From Candidatus Bathyarchaeota archaeon BA2 (GTDB taxonomy: Archaea; Thermoproteota; Bathyarchaeia; Bathyarchaeales; Bathyarchaeaceae), in assembly GCA_001399795.1 (NCBI GenBank), contig LIHK01000029.1:1-47560 (forward strand): a DNA stretch of 47,560 nt, given 5' to 3'. Shown piece by piece: positions 1 through 47,560 of the stretch. The stretch's first letter is position 1, and each line of letters starts with the position of its first letter. The notes beneath the pieces are model-generated. The model was not told the origin of the DNA. It saw nothing but the letters and a program-made list of their open reading frames with translations, and did no database searches. A program made the position numbers and the translations under genes.

Positions 1-820
1 TCATGAATTTGATAACCAGATATCCACATGTTAAAAGAATGACACTATGTTTTAGGCCAGCGCCAACTGTTCCCTCACCCATTTTCCCAGCCACAAGACC
101 ACCAAAGAAGGCTTGGATGGCGCCCATGCTAAAGAAAATTCTTCTAGCTTCTTCAGGCGCCATTATGGCTGTGAACCCTGTGGTAGAAAGCTCTGACATG
201 CGGACAAAAAAGGAATTAAAAAGCATGACAATAGTGAAAAGAAAAACGAAAAAAGCCACGTAGGTAATCGCAACATAAGGCCTTATTTGAGTCTTACGTT
301 CTTGGTCAAAGGTTAGGGTTGTCCGTACGAATTTTTCCATCGGATCAAAAACTTTTTCAACCCGCCCTCCCGATCGACTGGACTCAATAATTATCGGAAC
401 TATCCGTCGTATCAGAGTAGTGTCAACGCGCTTGGCTAGGGATTGAAGCACATCTTCAAAAGGCACTCCCCAACTCATTTGTGTCACCATCTTCTTCAAC
501 TCTTTGGTTAGGGGCCCATAACGTCGTTTAGAGGCTTCTTCTATGGCCTGCGGAAGAGTCATACCTGTTTTCTGAACTTGAACTATGGTTTGAAGAAGGT
601 CGGGCAAGTGTTTGTCTATGGACCTCTTCCAACGGTAATCCACGTAATCTAGCACAGCTGGAGGAAAAACCGTGACCACCACTGCTAACAGAATATATTC
701 ATCGAAGAGACGATTACCCCGAAAGTTTATACACGCTGTTGCAACTATGATGACGCCTAGGAAACTGGACACGATCCAAGCGATTTTCTTCTCCCACTTT
801 TCAACTTTTGGCATATTCAT
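1..820 (-). CDS. Type II secretion/pilus platform protein (T2SSF, TadC/EpdC-like), 3' end cut off
   Basis: Reading from ATG at 820 (MNMPKVEKWEKK) gives about 273 residues before the window edge, so the C-terminus is missing. Two hydrophobic segments follow the start, then a cytoplasmic stretch with the T2SSF-like pattern (DLLQTIVQVQKTGMTLPQAI, later ESSRSGG), then further membrane segments. Platform proteins of this family anchor the assembly ATPase in archaeal and Tad-type pili. The ATG overlaps the stop of the upstream gene by 4 nt (ATGA), so it is the third gene of the operon ATPase - platform 1 - platform 2. Two separate platform genes behind one ATPase is the arrangement of Tad and archaeal Epd pili; which appendage is built cannot be told because no pilin or prepilin peptidase is visible. 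Confidence 0.85.
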   Translation of the reverse strand, partial: MNMPKVEKWEKKIAWIVSSFLGVIIVATACINFRGNRLFDEYILLAVVVTVFPPAVLDYVDYRWKRSIDKHLPDLLQTIVQVQKTGMTLPQAIEEASKRRYGPLTKELKKMVTQMSWGVPFEDVLQSLAKRVDTTLIRRIVPIIIESSRSGGRVEKVFDPMEKFVRTTLTFDQERKTQIRPYVAITYVAFFVFLFTIVMLFNSFFVRMSELSTTGFTAIMAPEEARRIFFSMGAIQAFFGGLVAGKMGEGTVGAGLKHSVILLTCGYLVIKFM

Positions 821-1821
821 CGCTTCGGAGAAACTATGTCTAGGATTATGAGGAATACGACTGACCCGATCGGTAAGCCTAGATAGGTTAGAAGATACAG
901 CAATAGACGGGGATCAAGAAATCCAGACCCGCCTCCACCCAGCATAGCCATCACTGAAAGCATCACCACGAAGATTAGAGAACCTGCAACCATTATGGTA
1001 ACGTAAAACTCTGACAGAACCCCAAGGACATCTGAGAATCGGCGTAGAGCAATTCGTTTCAATTTCATAAATTGACTTGATCGATCTCTAAGATACCTCC
1101 CCAAACTTCCTCCAGAATGAACCGTGGCAATAAAACCTTCAAGGAACTCCTTAAACCTTTCAGAAGGAGTTCGATCAGAAGCAGCTTCTAAAGCCGAAAT
1201 AATGTCGAATCCAAAAAGCTCCACATCTCGCACTACATTTCTGGCTTCATTGGAAACCGCAAGCGAGGCGTCAACTTGAGCCAAAGAACGAAAAATGTAG
1301 TCCGGCGGCACGCCAGCGCCAGCCAATATAGCCATGTACCCCGCAGTGAAGGGAAGACCATCCTCTAAGGTTCTTTTCAAACTATCCGCGCGATATACTG
1401 GATAAGCATAAAAGACAATCACAGTTAAAGCTCCCGCAAGCAAGCTTGCTCCAACCCCAAAGAGAAGAGAAGAAAAAAGGGAAAGATGGAAAACGAAAAT
1501 CAGGAGCATGGGCACCAGAATCAAAACTAGGGTGGAAAGCAGCAGAGTTGTCAAGATAATTGTGCTAACGTAGGCCTTGAAATTGGCTTTCATTCCAGAT
1601 TTCCGCAAGCTCACATCCATATCTTTGAACAAGGGCAAGAATCTGGCTACTTTTCCTCCAATGAGTTGATAAGCAAAAACCTGAGGCTTTGTCGTGCCTA
1701 ATTTAATGCTCTCAGCCAAGCGATGAAAACGGAGAACAATCGGGGATAAGGATTTACGAAAGGCGTTCCCAACGCGTCGACACGCTCTTTTGATGACCTT
1801 TCTAACACGGCTTAGACTCAT
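817..1821 (-). CDS. Type II secretion/pilus platform protein (T2SSF, TadB/EpdB-like)
   Basis: 334 residues. A basic N-terminus (many Arg/Lys in the first 25 residues) is followed by two membrane segments around residues 85-140, a cytoplasmic T2SSF-like core (DGLPFTAGYMAILAGAGVPP, then FLEGFIATVHSGGSLGRYL) and two C-terminal membrane segments. Proteins of this family form the inner-membrane platform on which the assembly ATPase acts. It overlaps the ATPase gene upstream (stop at 1818) and the second platform gene downstream by 4 nt each, which implies translational coupling. Family assignment is good; the type of pilus is inference. Confidence 0.88.
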   Translation of the reverse strand: MSLSRVRKVIKRACRRVGNAFRKSLSPIVLRFHRLAESIKLGTTKPQVFAYQLIGGKVARFLPLFKDMDVSLRKSGMKANFKAYVSTIILTTLLLSTLVLILVPMLLIFVFHLSLFSSLLFGVGASLLAGALTVIVFYAYPVYRADSLKRTLEDGLPFTAGYMAILAGAGVPPDYIFRSLAQVDASLAVSNEARNVVRDVELFGFDIISALEAASDRTPSERFKEFLEGFIATVHSGGSLGRYLRDRSSQFMKLKRIALRRFSDVLGVLSEFYVTIMVAGSLIFVVMLSVMAMLGGGGSGFLDPRLLLYLLTYLGLPIGSVVFLIILDIVSPKR

Positions 1822-3356
1822 GGCCTTCCCATCCTTGCCTTCCGATAAACCCGGGCAGGATCAGCGTAATAGTCCCTAATGACGGTGGTGACATCGGTAT
1901 GCCTCCGAATGTTGTTTCTCGCCATCCACTCCAACACGGTTTTTCTTCTATGAAGCTCCTCTCGAACCTCCTCCTCACTAAGCCCCATGTTTTTCATGTT
2001 CCTCTCCAGAACATAGCTTTGGCCAGAATACATGAAAACGTCCTGTTTTGGGTCCCACCGATAAACTTCGTTGGTTGAAAGCTCCTGGGTCTTAGGATCT
2101 AGATCCGTCACCTCTGTTACTGTAACGGTTCTTCTAGCTGGTTTCCCCCTGACTTCGGTTCGTAACTGAATCGTTACAGCGTCGATCATGGTGAGGAGGG
2201 GTTTCGGAATGTTCATGGGCTCAGACCCTAAGCGTTGAAGAACAGAGTTCACGGATTCGCCGTGAATCGTGCTCAGGCCTAAGTGACCCGTGGCCATGGC
2301 TTGGAAGAGCGTGTACGCCTCTTTACCACGAACCTCCCCCACGATAAGGTAGTCAGGTCTCTGCCTAACAGCCGTCCTCAAAAGATCAAACAGCGTAATG
2401 GCGCCCCATTCTTTTTCATTCTGCCCAAAACCTGTTCTTACAACTGATGGAATCCAGTTTTCATGGGGCAAGTTGAGTTCAGCCGTGTCCTCCACGCTGA
2501 CGATCTTTGATTCGGGTTTTATGAACATCGACAAACAGTTAAGCAGTGTTGTCTTCCCTGTAGCCACCCCTCCGGCAACGAGGATGGATGCCCGGTTTTC
2601 GATGGCGTACCAGAAGTACGCAGCCATGTCGGATGACATGGTGTTGAAGGTGATTAGGTCTGAAATGGTGAGGGGGTCCACGCGGAAGCGGCGAATCGTG
2701 AATGTGGAGCCTCTTCGGGTGACTTCGCTTCCGTACGTAAGTTGTATGCGGCTTCCATCTGGAAGAGAGGCGTCAAGCAAGGGCATCGCAATGGAGATGT
2801 TTTTCCCTGCTAAGTATGCCAGTCTGATTATGAAAGAGTTTAATTCATCAACGTCCTTGAAAACAATGTTGCTGGGTAGGGATTCGTATTCACGATGCCA
2901 AACGTAGATGGGTATGTTAAATCCGTCTGCGGAGATGTCTTCGATTAGATGATCTTTCATTAGGGGATCGATTTTCCCATAGCCTATGAAGTCGCGCATG
3001 ACGTAGTACATGAGTTTGTCTATGCCTTCCTCGGCGATTTTTAAGCGGTAGTCTTTAATGATTTCTCGAACCTTGCTTTTCAGGTACTCCTCAGCTTTTT
3101 CCCTTGTTTCAACGTCTTTGAGGTTAACATTGATTTCTTCAATCAATATGGCTTTGATTTCCTTGAGTTGATTCTCCTCCTCCTTCAGGAGGGTGGGCTC
3201 GATTACTTCGTATCGTATCCTTTGGGTGTTTGGTTCCCTAACAACGGCGGCGTAGACGTAGGGCTCGTGGATGGGGTAAACTTCTCGGAAAACGGATGGC
3301 TTTTTTTTCTGCACTGCCCTTGACTCGCTTTCCATTACCCCTTCACTTTTGTTCAT
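1818..3356 (-). CDS. Type II/IV secretion ATPase (TadA/ArlI/EpdA-like)
   Basis: 512 residues. Walker A is GGVATGKTT at about 262-270, an Asp-box region (VSVEDTAELN) lies at about 287-296, Walker B is YLIVGEVRG at about 336-344, and the His-box is ATGHLGLSTIHGES near 356. A basic, partly helical N-terminal domain precedes the motor. Such hexameric ATPases power assembly of archaeal pili, archaella or Tad-like systems. It heads a three-gene operon with two T2SSF proteins. The start at ATG 3356 follows AGATGAG; a second in-frame ATG lies seven codons downstream (3335) with GAAGGGG just before it, so the first few residues are uncertain. Confidence 0.92.
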   Translation of the reverse strand: MNKSEGVMESESRAVQKKKPSVFREVYPIHEPYVYAAVVREPNTQRIRYEVIEPTLLKEEENQLKEIKAILIEEINVNLKDVETREKAEEYLKSKVREIIKDYRLKIAEEGIDKLMYYVMRDFIGYGKIDPLMKDHLIEDISADGFNIPIYVWHREYESLPSNIVFKDVDELNSFIIRLAYLAGKNISIAMPLLDASLPDGSRIQLTYGSEVTRRGSTFTIRRFRVDPLTISDLITFNTMSSDMAAYFWYAIENRASILVAGGVATGKTTLLNCLSMFIKPESKIVSVEDTAELNLPHENWIPSVVRTGFGQNEKEWGAITLFDLLRTAVRQRPDYLIVGEVRGKEAYTLFQAMATGHLGLSTIHGESVNSVLQRLGSEPMNIPKPLLTMIDAVTIQLRTEVRGKPARRTVTVTEVTDLDPKTQELSTNEVYRWDPKQDVFMYSGQSYVLERNMKNMGLSEEEVREELHRRKTVLEWMARNNIRRHTDVTTVIRDYYADPARVYRKARMGRP

Positions 3357-3498
3357 GTCTCATCTCTTCCGCTAGGGAACTCGCTGAGGAATCTGGCTCT
3401 GAGTAGTTCCATAGCAAGAATATATTGTGTAGCAAGACTTAATAAAGTCTATGTACGACAAATACCTAAACAAAACCTTCTTCTAACGCTCTTAACAC

Positions 3499-5372
3499 CT
3501 AAGCTGCCCAAAAAGGAGATTTACGTCTCATCATCTCTACAAACTCATTAAGCACCCCAAGCTCTTGAGGAGATAGACGATCTTGAAATTTCATCAGCAA
3601 GGTTTTTGCGTGCTCTTCAGGCACCTTAACGTAGAGTACGTCATTCTCGTGGATGTGGCGCCCCACAACTGGTTTGTTTAATGAAATAGCCACCTGCATT
3701 CCAACGTTGGCTTCCGATACTGCTTGACCACGATCCTGAATTTGCATTATTTCACCAACATCCTGCCCATCTTCCCTAACAAGCGTATATTTTGGTTTTA
3801 TCTGCCCAGCTAAAACCTCTGTCCCCACAATGGCGGGCTTTGCCTTCCTAAACACGTAGCCAGGAAGAAGCTTTATTTTACCCGGTTTAACAAGCCTGTC
3901 AAATTCTTCTTTGAGTTGCGCTTCCTTTTCGCTTTTGGCCCATTGGATGTAATTGTCGATTAAATGATATATAATGTTGTGTTGAAAGATCTGGATTCCT
4001 CGATTTTTCGCTTCTTCTTCTGCGTCTGGCAGCGTTTTTACGTTGAAGGCTAAGATAACCCCGCGAAACGGATCATGCCCCTTAACAACAACCGCCTCGG
4101 TGATGTCTCGCTTGGAAACATCGCCAACGTCCGCCAACCGTATCGGAACGTTGTTTCGCCTCAAACTCTCAGCAATGGCTTCGAGAGATCCTAGCGCGTC
4201 GGTTTTCAATATGATGCCATCTACATCTGTGGTTACTCTGATTTTCTCCACTTCTTCAGAAACGGATTTAACATACTCTTCAAGACGGTCTTCAGAAGGG
4301 ACTACGTGCAAGGGTGCACCAGCTAAAGCTTCTTCAAGATTCGGCCCTGCGATTTTTATTCCAGCAGCAGCTGAGACAGCATTCACTGAGGAGAATTTGT
4401 CTCGAGGGTCTCTGATCTCGTCTAGAGGCTTAGGCAGAAGGACAGCGCGGACTTTGGTCACAATGGGTTTTTCTTTAGCACCAACAACAATAGTATCGCC
4501 TTTTTGGAGCACCCCATCGTAAATTATGGCATTGACGGTGATCCCGAGCCCAGGCTCCTCCTTAACTTCCAACACTGTGCCCCTAGCTGGACCCTTAGTT
4601 ACTCGGAGGCGAGGACGCAAATATTGTTGGGTTAGGCCGACGAGGACCGATAAAAGCTCAGGTATGCCCTCACCAGTTTTGGCGCTCGTCGGGACGATGG
4701 CCACGGTTTTGGTGAAATCAGATATTTTGTCGAATCGATCTGCCCGAAAACCAAGCCTAGAAAAAGCCCCCATGATCGTATATAAGCGTTCGTCCAAATC
4801 TTGACGAACATACGAATCTTGATCTTTGTAAGAAGCTGAAAAGGGCTCGTCAAGCTTTGCTTTCCAGCCGGGTAGGCGATCAATTTTGTTAGCCGCAACA
4901 AGGAATGGGGTTTTCCTAGCCTTTAGAATGTCTATGCACTCGTAGGTCTGAGTCTCAAATCCTTTTAGGATGTCGATCACAAGAATTGCAATGTCCGCTA
5001 TCGCGCCGCCTCTTTTCCTGAGGTTCGCGAAAGCTTCGTGCCCGGGAGTATCAATTATTAGCAGTCCGGGGATTCGCACCCTTTTCCTTAATCCCTTCAG
5101 AAGGGGCCCACATATTTTGGTAAGGGTTTTGACGGGAAAGAAGCTTGCGCCAATGTGTTGAGTTATGCCCCCGGCTTCGCGGGCTTGAACACTGCTTTTC
5201 CTGATCTGATCTAGCAATAGGGTCTTTCCCGTGTCGACTGGCACCCAGTAAGCATTTACTTAGCTGGGTTATGCCCGAGCACGCAGACTATTGGTTGTCG
5301 AACAGGCAACTCAGAAACCCCTGCTTGGCTAAAATATGAAATGGGCTTTTTAACTTTGCTCTTGGATTTCAT
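3499..5372 (-). CDS. infB: Translation initiation factor aIF5B, split by a BHB intron (exons 5372-5270 and 5237-3499)
   Basis: aIF5B is the archaeal eIF5B/IF2 homologue, a ribosome-dependent GTPase for subunit joining. Exon 1 ends ...RQPIVCVLGH and exon 2 continues with DTGKT. Removing the 32 nt 5269-5238 joins them as GHIDTGKT, a complete G1 loop (GxxxxGKT), and gives 613 residues, the usual size. G3 is DTPGHEAF at about 97 and G4 is NKID at about 151; domains II-IV follow. Unspliced reading stops at TAA four codons into the insertion. Exon 2 alone is open from a GTG at 5244, but that product would lack the first P-loop glycine. Two in-frame ATGs, at 5372 and 5402, could serve as start; neither has a clear Shine-Dalgarno, and 5372 is used here. 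The family is certain; splicing is inferred from structure and frame. Confidence 0.9.
5238..5269 (-). other. 32-nt bulge-helix-bulge (BHB) intron in the aIF5B P-loop
   Basis: On the minus strand the junctions fold as follows. The outer helix is 5278-5276 (TCG) with 5236-5234 (CGA). The central 4-bp helix is 5275-5272 (GGCA) with 5243-5240 (TGCC). There is a 3-nt bulge TAA (5271-5269) on one side and a 3-nt bulge AGT (5239-5237) on the other. The inner intron stem is CCCAG/CTGGG, extended past one bulged C by TAAG/CTTA and closed by a 6-nt loop. Cleavage after the second nucleotide of each bulge, the rule for the archaeal tRNA-splicing endonuclease, excises exactly 5269-5238 and restores the reading frame with an isoleucine codon at the junction. 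The intron contains an in-frame TAA. Confidence 0.85.
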
Positions 5373-5689
5373 GTATACATTCAGTTGAACGTTTCTTGTC
5401 ATTTTTAATTCTGTGCAGGTAGTTCCCTTAGATGCGGCTGGGGCTGGTCCGCATTTAAACAGTACATTTTCATATGGTAGATTGTTTGAAATATTGCATA
5501 ACCTGTATAAACATCCTATATCTTGCTACACAATATTATATCGCTTTTTCTAAATTACAATAGATGTGCAAGTAATTTATTTTTTAGACTATGGATATTT
5601 CCCTGATAAGCTCTATGCTTAGAGGGGCAAGCTTATGGATTTCAAGGCGTTGAAGGATAGGGCTTGGAAAGCGTCAAGGTCTGGAGAGA
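5373..5689. other. Gap between aIF5B and wHTH gene; 5' region of aIF5B with a hairpin
   Basis: No clear gene. On the minus strand TTTAAA at about 5453-5458 could be a TATA box for aIF5B, with a 6-bp inverted repeat ATGCGG/CCGCAT (5432-5437 and 5449-5454, 11-nt GC-rich loop) directly downstream. The aIF5B frame stays open upstream without an ATG beyond 5402. On the plus strand an ORF begins at ATG 5635 (MDFKALKDRAWKASRSGEIK) with GAGGGG upstream; its later residues look like antisense of the wHTH gene, so it may be a broken gene start. Confidence 0.4.
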
Positions 5690-6004
5690 TTAAAGGCTGG
5701 AGAACCTTTCAAAGACTCTTGGAAACTCATGCAGTGAAGCCCACGCATGGCAGGGGGCCACCAGAAAAATTACTTGCACATCCATTGCGAGACTTAGAGC
5801 CACGCCACCCTGATCCGTAATTTGGTAGAATTTTCCTTCACGCTTAATGAGCCCTGCATCAGCAAGCTCCATCAATCTGACGCTCAGGGTCCTAGGATTT
5901 TTCACAACCCTGCTTAAATCAGCAGACCGGAGCTTACCCATGTTTGATAGAAGTTCCAGAATCTCTACGGTTCCCGTTTTTGATAAGATTCTTAAAGCGC
6001 TCAT
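5690..6004 (-). CDS. Winged-helix transcriptional regulator (HxlR/ArsR-like)
   Basis: 104 residues. Positions 1-75 read as a winged helix: an N-terminal helix (ALRILSKTGTVEILELL), a recognition-helix region (RTLSVRLMELADAGLIKRE) and a wing ending in FYQITDQGG. This resembles the HxlR/ArsR-type single wHTH regulators common in archaea. The last 30 residues are not typical and may be a changed tail. The gene is transcribed divergently from the KaiC/DUF835 operon, with 308 bases between the starts, so it could regulate that operon; this is inference from position only. The upstream DNA is very AT-rich with several TATA-like stretches (6015-6050). Confidence 0.7.
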   Translation of the reverse strand: MSALRILSKTGTVEILELLSNMGKLRSADLSRVVKNPRTLSVRLMELADAGLIKREGKFYQITDQGGVALSLAMDVQVIFLVAPCHAWASLHEFPRVFERFSSL

Positions 6005-6271
6005 GAGCGAACTATTACCTATTATATTAAATATACGATATACTTTACTATAGAAAATCCTTAAGATTTCAGATGTCGAACACCTTCAGCTTACAATCTC
6101 TTTATTATAGCATTTGAAATGCTAAGGAAACTCATGTTTTTGTTAATCTCTATTCAGATTCTGAATATATACGTTTACTTAGAATACATACTACAATTTC
6201 ACACATGTTAAATATCATAGCCTCAGAATCTCCAGGCATAGGAGAAACCGAACCACATCTATTGATTATAT

Positions 6272-6285
6272 GTGTTAAATAACAC
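6272..6285 (+). promoter_or_regulatory. Inverted repeat over the likely TATA box of the KaiC operon
   Basis: GTGTTA-AA-TAACAC is a perfect 6-bp inverted repeat with a 2-nt centre. The centre TTAAATAA is a plausible archaeal TATA box about 34 nt upstream of the TTG start at 6313. A dimeric repressor bound here would block TBP. The rest of 6005-6312 shows only AT-rich DNA and the promoter of the divergent wHTH gene. Confidence 0.5.
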
Positions 6286-6312
6286 CTAAAAGAATGACCT
6301 GGGGTGATACGT

Positions 6313-6999
6313 TTGAGCGAGCGTGTTCCAACTGGAATTGATGGCTTAGACGCTTTGATCAAGGGCGGCTTCCTTAGAGGTGATGTCATTTTAGTGGCTG
6401 GCGGAACTGGCAGTGGCAAAACCATTTTCTCGACGCAGTTCATCTACAAAGGTGCCACTCAATACGGCGAAAATGGCGTCTACGCAACATTCGAGGAGGA
6501 TGCAAAGACGCTGAAGCGGAATATGTTCAACTTTGGCTTTGACCTAGGAAGGCTGGAGCAGAAAGGTGCCATAAAGGTCATTGACCTTGAGGTGTTAAAG
6601 GGCGAAGGATTAAGCGCTAACATACAATTTATTCTGGGCGCATTGGACGAGATAGATGGAAAGAGGTTGGTCATAGATTCATTGACCGCCTTCCTCACAG
6701 CCTGTCCGGAAAGGTTTGAGTATAGGATGCTTATGCGTTTGATCTACAGGATGCTGAAGACGCGCGGCATCACAACCATCATAACGTGCAGCGTGCCTGT
6801 GGGCGCTGAGACGCTTGGGCTCGGAATCGAAGAGTTCTTGGCCGACTCCGTGGTATGTCTTGAAAACGTGGTCGACAGTTTAGAGTTAAGGACAAGGTTT
6901 CTGATATGCAAGATGCGTGGAACAGACCACAGCAGAAAATACCATAACGTCACCATAACCGACAAAGGCCTGCAAATCGTGCCATTCACAATAACGTAG
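6313..6999 (+). CDS. KaiC-like RecA-superfamily ATPase, single domain
   Basis: 228 residues from TTG. The N-terminus SERVPTGIDGLDALIKGG is the usual KaiC-domain opening, the P-loop GGTGSGKT is at 30-37, the Walker B strand (RLVIDSL) near 115, and the C-terminal strand ends KYHNVTITDKGLQIVP. Single-domain archaeal KaiC ATPases act in signalling and recombination-related roles; none of these proves a clock. I chose TTG 6313 over GTG 6304 because the sequence GGGGTGAT at 6301-6308 serves as Shine-Dalgarno 4 nt upstream and the protein then starts at the family's normal position. It is the first gene of an operon with a membrane DUF835-type protein (gap 36 nt) and a small output-like protein. Confidence 0.88.
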   Translation: MSERVPTGIDGLDALIKGGFLRGDVILVAGGTGSGKTIFSTQFIYKGATQYGENGVYATFEEDAKTLKRNMFNFGFDLGRLEQKGAIKVIDLEVLKGEGLSANIQFILGALDEIDGKRLVIDSLTAFLTACPERFEYRMLMRLIYRMLKTRGITTIITCSVPVGAETLGLGIEEFLADSVVCLENVVDSLELRTRFLICKMRGTDHSRKYHNVTITDKGLQIVPFTIT

Positions 7000-7035
7000 G
7001 TGATGAAAGAAGAAGGTAGCGCTGGTGAATAACTG

Positions 7036-8442
7036 ATGATGAGTACAGTTTTGCCTCTTGTACTAATTGCTGCTCTTTACATCGTGGGGCATGTTGTGTC
7101 TATTCGCAGGTACTTTAAAACTAAGTACAAGCCTAATCTTTATTTTGGCATCACCTTTATCTTCTGGGCATTAGCGGCAGTTTTTGGCGTGCTGGTAGCA
7201 TCCGCGACCTTCATCAATAATTTACCTTTGGCTACGCTTTTTTATCGATCTTCAACTACGTCGGGGGTATTAGGTTTCGTCTTCCTGAATATGTTTGCAA
7301 TTTCTATGGCAAAACCCGATGAAAAGATGCGTGGCATCTGGATAGCATTCGTATCATTCGTTGCCATAACGTTTATTGTCTGGGCTTTCGATCCTACTGT
7401 AGCAGGAGTTATCGGTGGAACAACGGAATTTACGCTAACAAGCATGTATAAGGCGCCGTATGGTCTGCCGCTTGTAGAGAGCATACTTGCATTAGTGACT
7501 GTGATGGCAATTTATCCGACCTGCCTATTTTTCCGCGTTGCTAAAAATACAAAAGATAGAATCATTAAAATAAAGTCTCTTTTGATAGGTATTGGTATCT
7601 CTATTGGAACCATAGCTTATGCCATAGAGATCACCGATGCAGTTTCATATCTCTATATGCCTATCTACAGACCGATGATACTGGTCGGAACTGTCATAAT
7701 CTTTTTCGGTTACCTGATGCCAAGACAAATAGAGAGAATACTCGTTGGACGCGCGCACGTTAGTGAAGAGCTGGTTAGGTCCTTCGTTGAAGAATTCTTT
7801 TACCCGGTTGCACCAACTCTACGAACTCAGCCACATGCATTCTCAAAAACTCTTGGGCTTGACCACCAGCAGATTGTTGGCAGAAAGATACTGTTTGAGT
7901 TCGACCCAGCGTCACATTACGAGAAGGCTATCCAAGACTTCGCCACCGAAGCCTTAGCCAACCTTGAGCCAATGGTCATATTCACGAGAAGAGGTAGCGA
8001 CATACATTTATCTCTAAGTGAACAGAAAGCCATGAAGTTTTTCTGTTTAACGCAACAGGTTTCGGTTCCAAAAGAGTTTTCTGAAAACGAGATGCTCCTA
8101 CCTTCCGGTAACACTTCTCTAATGCTTGACGTTTTCGACAAGACCTTGAAGGCGCACCCTCAAGGTGTCATTAATGTGGTTTTTGATAGTTTGTCCGACA
8201 TGGTGTTGTCTGTTGGCTTTGAGAAGACCTACCACTTTACGAGGTATGCCGTTGAAATGCTGGCGTCTCCTAGGACCACCATTCTGTTTCTGCTAAACCG
8301 ATCTGCACACGATCCCAAGGTCGCGTCTAGCCTAAGGGGCTTGTTCAGCAACCAAATATTCTTTAGTGAAAAAGGGATGCAAAGCCTCAAATGGCCCAAG
8401 GCAGAGATAACTGAGGTAAAAATGGGAGAAAACATCCCATAG
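7036..8442 (+). CDS. Membrane sensor with C-terminal DUF835-like domain
   Basis: 468 residues. The first ~230 hold about seven hydrophobic segments, starting PLVLIAALYIVGHVV and ending with a segment before PRQIERIL. The soluble C-terminal half (about 240-465) resembles DUF835: IVGRKILFEFDPASHYEKAI, then VIFTRRGS, and a Walker-B-like strand GVINVVFDSLSDMV, with no P-loop. DUF835 is a KaiC-related, often nucleotide-site-less domain found in archaeal signalling proteins behind membrane modules. Its position directly after a KaiC ATPase and 14 nt before a small soluble protein suggests a sensor that talks to both. The ligand is unknown. Start ATG 7036 or 7039 (GGTGAA upstream). Confidence 0.78.
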   Translation: MMSTVLPLVLIAALYIVGHVVSIRRYFKTKYKPNLYFGITFIFWALAAVFGVLVASATFINNLPLATLFYRSSTTSGVLGFVFLNMFAISMAKPDEKMRGIWIAFVSFVAITFIVWAFDPTVAGVIGGTTEFTLTSMYKAPYGLPLVESILALVTVMAIYPTCLFFRVAKNTKDRIIKIKSLLIGIGISIGTIAYAIEITDAVSYLYMPIYRPMILVGTVIIFFGYLMPRQIERILVGRAHVSEELVRSFVEEFFYPVAPTLRTQPHAFSKTLGLDHQQIVGRKILFEFDPASHYEKAIQDFATEALANLEPMVIFTRRGSDIHLSLSEQKAMKFFCLTQQVSVPKEFSENEMLLPSGNTSLMLDVFDKTLKAHPQGVINVVFDSLSDMVLSVGFEKTYHFTRYAVEMLASPRTTILFLLNRSAHDPKVASSLRGLFSNQIFFSEKGMQSLKWPKAEITEVKMGENIP

Positions 8443-8456
8443 GAGGAGAGTGGGCG

Positions 8457-8819
8457 ATGCGAGAAAAGGGAAAGGACTTTGAGAAACTTTTCATTGAGGC
8501 AGTAGATGAGGGTCTAAATGTCCTAGGTGAAAGCGGCAAACAGATGATTTTCTTTCACCTCGAAAAGAGTTGCTCAATTAAGAAGCATGAAATCCCGAAG
8601 AAGCCAGAAGCTTTCGCCGAAGGGCTGGAGAAAATATTTGGTGCGGGCGCCTCGGTGCTCGAGAAACTTATCGTGAAAAGCCTGTACTCAAAATTGGGGC
8701 TAAAATGCAAAGAAAAAAGCGAGTATACGTTTGCAGATTATTTGAATAATGTAAAAAATGCGAAAGAAGATAGCAAACGCCCAAGTTCTGTTCCTCCCAA
8801 AAGCAGCCTCCAGAACTGA
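8457..8819 (+). CDS. Small soluble protein, NitrOD5-like output domain
   Basis: 120 residues. The core (LNVLGESGKQMIFFHLEK, then HEIPKKPEAFAEGLEKIFG, then VLEKLIVKSLYSKLG) matches my memory of NitrOD5, an output domain described from archaeal two-component proteins of thaumarchaea; I could not search for it. The last 20 residues are polar and probably disordered. A strong Shine-Dalgarno GGAGGAG lies 7 nt before the ATG and the gap to the DUF835 gene is 14 nt, so they share a transcript. As a free-standing output protein it is a good candidate for the effector of the operon; what it binds is unknown. Confidence 0.7.
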   Translation: MREKGKDFEKLFIEAVDEGLNVLGESGKQMIFFHLEKSCSIKKHEIPKKPEAFAEGLEKIFGAGASVLEKLIVKSLYSKLGLKCKEKSEYTFADYLNNVKNAKEDSKRPSSVPPKSSLQN

Positions 8820-9179
8820 ACTCTCACCGAGAACTCGACTACCGTTCATAGGAACGTTGGAAGTATGAATGGAACTTAGCTGCTCACCCCTTAGAGGGTG
8901 TAGAGGGAGCCCAGAAAGAGAGAATGAGACAAATGATCCGCGCATGAGTGTTGAATAATTCGTTAAAGTTGCCTAGTTTATGCTAATTTATTTTTCCTAA
9001 AACAGTTCTACATGCATGATCCTAAACACATAAATGATAATCAAAGAATTTTTCAACACTTATGCGCGCAGAACACCTAACCAACCTCTTTCTCAAGGGT
9101 GAAACAACTTGAAACAAAGAGAAAATAAAGATTAAACCTCGCCAGCATGCTGAAGTGCTTTTTTGTACTGGAAGCTTGT
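8820..9179. other. Gene-free gap
   Basis: 360 bases with no supported gene. The only structure is a short hairpin CACCC/GGGTG (8885-8889 with 8896-8900), too weak to call a terminator. The stretch separates the convergent ends of the KaiC operon and the MntA-HepT pair. Confidence 0.5.
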
Positions 9180-9599
9180 CTAGTACTTTCCCTCGACGTA
9201 CTTGGCTACGCATTTGGCAAACGTGTCGAAATCTCTAAGGTTATCTTGAAGATGCTGGTAAAGCTCGTCCAAATCCACCTCTGCGTATCTGTGGACTAGT
9301 ATATTTCTGAACCCCATAGATGGAGAAAATCTCTCAGCGAACTCTCTCGGCAGTATCCCTTCTTCATCTAGGATTTCTATGACCTCTCTGTAACTCTCAG
9401 GCTTTCTAAGCCCCTCTTTTGATATGATCATCTCTCCTATGTCAAGGGTGCACTCTAGCGCCAATTGAAGGTATCTTTCTACTGCCCCTCTTAATGTGTA
9501 GTTCTCTCTTAGCTCCTCTTTTCTATGAGACTGGTAGCTTCTCAGAAATTGCACATATTTCTTCAAATCTTCCAGTTTAGAGTAGATTTCCTCCCTCAC
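9180..9599 (-). CDS. hepT: HepT-like HEPN toxin (DUF86 family)
   Basis: 139 residues, all helical. The active-site motif Rx4HxY is present as RNILVHRY at about 112-119, as in HepT ribonucleases that cut RNA until their partner AMPylates the Tyr. Upstream helices (EELRENYTLRGAVERYLQLA) are typical of the DUF86 group. It starts inside the stop of the MNT gene (4-nt overlap), the usual order MntA then HepT. Known family behaviour suggests a toxin-antitoxin pair; activity here is inferred from intact motifs on both partners. Confidence 0.87.
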   Translation of the reverse strand: MREEIYSKLEDLKKYVQFLRSYQSHRKEELRENYTLRGAVERYLQLALECTLDIGEMIISKEGLRKPESYREVIEILDEEGILPREFAERFSPSMGFRNILVHRYAEVDLDELYQHLQDNLRDFDTFAKCVAKYVEGKY

Positions 9600-10018
9600 A
9601 GTATCCCTCTCTCCGCCATCCTCTTTACGCCCATTTTAACGTGCCTTTCATCATAATACCTTCTATCCAAGTACCGCGATAAAATGCGGGTCTCAAACAT
9701 GGCCCTCTCAAGCTCGTCCTTGCTATCTAGAACCCTTCCCTGGCTAATGATGTTGTAATTAAGCAATAAGGGTGCGTTATTCATGACTACAACGTCAAGC
9801 TTGTCCGTTTTCAAGATGGAAGATATGCCGTTTATCAGTCTTAATCTTAGATCGAAACTCTCTTGCTTGTCTAGACGCCCATCTAACAAAACGGCTATGT
9901 CAACATCGCTCAAGGGGCCTACTTTCCCTTTAGCATAAGACCCAAATAGGTAAGTAACCCTTACGTGTTTCTGCCCCTCTAGGAACGCCTTAACCTCGTC
10001 GATTTCCACATCAATCAC
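9596..10018 (-). CDS. mntA: MntA-like minimal nucleotidyltransferase antitoxin
   Basis: 140 residues. The catalytic signature YLFGSYAKGKVGPLSDVDIA (about 24-43) has GS followed by the DxD pair that binds metal; the third acidic position falls in KLDVVVMN. MntA proteins add AMP units to the Tyr of HepT and so neutralise it. The start is GTG 10018. A TATA-like stretch lies 20-30 nt upstream, so the mRNA may be nearly leaderless. Product and partner are convincing; the exact enzymatic activity is family knowledge. Confidence 0.87.
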   Translation of the reverse strand: MIDVEIDEVKAFLEGQKHVRVTYLFGSYAKGKVGPLSDVDIAVLLDGRLDKQESFDLRLRLINGISSILKTDKLDVVVMNNAPLLLNYNIISQGRVLDSKDELERAMFETRILSRYLDRRYYDERHVKMGVKRMAERGIL

Positions 10019-10035
10019 TAATTTTTAATTACTTC

Positions 10036-10048
10036 CATATTTAAGAAG
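10036..10048 (-). promoter_or_regulatory. TATA-like box of mntA-hepT
   Basis: Minus-strand CTTAAATATGG is centred about 23-25 nt before the GTG start of mntA, the spacing expected for a leaderless archaeal mRNA. Confidence 0.45.
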
Positions 10049-10193
10049 GTTCTCTTAACTGTTAGGCTTAATTCCCTCAACCACCTTACCCTACTGGACT
10101 AATCTATTGAACAGCCTTTTTGCTTTCTGAGTTACCTCCGACAGTTTCCCCTAATCCCGGCGCTTGCCCCATGAGACTCATACAAGCGCGCGA

Positions 10194-10316
10194 TTAGCGA
10201 ATCCAATAGCAGATCATGTCTGCCACATATTTGCGCAAATAGAGGGAGGTATCAGGTTGTACGCAAGCATACGATGGGTTGTCGTACGGGCATTTAGTCT
10301 CCCTCACGATTGACAC
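10194..10316 (-). CDS. Possible 40-residue Cys-containing small protein
   Basis: GTG 10316 to TAA 10194 reads VSIVRETKCPYDNPSYACVQ and goes on to LRKYVADMICYWIR. It has three Cys residues and a plausible amphipathic C-terminus, but no Shine-Dalgarno and no recognised family. The rest of the 10019-10361 gap holds, on the minus strand near 10090-10140, a short open stretch reading VTQKAKRLFNRLVQ that looks like a gene fragment. Treat this as a weak call: a remnant or chance ORF is equally possible. Confidence 0.25.
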   Translation of the reverse strand: MSIVRETKCPYDNPSYACVQPDTSLYLRKYVADMICYWIR

Positions 10317-10361
10317 GTCAACGTTATAAACCATTTCGCTAGGGCTAATCGATTTTAGAAA

Positions 10362-11951
10362 TTGGACAACCTTTTTAATCTAAAAGAAATTTTAAATAGT
10401 ATTAACTATTATCCAACGTGGAAGGGAACTATGCAAATAGAATCCCTTGAAAACGCTTTGCTTTCAGCGGTTAACCCCATCCTGAAATCAATTATAAGCA
10501 GGTTTGATGTGGAATGTGAAAAAGATGGAAGTTTGCTGATAAAATCCCTGAGATATTTTCTCGGAGAAGACGTCCATCTCTGTGGAAGTTGCACCGTTCT
10601 AAACCATAGGATAGCGAACCCTTTTTACCATTTTGGCTCCAAAATTGTGCGAGCTAACCCGAGGTTCATGAGGGACAGATTTCTAGACTCAGGGTATGGC
10701 GAGGCTTGGCTGAAAGGATTCGCCCTAATGATGAAAGGAATCGAAAAGTATGGCATAAGAATTCCATTTACTCCAGCAGGTCCTTTTGAAATTGTTTGGG
10801 ACTTCACGTATTCCTGCAATCTTAGGTGTAAACATTGCTACGAAGACGCTGGTTTTTATCGACCAGAACTGACAACAGATCAGGCGCTTACCGCCATAGA
10901 CGACCTATCCAGAATAGCAAATGTCGGCCTTCCAGCCCTATCTTTCTCAGGAGGAGAACCCCTTATAAGGAAGGATTTCTTCGAAGTCGCAGCGTATACA
11001 AAAAAGAAAATACCCTACGTAAGCATCGCTACAAACGGCACCCTACTCACGAAAGACAACGTGAAAAAACTCAAAGAAGTAGGTGTAGATTACGTTGAAA
11101 TAAGTCTCGACGGAGCAAGCAGGAAGGTACACGAAAGTTTCAGAATGGTTCCCGGATGCTTCGAAAAAGCAATGAAAGGAATACGCAATTGTATAGACGA
11201 GAACCTAGACGCGTGCATAGCAGCGACGGCTCATAAAAAGAACCTAGAAGAGATACCGAAGATAATGGAACTGGCAGAGGAACTCGGGGCGAGATTTATG
11301 CATTTCAACTTCATTCCAACTGGAAGAGCAAAGAAGCATATGGAACTTGATCTGAACCCAAAAGAAAGACTTTTGCTACTAGAAACGATGGGAAGGGAAA
11401 TTCTTGATTTATATGTAAGAACTAAGGAGGAAGAGGAGAAAACTGGAAAAACCAGCATAAGCGTAGACAGGGTTTTCAGCACTTGCCCGCAATTCGCAAG
11501 CGTGGTGAGAAAACTTGCGAGAGAAAAGGGATATAACTACACAGTGTCCGCTCATTATGCCGCCAAAAAAGGTATTGAAAACATTGCAGACTTCTTAGGA
11601 GGATGTGGAGCTGGGAGGCTCTACGTAGGTTTAGAACCTAACGGAGACATAAAGCCATGCGTTTTCTTTCCAACAAACAAAGACACGGTGCTTGGGAACA
11701 TTTTGGAGGACAATTTTGAATACATTTGGGATAACAACGAAGTTTTGTGGAAATTGAGAACAAGAGAAAAGCTTGAAAGCTATAAAATAAATGACCAGAC
11801 AATTGGATGCGGAAACTGCAAAGACAAGTATATATGTGGAGGCTGCAGAGCCAGAGCGTACGGTTACTTCAACGGGAATTTGAACGCGCCAGACATTGGT
11901 TGTATTGATAACGAAGAGCTATGGAATAAAGTTGCAAATTCGCTTCCGTAA
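10362..11951 (+). CDS. Radical SAM/SPASM domain protein
   Basis: 529 residues from TTG 10362. About 145 N-terminal residues of unknown fold (with a CGSC pair) precede the radical SAM core. Its [4Fe-4S] motif is CNLRCKHC (Cx3Cx2C) at about 157-164, followed by SFSGGEPL, and ISLDGA later. The C-terminus carries a SPASM-type cysteine set: a Cys in LGGCGAG, one in KPCVFF, then CGNCKDKYICGGC and a final Cys near residue 516. SPASM enzymes usually modify peptides or proteins, or act in heme-type cofactor paths; no candidate precursor peptide was found next to it. ATG 10431 preceded by GGAAGGGA is an alternative start. It converges on adk with 2 nt between the genes. Confidence 0.85.
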   Translation: MDNLFNLKEILNSINYYPTWKGTMQIESLENALLSAVNPILKSIISRFDVECEKDGSLLIKSLRYFLGEDVHLCGSCTVLNHRIANPFYHFGSKIVRANPRFMRDRFLDSGYGEAWLKGFALMMKGIEKYGIRIPFTPAGPFEIVWDFTYSCNLRCKHCYEDAGFYRPELTTDQALTAIDDLSRIANVGLPALSFSGGEPLIRKDFFEVAAYTKKKIPYVSIATNGTLLTKDNVKKLKEVGVDYVEISLDGASRKVHESFRMVPGCFEKAMKGIRNCIDENLDACIAATAHKKNLEEIPKIMELAEELGARFMHFNFIPTGRAKKHMELDLNPKERLLLLETMGREILDLYVRTKEEEEKTGKTSISVDRVFSTCPQFASVVRKLAREKGYNYTVSAHYAAKKGIENIADFLGGCGAGRLYVGLEPNGDIKPCVFFPTNKDTVLGNILEDNFEYIWDNNEVLWKLRTREKLESYKINDQTIGCGNCKDKYICGGCRARAYGYFNGNLNAPDIGCIDNEELWNKVANSLP

Positions 11952-11953
11952 AT

Positions 11954-12598
11954 CTACACCCAACCTTGAAGGTGCTTTTCGCACTGAAAAATTACTTTAT
12001 CAATTTCTTCAAATGGGTATTTTGCGTCAATATCGACAAGCAAACCTCGTTTTCTGAAGTAGTCAAGCACAGGCTTCGTTTTTTCGCGATACACCTTTAA
12101 CCTATTTTTGATGGCTTGAGGCGTCTCATCCGAGCGTTGGTAAAGTTTTCCGCCGCAAAAGTCGCATATTCCCTCAACTTTAGGTGGAATCTCTTTTATG
12201 TGGTATATGGCTCCACATTCTCTGCAAGTTCTTCTTCCACCAAGTCTGGATAGGACGACCCTATCAGACGCGACGAAATTTAGGACCTTATCTATTTTTT
12301 TGAATTTTTCTAGGGCTTCGGCTTGAACAACCGTTCTCGGAAAGCCGTCAAGAAAAAATCCATTCTTACAATCATCCCTTTCAAGCCTCTCTTTCACGAG
12401 TTCAATGGTTATCTCATCGGGAACTAAATCACCACGGGATACGTAATCTTTTATTTTTTTGCCTAGCTCTGTTTCGTCCCGTATGGCTTCGCGGAATAGA
12501 TCTCCAGTGGAGATTCTTGGAGTATTATATTTCTCTGAAAGAAAATTGGCGTAGGTTCCTTTGCCTACCCCTGGAGATCCTAAGATAACGACATTCAT
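11954..12598 (-). CDS. adk: Adenylate kinase, zinc-lid type
   Basis: 214 residues. The P-loop is GSPGVGKGT at 7-15, the NMP-binding region holds RISTGDLFR, and the lid carries a four-Cys zinc set (CRECG near 133 and CDFCG near 152). GFFLDGFPRT is the conserved AMP-binding strand. It interconverts ATP+AMP and 2 ADP in the cytoplasm. The bacterial-like long-lid type (rather than the archaeal trimeric AdkA) is notable. It lies downstream of eL7Ae-eS28-eL24 in the place where many archaea have ndk followed by infB; here infB is about 6.6 kb further on. Confidence 0.95.
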   Translation of the reverse strand: MNVVILGSPGVGKGTYANFLSEKYNTPRISTGDLFREAIRDETELGKKIKDYVSRGDLVPDEITIELVKERLERDDCKNGFFLDGFPRTVVQAEALEKFKKIDKVLNFVASDRVVLSRLGGRRTCRECGAIYHIKEIPPKVEGICDFCGGKLYQRSDETPQAIKNRLKVYREKTKPVLDYFRKRGLLVDIDAKYPFEEIDKVIFQCEKHLQGWV

Positions 12599-12653
12599 TA
12601 TTCATCCCATTAACTCTTCAAGCCAGCTTCTAGAAAGGGAAGTGTTCGTTCGG

Positions 12654-12851
12654 TCAAGCTTTCCCCTTCTCTTCCTTCCCAAAATACTTGGTCCACCGAA
12701 CCTTACGCGCATCCCGTCTCAATTTAACAGAGCTTTTTCTACATTTGCTTGAACAGAACCACAGGATTGTCCCGTCGTTTCTCACGTACATAATGCCAGT
12801 GCCAGGCGGAAACTCGTGTCCGCAAAAGGAGCAAAGTCGAGACCTTGGCAC
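12654..12851 (-). CDS. rpl24e: Large ribosomal subunit protein eL24
   Basis: 65 residues. The zinc-binding pairs are CSFCG at about 7-11 and CSSKC near 33-37, followed by the basic KLRRDARKVRWTKYFGK tail typical of archaeal L24e. Start is GTG 12851 with a strong GGAGGT 5 nt upstream. It follows eS28 by 15 nt. Confidence 0.95.
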   Translation of the reverse strand: MPRSRLCSFCGHEFPPGTGIMYVRNDGTILWFCSSKCRKSSVKLRRDARKVRWTKYFGKEEKGKA

Positions 12852-12866
12852 AGAAAACCTCCGTTG

Positions 12867-13085
12867 TCACCTAATTTTCTTGGCTTCTCTTTCCGTTTCC
12901 CTTAGCATGAGAATATCGCTGGTTCGCACTGGACCTTTCACGTTTCTTGTTATAATGCGTCCCTTGTCCCTCCCTTCGAGCACCCGAACCCTAACCTGGG
13001 CAATTTCACCAGTGACTCCTGTTCGACCAATAACCTGAATAACTTCGGCAGGGATTAGCTCCTCTTCTTCCTTCTTCTCACTCAT
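12867..13085 (-). CDS. rps28e: Small ribosomal subunit protein eS28
   Basis: 72 residues. An acidic start is followed by the S28e OB-fold core ([19 protein letters not shown], then RVRVLEGRD and RNVKGPVR) and the conserved end LRETEREA. It binds the 30S head/platform region near the mRNA exit. ATGA overlap with the eL7Ae gene upstream. Confidence 0.96.
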
Positions 13086-13468
13086 CCGCTAGGGCCCTTC
13101 TTTTTAACTTCCTCAATTCGACTGGAAATTTCTTTTATTAAAGCCGCGGCGTCGCCAACATTGGTGATGCACACCGAAGCCGCAGGTACGTCTATTCCAG
13201 CTGAGGTTCCAAGTTTTCCCTTGCTGGGCACGAAAACATAGGGAATCTTGCGTTCCTCACACAGAAGCGGGAGATGGGCAACAACCTCAGGAGGGTCAAC
13301 ATCTTCGGCTATGACAACAAGCTTTGCTTGTCCCCTCTCCACAGCCTTGGTTGTTTCGTTGGTTCCTTTTCTAACGGAGCCTGTTTGAGTGGCTATTTGC
13401 AGGACTTCATAGGCTGCATCTGCCACCTCTTTGGGAACTTCAATTTTTACGTAAAATGGCCTTGGCAT
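13082..13468 (-). CDS. rpl7ae: Ribosomal protein eL8/L7Ae, kink-turn RNA binder
   Basis: 128 residues. The L7Ae hallmark [20 protein letters not shown] is intact, with VPSKGKLG later. In archaea the protein serves the 50S subunit, box C/D and H/ACA RNPs and RNase P. I chose ATG 13468 ([12 protein letters not shown]) instead of an upstream in-frame codon because GGTGAGGC lies just before it and family members start here. First gene of the eL7Ae-eS28-eL24-adk operon. The 163 bases upstream to 13631 hold nothing else I can name. Confidence 0.96.
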
Positions 13469-13631
13469 AAGCCTCACCCTTTCAAGTGCTGAGTTTATCA
13501 ACGAAAGGGTTTATGAATGTTTCGACTTGACGACACTGTTAACTTAGTCGTGATGACAGAGTTTTGTGGAGTTATTGGCTGGTGAGGTGGAAGAGAAGTT
13601 TGTGGCAGTACGGGTCTTTTGTGTGTCGAGG

Positions 13632-13868
13632 CTATATAGCCCCCTCTATATATAGTTCCAACATAGAAATCGGGACTTGCGGTGCATGCCCTCTGTGTAG
13701 ATAGACCCCTAGTTTTTTCTTTATATAGTTGTAACATTCTTCGGCGGTTTTGCGGTCATCCTTCCCAGTTGCGGAACAAAATACGCGCAAGTTAACGTTG
13801 TCCGATTCGACAGCATTTATAGGCGGGTATATCAAGTCATTGAAGAGAAGTTCCTTATCGGTGGGCAA
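13632..13868 (-). CDS. Hypothetical small protein downstream of gltX
   Basis: 78 residues from TTG 13868, which overlaps the gltX stop by 14 nt. The sequence is protein-like (NLRVFCSATGKDDRKTAEEC, then YNYIKKKLGVYLHRGHAP), with mixed alpha/beta character, but I recognise no family. The gene is in line with gltX and probably co-transcribed. The true start could be a later TTG (near 13835), which would drop the first 11 residues. Confidence 0.45.
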   Translation of the reverse strand: MPTDKELLFNDLIYPPINAVESDNVNLRVFCSATGKDDRKTAEECYNYIKKKLGVYLHRGHAPQVPISMLELYIEGAI

Positions 13869-15642
13869 AATACACGGTTAATTTCTTGTTGACATTGTCT
13901 ACTCGGACAAAGCCGAAACGCTCGAATTGGATAATCTGGTTTGGGCGCAACTCTTTACATGCCTCCTCAGCGATGCCCATCGCCACAGAAGCATCAGGCA
14001 TCACAACTTCGCATGAAACACCGCTGTCTACAGGAATCCAATGAATCAAAGGAGCACCAATTTTCTTGGCTTCCTCATAAGATTCGCTGTGAAAAATACC
14101 TTCAATCCAGTCTTTCTTAACCTTTTCAACTTGAAAGTTGAAGAGTTCCATGAACCGTATTTTTCTTCCCCTCCTCATCCTGTTTGCATCGTCACTTGAA
14201 ACCAAAAAAGACGTTTCTCCTTTCTCCGGCTTTATCTTTAAGGAGCGGAAGCCCCTTTCAGGATGATCTGGATGCAGTGGAATTTTAGCTGTAAAGGCGC
14301 GTGAAATGTTTTTTACGGTAAGCTTTCTTGGGTTATGGACAAAGAAGTATCGGGTTGCAACGGGATCAATTGTTTTCCGATTATGTGCGTAGAGGTTTTC
14401 CCAACTTAACACCACATCTGCAGCCTTGGGACCAACATCAATCATTAAACGTTTGATTGCCTCCGGCGTTATTCCTCTCCTTCTCAAAGCAGCGAGGGTG
14501 GCAAGCCTAGGGTCGTCCCAATGTTTGAATAGTCCGTTTCTGAGTCCCTGCAGAATTGTAGATTTGCTGAGGGATGCTCCAGTTATCTTGAGTCTGCCAT
14601 AGTGGATGGCTTCTGGATACTTCCATCCGAAGTGGCGGTACATGTATTCTTGCCTTATCTGGTTGGTCAAGTGTTCCTTTCCTCGTATGATATGGGTTAT
14701 GCCCATCATGTGGTCGTCGATGCCGCAGGCGAAGTTGTAGAGGGGCCAAACGCGGTATTTGCTACCCACTATAGGGTGAGGATACTTTTCCGTGTCGATT
14801 ATTCTCAACGCGGGCCAGTCCCGGACAGCAGGATTTGGATGCTCCAAGTCTGTCTTGATTCTTACTACGGCCTCTCCTTCACCAGAGGTTCCATTCAACA
14901 TGCGCTCCCAGCGAAGGAGATTCTCGTTAGGTGCCAGGTCTCGACAGGGGCAGGGTTGTCGGTCCCTCACTTTTTCTTGAACGTCTTTGCGTTTGCAGGT
15001 GCAAACGTAAGCGTGGCCGTTTTTGAGGATTTTTTCAGCGTGTTCATAATAGATTGGAAGTCTGTCGCTTTGAATGAATTCTGCATCCCATTTGTAGCCG
15101 AGCCATGTTAGGTCTTCCCTTATGGAGTCGTAGAACCGTAACATGGGTTTCTTCATTTTTGGGTCCGTGTCTTCAAAGCGGAGACAGAAGGCGCCCTTAT
15201 ACATTTTCGCGTATTCATAGCTGAGGACTATGGCTCTGGCAGAACCCAAGTGCAAGACACAGTCTGGATTAGGCGAAAAACGAGTGACGATTTTTTCGTA
15301 TTTTTCAGCGTTTGGCAAGGGTGGAAGAACCCTCTTCTCTTCAACTTGCTCTCCAAAAAGTTCATCCCACAAAACTTCGGGATATTTTTCTTTCAATAGC
15401 TTTCTCTGCTCGTCCAAAGAAAGTTTGTTAACTTCTCTAACGACCTCGGTGATGATGGAAGTAACCTCTTTAATTCTCGCTTTAAGATGAGGGCGTTCAC
15501 CGAGTAGTTTGCCCAGAACCGGTTCTGGTCGCGCCTTTCCTCCGTAACGAAGCGCGTTTATAAGCGCAATTTTCCGAATAACCTCTCTGGTTTCTCTTTC
15601 TTCGTCTGGAGTCAAGGCTTGCCACTTAATTTTAAGCTTCAA
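13855..15642 (-). CDS. gltX: Glutamyl-tRNA synthetase, archaeal type
   Basis: 595 residues. A helical N-terminal region precedes the class I catalytic core. The HIGH-type motif is within FSPNPDCVLHLGSARA and the KMSKS-type loop reads ASLSKSTI. The C-terminal beta-barrel anticodon domain (EKGETSFLVSSDDANRMRR, FNFQVEKV) is of the GlnRS-like archaeal type. In archaea the enzyme is often non-discriminating and feeds GatDE; that is not testable here. It overlaps the stop of the prenyl synthase gene by 4 nt, at the end of the isoprenoid operon. Confidence 0.96.
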   Translation of the reverse strand: MKLKIKWQALTPDEERETREVIRKIALINALRYGGKARPEPVLGKLLGERPHLKARIKEVTSIITEVVREVNKLSLDEQRKLLKEKYPEVLWDELFGEQVEEKRVLPPLPNAEKYEKIVTRFSPNPDCVLHLGSARAIVLSYEYAKMYKGAFCLRFEDTDPKMKKPMLRFYDSIREDLTWLGYKWDAEFIQSDRLPIYYEHAEKILKNGHAYVCTCKRKDVQEKVRDRQPCPCRDLAPNENLLRWERMLNGTSGEGEAVVRIKTDLEHPNPAVRDWPALRIIDTEKYPHPIVGSKYRVWPLYNFACGIDDHMMGITHIIRGKEHLTNQIRQEYMYRHFGWKYPEAIHYGRLKITGASLSKSTILQGLRNGLFKHWDDPRLATLAALRRRGITPEAIKRLMIDVGPKAADVVLSWENLYAHNRKTIDPVATRYFFVHNPRKLTVKNISRAFTAKIPLHPDHPERGFRSLKIKPEKGETSFLVSSDDANRMRRGRKIRFMELFNFQVEKVKKDWIEGIFHSESYEEAKKIGAPLIHWIPVDSGVSCEVVMPDASVAMGIAEEACKELRPNQIIQFERFGFVRVDNVNKKLTVYFAHR

Positions 15643-16640
15643 TACTTTCGCGCAATAATGAGGTCGGCGAGGTTTATGAGGTCTTCTTTGTCCTTTGTTG
15701 GAGGAAAGTTCGTCAATGCGTTTTTAGATTTTTTAATATACTCCATTGCTTTTTCTTCGGCGTAGCTGATTGAGCCTAAGGAATTAACTAGATCAATTGT
15801 CTTTCGTATTCGTTCTGGAGAAGCTGATTTATCGCCCAATGTTTCAAGGATGTTTTTTCGCTGAGTTTCTGAAGCGTGTTTGAGCGCGTGAACAATTATT
15901 AGGGTCCGCTTTCCCTCCCGAATGTCACTTCCAACAGGCTTTCCAAGAATCTTCTCATCCGCAGTTAAACCTAAGATGTCGTCAATCAACTGAAACGCTA
16001 GACCAGCATAATATCCGAATCTTCCAAGATTTTTAACTTGACTTTTCTTTGCCCCTCCGAGGATTCCGCCGCATCTTGCAGAGACTTCAAATAAAGCAGC
16101 GGTCTTTGCCCGGATCATTTCAAAATATTCATCTTCAGAAACGCTTTCCCTACTCTCAAACATCATGTCGAGGGTCTGCCCTTCGCATATGGCTATGGTT
16201 GCTTCGCTGATGCCCCTTAGCACCTGCAAGATGCGCTTAGGTGGTACGTGACGAGAATCCGTATGCTTGGTGATTGTTTCAAATACTTTAGCGAAGAGGA
16301 GGTCTCCTGCCACGATGGCAGTTGGAACTCCCCATTTGACGTGAACCGTTGATAAGCCTCTTCTCTTCTCGTCTTCGTCCATTATGTCGTCGTGGATGAG
16401 GGTGAACGTGTGGAGAAGTTCCAAGGATGCTGCCGTAGGAACGGCGTCTTCCTCTCTTCCTCCAACTAGTTTGCAGCTTTTTAAGACCAAGTATGGTCTC
16501 AGCCTCTTTCCTCCAGCATCAATTATGTGGCGAGCAGCCTTGTAAAGTAACGTGGGTTCGTGTTCAAGGTTTACAACTTCCCTAAGGAAGCCATTCACCT
16601 TCTCGGCTGTTTCATCCAGTTGTGAAGATAAATGGCTCAT
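15639..16640 (-). CDS. Geranylgeranyl/polyprenyl diphosphate synthase
   Basis: 333 residues. The first Asp-rich motif is HDDIMDEDEKRRG near 94 and the second is QLIDDILG near 215; KRLRPYL and KTAALFEVSA fit trans-prenyl synthases. A Phe five residues before the first Asp motif (FTLIHDD) is the feature of archaeal GGPP synthases. It condenses IPP with allylic diphosphates to make C20 chains for ether lipids. Start ATG 16640 overlaps the idi2 stop by 4 nt. Chain length is inference from that Phe. Confidence 0.92.
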   Translation of the reverse strand: MSHLSSQLDETAEKVNGFLREVVNLEHEPTLLYKAARHIIDAGGKRLRPYLVLKSCKLVGGREEDAVPTAASLELLHTFTLIHDDIMDEDEKRRGLSTVHVKWGVPTAIVAGDLLFAKVFETITKHTDSRHVPPKRILQVLRGISEATIAICEGQTLDMMFESRESVSEDEYFEMIRAKTAALFEVSARCGGILGGAKKSQVKNLGRFGYYAGLAFQLIDDILGLTADEKILGKPVGSDIREGKRTLIIVHALKHASETQRKNILETLGDKSASPERIRKTIDLVNSLGSISYAEEKAMEYIKKSKNALTNFPPTKDKEDLINLADLIIARKY

Positions 16641-17737
16641 GCCCTTCTCCTCGCGTACAATTCAGGTTTGAAGTCCCGCATCCTCAGCCATTCAGCCGTT
16701 TTTCCCGTCAACACAACCGGGACTTCTTTCAGTTTTTCAATGGATTCCGCTCCAACAAGGAACATGGTGGTTTCCAACTCCTTAGTCACGAATTGAAGCG
16801 TCTTTTTGACTTCTTCCGAGTCTTTTGTGGCGGGTCGCAAAATAGGCAAAGCCATGCTCACTAGATCCGCGCCTAGGGCTAAAGCCTTTGCAGCGTCTGT
16901 TCCGCAGCGTATCCCACCTGAGGCTATAACTGTTAAATTGACGGATTGAATCACTTCGACGAGGCTCGCGGCGGTGGGTATGCCCCAGTCCCAAAAGGTT
17001 TCGCCGAGCCTTCGACGAAACTCGTTCTGAACCCTCTTAGCTCTATGATATTCTACTGCGGCCCAGCTTGTTCCGCCAACTCCAGCCACGTCAATGCCAG
17101 CTACGCCAGCCTCTTCAATCATCTTGGCTTCTTCAGCAGCTACACCCGCACCCGTTTCCTTGACTATGACTGGAACCTCGAGGGCCTGGGTGATTTCGCC
17201 TATCTTGCTAAGAACGCCTAGGTAGTTTGTTTCGCCTTCGGGTTGAATAGCCTCTTGCAGAGGGTTTAAATGGACAGCCAAGGCGTCAGCCTTCATCATT
17301 TCAACAGCTTTCTTGGCTTCTTTGATGCTGTATCCCCTAACAAGCTGAGACCCCCCGATGTTGGCTATGAGGAAGGCTGTTGGCGCCTTCTTCCTAGCAA
17401 TGGCGAAGGTGTCTTCCAGTTTTGGGTCTTCAATGGCTGCTCGTTGGCTTCCAACTCCCATTCCGAGACCCAACTCCTCAACCGCCTCAGCGATGGCAGC
17501 GTTAATCTTTGTTGCCTTTGCAACACCACCGGTCATCGCTCCTACAATAAGGGGCGCAGAAAATTTGTGGTTAAAAACAACTGTTGACAGGTTTATTTTT
17601 TCTCGTTCAATTTCGGGCAAAGCCTTGTGTAAGAGGAAGATGTCTTCGAATCCTGTGGTTTTTCGTCGGACTTGAACGTTTTCTTCTAGGCAGATTTGAA
17701 TGTGGTCGTTTTTTCTTTCTTCAACTTGGTCAGACAA
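16637..17737 (-). CDS. fni: Type 2 isopentenyl-diphosphate isomerase (FMN-dependent)
   Basis: 366 residues from TTG 17737 (LSDQVEERKNDHIQ). Conserved parts are RKTTGFEDI, GAMTGG, LGMGVGSQRAA, HLNPLQEAIQPEG and the FMN-binding GTSWAAVE and ASGGIRCGTDAAKA. It interconverts IPP and DMAPP. An open frame extends to 17818 but the shorter start has GGTGA 6 nt upstream and matches the family start. It overlaps the ipk stop by 8 nt and ggpps by 4 nt, so the four isoprenoid genes are tightly coupled. Confidence 0.94.
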   Translation of the reverse strand: MSDQVEERKNDHIQICLEENVQVRRKTTGFEDIFLLHKALPEIEREKINLSTVVFNHKFSAPLIVGAMTGGVAKATKINAAIAEAVEELGLGMGVGSQRAAIEDPKLEDTFAIARKKAPTAFLIANIGGSQLVRGYSIKEAKKAVEMMKADALAVHLNPLQEAIQPEGETNYLGVLSKIGEITQALEVPVIVKETGAGVAAEEAKMIEEAGVAGIDVAGVGGTSWAAVEYHRAKRVQNEFRRRLGETFWDWGIPTAASLVEVIQSVNLTVIASGGIRCGTDAAKALALGADLVSMALPILRPATKDSEEVKKTLQFVTKELETTMFLVGAESIEKLKEVPVVLTGKTAEWLRMRDFKPELYARRRA

Positions 17738-18539
17738 CGGTTTCACCTTTCTCGATGATTGTTCCAACGACTTTTTCGTTCTTAAGTGCCTTGTAAACCA
17801 TGTTGGGTTTAGTAGCATTTACAATCATCGTTCGGATTCCTTTTTCTACGGCGGGCATTAACTCAAGCATTTTTCCAAGCATGCCCCCAGTTACGTCTGT
17901 CGCCTTCGCCCCCTCAATTTTGTGTTGCAGACTTTTCAATTCGTTTAGGGTTATGCGCTGGATTAAACGCGCTGAAGGATCGATTTTTGGGTCTGCGGTG
18001 TAGATGCCGTTAACGTCCGCGCCTATTACAATGCGGTCTGCGTTGAGGCGTATAGCGAGCGAAGAAACAAGCTGGTCGCCGGACAATATGGCGAAGCCGG
18101 TTTCCAAATCAAGAACGGCATCTCCGTAGAGAACTGGCACAAACCCTGTTTCAAGCATTTTTATTAACGGTTTCTCCTCCATGCTTTGAATTCGACCTGA
18201 CTTCGTGACCACACAAGATGAAGGTTGCACCTCTACTGCTGGAATATTATGATTTATTAGAGAATCCACGATTAACTTGTTTAGTTTTGTCATGGCTTGG
18301 TGGGTTTTTGCAAACCCCATAATCTGTGAAGGCTCCTTGTAGCCTTCTTTTATTCCGTATTTCTCCGCAACAGGGTGACCAAAGGAGCCTCCTCCGTGAA
18401 CGAGGACAAGGGGCGAAACGTTGGCTTGCGAAATTTCGTTAGCCAACCGCCTTATTGCCTGCAAGTTGGGGGTCAACGGCTTTTCTTTTCGAGTTACGGC
18501 GGAACCCCCAAGCTTAAAGACTGTTGGTTTAGCTTTCAA
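17730..18539 (-). CDS. ipk: Isopentenyl phosphate kinase
   Basis: 269 residues from TTG 18539. An amino-acid-kinase fold: FKLGGSAVTRKEK at the start, VHGGGSFGHPVAEKYG with the His that marks IPK as distinct from other family members, then LYGDAVLD, LSGDQLVS and TDVTGGMLGKM. It phosphorylates isopentenyl phosphate to IPP in the archaeal form of the mevalonate route. TTG 18539 with AAGGTG upstream is preferred; GTG 18548 is possible, and an open frame runs on to 18590 inside mvk. It sits between mevalonate kinase and IPP isomerase. Confidence 0.94.
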   Translation of the reverse strand: MKAKPTVFKLGGSAVTRKEKPLTPNLQAIRRLANEISQANVSPLVLVHGGGSFGHPVAEKYGIKEGYKEPSQIMGFAKTHQAMTKLNKLIVDSLINHNIPAVEVQPSSCVVTKSGRIQSMEEKPLIKMLETGFVPVLYGDAVLDLETGFAILSGDQLVSSLAIRLNADRIVIGADVNGIYTADPKIDPSARLIQRITLNELKSLQHKIEGAKATDVTGGMLGKMLELMPAVEKGIRTMIVNATKPNMVYKALKNEKVVGTIIEKGETVV

Positions 18540-19503
18540 TTTTTGCACCTTCGCTGGATTTTCTTGCAATAAAAGTTGTTCCTCCAGCACGTTTAATGGC
18601 TTCAGCGACTTTTTCCAGTTTTTCGGGAAGGCATAGCGCGACCATGCATCCTCCTCCGCCTGCTCCTGTTAGTTTAGCTCCCAAAGCTCCAGTCTTTCTA
18701 GCCGCGTAAACGAGTCTTTCAAGGGGTTCGTTAGAGGCTCCGACGGCGCATAGGAGCGCGTGGTTAATGTTCATTAATTCGCCTAGGGCGTTGAGGTCTC
18801 CGGTCTCTAAAGCTTTAGCCGCTTTAAGAGCGACCTCTCTGCCAGTTTTTATGACGTGATCAATAATTGAAGGAAAATGCTTCCGTCTTTCACGGACTAT
18901 AGCAACTTGCTCGCCTGTTGAACGCTCCATTCCTGTATCCCCAACTACCAGCGGTATGTCTCCCTCCACATTTAAAGACTTGAAACCTCTGTCTCTCTGG
19001 AACAGAAGAACCCCGCCATAGGTAGAGATTGTTGGGTCTATACCGGAAGGAGTGCCGTGGACAAAGCATTCAGCTTCATAGGCGAAACGAAAAACCTCCT
19101 CTTTTGACAATTTTGCATCCAAAAGGCGACTTACGGCAACCACAACTGCCGCCGCCACCGCAGCTGAAGAGCCAAGGCCAGCTGCGACGGGAATTGAAGA
19201 TTCTACCTCTATGCTCACGCCAACTTGTTTTTTGGAAAAATGCAGAACTTTTTGAGTTGCTATCTTGATGGGTTCAAGCTTTGTGCGTGCTTCTTCGCCG
19301 CCAAGTTCTGGCTGAAACTGTTCTTCCATAAAGGATCCTGACAATCCCAGGTCAACTGAGTTTATGTATATGCGTTTATCTGTCCTCAGCTCTGCTGAGG
19401 CACGGGCACGTTTGTCAATTGCGAGGACAATGGCTGGTTCGCCGTACACAACAAAGTGTTCCCCGAAAAGTATTATTTTAGCTGGCGCTGAGGCGACTAT
19501 CAA
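18529..19503 (-). CDS. mvk: Mevalonate kinase
   Basis: 324 residues, GHMP kinase. ASAPAKIILFGEHFVVYGEP at the start, the ATP loop PVAAGLGSSAAVAAA near 107, GTPSGIDPT with the catalytic Asp, and LTGAGGGGCMVAL near 283. It makes 5-phosphomevalonate. First gene of the mvk-ipk-idi2-ggpps-gltX run. No phosphomevalonate kinase or decarboxylase lies nearby; the presence of IPK points to the archaeal route through isopentenyl phosphate, with its other enzymes elsewhere. Confidence 0.96.
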   Translation of the reverse strand: MIVASAPAKIILFGEHFVVYGEPAIVLAIDKRARASAELRTDKRIYINSVDLGLSGSFMEEQFQPELGGEEARTKLEPIKIATQKVLHFSKKQVGVSIEVESSIPVAAGLGSSAAVAAAVVVAVSRLLDAKLSKEEVFRFAYEAECFVHGTPSGIDPTISTYGGVLLFQRDRGFKSLNVEGDIPLVVGDTGMERSTGEQVAIVRERRKHFPSIIDHVIKTGREVALKAAKALETGDLNALGELMNINHALLCAVGASNEPLERLVYAARKTGALGAKLTGAGGGGCMVALCLPEKLEKVAEAIKRAGGTTFIARKSSEGAKIES

Positions 19504-19583
19504 GACTTATCCCACTTATCCCAATGAACTATGTTTTCTTATCTTATTCCTAATAGGTATTTGGGGGTTGTGTTTTAATGTGG

Positions 19584-19805
19584 CTATTCCTTTTTCTGTT
19601 CTTTCATTTTTTCTATGATAAGCCGGTTATTTTCTATCCGCACATTTACTTCTTCTCTAACCTTAAATGGGAATGTTCCGTCTCTTGCAACTTCTGTAGG
19701 AACATAAATGAAAAATCGGTCATAAAATTTCTTACCAGTTTTGGTCGGTCTGTTTATGAATCTTCCTTTGCCTTCTATCACTTTAGTAGCCTCATTTGGT
19801 AGCAT
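19584..19805 (-). CDS. Small AbrB-like protein
   Basis: 73 residues. The end VREEVNVRIENNRLIIEKMK is like the second half of SpoVT-AbrB DNA-binding domains, and FIYVPTEVARDG like its first strand. Such proteins are often antitoxins or regulators, but no toxin gene adjoins it. It lies just upstream of mvk in the same direction and could be the promoter-proximal gene of that operon. The divergent neighbour at 19901 shares its 5' region. Family call is tentative. Confidence 0.55.
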   Translation of the reverse strand: MLPNEATKVIEGKGRFINRPTKTGKKFYDRFFIYVPTEVARDGTFPFKVREEVNVRIENNRLIIEKMKEQKKE

Positions 19806-19853
19806 AGTGAACCCCTCACATCATCTTTTCCAGAACATAATTTGGTAGCAAAA

Positions 19854-19865
19854 CTTTTAAATCGG
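19854..19865 (+). promoter_or_regulatory. TATA-like box for gene at 19901
   Basis: CTTTTAAATCGG, preceded by purine-rich AGCAAAA (BRE-like), lies about 43 nt before ATG 19901. It is the best box in the 95-base divergent gap. Confidence 0.4.
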
Positions 19866-19900
19866 TTTACCGGCTCTTAATACAGATTGAGGATTCATAT

Positions 19901-20095
19901 ATGAACAAAAAAGCCTTCATCGTGGTCAGCCTTGTTCCCGAAGCCTCACAAGCACCAAACAGTCAAATCGAGAAAGAGATAAAGAGGGAAGCCAAAATTC
20001 TTTGGTGTAGGGAAATAGAGAAAATTTCGGTTAAGGAAGCAGAAGATTGTTATGAGGAGTTAAGGGGACACGGTTTATCGAAGAAGGTAGCATGA
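19901..20095 (+). CDS. Hypothetical small protein
   Basis: 64 residues. The opening strand NKKAFIVVSLVPEAS is followed by helices (NSQIEKEIKREAKILWCREI, then KEAEDCYEELRGHGLS). It looks like a small alpha/beta protein; I recall similar short ORFs in uncultured archaea but cannot name a family. GAGG lies 9 nt before the ATG. It is followed 48 nt on by a zinc-ribbon gene in the same direction. Confidence 0.6.
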   Translation: MNKKAFIVVSLVPEASQAPNSQIEKEIKREAKILWCREIEKISVKEAEDCYEELRGHGLSKKVA

Positions 20096-20143
20096 AACAT
20101 TGTGAGGTTCTATGAAGGTTAGAAGTTGTCCCGAAAGTTAAGA

Positions 20144-20344
20144 ATGAAATGTAGGTTTTGTGGTCATTGGAACAGGTTTCAAGCTCAGAAAATCTTTCTC
20201 AAACATAAGGTAAAAGGCATACAAACTTACGTTCCAGTTTACCATGTTTCAGAAATTCATAAATGCGAGAAATGTGGAAAAGTTATGCAGAAACCAAAGG
20301 AATTAATTAGGATTGAAAAGGTGAACTTGTATGAAATTCACTAA
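20144..20344 (+). CDS. Small zinc-ribbon protein
   Basis: 66 residues from ATG 20144 (MKCRFCGHWNRFQAQ), or 72 from TTG 20126. Two CxxC knuckles (CRFC at the start, CEKC near residue 46) surround a basic segment, giving one zinc ribbon. Likely nucleic-acid or protein binding; function unknown. Same strand as the gene before it. Confidence 0.6.
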   Translation: MKCRFCGHWNRFQAQKIFLKHKVKGIQTYVPVYHVSEIHKCEKCGKVMQKPKELIRIEKVNLYEIH

Positions 20345-20402
20345 CGGAAGACATCAAGTTTCGAGGAAATTTGGAGCCTTATAGAAGGCAAGACAGTTAA
20401 AA

Positions 20403-20525
20403 GTGCAGGAGATTTTGGACAGAGTTACAAAAATCGGTCTAAGCGATGATTATATGCTGAGAATTAGTGGAGCCAGAGTCAATCTGGTGAGAACAAAGAA
20501 TCCACCAGATAAATGGCGAGTTTGA
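20403..20525 (+). CDS. Possible 40-residue protein or gene remnant
   Basis: GTG 20403 to TGA 20523-20525 reads VQEILDRVTKIGLSDDYMLR, then ISGARVNLVRTKNPPDKWRV. The sequence is protein-like. A second frame just upstream (SFEEIWSLIEGKTVKSAGDF) is also protein-like but stops soon, so 20345-20525 may be one gene broken by a frameshift. No family recognised. Confidence 0.3.
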   Translation: MQEILDRVTKIGLSDDYMLRISGARVNLVRTKNPPDKWRV

Positions 20526-20545
20526 GAAAAGGTTCTCCATCCACT

Positions 20546-20848
20546 CTAAATTTCCTTTTCTTTGTTGAGCTGTTTCAACAGTTCTTGAAATGGTTTTAGG
20601 CTTTCTCTTAAATCAACTTCCTCAAATCTAAATATTCTGATAGCATCTTCAAGTAACCATTTTAATTCAAGAGTTTCGTCCTTTGTCAGTTCAATATACG
20701 GGGAAGGGACAGGCTCTCTTATTTTTCTTTGAATACTCGTTAGTAATGACTTATCAAAAGGACAGTCGGAGGATTCTAACGTTCCCTGTATGTAACCATC
20801 GAGGGATTCTGCTTGTTCGGAAGACAACTTAATCTTCTTCTTTTCCAT
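20546..20848 (-). CDS. Hypothetical helical protein
   Basis: 100 residues from ATG 20848 (MEKKKIKLSSEQAESLDGYI). It is rich in Glu, Lys and Leu, with predicted helices throughout and no Cys pairs or catalytic motif that I recognise. An in-frame extension to 20890 has no better start signal. It faces the small plus-strand genes and ends where they end. Real gene likely, role unknown. Confidence 0.5.
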   Translation of the reverse strand: MEKKKIKLSSEQAESLDGYIQGTLESSDCPFDKSLLTSIQRKIREPVPSPYIELTKDETLELKWLLEDAIRIFRFEEVDLRESLKPFQELLKQLNKEKEI

Positions 20849-21058
20849 AACAGACTCACTTCTATTGGTCGGTAAATCAGAGGTTCGCATCTACTATAAT
20901 TTTTCTGGATTACAAGCCTCTGAAAATCCCAAAATGAAGCCCTATTTGGATCCAAATAAAAAAGATGTTGAAAACAATAATTTTTTCGGAAAAACGTTTG
21001 CGCCAAAATGAAGATAGCCTAAATGGGTTATTTAAAGTTGTACTGTAAGGATTTCAAC

Positions 21059-21213
21059 ACGATTATTTTGTGAACGCTATGGAGGCGTAGCCAACTACTG
21101 CTGAGAAGTTGCCTGTTACGTCACCACTAGTTTTGTAACATAGAAGTTGAGCTTTTCTGGCGCCTAACGCCTTTGCTGCAGTAATTGCAGCGATGGTTGG
21201 ACCGTAACTACAG
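21059..21213 (-). pseudogene. Truncated copy of the MEMO gene 3' end
   Basis: The stretch matches the last ~150 nt of the full MEMO-family gene at 24054-24205 plus a few bases past its stop, with scattered mainly silent changes. Both read [20 protein letters not shown] then [20 protein letters not shown]. Homology starts abruptly at about 21213; upstream codons (to 21290) are unrelated. The remaining 80% of the gene is absent, so this is a partial duplication, not a functional gene. Confidence 0.88.
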
Positions 21214-21541
21214 GTGGATACGGCTTTGACAAGTTTGGTGCCGAGGCCTATAGTGCGGTATTTCGTGAACAACAACCCGCATAATAACACTCAGCTTTTG
21301 ATTCAGTCTTGTACACTCATTTTGGGCAGAACCTTGAGGCGCCTAAACTATCACCTTAGAATTTTTGGCTCAAAATCTTCTACAGAGGCTCAGCAACATC
21401 AATAGCAACATTAATCCAAACAACTCCAATACTGTCGCCAAACCTAGCTTATACGTTACCACTTCAAAGGCAAAATAAAATATGGGAAAGATTAAAGATA
21501 GTTCATATAGGCGTCCCAAGTATGGTATTGCTGGCGGTTTT

Positions 21542-21781
21542 ATGGTTACCCGTAGGTTCACGGTTGTTTTGGAGCTTGCTGGGGAGGGTGGCTTCATAGT
21601 TAAGTGTCTGGAGCTTCCAGTAGCCACTCAAGGTGAAACAAGAGAGGAAGTCTTAAAAAACATTAAGGAAGCTATAGAGGGCTATTTGGAAGTTAAAGCA
21701 CAACTTCTTCATCGTAAGATTAGAGGAGAAAAGGTTGAGGTAGTTGTCGAGGCTCCCTCTGCTCTCTTGGCGGGAAGTTAA
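21542..21781 (+). CDS. HicB-like antitoxin-family protein
   Basis: 79 residues from ATG 21542 (MVTRRFTVVLELAGEGG). The partial RNase-H-like HicB fold is clear: a first strand, GGFIVKCLELPVATQGETRE with the usual acidic turn, then EEVLKNIKEAIEGYLE. No HicA toxin gene lies within the neighbouring 500 bases on either side, so it may be an orphan. An in-frame start at 21482 would add 20 residues unlike the family. There is no DNA-binding tail. Confidence 0.72.
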   Translation: MVTRRFTVVLELAGEGGFIVKCLELPVATQGETREEVLKNIKEAIEGYLEVKAQLLHRKIRGEKVEVVVEAPSALLAGS

Positions 21782-21907
21782 TTAAAGTGAAAATGCATCC
21801 GTTTCAAAAAGACTGCGCCGCGAGTTTTCAATGATTGATGAAAATTAAAGAATCATTAAAGTGAAACTTTTCACTAAATTTTCTCACGATATTTTTTCAC
21901 TTAAGAG

Positions 21908-21927
21908 TGCTTTGTTGCAACAAAGCA
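21908..21927. promoter_or_regulatory. Perfect 20-bp palindrome upstream of the four-knuckle protein
   Basis: TGCTTTGTTG followed directly by its exact reverse complement CAACAAAGCA. With no spacer it is unlikely to be an RNA hairpin and more likely a dimer-binding operator. It lies 14 nt before a 13-codon ORF and 52 nt before ATG 21980. Confidence 0.55.
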
Positions 21928-21979
21928 TCATAAACGATAACATGAATCGGGTGAGGATTAAGCTTGAGAGGGATGGGAA

Positions 21980-22132
21980 ATGACCAAGAAATGCGAGATA
22001 TGCGGTGAAGAATGGGGTGGCATACTGGGGAAAGGTTTCTATAGATGCCGTATTTGTCGTAGGCTCGTTTGCTCCGATTGCTATAACGCAGAAAAGGGTG
22101 TCTGCTCATACTGCGAGGAAAGACTCAAATAG
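21980..22132 (+). CDS. Small protein with four CxxC knuckles (cross-brace zinc fold)
   Basis: 50 residues from ATG 21980 to TAG 22130-22132, too short for ordinary gene lists. Cysteine pairs are CEIC (5-8), CRIC (23-26), CSDC (31-34) and CSYC (42-45). Four pairs at these spacings suggest two zinc ions in a RING/FYVE-like cross-brace. The ATG overlaps, as ATGA, the stop of a 13-codon ORF at 21942-21983 (MNRVRIKLERDGK), perhaps a leader peptide. GAGAGGGATGG just upstream contains a Shine-Dalgarno. A 20-bp palindrome lies upstream. Function unknown; transcription or ubiquitin-like roles would be guesses. Confidence 0.65.
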   Translation: MTKKCEICGEEWGGILGKGFYRCRICRRLVCSDCYNAEKGVCSYCEERLK

Positions 22133-22221
22133 GAATAAAAATAACCAATAAAGTATTAGCATTCTTAGGGTCTTAATAATCAATCTGTACCCGGTTAGTC
22201 CATTATGCTCATAAAACCTTT

Positions 22222-22243
22222 AAGTAAATATACAGGTTTACTT
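22222..22243. promoter_or_regulatory. Inverted repeat at the HEPN-MNT promoter
   Basis: AAGTAAA (22222-22228) and TTTACTT (22237-22243) flank 8 nt. The left arm follows a TATA-like CTTTAAG (22218-22224), and the GTG start of the HEPN gene is 13 nt beyond the right arm. Placement at the core promoter suits autoregulation by the pair. Confidence 0.45.
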
Positions 22244-22255
22244 TTCTTGACCTAG

Positions 22256-22657
22256 GTGTTCCCATTGCGTCGAACCTTGGACTGGATGGAGCAAGCTAAA
22301 GGAGAATTTAAAGCTGCAAAAGATCTTTTCGCAACCTCTAATTACGCATGGTGCTGTTTCACATGCCAACAAACCGCCGAAAAGGCTTTGAAAGCCATTC
22401 TGGAACATTTGGGCTCGCCAACAGCAGGCCATAACCTTATAGCTTTAGCCATCGAAGTTTCAAGTCTCATTCAGACACCTAGGGAGATTGAAGTGGCTTG
22501 TAGAATTCTAAACCGCTACTACATTCCAACAAGATATCCTAATGCCTTCCCAAGTGGAGCTCCTATCCACATGTTCGATAAGGATGATGCGAGAGAAGCC
22601 CTTGAACACACAGAAAAGGTGGTGAACTTTGCTAAAACGGTTACAGGAATTACCTAG
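22256..22657 (+). CDS. HEPN domain protein, partner of the MNT gene
   Basis: 133 residues from GTG 22256. The HEPN pattern is plain: WMEQAKGEFKAAKDLF, then WCCFTCQQTAEKALKAILEH, GHNLIALA, and RYYIPTRYPNAF near residue 90. It belongs to the HEPN group that pairs with nucleotidyltransferases; it lacks the clear Rx4HxY of HepT, so its ribonuclease activity is doubtful. The MNT gene starts 29 nt inside its 3' end, unlike 9180-10018 where MNT comes first and the HEPN is of HepT type. Confidence 0.82.
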   Translation: MFPLRRTLDWMEQAKGEFKAAKDLFATSNYAWCCFTCQQTAEKALKAILEHLGSPTAGHNLIALAIEVSSLIQTPREIEVACRILNRYYIPTRYPNAFPSGAPIHMFDKDDAREALEHTEKVVNFAKTVTGIT

Positions 22658-23078
22658 ATTTAACTCTCTCAAGGGCTTCGTGGACGTCCTTCTTAAACAG
22701 AAGGGCGACAGAATTCTTTCCATAATCCTCTTTGGGTCTATGGCAAAGGGAAACTACACGAAGCACAGTGACCACGATCTTCTCATAGTCGTTTCCCATG
22801 AAGAACTAGGCTTCAAAGATAGGCTTTATGAATACTCCCTCCCATCAAACGGCTGGGTGGAACCCTTTACATACACCAAGGAAGAAGTTAAATCCATGCT
22901 TAATAACTTCCACCCCCTAATATTAGACTGCCTAAAAGATGGACTAGTGATATATGATAGAGGCCTTTGGGGTCGTCTAAGAGCCAAGTTTAATGAAATG
23001 CTTAAGAAGGGGATATTAACCCCGAAAGGAAATGGCTGGATAATTGAGGCCTCAGCCCTACAAAGCCATAGCAGATGA
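22629..23078 (+). CDS. MNT-type nucleotidyltransferase
   Basis: 149 residues from TTG 22629. The motif LFGSMAKGNYTKHSDHDLLI has GS followed by the DxD pair, and the strand PFTYTKEEVKSM follows. A third acidic residue (LDCLKDG) may complete the site. It overlaps the HEPN gene by 29 nt, so they are co-translated. Likely antitoxin or modifier of its partner by analogy; the order and the HEPN type differ from canonical MntA-HepT. Confidence 0.8.
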   Translation: MLKRLQELPRFNSLKGFVDVLLKQKGDRILSIILFGSMAKGNYTKHSDHDLLIVVSHEELGFKDRLYEYSLPSNGWVEPFTYTKEEVKSMLNNFHPLILDCLKDGLVIYDRGLWGRLRAKFNEMLKKGILTPKGNGWIIEASALQSHSR

Positions 23079-23144
23079 CATCATCCGCGAATCAATTCAT
23101 ACTTTGACAACATATCGTTTTCGAGTTTTTATTTATCTAAATGA

Positions 23145-23170
23145 TAGATGATGCGAAGCATTTTAGCCAG
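23145..23170. repeat. Partial copy of dispersed repeat
   Basis: GATGCGAAGCATTTTAGCCA matches the inner end of the copy at 23387-23447 (there GCGGAGCATTTTAGCCA). On the minus strand it reads KLAKMLRI, as the fuller copy does, and then diverges. Confidence 0.45.
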
Positions 23171-23237
23171 CTTTTTGAGGCTGGCATTTTCACGTAGTTG
23201 TTGCATATTATACTTTTCTGAGCTAATGAAAATGGGG

Positions 23238-23447
23238 TTAAACCTGCCATAACCGCGTTGCCTCCACGTAAGGTTCCCCAGTTATGCCACTATTCAAGAT
23301 TATATCCATACTTGCCGTTATTCTTGCGAAGAGAAGCCTGCTCAAAAACTTAAGAACTAACTTAAGCCTTTTTTCTGCATGCTCTCTCCAAAATAGGTAG
23401 GCTTTTGTTTGTGTGATGAAGCTGAGTATGCGGAGCATTTTAGCCAA
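23238..23447 (-). pseudogene. Most intact copy of a repeated ORF family (69 codons)
   Basis: ATG 23447 opens MAKMLRILSFITQTKAYLFW and runs on through a basic helical stretch (KRLKLVLKFLSRLLFARI) to TAA 23238. The first 20 codons recur at 46236-46292 and 46797-46839 with changes that are mostly synonymous or conservative, so the element was once translated in this frame. I do not know the family and no Shine-Dalgarno is visible. It may be a short real gene or the tail end of a decayed multicopy gene. The rest of the 23079-23544 gap holds only the partial repeat at 23145. Confidence 0.4.
23387..23447. repeat. Dispersed ~60-bp repeat, copy A
   Basis: Shares TCCAAAATAGGTAGGCTTTT and GTTTGTGT..GAAGCTGAG with copies B (46236-46292) and C (46797-46839). 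It lies 310 bases after the HEPN-MNT pair. Confidence 0.7.
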
Positions 23448-23544
23448 TTTTGTTGGTGGGCCTGACTTGAAGAAGTGGCGAGATTAACTTTTTGGGAAGA
23501 CGGTTAGGCTTCTAACTTAGGCTCGGTTATCATGCTCAAGCGGC

Positions 23545-23934
23545 TTAGAGGACTAAAAAGCCTACTTTCTGCAGCACTCCCTTCTCTGTGTCTGGTACAT
23601 ATCCAGCGTCTTCAATCGCTGACACTCCTAAAATTACCCTTTCAGAGAAACCCATTAGCTTAAGCCTCTCTTTAACCTCTTCAGGAAATTTACACACGAA
23701 TAACCTTCTGGGACCTATCTCGGTGTCTTCAACGGTAACGCTGCTGACGTCAGCGAAGCTACACTTTACAGTTTTGCCTAAAGTAACGATTTTTGCTTCG
23801 CCAAAAGTCCTTAGCCTAAGCTCCTCAGCCATCGACTCATTAACGATGATGCCCGTGGCTCCTGTATCAGCTAGTGCAACATCGCTGAACAATCTCTCTC
23901 CATTACGAACCTTGACCGCAGCCCTTACATACAT
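23545..23934 (-). CDS. Retropepsin-like aspartyl protease domain protein
   Basis: 129 residues. The single catalytic motif ALADTGATGIIV (DTGA at about 23-26) opens the domain, GFSERVILGVSAIEDAG gives the family's hydrophobic-Gly partner motif near 96, and the rest is beta-rich. One motif per chain means it would work as a dimer, like retroviral and archaeal clan AA proteases. No signal peptide, so cytoplasmic. It stands alone at the edge of the accessory island; substrate unknown. Confidence 0.8.
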   Translation of the reverse strand: MYVRAAVKVRNGERLFSDVALADTGATGIIVNESMAEELRLRTFGEAKIVTLGKTVKCSFADVSSVTVEDTEIGPRRLFVCKFPEEVKERLKLMGFSERVILGVSAIEDAGYVPDTEKGVLQKVGFLVL

Positions 23935-24053
23935 CTTTGTCCTCTTTCTAATTCAGCTTCGCGTTAATTAAGCGTTTTCAATAATATATTTGGAACCAAA
24001 TAGAGGGGCCTAGCACAATTGCGCGCACACAAACAAAAAGGTTCATCCCACGA

Positions 24054-24902
24054 TTATTTTATGAACGCAATCGAAGCATAACCAACTACTGCTGAGAAAT
24101 CTCCTGTTACGTCGCCACTAGTTTTGTAACACAGAAGTTGAGCCTTTCTAGCGCCTAACGCCTTTGATGCAGTAATTGCAGCGATGGTAGGACCATAACC
24201 ACACACGGTTATTCTGTAGGACTCTACAGTGGAGTAATATTGTTCTTCATCCATTTTGACGGTGGCTTCAATGGCCATCTTGTCTTTCCTTTCAGCGCTT
24301 TCCTGAAGCTCATAGTGAGTCATGTCTGTGGAAGCTATCACCAAAGCGTTTTTCCCTGCCAAGGCTTTTGCCACAGCCTGTCCCACCTCACGGCTTGATT
24401 CCAAGTCTTGCATAAGAAAACATATGGGTACAAACTTGAAGGCTGAACCGTAGAGGTATTGAAGGAATGGCAACTGAAGCTCTATGGAGTGCTCGTGGGC
24501 GTGGGCTCTGTCATCCACATCGATGATACGGGATTCGCGCAAAATCTGATTGGCTGTTTGCACATCAATCTCTACGTCTCCCAAGGGAGTGCGCCAAACC
24601 CCCTCATTCATGATAGCCAACGCGCTTCCAAATCCAGTGTGGTTGGGACTAAAAATGACGATGACGTCGGGTTTTCCATCAGCAGCAAGTTTGTAATATG
24701 CGTGGGCAGCCACCTGTCCAGAATACATGTATCCAGCGTGGGGGCAGACGAGTCCGACTATGCTTCTAGGGCCCTTCTCCACAACTCTAGGGGGTTTTCC
24801 AGGGCCATATTTGTGGGTGAAGCATTCTTCTATCTGTGTTCGTAGTCCAGCAGAAGTGCCAGCGTACCATGAACCTGCAACGGCAGGGTGCCTAACTTTC
24901 AA
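24054..24902 (-). CDS. MEMO1-family protein (AmmeMemoRadiSam system protein B)
   Basis: 282 residues. The start [13 protein letters not shown], then [10 protein letters not shown] with the conserved His, [18 protein letters not shown] and STDMTHY are MEMO hallmarks. The fold is related to extradiol dioxygenases and the conserved His/Asp residues may bind metal; the true reaction in archaea is unknown. TTG 24902 overlaps the uS2 stop (TTGA) with GGAGGGTGA upstream, so it is translated with the ribosomal operon. A truncated second copy lies at 21059-21213. Confidence 0.93.
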
Positions 24903-25564
24903 GCTTCACCCTCCTTTCTTTCTTCCCTTGACAGTTTTACTTCAAAATCGTCGATGGACTGGCTTATTTCTCCGTCTGGCGGTATTTCTCCTCTCTCACG
25001 CATTATTTGTCTAGCGAGGAGCCAGTAGATCACCGCCAAGGCTCTCCTGCCCTTGTTGTTGGTTGGTATAACCAAGTCCACGTAGGAAAAATCGTTGTCG
25101 GTGCTGCAAAGCGCTACTACTGGGATGCCTGCGTTTGAAGTTTCTTTTACAGCTTGCACGTCGGCCTTAGGGTCCGACACAATTACAACGCTTGGCTCGA
25201 TGCGATTTGGGTAGAGAGGATTTGAAAGCAATCCAGGGATAAAGCGTCCAATTATAGGGGTCGCCCCAACTACTTCGCAGAACTTCTCTACTGGAGACCG
25301 CCCGTACAGTCTCGCCGCCACCGCCGCAATTTTGGACGGCTCAAACCGAGCGAGAAATTTGGCTGAGACTCGTATGCGTTCATCTGTTTTTTTAACATCT
25401 AAAACAAACAAACCGTCTGGTCTAACGCGATAAATGAAAGGGTCCATATCCCTCGTTTTCATCCTTGTACCAATGTGGATTCCAGCGGATAACATGACGT
25501 CTTGGGGCAGCAGAAGCTCCCCTTCGCCAATAACTTCAACTTCCTCTTTTTCTTCCTCTGACAA
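24899..25564 (-). CDS. rps2: Small ribosomal subunit protein uS2
   Basis: 221 residues. Hallmarks are [52 protein letters not shown] and [13 protein letters not shown]. The start is uncertain: TTG 25564 is preferred because GGGAGG lies 7 nt upstream; an ATG at 25615 would overlap enolase by 32 nt. It follows enolase by 19 nt. Confidence 0.95.
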
Positions 25565-25583
25565 GATTTTTTCCTCCCAATAA

Positions 25584-26828
25584 TTAGAATATGGACATTT
25601 TTGCCCTGTCTCCAAGAGCCTCTTCTATTCGGAGGAGTTCATTAATTTTCACCACTCGCTCTCCAGGTAACACACCAGTTTTGATGACTGGACAACGGAA
25701 CGCTACGGCTAGGTGGGCTATGTGCACATCGTTTGTTTCTCCAGAACGGTGGGACATGACTGGAACGTATCGTGTTTTCTTAGCCACTTCCGTGGTCTCC
25801 CAAGCGTCGGTGAGGGTACCCACTTGATTCGCTTTTATAATAACCGCGTTTCCAGCACAGATTTTCGCTCCGCGAGCTAGTCTCTCCCGGTTTGTTACAA
25901 ACAAGTCATCGCCGCAAATGAGGCATTTCTTAACCTTCTTGGTGACTTCTGCAAAGCTTTCATAGTCTTCTTCATGGAAGGGGTCTTCAACATAAGCGAG
26001 GTTGTAATCCTCAGTGAGACGCAACACGAAATCCAGCTGCTCTCCAGAATCCCTTTTCGCTCCATCTTGGACATACACGTAACGTTTTTCTTTTTGCCTC
26101 CAAAGGGTGGAAGCTGCTATATCAAGACCAGCTCTGCATTCAACTCCCAATTCACTTGAAACTTCTTCGCAAGCCTTCACCACAACTTCTAAGGCTTCTT
26201 CACTTTTTATGTTGGAGGCCCAAGCGCCTTCATCTCCCCTTCCACCAGTGAAAGTTTTATCCACTTTTTTGAGGAAAGAACCAACCTTTTGATGAACCAA
26301 AACGTTGGCTTTCGCCGCATCCGAAAAAGTGTTTGCCTTAAGGGGGAGAACCAAGAACTCCTGTATGTCCGGCGCCTTACCATGCACGTGCTTTCCTCCA
26401 CCCAAAACATTTCCTAGAGGATATGGGAGCTCATTTACAAGATAGCCGGCAAGATAGTGGAATAACGGCAAACCGTATGAAGTTGCAGCGGCCTCCGCCG
26501 TGGCTAGGGAAACAGCGAAAGCCGTGTTTCCTCCAACCTTTCTGAAGTCTTTTGTTCCATCGATTTCGTGAAGAAGAAGATCGATTTCTTCTTGGTTATC
26601 AGCGTTCATGCCAATTAACTCCGGGGTGATGAGTTCCTCCACCTTTTTTATCGCTTGGTCTATCCCCCCTTCAGGGTACGGAACCACTTCAGCTTTTCCT
26701 CTACTAGCTCCAGCTGGCGCAGAAGCTCTTCCAAACCCCGCCCCGGTTGCTACATCGACTTCCAGCGTTTCCTCCCCTCGACTGTTAAAAATTTTCCGAG
26801 CCGTGATATCTTCAATGACGGATGACAT
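25584..26828 (-). CDS. eno: Enolase
   Basis: 414 residues from ATG 26828 ([20 protein letters not shown]). Active-site regions are intact: [23 protein letters not shown], the magnesium ligands in EDPFHEEDY and [18 protein letters not shown] with the catalytic Lys, and [10 protein letters not shown]. It converts 2-phosphoglycerate to phosphoenolpyruvate. An open frame to 26906 is ignored because it runs into rpoN. Its place between rpoN and rps2 is ancestral in archaea. Confidence 0.97.
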
Positions 26829-26841
26829 GTTGATAACCCCA

Positions 26842-27069
26842 TTAATATGGTTTAACCCATTTCTCCCTTCCAGCTTTCGTGTAAAACTTGAGAATTTCGT
26901 CGACAATCTCTACGTGGGACAGTAGCATGCGGCGACAACAATAGCGTGTTACTCCTAAACTATCTAAAACATCTCCTGAATCTTCTCCTGCCTTCACCCT
27001 TCTAGCGAAGTCTTCCCATTTGTCGCCAATCAGCTTGCCGCATGTAAAGCAGCGTACTGGTATGATTAT
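26842..27069 (-). CDS. rpoN: RNA polymerase subunit N (Rpb10), apparent ATA start
   Basis: About 75 residues. (ATA)[17 protein letters not shown] is the standard RpoN opening. The zinc set is CFTC and the adjacent Cys pair of RYCCRRML, and the end [20 protein letters not shown] is normal or slightly long. In frame there is a TAG at 27090-27088, and between it and the conserved residues there is no ATG, GTG or TTG. AGGAGGT lies 9 nt before the ATA codon (27069-27067) that aligns with the usual Met. So the gene either starts at ATA or the window has a base error there. It follows uS9 and precedes enolase by 13 nt; rpoK, often next to it, is absent. Confidence 0.9.
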
Positions 27070-27097
27070 TTTGAATAGACCTCCTTTCTATCATTCT

Positions 27098-27122
27098 AAA
27101 CACTTCAGATAATAAAGTGTTT
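27098..27122. promoter_or_regulatory. 8-bp hairpin between rps9 and rpoN
   Basis: AAACACTT (27098-27105) and AAGTGTTT (27115-27122) flank a 9-nt AT-rich loop. On the minus strand it lies in the 127-base gap before the rpoN Shine-Dalgarno. It could be a processing site or attenuator; it has no T tract on the transcribed side that would make a classic terminator. Confidence 0.4.
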
Positions 27123-27196
27123 TTGAGCATTTCCTTCCTACTTATACGTTTTGTCTTCATTTAGCTTAAACTTCTGGGTCAACACATCTAGATCTT

Positions 27197-27610
27197 TCAT
27201 CTGTAGCTTTTTTGATCTCTGGCTCTTGCACTTGGGCCTCCAAACTTTTTGGGTTCTTTTCGCCTAGGGTCGCCAGCAATCATGGTTCGATCATAGTCAA
27301 TGAGGGTTCTTCTAAGGCGCGAACTCTTCGTCCAGTTCAATAGGCACTTAGCTATGGCTATCCGCGCGGCTTCAGCTTGCCCCATGAAACCCCCGCCAGA
27401 CACCTTAACCTTTATATCAAGTTGTTTCCACACCTCGTCTCCAGCTAGGAAAAGAGGCACCATAATTTTGTCGCGGGCAAGTTTTGGTTCAAAAATCTCT
27501 ACAGGGACTCTATTTATGTGGATTCTTCCTTTTCCAATTTTGACGGTTGCTCGAGCAATGGCTGTTTTCCGTTTTCCGCTGAATACTAAAACCTTTTTGG
27601 TCTTCGACAT
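27197..27610 (-). CDS. rps9: Small ribosomal subunit protein uS9
   Basis: 137 residues from ATG 27610 ([20 protein letters not shown]). Hallmarks are [33 protein letters not shown] and the basic C-terminus [10 protein letters not shown] that reaches the P-site tRNA. The start is 2 nt after the uL13 stop, with AGGTGAA upstream; an in-frame start at 27658 is unlikely. Confidence 0.97.
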
Positions 27611-27611
27611 T

Positions 27612-28052
27612 TCATTCACCTGTTGGCGTCCACCCGACCTCTTTGGCAATTTCTCCAACTGTTATATATGGGCATCTTAATCTTTCTGCGCTGGCTTCAG
27701 GTATTGTTTGGGCTTCTTTGTCTTTAAGCTCTTGAGGGATGCCAAGGAAAACCTTGAGTCTCTTATACGCTTGTTGTCCTTTAGGCTTCTTCCGAGGAAG
27801 CATGCCGCGTATAGCTCGCCGAACAATCCCGTCCGGTCTCCTAGGGTGGTAGGGGCCCTTTCTAGGGTGACCAACCTCGAGGAATGTTTTAGCTTCTCTA
27901 ACTCTGCTTAGCCTCTTACCTGATACAGCCGCCTTTTCAGCGTTTACAATGATGATCGTTTCGCCTTGAAGAAGGCGGTTGGCTATGATGCTGGCCATTC
28001 GACCGAGAATCAGTCCCTTGGCATCGATCACCACAGCGTATTCAGCAACCAT
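27612..28052 (-). CDS. rpl13: Large ribosomal subunit protein uL13
   Basis: 146 residues from ATG 28052, with GGGTGA 5 nt upstream; GTG 28061 overlapping the eL18 stop is the alternative. Conserved parts are [40 protein letters not shown] and [11 protein letters not shown]. Part of the eL18-uL13-uS9 block. Confidence 0.96.
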
Positions 28053-28057
28053 CCCAG

Positions 28058-28420
28058 TCACCCAATGACTTTCACGTTAGCGCCTTTTGGATTATTCTTC
28101 ATTAAATCAAGGATTGACAAACATTTTCCTTTAGCCCCCAAGATCTTTGTTCGCGCTTGGTCGGAAAAGGCAAAAGCAGCTACATTGATGGGGTGGTCGA
28201 TTTTTCCAGCGCCCAGCACTTTGCCGGGAACTGCCACGGTTTCTCCTTTTTTCGTATAACGGTTCAATCGACTCACGTTTACGGCTACGCGTCTACTTCT
28301 TGAATGTGACAGGCAATCCGCTATGTAGCACCATATCTCCACTTTGTTTTTTTGGGACTCCTTTCTTAAGGATCGCATGAGTTTTATCAACTCTGGATTT
28401 GCTGCTCTAACTTTCTTCAC
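28058..28420 (-). CDS. rpl18e: Large ribosomal subunit protein eL18
   Basis: 120 residues from GTG 28420, which overlaps the rpoD stop (GTGA). Conserved parts are ELIKLMRSLRKESQKNKVEI, VNVSRLNRYTKKGETVAVPG and KVLGAGKIDHPINVAAF. Its usual archaeal place after rpoD and before uL13 is kept. Confidence 0.96.
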   Translation of the reverse strand: MKKVRAANPELIKLMRSLRKESQKNKVEIWCYIADCLSHSRSRRVAVNVSRLNRYTKKGETVAVPGKVLGAGKIDHPINVAAFAFSDQARTKILGAKGKCLSILDLMKNNPKGANVKVIG

Positions 28421-29259
28421 TTCTTCCTCACTTTTAATTGCTTACTGAAGTCTACAATTTTTTTGTCAAGAATTTTGAGAGCTTCGAGAACAATTCGTTC
28501 AACGGGAAGAGCACCGGTGGATTCAATGTTAAAAATGAATGCGTCTTTATGCCAAGATATTTCGATGGCGGGCGGGTTTTTGGGACAAGCATCCACGCAA
28601 TCTTGGCAGAGGGTGCATTCGATTTCGTTTTGAGTTTTTATTCCTTCTCCGGTATTTACGAGAATCTTCTGGGGGCACATCTTCACGCAGTCGCCGCACG
28701 CATTGCAACTTTCTGCATTGATTTTGATTTGTGGTAGATATTTGTGGGTGCACATGGAGACTGGTTGCCATTTCGCGTGGTTCTTTCCCTTTCCAAGCCG
28801 GGCGTACGCCTCCAACTTTATTTTTTGCTCAGGAGCCAACTTTACGATTGGAATTCTGTCACTAACCGGTCTGACATCGGGATTTTCTGACTGCAAATCT
28901 TTGGAGTAGACTGTTATTACGTCCTCTGTGGCTTCAACTTCTAGTGTCAAAGATAGGCGGCAGAGGTTGCATCCAAACTCGCTCTTGCAGGTGCACTCCT
29001 CGGGCAGGTTGTAGGAATCTAGGTCTGTTTTGAGGGGAATAAATCCCATTCTATGGGCGAGAATCTCGTCGCGAATCATGGAAGAGTTTTCAATGATAAC
29101 TACCTCGTCTATAGCCATGGATGGGACCTCAGTGAGCATAATTCTGCGCAACGCGTTTACAAAGGAAACATTAACTCCCTTGATAATAAACCGCAGGTAA
29201 TCATCAGTTTTTTCAAGGATTTGAAGCTCCAACGCAGTTAAACCTCTTGACTTGGGCAC
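28417..29259 (-). CDS. rpoD: RNA polymerase subunit D (Rpb3/alpha-like) with two 4Fe-4S motifs
   Basis: 280 residues. The dimerisation domain (NVSFVNALRRIMLTEVPSMA) and the RAHRMGFIPL-type region are conserved. The inserted ferredoxin-like domain holds two complete four-Cys sets, CNACGDCVKMC followed by CP and CTLCQDCVDACP, around residues 182-226. A further Cys-rich segment (CTCKSEFGCNLC near 88-99) may bind zinc. Many archaeal D subunits keep one cluster or none; two suggest an Fe-S-dependent assembly or redox sensing. Start is GTG 29259. Normally preceded by uS11; here 1.7 kb of foreign genes intervene, and AT-rich DNA at 29298-29312 may supply a new promoter. Confidence 0.96.
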   Translation of the reverse strand: MPKSRGLTALELQILEKTDDYLRFIIKGVNVSFVNALRRIMLTEVPSMAIDEVVIIENSSMIRDEILAHRMGFIPLKTDLDSYNLPEECTCKSEFGCNLCRLSLTLEVEATEDVITVYSKDLQSENPDVRPVSDRIPIVKLAPEQKIKLEAYARLGKGKNHAKWQPVSMCTHKYLPQIKINAESCNACGDCVKMCPQKILVNTGEGIKTQNEIECTLCQDCVDACPKNPPAIEISWHKDAFIFNIESTGALPVERIVLEALKILDKKIVDFSKQLKVRKK

Positions 29260-29381
29260 TCACAAACACTGTGCTTTTCATAAGGAGAGAGAAAGCATTA
29301 TTTCAATATTATGGTTGCTGAGAGCAGAGAGTAAGTAATTTCTAGTGTTACCTTGTGTTAGGTATGATTGTTTGTTTACAC

Positions 29382-30167
29382 TTATGCCGTTGTGTACATC
29401 CAGTTTATGAAGTCTTCAGTGCTTGAAAAATCTAATACAATATCATCACTAAAAATTTTATATACCCTGTCAAAACCAAATCGTTCCATGTAATAGTTAA
29501 CTTCTTCTTGGATATCTTTACCCGTAATAGAATAGGAGGGAAATCCTGTGCTTGTGCAGTAATCCAGCGTTGCATCTACGAAACATATTTTATCGCCAGC
29601 AACTGGAAACAACGTTCCAATATGACCACCTTCTGACCCAGCAACGTATATGCAATAAATGTCGTATTTTCTATTTGTATAGCAACGTAGCATAGATGTG
29701 AGAAGTACAGCCTTGTCGTCACAATCTCCCTTTCTGCAATCCAGAGTCTGTTTTGGCAACTGATACATGTCTTCCATGAAAAAGAGCCCCCAACTAGGTT
29801 CGTCTGGAAGAACGGGATAGTAACCATCATATCTATATTCTACATTGTCTCTAACCAACTCGAATAATTTTTTGCAGTCATCCCAAAACTCGTTCACATC
29901 GTCTGGATTGCTCCAACCACCCGTAATAGAGTTAACCATACTTCTTACGTCGGAGTCATCTGGAGTGATTAAATCAGAGTCAAGTTTCGTGTGAAGGTTA
30001 ACTTTCGTTACTATCGCTTGGTAGGCATGGTTTATGGCATTACAGTGTATGTAGAGCCAAAGGTTCGATACTACTAAAATAGCGATTGCAATGACACTTA
30101 TGATTAATCCAACTTTTGCTTTCCCAATCCCTTTCTTTTCAATTTCTATCGTTCCTACCTCACCCAT
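29382..30167 (-). CDS. Membrane-anchored transglutaminase-like protein
   Basis: 261 residues from ATG 30167 (MGEVGTIEIEKK), chosen for GGTGAAGGT just upstream; TTG 30188 is possible. One N-terminal membrane segment (VGLIISVIAIAILVVSNLW) is followed by an external domain. The transglutaminase-like triad is visible: Cys in LDCRKGDCDDKAVLL, His in SEGGHIGTLFP, Asp in CFVDATLDYC. Such proteins act as cysteine peptidases or crosslinkers at the cell surface. It stands within the ribosomal protein superoperon, downstream of no relative, so it is probably an insertion. Confidence 0.8.
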   Translation of the reverse strand: MGEVGTIEIEKKGIGKAKVGLIISVIAIAILVVSNLWLYIHCNAINHAYQAIVTKVNLHTKLDSDLITPDDSDVRSMVNSITGGWSNPDDVNEFWDDCKKLFELVRDNVEYRYDGYYPVLPDEPSWGLFFMEDMYQLPKQTLDCRKGDCDDKAVLLTSMLRCYTNRKYDIYCIYVAGSEGGHIGTLFPVAGDKICFVDATLDYCTSTGFPSYSITGKDIQEEVNYYMERFGFDRVYKIFSDDIVLDFSSTEDFINWMYTTA

Positions 30168-30272
30168 TTTTACCTTCACCGTTTTCAATCATTATCACTT
30201 ATTATTTCATCACAAGTTATACTAAAGATTTAAGAAACTTTCTGGATTCTATAATGTTGCAGGTGTGAGTTT

Positions 30273-30401
30273 TTGTCTAGATATAAGCGTGATGTCTGTC
30301 CAGAGTGTAAGGTTAAGAAAGGTGACTCAAGTAAAAAGATATCGTATCAATGCAAGTTTTGTGAAAGATGGTTTGTGCAAAGCATTTCGAACCCAAATTA
30401 G
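30273..30401 (+). CDS. Short zinc-ribbon ORF
   Basis: 42 residues from TTG 30273: one ribbon with CPEC near 9-12 and CKFC near 27-30, then a short tail. It overlaps the next zinc-ribbon ORF by 34 nt in another frame and shares its theme, so the two may be parts of one decayed multi-ribbon gene. No Shine-Dalgarno stands out except GGTGTGAG at 30262-30269. Confidence 0.45.
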   Translation: MSRYKRDVCPECKVKKGDSSKKISYQCKFCERWFVQSISNPN

Positions 30402-30823
30402 TTCGCATACCAGACTATGATGCGTTTGTAAAGTATCCAGAAGTGAGAATTACTTTTGAAAAAGAATGGAGAGAAGACGGACACCCAGATTTCGCTTATT
30501 CCCTGAAAAGATTTAAAGAACTCGACATGGAAGAAAAGCTACACTCAAAACTGATAGAAGCTGCTCTTAATAGGTCAAAGGCATATCGCAAGAAAACACC
30601 AAGAAAAGATATCTGCCCCAAATGCGGTTCAACAAAACAATTCATGGAGGAACAAGCATTTAACAAAGAAACTGTGAGTATGAAATGTAAAATATGTGGC
30701 TTCAAGTGGACAGAACCAAGATTCAAAGAAAAAGAAAAACCTTCAGGACCTCCAATAATTGCAGAGAAGGATTTTTTGCCCGAGTTGTCATTCATATCGG
30801 AAGCCAGCTACAACATACAGTGA
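30368..30823 (+). CDS. Zinc-ribbon protein, probably frameshifted at its 3' end
   Basis: 151 residues as read. A helical region of about 75 residues (KYPEVRITFEKEWREDGHPD, KELDMEEKLHSKLIEAA) precedes a zinc ribbon (CPKC, then CKICGFKW). The last ~20 residues after a T6 run at 30772-30777 look unnatural, while the +1 frame there continues into another zinc ribbon, so the gene is likely broken or slips at that run. Unknown function; it sits on the strand opposite to the ribosomal genes. Confidence 0.55.
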   Translation: MVCAKHFEPKLVRIPDYDAFVKYPEVRITFEKEWREDGHPDFAYSLKRFKELDMEEKLHSKLIEAALNRSKAYRKKTPRKDICPKCGSTKQFMEEQAFNKETVSMKCKICGFKWTEPRFKEKEKPSGPPIIAEKDFLPELSFISEASYNIQ

Positions 30824-31049
30824 GAAATTTGAAATCTTTGAATGTCTTGAATGTGGCTTCGAATGGAAAGTTCCACAAGAACCAAAGAAAAAGCGTTTTG
30901 GCATTTTTAAATATTTCAATATTTCTGCTAAAATAATTTGGGGGAGGTTAAACTCTGCGTCCTCTGCGTCCTCCCTTTCTCCTTGTTCCGTCGTGTGGCA
31001 CTGGTGTTACCTCTTCAATGCGGCATATGCGGAATCCTGCCCTCGCTAG
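30759..31049 (+). pseudogene. Shifted-frame tail of the zinc-ribbon gene
   Basis: The frame reads FCPSCHSYRKPATTYSEKFE and then CLECGFEWKVP, a second zinc ribbon with the same CGF.W ending as the first. Removing one T from the T6 run at 30772-30777 joins it to the ORF starting at 30368. The open frame then runs 100 nt into the 3' end of rps11 on the other strand, where its residues are no longer plausible; the original end was probably lost. Confidence 0.55.
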
Positions 31050-31343
31050 GGCTCTTATGGCGGCTTGTGCTCCTGGCCCAGGCGTTCTGGCGTCTGATCC
31101 TCCGGGTGCTCGAACCTTTATGTGTATGGCTGTTATTCCCTTGTCTTTGGCGATGGAGGCGGCGTGGGCTGCGGCTCGCATAGCAGCATAAGCAGATGAT
31201 TCTAGGCGATCTGCCTTGACGTGCATGCCTCCGGAACTTCTAGCTATGGTTTCAGCGCCGGATATGTCAGTGAAGTGAATGAGGGTGTTGTTGTAGGAAC
31301 TATAAACATGAACAACTGCCCATGTTTCAGCTTTCTTGCTCAC
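30948..31343 (-). CDS. rps11: Small ribosomal subunit protein uS11
   Basis: 131 residues from GTG 31343 overlapping the uS4 stop (GTGA). Hallmarks are [56 protein letters not shown] and the C-terminal [16 protein letters not shown]. Confidence 0.97.
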
Positions 31344-31900
31344 GACTTTTCCTCCTCAGCCCCTTCTACAGCCTCTGATTTTGTCTCGGCTACAACGCCT
31401 ACCGATTCTCGCAGAGGATGATTAGGGTTTGATAGAGAACTGGTTGGGGCATAGCTTATCTTAGCCTCTTCGTCTCTCAGAACCAGGTAGCTTGGAGAGA
31501 AAACTCGTCTTCCTTCAATGGCAACGTGCCCATGCGTGATCAGTTGGCGGGCTTGATGTATGGACTTGGCTAAGCCCTTTCGAAACACGAGTGTTTGAAG
31601 TCTGCGTTCAAGTATGTCTTCTAGAGACAGGTCTAGAACATCATCCAGCGCGGCTGTCTCAGGCAGAATTCCAAGGCGGTGGAGTCTGTCTAGAAGCTGT
31701 TTTTGCTCCTCAGCAGGCATGCCTAGGAGTGATCGGGCTGTTCCCCGAAAATTCGAAAGCATGGTTCTGTGGCGCCACATTTCCCTTTTATTTCTCAGTC
31801 CATACTGACCGAGCAGTTTAAGTTCGGCTTCCAGTATGTCGGTCTGCCAAGGAAACCTCGGTGTTTCGTATTTTTTTCGTTGTTTTTTAGGATCTCCCAT
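31340..31900 (-). CDS. rps4: Small ribosomal subunit protein uS4
   Basis: 186 residues. [20 protein letters not shown] at the start and an S4 RNA-binding domain near 104-160 ([37 protein letters not shown]) are typical of archaeal S4; the C-terminus is an acidic tail. The start shares one base with the uS13 stop (TAATG). Confidence 0.97.
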
Positions 31901-32358
31901 TATTCTGCCCGCACCCGCTTTTTCTTAACACCCATAGCCTTTCCTTTTCTGCCTGTTGTTCTAGTTCGCTGTCCCCGCACCTTCAACCCATGAGCGTGAC
32001 GAAAGCCGCTCCACGATCTCATTTCTTTCATCTGATCTATGTCAGTTTTTGTTCGAAGAACCAAGTCAGAGCCCGTGAGATGAATATCCTCGCCAGTTTT
32101 CCCGTCCTTTTGACGATCTAGAAGCCATCCAGGTATGCCATGCTTCGCTGGTTTTTCGATGATATCCTCGATTTTTTTAACGTCAACGTCGGAGAGAAAG
32201 CCTAAGCGAGTTTCCGAATTGATTCCTGCCTTTTTAAGGATTATGTTGGCCAGCCTTATTCCTACCCCCTTGATGTCCGTTAGGGCATAAGCTACCTTTT
32301 GGGTGCCGTCTAGGTCAGCGCCAGCAACTCGAATGATGTGTCGAAACTCTTTGGACAT
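31900..32358 (-). CDS. rps13: Small ribosomal subunit protein uS13
   Basis: 152 residues from ATG 32358 (MSKEFRHIIRVAGADLDG). Conserved parts are TDIKGVGIRLANIILKKAG, RSWSGFRHAHGLKVRGQRT and the basic GRKGKAMGVKKK tail. An open frame up to 32406 overlaps the promoter and is not used. First gene of the uS13-uS4-uS11 run. Confidence 0.97.
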   Translation of the reverse strand: MSKEFRHIIRVAGADLDGTQKVAYALTDIKGVGIRLANIILKKAGINSETRLGFLSDVDVKKIEDIIEKPAKHGIPGWLLDRQKDGKTGEDIHLTGSDLVLRTKTDIDQMKEMRSWSGFRHAHGLKVRGQRTRTTGRKGKAMGVKKKRVRAE

Positions 32359-32405
32359 ATTAAACTTCCACATCTTTTTTAGGCTAACTACGGAAGTGAT
32401 TTGCA

Positions 32406-32420
32406 TTTTATTTAAACCTT
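32406..32420 (-). promoter_or_regulatory. Promoter of rps13
   Basis: Minus-strand AAGGTTTAAATAAAA is a strong archaeal TATA box with a purine-rich BRE side. It would start transcription near 32385, leaving a short leader before ATG 32358. Confidence 0.6.
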
Positions 32421-32597
32421 ATGAAAGGTAAGTTCTTTGCTCTTAACATTGTTGAGAGGCACACACCTAGAGAAAGAAAAAACAGTGGTCACTATTTTAT
32501 CGAACAATGCCTATCGATATTTTGGCATAGAACTCTTCAAAGACCTTTAGAGTAGAAGAATTAAAATGATGGCATTCGCTTTTGGTGTTAACTGTGC

Positions 32598-32607
32598 ATT
32601 AAAATAT
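32598..32607 (+). promoter_or_regulatory. TATA box of the SerK-like gene
   Basis: ATTAAAATAT is centred about 21-24 nt before ATG 32624, which fits a leaderless transcript. The rest of the 217-base divergent gap shows nothing else. Confidence 0.5.
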
Positions 32608-32623
32608 CGGGGCGCGGGTTGTC

Positions 32624-33481
32624 ATGTCTACTGAAACTTTTTTGATCCAGCATCCTAGCATCAGGATTGAAATCAAGCTTGAAGAAGTGGAGAAGTTACA
32701 CATCCACGAGGAGGTCATACCGGACATCCTTCACAAGCTTACCGAGGAGATCAGGGCAGACGGCTACCTTAGGCATCCTGTGATCGTGGATTCGAAAACG
32801 CTTGTCGTCCTCGATGGGATGCACAGATTTGCTGCTATCAAGAATCTCGGATGCCGCTTCATACCAGTCTGTCTGGTCGATTATGACAACCCCCACATAC
32901 TGATTGGTTGCTGGTGCCGAGTAGTAGATCACTCGTCAAATTTTGAAAAACTGGTAAGGGCGGTTAGGGAAATAGGTTTCACCGTCGAAGAATGTCCGAG
33001 GAAGACCGCCCGTAAACTGGTTAGTGAGCGGAAAGCAACGATTTCAATAGTGTCCCGCTCAAAGTGTTTCGCGGTATATGGACCCCAAGAGATTAAAGAA
33101 ATCTACGACGCAATAAAGCAGATAGAACTCAAACTTAAGTCTGTAGGCTATTCAATAGGGTACGACACAGACAGCGACGCCCTAGATAAAGTATCTTCAG
33201 GAAAGGCTCTTTCAATGTTTATGGTGCCCAACGTTTCGAAAAGGGATGTCGTAACAGTAGCTTTGAGGGGAGAAGTCTTCGCTCACAAGACAACACGCCA
33301 TGTAGTCCCTGTACGACCCCTCTTCGTGAATGTTCCCCTCGAATGGTTACACGGCAAATTAAGCCTCAAAAAAGCTAACGAGAACCTCGTAAGGTATCTG
33401 TCCAAAAAAGAGGTTAAACGCCTTCCTCCAGGGCAGGTCTTGGACCGCCGCTACGAGGAAGAGCTTTACATCTTTAAGTGA
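32624..33481 (+). CDS. ADP-dependent free-serine kinase-like protein (SerK, ParB/Srx fold)
   Basis: 285 residues. The ParB/sulfiredoxin core includes KLHIHEEVIPD with the conserved His-Glu, LVVLDGMHRFAAIKNLG for nucleotide binding (DGHHR in characterised SerK), and the C-terminal GEVFAHKTTRHVVPVRPLF, closely like the GEVF..KTTRHV..F of Thermococcus SerK. That enzyme phosphorylates free serine to O-phosphoserine, a cysteine precursor. The His-to-Met change in DGMHR should be checked. The last 30 residues (LSKKEVKRLPPGQVLDRRYE) extend past the usual end. Confidence 0.78.
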   Translation: MSTETFLIQHPSIRIEIKLEEVEKLHIHEEVIPDILHKLTEEIRADGYLRHPVIVDSKTLVVLDGMHRFAAIKNLGCRFIPVCLVDYDNPHILIGCWCRVVDHSSNFEKLVRAVREIGFTVEECPRKTARKLVSERKATISIVSRSKCFAVYGPQEIKEIYDAIKQIELKLKSVGYSIGYDTDSDALDKVSSGKALSMFMVPNVSKRDVVTVALRGEVFAHKTTRHVVPVRPLFVNVPLEWLHGKLSLKKANENLVRYLSKKEVKRLPPGQVLDRRYEEELYIFK

Positions 33482-33545
33482 ACTGTACATCTTATGATTC
33501 CGCAACTCCACTCGACGCGAAGCATTTTACTAGAATTAGAATTAT

Positions 33546-33974
33546 TTAAGTTGGAGGCCCACCCGACGTCCACTCTGGAACGCGGGCCTTCGGAATCGAA
33601 TCGGCTCGTGGAATGTAAGGCTTAACGTCAATTATTGGAGAAGCTTTGAGAGCATCGAGTTCCCTTACAGTTAAAGTACACTCCTCTATTTTCACAAGTT
33701 CCGTAACGCAAAGTCCAATAGGGTTCGGCCGACTTGGACTTCTAGAAGCGAACACACCTACCTGCGGCGCCCCAGGGTGCCTTCTCGGAACAACTCTGAG
33801 GGTGCGCCGTTCATTTTCATTATCTCGCAAATGGAACCAGTAAAGGATGATGATGTGGGAAAAGTCGTTGAGGCGTTGCAGTCCTAGGCAGAATTCTGGA
33901 AAGATTCTCACCTTCGACAACTCGCCAGCTTCCTCAACTACGCCAATAAACCGGATTTCACCTTCTCTGATCAT
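33546..33974 (-). CDS. trmO: TrmO/TsaA-family tRNA methyltransferase
   Basis: 142 residues from ATG 33974 (MIREGEIRFIGVVEE) with GGAGAGG upstream. The family core VFASRSPSRPNPIGLCVTEL is intact, preceded by ILYWFH and RRHPGAPQVG, and followed by LDALKASPIIDVKPYIP. TrmO uses SAM to methylate t6A37 of tRNA reading ACN codons. Upstream codons to 34067 are not family-like. Confidence 0.9.
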   Translation of the reverse strand: MIREGEIRFIGVVEEAGELSKVRIFPEFCLGLQRLNDFSHIIILYWFHLRDNENERRTLRVVPRRHPGAPQVGVFASRSPSRPNPIGLCVTELVKIEECTLTVRELDALKASPIIDVKPYIPRADSIPKARVPEWTSGGPPT

Positions 33975-34108
33975 GGGGCCTCTCCGTTTATATAATAGCG
34001 AACAAGTTGAAAAATGAGTTTTGCTCACAAACTCGAGAACCTCATAGATTGAATCTTGATTTAACATACAAAACTAATAAAAAACCGCTCCACCTCTTAC
34101 TCTTCTTT

Positions 34109-35002
34109 ATGCATAAACCATTGTTTTCAGTGATAACAACAGGAAAAGGTGAAGGAGATAGAAAGACCCTTAAAGAGACCTTCCATAACTGGGAAGTCGC
34201 GAAACAGGATTTTGAAGAAAAAAGGGGAATAAACAAAGCAGTCGAATTCATAATCGTTGACGCTGGGAAAAATGCGGAGTTCACGGAAATTGAAGATTCA
34301 ATCCTGATTTCCCCAGAGGGGTATGAGAAATATAGGAAAGAACTCTGGCACCACGGAATCATCAAGTATTCGTGGTGGGATTCTCCTGCTATAGGAAGAA
34401 ATCTAGGTTTTAGACATGCACAAGGAAGAATAATAGTTTTTCACGACATTGATTCCCTTTTTTCTACAGGAACCGAATTTGATGATGCCTACATATTTTC
34501 TGAACTAGACAAATATGACAACTATTTTGAAGTCATGTACTACGCTTTTAAAGGGAAAGACGTTGTCGCCGCCGTCCCTTCTTTAAGGCCCAGAGAATAC
34601 ATTAACCTAGGAAGAAGATTTGGAATTATGGGACTAAACCTCGTGACTCGCCTTTCCCTGAAATTTCCAACCATCAAAATAGGCGGCGTTCCAGTTGCTG
34701 GGGCGAGCGTTCCAGGATGCAGCATTGCCCTCCTGCGCGATGTTGCGTTGAAGATGTGTATGAACGGCATCGGACCCTACGATCCTGAGTTGGGAGTCTG
34801 TGAGGATCATAAAATTTCTAGGTTGACGGCGACTCATGGAAAGATTTCTTACGAGAAGAAGGCGGGAGTATTCACAAGAACCGAAAACAGGGTAAGTAAT
34901 GGCTTTGACATTGCGAAATCTCTGGGCTATGCGGTGAAAGGACTGGCCTATTACATATTCCCCGATCTTTTCAAATACCAAAAACACTCCTTAACTATCT
35001 GA
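34109..35002 (+). CDS. GT-A glycosyltransferase-like protein
   Basis: 297 residues from ATG 34109 (MHKPLFSVITTGKGEG). The GT2-type pattern is: a first strand FSVITT, EFIIVDAGKN, DSPAIGRNLGFRHAQGRIIV, then the DxD-like FHDIDS. Later GASVPGCSIALLRD and GVCEDHKIS match the acceptor-side region. No membrane segment is obvious. The donor and acceptor are unknown. It is one of three glycosyltransferases within 3.6 kb, suggesting surface glycan or glycolipid work. Confidence 0.75.
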   Translation: MHKPLFSVITTGKGEGDRKTLKETFHNWEVAKQDFEEKRGINKAVEFIIVDAGKNAEFTEIEDSILISPEGYEKYRKELWHHGIIKYSWWDSPAIGRNLGFRHAQGRIIVFHDIDSLFSTGTEFDDAYIFSELDKYDNYFEVMYYAFKGKDVVAAVPSLRPREYINLGRRFGIMGLNLVTRLSLKFPTIKIGGVPVAGASVPGCSIALLRDVALKMCMNGIGPYDPELGVCEDHKISRLTATHGKISYEKKAGVFTRTENRVSNGFDIAKSLGYAVKGLAYYIFPDLFKYQKHSLTI

Positions 35003-35132
35003 AACCTTAAGGGACTTGTCGGAACAGTAGGTCTATTTGGAGCCTAATAACAAAGAAATACCCGCCAGCTCTGTCCCTTTTGTGGAAACAGTTATATTAA
35101 AATTGCAACAAGAAGGCTAAGCACGATGTAAA

Positions 35133-35297
35133 TTGATTCCGAATCCGATTTCGACTACACACCTTTTCGTCCTCTTGATCCTTGCCTCATGCGTCTTCAT
35201 AATCATCCTCTTCCTACCGTCCCTACTAGAACTAAAAAGACCTAAAGACCCGGGACCACTTAAAATCGCAGAAACAATCACCGAAGAAGACGATTGA
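35133..35297 (+). CDS. Small single-pass membrane protein
   Basis: 54 residues, TTG 35133 to TGA 35295-35297. A short polar start is followed by one hydrophobic helix (HLFVLLILASCVFIIILFLP) and a polar tail (SLLELKRPKDPGPLKIAETI) ending in acidic residues. Codon use and the sharp helix/tail boundary look real. The overlapping minus-strand ORF is less convincing. No Shine-Dalgarno is clear. It fills the otherwise empty 340-base gap between two glycosyltransferase genes. Confidence 0.6.
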   Translation: MIPNPISTTHLFVLLILASCVFIIILFLPSLLELKRPKDPGPLKIAETITEEDD

Positions 35298-35342
35298 TGC
35301 TTCTCATGCCATCCCAACAGGAGAACCCAAAAGAGTAACAAT

Positions 35343-36362
35343 CTACGTTTCTTTGTTGGTTTTAAAAAGCTGGTATATTTGACCAAAGAAGAAAGAGAAT
35401 CCTCTGAGGACATCTATGAATGGATAGATGAAGACCCGTTCGTATCGCTTATTTTCTAACGCCTTGTGTAGGTAGAAAGCCATTAAGGCAAGAAAAGGCA
35501 TTACTGTAAATCCAAACAGCAATAGGGAAAAAATAATTAAATCTGTTGTAATGCTCAGAAACGTCATCGACCCAATGATCAGTAACCAAGATACAAAGCT
35601 GACTAGGCTTAGAAAAGACCATGTGGAAACCACATTCTTCGCCCCTCTTCTTTTAAATAAGACGCCGCATCCTCTTCCATAATTAAAGTTTTGTTTCAAA
35701 AATTCCTTGAGGATTGATCTGTGTTTATGCCAGACGAGAGCGTTGGGGTCTAGAACCATCTTGTAGCCAGCTTTACAAACTCTTTCAACGAATTCAACAT
35801 CGTCGAAGCCGTATTGGATACTCTCATCGAAACATCCAACTTCTTTGAACGCTTTCCGTCTGAACGCCATGTTGCAACCAGCAGGATGATGGAGAAACAG
35901 CTTTATCATGTTGAGTTCTTCACGCTTCTTAAAGAAAGGCATCAGAGGTATTATGCTGTTGTCGGCATATTGAGAGACGAAGTCACCGTCACACCCCTTC
36001 GCGCTTCCTCCCACGCAACTGACTCGCTGGTCTTTAAAATTCTCAACAATTTTTCTGATCCAATCTCTTGATGCAATGCAGTCACAGTCTGTGAAGGCGA
36101 TGATCTCACCGTTGCTGTTGTTTATCCCAGCGTTTCTCGCTGCGTTTAGTCCATCTTTCTCTTCAATAATCAGCTTTACGGGGTACTTTTTGACTACGTC
36201 CCTTGTTCTGTCCGTTGAGTTTCCATCAACCACGATTACTTCAAGTTTGTTTTTGTCGTAGTCTAGCCTTTGAAGAGATTCCAGTAGCGGTTCTATAGTC
36301 GACTCTCCATTTCGCACTGGAACTATGATAGAGACCAGGGGTTGATGTTCGTAACCTTCCAT
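35343..36362 (-). CDS. Family 2 glycosyltransferase with C-terminal membrane segments
   Basis: 339 residues. GT2 core: PLVSIIVPVRNGESTIEPLL, EVIVVDGNSTDRTRD, DGLNAARNAGINNSNGEIIA, DxD as FTDCDC, then GCNMAFRRKAFKEVGCFDE and the ED-like DDVEFVERV. Two or three membrane segments near 245-305 (FLSLVSFVSWLLIIGSMTFL) tie it to the membrane, as in dolichol-phosphate-linked pathways. Divergent from the next glycosyltransferase at 36512. Confidence 0.9.
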   Translation of the reverse strand: MEGYEHQPLVSIIVPVRNGESTIEPLLESLQRLDYDKNKLEVIVVDGNSTDRTRDVVKKYPVKLIIEEKDGLNAARNAGINNSNGEIIAFTDCDCIASRDWIRKIVENFKDQRVSCVGGSAKGCDGDFVSQYADNSIIPLMPFFKKREELNMIKLFLHHPAGCNMAFRRKAFKEVGCFDESIQYGFDDVEFVERVCKAGYKMVLDPNALVWHKHRSILKEFLKQNFNYGRGCGVLFKRRGAKNVVSTWSFLSLVSFVSWLLIIGSMTFLSITTDLIIFSLLLFGFTVMPFLALMAFYLHKALENKRYERVFIYPFIDVLRGFSFFFGQIYQLFKTNKET

Positions 36363-36511
36363 TGCTACCGCTTCCCTTGTATGCGTAGTTGACTCTAGGC
36401 AATTTATTACTTACGCAAAAAGGCTTTAAGCCATCCGATTAAAACACTGCTTAGGAACTTAAAATGTTCGGGAACCGAAGTTGAATTCGGTTTTTATAAC
36501 TGGTGATAAAT

Positions 36512-37594
36512 ATGTCTAAGAAGGATGAGATATGTCCTTCAGTTTCAATTATTATCGTGAACTTTAATGGTAAAGAAGTTCTGAGACCATGTTTAACGTC
36601 TCTTTTAGCCACTAATTATTCTAACTTTGAAATTACCATAGTTGATAACGCTTCAACCGACGGAAGCGTTGAGTTAATAGAGAAATTGTTTGGTTCATAT
36701 TCCTGCATAAAAGTTATTAAAAATTCTGAGAATTTTGGGCATGCCGAAGGATGCAACGTTGGAGCGAAAGCAGCCAAAGGAAAGTATCTTGTTTTTTTGG
36801 ATAGTGACACTGAAATAAAGGCGGGTGGTTGCATTAACAAAAACAATGAACGCTTATACATTCCCCAGAATTGGCTTTCGGAGTTAGTTAAGGTTATGGA
36901 GGGCGACAAGTCCATCGGCATCGCTCAGGTTAAAATGGTGTTGGCAAAAGACAGTCGCTTGCTAGACTATACATGCATGGCTATAGATGCTTTAGGAACG
37001 TGGCATGCGACCTATGGTTTAAAGGAAGATGATTTCAAACATAATTTTGAAATTTTGGCTGCATCATCGGGTTGCTGCATAGTTAGGAGAAAGGTTTTCG
37101 AAGAAGTCGGGGGCTTTGACTCAGACTACTTCATTTACGATGACGACACGGATTTTTCTTTGCGAACAAGGTTGCTGGGATATAAGGTAATTCTTGTTCC
37201 TTCAGCCGTCATAGTTCATCGTGGTGGCGTTTTAAGGGGAATAAATCCCGGAACTGTCTATCACTCTGCTAAAAACAGGGTATGCACCATGCTCAAAAAC
37301 TATGAGCTTAGAAACCTCTGGTGGAGGTTTTTAGTTTTGTGTTTTTTAATGTCCATGGTTTCGGTTGGTTTTCTTTTTCTGAAAAAATTTGACGAAGCTA
37401 AGGCTACTGTGAAAGGTCTATCAAACTCGATAACCAGTTTTAGAAAAATATGGACGAAGAGATTGTTAGTGCAGTCTAAAAGACGCATAAGAGACGCCGA
37501 ACTCATAAGTAAGGGGCTTATAAGGAATGACGTCCGATCAACGTTGCAGGATTTGAGGTTGAAGCTGAAACACATGTCAATAGAACAAAACTAA
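36512..37594 (+). CDS. Family 2 glycosyltransferase
   Basis: 360 residues from ATG 36512 with GGTGAT 5 nt upstream. Core: VSIIIVNFNGKEVLRPCLTS, ITIVDNASTDGSVELIE, FGHAEGCNVGAKAAKGKYLV, the DxD FLDSDTEI, ASSGCCIVRRKVFEEVGGFD and YDDDTDFSLRTRLLGYKVIL. This set is typical of rhamnosyltransferase-like GT2 enzymes. One membrane segment near residue 270 and a basic C-terminal tail. Acceptor unknown. Confidence 0.9.
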   Translation: MSKKDEICPSVSIIIVNFNGKEVLRPCLTSLLATNYSNFEITIVDNASTDGSVELIEKLFGSYSCIKVIKNSENFGHAEGCNVGAKAAKGKYLVFLDSDTEIKAGGCINKNNERLYIPQNWLSELVKVMEGDKSIGIAQVKMVLAKDSRLLDYTCMAIDALGTWHATYGLKEDDFKHNFEILAASSGCCIVRRKVFEEVGGFDSDYFIYDDDTDFSLRTRLLGYKVILVPSAVIVHRGGVLRGINPGTVYHSAKNRVCTMLKNYELRNLWWRFLVLCFLMSMVSVGFLFLKKFDEAKATVKGLSNSITSFRKIWTKRLLVQSKRRIRDAELISKGLIRNDVRSTLQDLRLKLKHMSIEQN

Positions 37595-37663
37595 TGTGTA
37601 TCATGGAACATTTTGACAACTTCTTTAAAGCGCTCTAAATAATACAAGATACAGGAATGCAAC

Positions 37664-38683
37664 ATGAGTTTCTTGCCAGGTAAAGTACCGACAGAAGTTT
37701 TGCAAAAAATAGTGTTCAAACATCTGGGAACGAAAAGGAACGACGTTGTTCTCGGGCCCTCAATTGGCGAAGACGCGGCTATAGTCGAAGTTGGAAAAGA
37801 GGTTCTCGCGATAGCAACAGATCCCATAACAGGAGCTGAAGAATGGTTAGGGTGGCTGGCCGTGAACGTCAGCGCAAACGATGTTGCCACATGTGGAGTT
37901 CAACCTCGCTGGTTCACTTCTTGTATACTCTTGCCCAAAGGTTCTAGGGAGGAACTTGTTGAAAAAATTTGTAGGCAGATGGATAAAGCTGCCCAGCAAT
38001 TGAATGTAGCCATAATTGGGGGTCACTGTGAAATTACGCCGGGTCTAGAACATCCCATAGTGACCGGCTGCTCCATAGGCATCGCAGAAAATGGAAAATA
38101 CGTGACTTCAAATGGAGCAAAAGCGGGAAACATGATTATTCTGACTAAAGGAACGGGAATAGAAGGAACCGCCATCTTAGCTTCGGACAGAAGGAAAGAA
38201 CTCCTCAAAGTTTTTGATGAAAGTTTTCTTATAAAAGCTGAGAATTTCTTTACAAAAATTAGTGTGGTCAAGGACGCCCTCACTGCTTTCCAAACTGGAG
38301 GAGTCTTAGCAATGCACGATCCCACCGAGGGAGGAGTGGCTGGCGGGTTACATGAGCTAGCCGACGCCTCAAACGTTGGTTTCCAAGTATACGAAGAGAA
38401 AATTTTGGTTTCTGAGGAGACAAGAAAAATATGCGCGTATTTTGAAATAGGTCCTCTTCAACTCATCAGTTCAGGGTCCCTTCTCATAGTGGCTGAGAAA
38501 GGAAAAACAGAAGAAATCGTAAGTAGGTTGTCGCAAAATGGTGTTCCTGCATCGGTGATTGGCGAAGTGACAGAACCTAAACTGGGAAGAAAAATAGTTT
38601 CAAAAACTGGAGAAAAGGTTGAACTAGTTAGACCCATTAGTGACCATCTTTGGACAGCGCTTGCAAAGCGATTTGAAAAATAA
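37664..38683 (+). CDS. AIR synthase/HypE-like family protein
   Basis: 339 residues. The N-terminal PurM domain has GPSIGEDAAIVEVGKEVLAI, then WLAVNVSANDVATCG; the C-terminal half has MHDPTEGGVAGGLHELADAS and SSGSLLIVAEKG. It lacks the C-terminal Pro-Arg-Ile-Cys of HypE, so it is not a hydrogenase maturation protein. Archaeal relatives of this kind are annotated only as AIR-synthase related, with ATP-dependent chemistry expected. A TATA-like CTCTAAATAA lies about 25 nt upstream. Confidence 0.82.
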   Translation: MSFLPGKVPTEVLQKIVFKHLGTKRNDVVLGPSIGEDAAIVEVGKEVLAIATDPITGAEEWLGWLAVNVSANDVATCGVQPRWFTSCILLPKGSREELVEKICRQMDKAAQQLNVAIIGGHCEITPGLEHPIVTGCSIGIAENGKYVTSNGAKAGNMIILTKGTGIEGTAILASDRRKELLKVFDESFLIKAENFFTKISVVKDALTAFQTGGVLAMHDPTEGGVAGGLHELADASNVGFQVYEEKILVSEETRKICAYFEIGPLQLISSGSLLIVAEKGKTEEIVSRLSQNGVPASVIGEVTEPKLGRKIVSKTGEKVELVRPISDHLWTALAKRFEK

Positions 38684-38731
38684 ACGTAACTTAATCTGAT
38701 TTTTCTTAGACGACACTTAATCCTAATTGCC

Positions 38732-39475
38732 TTAGAGTCTGAGAGATGGGAGAGAACGCCACACTGCTCTCACTATGGGAATTGAAACTATAAGGCCTAC
38801 AGTCATTTGACCAATATTCACTGGGATTTCTGCTATCGCCGCCACACCAAGGAAGAATTGTTCGTAGAGAAAATAACCAGTAACCATCACTAAACCCCCA
38901 ACGAGAATTGTAAGGACAAGCCAACCGAATTCAGATTCAAAAATAAATCCCATCAAGGTGATTAACAAGATAACTAAAGCCCCCAACGAATACCAAAATT
39001 CTGGTGGAACAAACAAGATTAAGTTGGGATTCCCAGGTGGAGGGATGCCAAGATAAAGCTCTACCGAGCCGCTATAGTAAAGGGAACCGATACTGCCTAA
39101 CAAAATTCCAGCGATCAAACCAGCAACGAACGTAAAGGCTTTCCATTGAATTTTAGAACTAAACCTAAGTCTTTTATGACCGAGGATGCCAACGATTCCC
39201 CCTTCGCATGCTTTTATGAGAAGAGTAGCTGGCGCATAATGTGAGTAGCCTAAAAAGATATCTGCAAACATGGAGCCAACTCCCCCAGCGAAAGCGCCGA
39301 TGAGTGGCCCGAAAAGCAGAGCTGTAGTATACACCATGGTTTCACCGATGTTAAAGAAACCCTTTGTGTGGGGAACATAAATGGAAAAAACCATGGTAGC
39401 TACACATACCAGCGATGTAAAAATAGCCGTAATGGCTAATCGAATAGTTATTGATGCAAAGACTTTTTGAGACAT
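38732..39475 (-). CDS. ECF transporter S component-like membrane protein
   Basis: 247 residues with about six membrane segments. The N-terminal part (TIRLAITAIFTSLVCVATM, then GFFNIGETMVYTTALLFGPL, GAFAGGVGSMFADIFLGY) follows the S-component pattern of vitamin transporters; the middle to end is less typical and longer. The substrate cannot be read. No ATPase/T component lies nearby. It is on the strand of, and 68 nt downstream from, the threonine-synthase-like gene; a TTTTAATA box at about 39510-39520 may give it its own promoter. Confidence 0.72.
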   Translation of the reverse strand: MSQKVFASITIRLAITAIFTSLVCVATMVFSIYVPHTKGFFNIGETMVYTTALLFGPLIGAFAGGVGSMFADIFLGYSHYAPATLLIKACEGGIVGILGHKRLRFSSKIQWKAFTFVAGLIAGILLGSIGSLYYSGSVELYLGIPPPGNPNLILFVPPEFWYSLGALVILLITLMGFIFESEFGWLVLTILVGGLVMVTGYFLYEQFFLGVAAIAEIPVNIGQMTVGLIVSIPIVRAVWRSLPSLRL

Positions 39476-39543
39476 CTAGAGTCACTAGTATAGTTACAAC
39501 TTTACTATTAAAACCCCCTCACATTTAAAACTTTTCATAGAAA

Positions 39544-40947
39544 TCAAAGTAGCAATTTCAACTCATCAGCAGCATGCAAAACTCTTTTTCCACGCTTAGT
39601 AACTTTGAAGTATTTTCGTCCCTCCTTTTTGTAAGAGACTACTAATCCTCTCTTGGAGAGATTGTTTAGATGTTGATAGATGGCGGCTCTGGTCATGGTT
39701 TTTCCGAATTTTTTCCACAAGTCGTAGCCATAAACGTCCTTTTGGCTTAAGATTCGCAGAATCTTTTCTTTAGTGCTTAACTCCAAGCCGACCACAGCGG
39801 TTTTTCTTTTTTTCGCCAAGGCTTGAAGCACATCTGTTGCCTTTAAGCCACTTCCTGTTATGAGACACACAACTTTGTCTTCCTCAGCTATTACGCCTTG
39901 GCTAACCAGTTTTTTGAGGGCTGCTATTGCAGCTGAGCTAGCTGGCTCTGCAAAGATTCCTTCAAGCCTAGCGATTTCCTGTTCAGCAGTGAAGATTTCG
40001 GAGTCCAGCACCGTGGTAGCGACGCCTCCAGATTCTTTTATTGCTTGGAGGGCCCACCTTCCATTCAAGGGATTACCCACGAGAATTCCTAAAGCATGAG
40101 TAGACGGCTTCGGAATGGCAACTGGTTTGGATTCGTTTTTCAAGTGCGCCTCAACTATTGATGCGCATCCGCTAGCTTGGACGCCAACCATCCTTGGCAA
40201 CGCGTCAACATTTCCTAGGGCTTGCAGTTCCTTGAAGCCTTTCCAAATAGAGTAGATGGTTCCACCGCTTCCCATCGAAACGACAAACCAGTCAGGAACT
40301 CCAAACTGCTCCGCCACTTCATAAGCAATGGTTTTCTGGGCTTCAATCACTAGGGGGTTGAATTCAGCCGTGGCTTGATACCAACCCGTTTCCTTCGTCA
40401 AGGATTCCGCTCGCTTGTTGGTTTCGTCAACGATCTCTCCATGTTCCTCAATGACTGCATCATAGATTAACATCTGAGCCAGCTTACCCATATCAACCGC
40501 TTCTGGAACAATAACGTGGCAGTTGAGGCCAGATTTGGCGCAGTAGGCAGCTAGAGAGGCTCCCATGTTTCCGTTTGAGGCGCAAATTACAGTGCCGTAT
40601 TTCAAGTCCAAGGCGTTTGAAACCATCAGCGCCGCGCTTCTATCTCTGAAAGAGTTCGTTGGGTTCCGAGTTTCATCTTTAAGGTACACGACGTTTAAGC
40701 CGATTTTTTTGGCGAGACGCCCAGCCTTATGCAGAGGAGTGCCGCCCTCTCCCATCGTCACCGTGCTTCTGACTTCTGGCAGCAACGGTTTAAACTTCCA
40801 AAAAGTGATAGGTCCCGTGAACTCTATTTCTTTTAACCGTTCAAAATCGTAAGTATAGCCTAGAAGACCCCCACACTTCTCGCATTTATATCGAGGAGGG
40901 TACAGCGCAAAACTAGCCGAACACCCACTACACTGCAGAACAGTCAT
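39544..40947 (-). CDS. Threonine-synthase-like PLP-fold protein lacking the PLP lysine, fused to a winged helix
   Basis: 467 residues from ATG 40947. A zinc-ribbon-like start (CSGCS, CEKCG) precedes a fold-type II PLP domain: TMGEGGTPLHKAG, NPTNSFRDRSAALMV, the phosphate loop CASNGNMGAS, SMGSGGTIYSIW, FAEPASSAAIAAL and LITGSGLKATD. In true threonine synthases the motif is SFKDR and its Lys holds PLP; here the codon is AGA (Arg). Residues about 390-467 form a winged helix (GYDLWKKFGKTMTRAAIYQH, LNNLSKRGLVVSYKKEGRKY). The gene may encode a regulator or a non-Schiff-base enzyme rather than threonine synthase. The upstream frame to 41067 is unlike the family. Confidence 0.85.
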   Translation of the reverse strand: MTVLQCSGCSASFALYPPRYKCEKCGGLLGYTYDFERLKEIEFTGPITFWKFKPLLPEVRSTVTMGEGGTPLHKAGRLAKKIGLNVVYLKDETRNPTNSFRDRSAALMVSNALDLKYGTVICASNGNMGASLAAYCAKSGLNCHVIVPEAVDMGKLAQMLIYDAVIEEHGEIVDETNKRAESLTKETGWYQATAEFNPLVIEAQKTIAYEVAEQFGVPDWFVVSMGSGGTIYSIWKGFKELQALGNVDALPRMVGVQASGCASIVEAHLKNESKPVAIPKPSTHALGILVGNPLNGRWALQAIKESGGVATTVLDSEIFTAEQEIARLEGIFAEPASSAAIAALKKLVSQGVIAEEDKVVCLITGSGLKATDVLQALAKKRKTAVVGLELSTKEKILRILSQKDVYGYDLWKKFGKTMTRAAIYQHLNNLSKRGLVVSYKKEGRKYFKVTKRGKRVLHAADELKLLL

Positions 40948-41080
40948 ATTGATTGAGCTCCACACAGATGAAATACGCCTTTTACAACTTTTCTTTATCG
41001 GTTGCTTAGTAAACATTTTAAAAGAACTAGAGACGTTAGTAGGCAAGGACAAAGCAAGTTGACACAATCCTGAGGACTAT

Positions 41081-41371
41081 TTGTTGAACATACGTGACTT
41101 GAAGCCTGGGATGAGTTCCGTAAACATTAAAGTGACAGTGTCAAACATTTCGGAACCTAAACAGATCACAACTGGTAAGGGTATTAAGCATGAAATACTT
41201 GAGGTGGAAGTTAAAGATGAAACCAGCACGATGAAACTAGTTTTGTGGGATGAGAAGATTATGCCTCTAAAAGTGGGAGATGTTCTACGGATTGAGAATA
41301 GCTTCGTGACTTCTTTTAAGGGAGAATGGAGAATAAACGTTGGAAAGTACGGTGAAATAGCGAAGCTTTAA
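41081..41371 (+). CDS. OB-fold nucleic-acid-binding protein (RPA/SSB-like)
   Basis: 96 residues from TTG 41081 (LLNIRDLKPGMSSVNIKVTV). It contains one OB fold: strands up to SEPKQI, then EILEVEVKDETSTMKLVLWD, KVGDVLRIENSFVTSFKGEW and RINVGKYGEI. Similar single-OB proteins serve as archaeal SSB/RPA-type proteins. CTGAGGA lies upstream. It overlaps the 3' end of the convergent flippase-like gene by 4 nt. Confidence 0.82.
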   Translation: MLNIRDLKPGMSSVNIKVTVSNISEPKQITTGKGIKHEILEVEVKDETSTMKLVLWDEKIMPLKVGDVLRIENSFVTSFKGEWRINVGKYGEIAKL

Positions 41372-42441
41372 CGTGAATCACTAACCAAAGCCTTGATTCC
41401 AACCCACTGCGCCGCCATGAAACCTATGAAAAAAGTGAGCCATACGGTTAAAGCTCTTATTAGGATCGTTGCTGCGGCACTAATACGTTTAGCCTCCAGC
41501 AGAGAGATGCCCCATAAAGGAAAGCAAAGCGCCGCGTAAAGCTCAGTCATAGTGAACTCGATAAGGCCTACTTCGCCAGGTACTCCAATAGGGATGTTTT
41601 GGATGCAACCAGCGATAGGGGATACAATCATTATCACGACGAAATGAATTGGATGCCCAAGAGAAACAAAGACTAAAAAGGACAAAAGCACGCTAAGGAG
41701 CCAAGATACTAAAGAAAAAACCACCGGCAGGACTAAGCTTCGTGGATTCTTGCTTAAGATTTCTATTGATTCATGGAAAGCTCTTAAGGCTTTTCGCGTC
41801 TTGAACCTTAGGCTAGTTAGTCGCAAGCGTCCCCTCAAAACGAAAGCCAAAAAACGTAGCAATGAATCGATTATTTTCTGTGTCAGTTGCCCTTTAAAGC
41901 ATAAGAGGAACAGGAAAACCAGCGAAATCGATGTGCCAGCAACTACGAGTAATATCAAATTCAAGACGGGCGCCGGAAGTTTATATTGTGAAGTGACCAG
42001 CCAGAGGGAGCCTATGATCAAACTGCTTAAGGTTATTGCTATAGAAAGAATTCTGTGACTCACAACTGATGCTACAACTTTCCCTGCGTTTTTACCTGAT
42101 TCTTTGGACGTTAGGTAAGCTTTAGTGGTGTCTCCGCTGATTGACTCAGCTGGAACCAAAATGTCAACAAAGGCTCCAATCCAAGTAAACATTAAAGTTT
42201 TTCTAAAAGGAACTTTTACTGAAATGGGACGCAAAAAATACTGCCAAGTCAGAGAATAGAAAACCGCATCTAACAACAGAACGACAACTGCCAGCGAGAA
42301 ATAAAAAAGATTAATGCCTTTTACAACTGCGATCATTTCGTTTATGTCAACAAAGAAATAGAGGTAAGCAATGAAAACCAAAAGGCCTATCAGCAATAAG
42401 GGAAGAGTTCTTTTGATCAACACGCGCTTTTCCGGAATCAT
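41368..42441 (-). CDS. Lysylphosphatidylglycerol-synthase-TM/UPF0104 family membrane protein
   Basis: 357 residues with about eight membrane segments. The family's conserved blocks are seen: ISVKVPFRKTLMFTWIGAFV, then PAESISGDTTKAYLTSKESG near 97-116, SHRILSI, and the C-terminal IGVPGEVGLIEFTMTELYAA. Archaeal relatives are thought to act as lipid flippases or in dolichol-linked glycan transfer (AglD-like). With the glycosyltransferases 5 kb away this fits surface glycosylation, but that link is inference. Confidence 0.83.
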   Translation of the reverse strand: MIPEKRVLIKRTLPLLLIGLLVFIAYLYFFVDINEMIAVVKGINLFYFSLAVVVLLLDAVFYSLTWQYFLRPISVKVPFRKTLMFTWIGAFVDILVPAESISGDTTKAYLTSKESGKNAGKVVASVVSHRILSIAITLSSLIIGSLWLVTSQYKLPAPVLNLILLVVAGTSISLVFLFLLCFKGQLTQKIIDSLLRFLAFVLRGRLRLTSLRFKTRKALRAFHESIEILSKNPRSLVLPVVFSLVSWLLSVLLSFLVFVSLGHPIHFVVIMIVSPIAGCIQNIPIGVPGEVGLIEFTMTELYAALCFPLWGISLLEAKRISAAATILIRALTVWLTFFIGFMAAQWVGIKALVSDSR

Positions 42442-42514
42442 CCACTACTACACCTAAGCGTAAATAGGAGCAAAATAACGGCTACCACGTATTATATTTT
42501 GCTTGACTTCCGTT

Positions 42515-43372
42515 TTATCTGTTAAACACGGTTTCAAAAATCAACCTACACTCGCGTACCATACGGTCAATGTTGTCCAAAGTGTCTTTTTCCAAAGACG
42601 GAAACCCTTCCGAAATCACTTTTAGTAAAGGGACTGAAAGATCTGCAGGGAGATACGAGAGGCTTTCCATAAGATGGCGATTTATCTCTCCGCCAATTTT
42701 CTTGTCAATCAAAAGGGGTGCGGCACAGCCAGTAGCTTTTAAACAAGAGATCAAGCACAGGGCCTCGGCTGGCGGCTTTCCTCTTGAAATCTCCCATGAA
42801 AGTATGTCGTTTTCAGAAACCTTTAGCAAGTGTTTGGCGTAGGCTACTTGATCTTCTACGTAACCTCGCCTATAAAGAAGGCGGGACACTTCATAGTCTT
42901 TTACGGCGATGGAAATTAAGTAAAGCAAGTTTGCTATATACTCGAAGGAAAGGTTGAACTGGCCAGCGATTTCTAGAAGTGGTGTAGGAAATGGGAGAAG
43001 ATAGTAATGTAGGCTACCGTGCAAAACCGAGTGCCCCACCTCGTGGCGTATTCCTCCTATCCTGACAAGTCCCGGCAGTTTCTGCATCCTTTCAAAGCAT
43101 AAAAAGATTCGAGGTGTTCCTCGCCAAGCGTCATGCATAGCGAAAAACAACTCATCGAAGGGCGCTGACACGACACCAACTTCCCTGCTTTCCTTTGTTA
43201 AGAAAGCCTCAACCGACGCAGACCGTTCAAAAACGTACAGATCGACAAGAGAAACCTCATGAGGCGCCAATCGACTATAACACTCTTCCATAGCCTCAAT
43301 AACTTTGTCTATTGATTCATTGTCAACCTCGCCGAATTTTGAAACAACAATGCGCACCAACGCGTTTCCCAT
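42515..43372 (-). CDS. HExxH zincin-like hypothetical protein
   Basis: 285 residues. The metalloprotease motif GIRHEVGHSVLHGSLHYY lies near 106-123, with His-Glu-x-x-His intact. A Glu in LSFEYIANLL or DYEVSRLL about 40 residues later could be the third ligand, as in gluzincins. No signal peptide or membrane span, so it would be cytoplasmic. The first half (LVDLYVFERSASVEAFLTKE) and the helical second half resemble no family I know. Protease activity is inference from the motif. Confidence 0.68.
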   Translation of the reverse strand: MGNALVRIVVSKFGEVDNESIDKVIEAMEECYSRLAPHEVSLVDLYVFERSASVEAFLTKESREVGVVSAPFDELFFAMHDAWRGTPRIFLCFERMQKLPGLVRIGGIRHEVGHSVLHGSLHYYLLPFPTPLLEIAGQFNLSFEYIANLLYLISIAVKDYEVSRLLYRRGYVEDQVAYAKHLLKVSENDILSWEISRGKPPAEALCLISCLKATGCAAPLLIDKKIGGEINRHLMESLSYLPADLSVPLLKVISEGFPSLEKDTLDNIDRMVRECRLIFETVFNR

Positions 43373-43525
43373 TAAATCTTAACTCATGTGGATTTAAGGG
43401 TCGTCTCTTCAAAACTTAGAAAATGCGGGAATAAAGTTTGCTATACCTACCTGCATGAAAGTAGAGGAAGATGGTACAACTTTTAAGGCATGGTGGTAAA
43501 CACAATCCAGATTGTGATGTAAGCC

Positions 43526-44302
43526 ATGGCAACATCCTATAAGAAAATAATTGTTAAAAAGGATTCTGAGGACAACCGCCTCGTATGGATAAAGCTGAAT
43601 TACTCTGAACGCCTCAATGTTCTGCACCTAGAAATGTTGAAAGAACTCTACGACGCGCTTGTAAATGTCGATAGGGACGAAACCGTGCAAGCAATATTGA
43701 TCACTGGTGTTGGCAAAACCTTCTGTGCAGGTGCCGACGTTAAGGAGCTAATGGAGAGTGGCTTTGAGCAGGGTGTGAGATGGTATCAGGCGTACTGGAA
43801 GGTTCTTGAACTCATAAGAGAGACTGGCAAGCCAGTAGTCGCTGCAGTGAAGGGAGCATGTGTTGCTGGAGGCCATGAATTGATGATGATTTGCGATCTT
43901 GTGGTTGCTGGAAAATCGGCTAGATTGGGTCAACCCGAAGTTATCGTAGGTTCAACAGCCTTAGGTTCAGGCGCACAACTATTACCATTAATTGTAGGTG
44001 AAAAACGGGCAAGAGAAATGCTGTTTACCGGAAAACTGCTCTCAGCAGATGAAGCCTACGAAGTAGGATTAGTCAACAGAGTGGTAGCCGACGAAGATGT
44101 AGAAGCCGAAGCTAGAAAACTCGCCCAAAAGATAATTGACAACGCCAGCCCCCAAGCCTTCAGAGTGATCAAATCAGGTCTCAAATTTTGGACAAATCTA
44201 GCGATGCTCAACATGCAAACAGCAAGGGACATAACATCAATGGTCTGGGCTTCCAGGAATTTAGGGAAAGGTGCAGAGACTTTTTGGACAAGAAGAAGAT
44301 GA
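43526..44302 (+). CDS. Enoyl-CoA hydratase/isomerase family protein (crotonase)
   Basis: 258 residues. The crotonase pattern is clear: LITGVGKTFCAGADVKELME for the first oxyanion-hole strand, KPVVAAVKGACVAGGHELMM for the second, and the acid/base region LGQPEVIVGSTALGSGAQLL with a Glu at the usual first catalytic place. The second Glu of hydratases reads differently (STALGSG), so isomerase or other crotonase chemistry is possible. It stands alone, with no beta-oxidation gene beside it. Confidence 0.88.
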   Translation: MATSYKKIIVKKDSEDNRLVWIKLNYSERLNVLHLEMLKELYDALVNVDRDETVQAILITGVGKTFCAGADVKELMESGFEQGVRWYQAYWKVLELIRETGKPVVAAVKGACVAGGHELMMICDLVVAGKSARLGQPEVIVGSTALGSGAQLLPLIVGEKRAREMLFTGKLLSADEAYEVGLVNRVVADEDVEAEARKLAQKIIDNASPQAFRVIKSGLKFWTNLAMLNMQTARDITSMVWASRNLGKGAETFWTRRR

Positions 44303-44342
44303 AGCTAAGAAAGTTTACTGGAATAATGCCATAATCTTTGAA

Positions 44343-45968
44343 TCAAAATTCTGGTTTCGATTTTCCCAATTTTTTGTCTAGGCATGCCTTGACAAAGCCG
44401 TAATATTCTGGATCTGGCTTGCCTGGTCTGCTTTTGAATTCCCCGTGGAACTGGGAGGCAAAGAAAAAGAAATTGCTTGGTAGTTCTAGAATTTCCATTC
44501 TTCTGCCGTCAGGGCTCTTGCCAGAGAAAACCATTCCATGTTTTTCTAGAATGCCCCAGTAGTCTGGGTTGACTTCCCATCGGTGGCGGTGGCGCTCGTA
44601 GATTTCTTCTGCGCCATAGAGTCTGTGCGCCAGCGTTTCCTTTTTGATTATGATTTTATGTGCGCCTAAACGCATGGTTGCCCCCTTATATTCTACGCCT
44701 CGTTGTTCAGACATGAGGTCGATCACAGGGTGAGGGGTATCTGGGTTGATTTCAGTGCTGTTGGCTTCTTCTAGTTCACAAGCGTTGCGGGCGAATTCAA
44801 CAACTGCCAGTTGAAAGCCATAACAGACTCCTAGAAGTGGCATGTCGTTTTCGCGGGCAAAACGAATTGCCACCATTTTCCCTTCGGTTCCTCTTGGGCC
44901 GAAACCGTAGGGAATAAAAATTCCATCATAGCCCTTAAGAAGTTTTACTTTGCTTGGATCTCCCTCAAAGTTCTCTGCTTCGATGTAGTCAATCAGAACC
45001 TGTGTTTGACAAGCGGCTCCAGCGTGTCGAAAAGCCTCGTTCATGCTAATGTAACTGTCAACCAAACCTGCGTATTTGCCAACCAACGCGATTTTAACCT
45101 CAAAGCGTGGATTTTTGAGGACTTCAACAAATCGCTTCCACTCGTCCCACTGGGGTTTTCGTTTCTTAAGTCCAAGTCGTTTACAAACGTATTCACCCAT
45201 GCCTTGCTCGTCTAGGATCAGAGGAACCTGATAAATGGAATCAACGTTATAGGAACAAAAGACAGCGTTTTCAGAGATCGTACCGAAAAGTGCGATCTTT
45301 CGAAGGGCTTCAGAATCAATCATTTTTCTGCATCGTGCAACTATCGTGTCTGGTTGAATACCGATACGGCGCAACTCGTTCACGCTGTGCTGGAGAGGTT
45401 TCGTTTTCATCTCTCCAGTGACGTCTAATATTGGGACGAGGGCGACGTGAACGTAGAGGGTGTTGTCAAAACCTTCTTCCAGGCGCATCTGGCGGATCGC
45501 TTCGAGGAAGGGCAGTCCCTCTATGTCTCCAACTGTTCCTCCGCATTCTGTCAAAACAACGTCGACCTTCGACCGCTCTGCAACCAACCGAATCCGACGT
45601 TTGATCTCGTTGGTAACGTGAGGCACTATCTGAACGCATCTACCTAAAAAGTCGCCGCGACGCTCCCCGTTGATTACGGCTTTGTATATCTGTCCAGTTG
45701 TAATGTTGTTGTCTTCAGGCAGGTTAATGTTTAGAAACCTTTCGTAACAACCAAGGTCGAGATCTGTTTCTCCACCGTCATCCGTCACGTAAACCTCTCC
45801 GTGAATGTACGGGTTCATGGTGCCCGCGTCAACATTCACGTAGGGATCAATTTTTATCACCGTCACCCTGAAGTCCCTAACCTGAAGCATCTTTCCAATA
45901 GACGAGGTTAGCACGCCCTTACCAACAGAGGAAAGCACGCCCCCGGTTACGAAAATAAACTTAGTCAT
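44343..45968 (-). CDS. pyrG: CTP synthase
   Basis: 541 residues from ATG 45968 ([18 protein letters not shown]). The synthetase domain has [36 protein letters not shown] and [20 protein letters not shown]. The class I glutaminase domain has [12 protein letters not shown], the catalytic Cys in [14 protein letters not shown], and [10 protein letters not shown]-type ending ([20 protein letters not shown]). It makes CTP from UTP, ATP and glutamine. Upstream codons to 46049 are not part of the family. Confidence 0.98.
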
Positions 45969-46235
45969 CGGCACACCTTCATGACAACAAAACCATAAAC
46001 TACGCTCCTCATTAAAATTCTTTATCCACAAATTTTGGAATTTATACACTAGTTTTCATTCGCGTTTTTTGAACAGCTTAGCAGTGAAAGTTGCCTTTGC
46101 CATCAGCGATTCAACCTTGTAGCGTTAAGAACTCTATAGCTTCAATGAACATAGAAGCTATAAGAGAACTTTTAAAATACCTCCAGCGGATAACAGTAAC
46201 AAAATTTTTCCTAGAATGTTACTACCTTGGATTTC

Positions 46236-46292
46236 TCCAAAGTAGGTATGCTTTTGTTTGTGTTAGAAAGCTGAGGATCGGGAGCATCTTCG
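46236..46292. repeat. Dispersed ~60-bp repeat, copy B
   Basis: Aligned with copy A (23387-23447) over its whole length; on the minus strand it reads KMLPILSFLTQTKAYLLWR. It lies in the 337-base gap 45969-46305 between pyrG and the PaREP1 gene, which otherwise holds only the pyrG 5' region. Confidence 0.7.
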
Positions 46293-46305
46293 CTATCGAA
46301 GCCGC

Positions 46306-46716
46306 CTATTCTTTTAAAGCCTTCTCCACATCATCAATGTAACTCTTAACCTTCAATATGTCGTGTCTAACTCCTTCAGGCAGGTATTCCCCTTCATAGA
46401 AACACATCTCGTGGAGGTAATGCTCCCTTGCACCAAACCTGTCACGAAAACCCATGGCCCTAATTTGAGGGTCCTTCAATTCAAGTGAGTTTAAAGCCAG
46501 CCTCCTATCCCTATGTGACTTAACCTTCTCCTCGGAGAAGCCTCTCCCAATGAGGAGCGCGTTTGTAGCTTGAAGAACGGCGTTCCAAGCCTTCTCAGCC
46601 GCATCCCTGATTATAACATCGCTTCTCTCCTTCTCCCCTCTTTCAAACTCAATCAAAGCAGCTTCAAGGAACTTCTTGGCCTCAGAAACATAGTAGGACA
46701 CCGTCTCCTCAGACAT
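46306..46716 (-). CDS. PaREP1/HEPN-like protein
   Basis: 136 residues, helical. SYYVSEAKKFLEAALIEFER, then IIRDAAEKAWNAVLQATNAL and the charged SHRDRRLALNSL match the PaREP1 group of archaeal HEPN-like proteins, which lack the Rx4-6H ribonuclease motif in clear form. No MNT gene adjoins it. Copies B and C of the dispersed repeat flank it on either side, as though the block moved together. Confidence 0.7.
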   Translation of the reverse strand: MSEETVSYYVSEAKKFLEAALIEFERGEKERSDVIIRDAAEKAWNAVLQATNALLIGRGFSEEKVKSHRDRRLALNSLELKDPQIRAMGFRDRFGAREHYLHEMCFYEGEYLPEGVRHDILKVKSYIDDVEKALKE

Positions 46717-46796
46717 GTCGCCTCACATCCACATGTCCATCAGCTTGGTATATAAGTTAAGGCTTCCTTAATAATTTGCTCCTATGATTGGATTTT

Positions 46797-46839
46797 TCCA
46801 AAAGAGGTAGACTTTTGTTTGTGTTAGGAAGCTGAGGCT
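46797..46839. repeat. Dispersed repeat, copy C (shorter)
   Basis: Shares TCCAAAA.AGGTAG.CTTTTG and GTTTGTGTTAGGAAGCTGAG with copies A and B; on the minus strand LSFLTQTKVYLFWK. The rest of the 46717-47016 gap shows only a promoter at its right end. Confidence 0.65.
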
Positions 46840-46984
46840 TCTTAACCCCACCCTCCTCATCCTTAGAGATCACCAATGGTACAACTGGTCTCATGACATA
46901 GAATACACATCAGATAAAATAAAGAACCGCTAAAAGCTTTATGCATATTCCGCCCGGTCCATCAAATTAATAGTGCCAGTAGGA

Positions 46985-46993
46985 TTTTTATAG
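46985..46993 (+). promoter_or_regulatory. TATA-like box of the VapBC pair
   Basis: TTTTTATAG lies about 27 nt before TTG 47017. Confidence 0.4.
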
Positions 46994-47016
46994 CGCTTTG
47001 GTACTTTGGTGAGACG

Positions 47017-47276
47017 TTGACTCAATTGAAGATTGTGGCAGATGATGGGGTCGTCGAGAAGTTTAAAAAATAGTTCTTGCCAAGCATGGTAAACTTGAAT
47101 TAAGCGTTGAGGGAGAAGAAGTCCTTAAATTATACATAAAAAAGTATGAACATCTTTTACATGGGTTATGCCCGCCAGAAGAGGACCCCTTAACAAAAAT
47201 TGTAGGAATAAGCTGCTCTGACGAGAGAAGAAATATTCTCAAAGATTTGGAAAGGCTAGAGGCCGGGGAACTTTGA
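47017..47276 (+). pseudogene. VapB-like antitoxin gene with a -1 frameshift at an A6 run
   Basis: TTG 47017 (or 47026) reads TQLKIVADDGVVEKFKK and then hits TAG at 47071-47073. One base back, the frame continues IVLAKHGKLELSVEGEEVLK, then LTKIVGISCSDERRNILKDL to TGA at 47274-47276. That second part has no ATG, GTG or TTG start of its own. One more A in the A6 run (47065-47070) would join the two into about 85 residues. The 3' end overlaps the PIN gene by 4 nt (TTGA), as in VapBC operons. GGTGAG precedes the start. It may be inactivated, may slip, or may be a sequencing error. Confidence 0.7.
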
Positions 47277-47560
47277 TTTTTGTAGACACAACAGTGTGGG
47301 TTGGGGCTTCAGATAAAAACGATGAATTCCATGAATCCTCGCGAACCGTAGTAGAAGCCATTCGCTTGGAAAAACTGCCCCTGGCTCTTACAACAGATTT
47401 TATCATAGACGAAACGGTAACAATCCTCGGAAAGAGAAAGGGTTTTGGCGCTGAAAATGCGAAAAAAGTCGGGGAGAACATCCTTTCGTCTCCACGCGTC
47501 TTTGTCGTGTACATTGAGGAAGAAACGTTAAGAAGGGCTTTAGAACGGTACCCCAAACAT
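47273..47560 (+). CDS. vapC: PIN-domain toxin (VapC-like), 3' end cut off
   Basis: 96 residues visible from TTG 47273. The first acidic site is in LIFVDTTVWVGASD, the second in TDFIIDETVTILGKRKG, and the start of the third region (VVYIEEETLRRALERY) is reached before the window ends. VapC proteins are magnesium-dependent ribonucleases held by VapB. Four-nt overlap with the antitoxin ORF. Completeness cannot be judged. Confidence 0.85.
   Translation, partial: MIFVDTTVWVGASDKNDEFHESSRTVVEAIRLEKLPLALTTDFIIDETVTILGKRKGFGAENAKKVGENILSSPRVFVVYIEEETLRRALERYPKH

Follow-up and report, generated by a model that had tools for sequence, protein, structure and literature searches.

A winged-helix protein derived from threonine synthase as a probable archaeal regulator of vitamin B6 uptake and synthesis

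In bacteria, the MocR/PdxR regulators combine a winged helix (wHTH) with a sensor domain derived from a PLP enzyme and control pdxST, pdxK and pdxU (PMC5320631). The sensor of MocR proteins is a fold-type I aminotransferase, the wHTH is of the GntR type and sits at the amino-terminus, and the group is reported to be absent from Archaea (PMC5320631). A precedent for enzyme-derived vitamin regulators is the archaeal RbkR, a riboflavin kinase joined to an HTH domain that is both regulator and enzyme (PMC8305020). The transporters for vitamin B6 are unidentified in most prokaryotes; within PF07155 those for B6 are PdxU and HmpT (PMC9997740), and pyridoxamine has been shown to be the substrate of HmpT (PMC4860826).

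Here we describe a locus in a stretch of 47,560 nucleotides (the window) from Candidatus Bathyarchaeota archaeon BA2, an archaeal bin of 1.46 Mb that is 92.5% complete. Like MocR/PdxR, the protein encoded there fuses a wHTH to a sensor derived from a PLP enzyme, and its regulon, as predicted from gene linkage and operator sites, is one of B6 synthesis and transport. Unlike MocR/PdxR it is built on a fold-type II threonine synthase, carries a PadR-type wHTH at its carboxy-terminus and belongs to a family that usually lacks the Schiff-base lysine. From its sequence it is best read as functionally similar to PdxR, and not as a MocR by family. Like RbkR it would be an archaeal vitamin regulator made from an enzyme of cofactor metabolism and an HTH domain, although the enzyme fold and the vitamin are different ones and RbkR retains its activity. 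We found no description of a threonine synthase/HTH regulator family in the searchable literature, which omits subscription journals and preprints.

A threonine synthase fold joined to a winged helix

The gene and its features are as follows.

39544..40947 (-), putative regulator gene of 467 aa plus stop, in a family annotated as 'threonine synthase' (NF004170), with zinc ribbon, fold-type II PLP domain and PadR-type winged helix
40870..40932 (-), amino-terminal zinc ribbon, Cys6/Cys9/Cys22/Cys25, common to canonical archaeal ThrC
39853..40761 (-), PALP domain with threonine synthase fold, residues 63-365 (PF00291, E 7e-80)
39550..39774 (-), winged helix, residues 392-466 (AlphaFold2 model; Pfam PadR PF03551 at 396-458, E 4e-12)
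40645..40647 (-), AGA codon of Arg101 at the PLP-binding lysine position, motif NPTNSFRDR; conserved among relatives with the wHTH, while those lacking it have Lys
40258..40272 (-), GSGGT loop for the PLP phosphate at residues 226-230, aligned with GNAGN of canonical ThrC
40348..40350 (-), Val200, the site of an Arg conserved in canonical ThrC (NPxRxEGQK; alignment)

The preliminary description, made from the letters of the sequence, had seen a threonine synthase fold with a C-terminal winged helix, in which the lysine motif SFKDR reads SFRDR through an AGA codon. The architecture was confirmed by PF00291, PF03551, an AlphaFold2 model and Foldseek, where the top matches of the large domain are threonine synthases, and the codon was confirmed at Arg101. 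The model (58 input sequences; mean pLDDT 91.8, pTM 0.82) places a disordered or flexible linker at residues 379-389 ahead of a wHTH formed by helices 392-402, 407-413 and 420-432, strands 436-441 and 444-449 and a last helix 451-466. In profile searches this wHTH scores 46.3 bits against a PadR Pfam cut-off of 27, which six of ten other diverse members also exceed.

With canonical ThrC (TIGR00260, PRK08197) the protein shares the fold, the zinc ribbon and most PLP-site motifs, and its TIGR00260 score of 209.6 bits lies above the cut-off of 167.1, a match that shows ancestry and makes no statement on activity. Unlike ThrC it lacks both the lysine and a conserved arginine, carries a wHTH and stands in a B6 gene context; judged by these motifs, it is a threonine synthase by descent that fails in two defining residues. 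The NCBIfam model NF004170 (PRK05638), the name of which implies an enzyme, runs across the wHTH and has the same full-length architecture as the window protein, whose score of 396.7 bits falls short of the cut-off of 421. Its top scorers, at about 700 bits, are Arg-bearing fusions from complete genomes. Automatic annotation through this model probably spreads a wrong function, 'threonine synthase'.

SFRDR or SYRDR is found in nearly all Thermoproteota relatives of the window branch, to identities as low as about 32%, and lysine occupies the PLP site in all homologues that lack a wHTH (about 110 homologous ORFs in the loci examined). Because the same motif recurs in relatives and all homologues without a wHTH carry lysine, Arg101 is real and not a sequencing error. 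Among the fused proteins, arginine is present in members from Thermoproteota and some from Asgard, while Leu, Ile, Met, Thr, Val or Ala occupies the site in a second fused branch that spans both phyla. The possibility raised earlier, that all relatives with the fusion carry lysine, is not what we observed; most fused proteins have another residue, and lysine is confined to Lokiarchaeal-type members and two from Bathyarchaeia.

The arginine of NPxRxEGQK, the substrate-phosphate arginine of the T. thermophilus structure, is gone from all wHTH-fused members, the Lys-bearing ones included. The GN loop, the glycine-rich phosphate loop (GSGGT for GNAGN) and TGxGLK are largely kept. As the motifs that contact PLP are retained and the ThrC arginine is lost, the pocket looks preserved for PLP and unfit for threonine synthesis. 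In a tree built without the wHTH columns all 56 fused proteins form a single clade (99/88), in which the changes from lysine to other residues need three steps; the tree gives no direction for them. Gain of the wHTH and loss of the lysine go together, and the loss is not universal, the exceptions being the Lokiarchaeal and two Bathyarchaeal proteins.

Linkage to vitamin B6 genes and an operator that follows the regulator

Two further features lie next to the regulator gene.

38732..39475 (-), ECF transporter S component (ecfS), PF07155 (PdxU/HmpT family, profile search), predicted B6 importer and target gene
39486..39507 (-), candidate operator TAGTAAAGTTGTAACTATACTA, 18/22 palindromic and scoring 24.3 bits, 11 bp upstream of the start codon of ecfS

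In our first sample an ECF S component stood next to or behind the regulator in 31 of 46 loci. With later loci added, it lay beside the regulator or no more than two genes away in 41 of 63 loci, pdxS-pdxT was found in three and a B6 gene of either kind in 44, with about 19 having none beside the regulator; six of the later loci were chosen for adjacency already visible in their coordinates, and 31/46 is the less biased figure. The pdxS and pdxT genes, which score above the cut-offs of their NCBIfam models, are divergent from the regulator in one genome (G154) and in an Asgard genome (G418), and share its operon in another Asgard genome (G310). In complete Thermoproteota genomes the regulator, the S component, an ABC ATPase and an EcfT-like protein form a single run or operon. 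Loci of the second branch have the S component in divergent orientation to the regulator, with 20-140 bp between the starts where the start calls are clean. Some genomes of the same order hold the S component with no detected regulator, which makes the regulator dispensable.

A group of Arg-type fusions (L125-L131, L051 and L200) adjoins MCM and a GINS-like gene in place of B6 genes, their targets lying elsewhere; for G031 the operator is at an ecfS gene on a different contig. The window also contains a gene of the AIR-synthase fold (37664-38683, (+)), inverted relative to ecfS; in many Bathyarchaeia (L141-L149, L155, L202) this gene follows ecfS on the same strand. Its product scores between HypE and ThiL, under both cut-offs, and may be a B6-salvage kinase.

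The window S component scores 96.7 bits against PF07155 (cut-off 26.7), and the only PDB match of its family profile is 4hzu_S, HmpT/PdxU2 (E 7e-22), which places the target gene in the same Pfam family as the PdxU/HmpT S component (4HZU). Two ligand residues of HmpT, Asn140 and Gln143, align with the invariant Asn220 and Gln223 of the archaeal protein. The archaeal S component differs from HmpT in having an invariant Lys88 in place of His84 and, in many archaea, a longer form with an extra insert. Given the exchange of His84 for lysine, the transported vitamer may differ from that of HmpT.

Within the same order, absence of PdxS was insufficient alone to split regulator carriers from non-carriers, and as this comparison did not discriminate we adopted a survey of 161 Thermoproteota genomes. 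PdxS alone was present in 72, the ECF S component alone in 70, both in seven and neither in 12, a near-exclusion with p=1.9e-24 by a statistic that ignores phylogeny; inside one family (f17) the two genes are mutually exclusive. The window's own genome has ThiC and no PdxS, and with ThiC present the import of hydroxymethylpyrimidine would be unneeded. The best reading of these comparisons is that the S component is a B6 importer, as predicted from its family.

The operator is a 22-bp palindrome with the core AAGTTNNAACTT, and the dyad TATATAAG-N6-CTTATATA was found in divergent intergenic regions between the regulator and ecfS or pdxS. We built a symmetric weight matrix from 26 sites and scanned 971,632 bases at a threshold of 15.3 bits. 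All 53 sites scoring at least this value lie at the starts of ecfS, pdxS or the regulator, and one Markov shuffle gave two. The matrix was trained on sites of the regulator family; about half of the 53 matches (L148, L145, L152, L202, L141, L142, L144 and L208 among them) and the non-carrier control described below lie outside the training set.

The operator follows the regulator gene. In loci of the same order that have the regulator it is present at ecfS in 20 of 20 (20.6-26.9 bits), as against none of 20 genomes of that order with ecfS and no detected regulator, where the best score near a start was 5.9 bits (p=1.5e-11). It is also found where ecfS and the regulator are on different contigs, at ecfS (e.g. 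G042, G026 and G031), and at pdxS on separate contigs (G050 and, more weakly, G149). In the window the operator would lie at the TATA-box position of a leaderless ecfS transcript.

Several loci (L153, L021, L130, L150, L154, L208 and L133) have paired operators 18-20 bp apart, an arrangement that suggests cooperative or overlapping dimers. One genome (G136) encodes both an Arg-type (L145) and an Ile-type (L201) paralogue. The Ile-type gene is not adjacent to ecfS, and its own start has a dyad that resembles the operator. In the Lokiarchaeal loci L132-L134, L137 and L054/L136, which encode Lys-bearing fusions, ecfS lies nearby in convergent orientation and has strong operators. A weaker dyad in the window, TATATAAGTTAAGGCTTCCTTA (46749-46770, 12.5 bits), precedes a 136-aa ORF and is near background level. 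We also considered TTTACTAANNRACCGATAAA, upstream of the regulator, as an operator and rejected it; the closest relatives share this block, but the reversed pattern does equally well elsewhere. Its matches at 0-1 mismatch are only the regulator promoter in G000, G057 and G148, and it is probably the regulator gene's own promoter.

Weighing a B6 switch against its alternatives

Taken on sequence evidence, it is very probable that the protein is a one-component regulator of archaeal B6 acquisition, derived from threonine synthase, that senses PLP and binds operators at ecfS and pdxS. The fold-type II domain would act as the sensor, and its ligand would most likely be PLP or an adduct of PLP held without the catalytic lysine. 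PLP would be bound non-covalently, perhaps as the free aldehyde or as an amino-acid adduct, and Arg101 might form a pair with either the cofactor or the carboxylate of the adduct. The Leu and Ile variants would be unable to form such a pair, and the exact ligands may for this reason differ among the branches. It is possible that the Lys-bearing Lokiarchaeal fusions sense PLP through a Schiff base. A dimer of the C-terminal PadR-type wHTH would bind the palindrome at the adjacent ecfS promoter; elsewhere the bound site would be the one at pdxS or that at the regulator gene itself. When PLP is sufficient, the ecfS or pdxST promoter would be blocked and B6 uptake or synthesis repressed; repression is the likely mode because the operator covers the TATA position.

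Ancestry suggests another reading, in which the ligand of the protein is threonine, homoserine phosphate or an amino acid related to them and the gene under its control is thrC. The window's own genome does have hom, thrB and thrC: the second, canonical thrC that the preliminary description had raised is present as a separate gene (SFKDR) beside the genes for homoserine dehydrogenase (hom) and a ThrB-like kinase. In five loci of one Bathyarchaeial family (L150, L153, L154, L156 and L021) canonical thrC is moreover the divergent neighbour of the regulator. Alignment of the thrC/regulator intergenic regions, however, gave no shared site, TTCAGTTAA-N7-TTAACTGAA occurring in a single genome, and a search of the thrC side in the five loci found no operator, which lies at ecfS instead. 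Homoserine dehydrogenase (PF00742) is missing from 13 of the 19 fusion-bearing genomes tested, single-contig Thermoproteota included, and three carriers that are 90-99% complete (G057, G148 and G172) have no other ThrC. With the ThrC substrate arginine lost as well, we rejected a threonine-pathway regulator, which we regard as highly improbable. The preliminary description had proposed a MocR/PdxR-like regulator on a fold-type II protein, sensing PLP or threonine compounds. The regulator and PLP parts appear well supported by the joint conservation of fusion and lysine loss, the B6 linkage and an operator that tracks the gene, and the threonine part is unsupported.

That the protein is a genuine if unusual threonine synthase, or another PLP enzyme working without the lysine, with the wHTH as a regulatory side domain, would agree with the name of NF004170, the match of the fold to ThrC and the lysine kept in Lokiarchaeal members. 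Such an enzyme would have to tolerate seven different residues in place of lysine, Leu, Ile, Val and Ala among them, and the loss of the conserved arginine from all fused members; the gene also occurs where the threonine pathway is absent, and the window's own genome already has a canonical ThrC. We consider this reading extremely improbable. It is very unlikely, too, that the same ECF transporter is regulated but that ligand and transported vitamin are something other than B6, such as HMP, a precursor of thiamine, or an amino acid. HmpT was originally named for HMP, its His84 is a lysine in the archaeal S component, ThiC is absent from half of 38 carrier genomes, and the AIR-synthase-fold gene behind ecfS in many Bathyarchaeia is kinase-like. 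Against these points stand the mutual exclusion of PdxS and ECF-S, the pdxST genes beside the regulator in three genomes with the operator at pdxS in more, and the presence of ThiC in the PdxS-less genome of the window.

The regulation of B6 acquisition is our preferred reading. On this sequence evidence, the gene that goes by the name 'threonine synthase' in many archaea would most likely encode a DNA-binding switch for B6 and no enzyme. It would have arisen from threonine synthase by a single duplication and fusion. We think it likely that the proteins form a new family of B6 regulators in Thermoproteota and Asgard archaea, with one origin from threonine synthase, that senses PLP in a fold-type II pocket (lysine replaced by arginine or a small hydrophobic residue, and the Lokiarchaeal Lys branch maybe covalent) and represses ECF B6 import and PdxST via a shared 22-bp operator. 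This would be a second independent origin of B6 regulators derived from PLP enzymes, the regulatory use of such an enzyme having been invented again on an unrelated fold. The locus offers a putative archaeal B6 regulator together with the operator and the predicted importer that belong to it, and the reading would explain a family misnamed 'threonine synthase' by automatic annotation. The natural series of residues at the lysine site (K, R, L, I, M, T, V and A) may also serve for the study of how an enzyme becomes a sensor.
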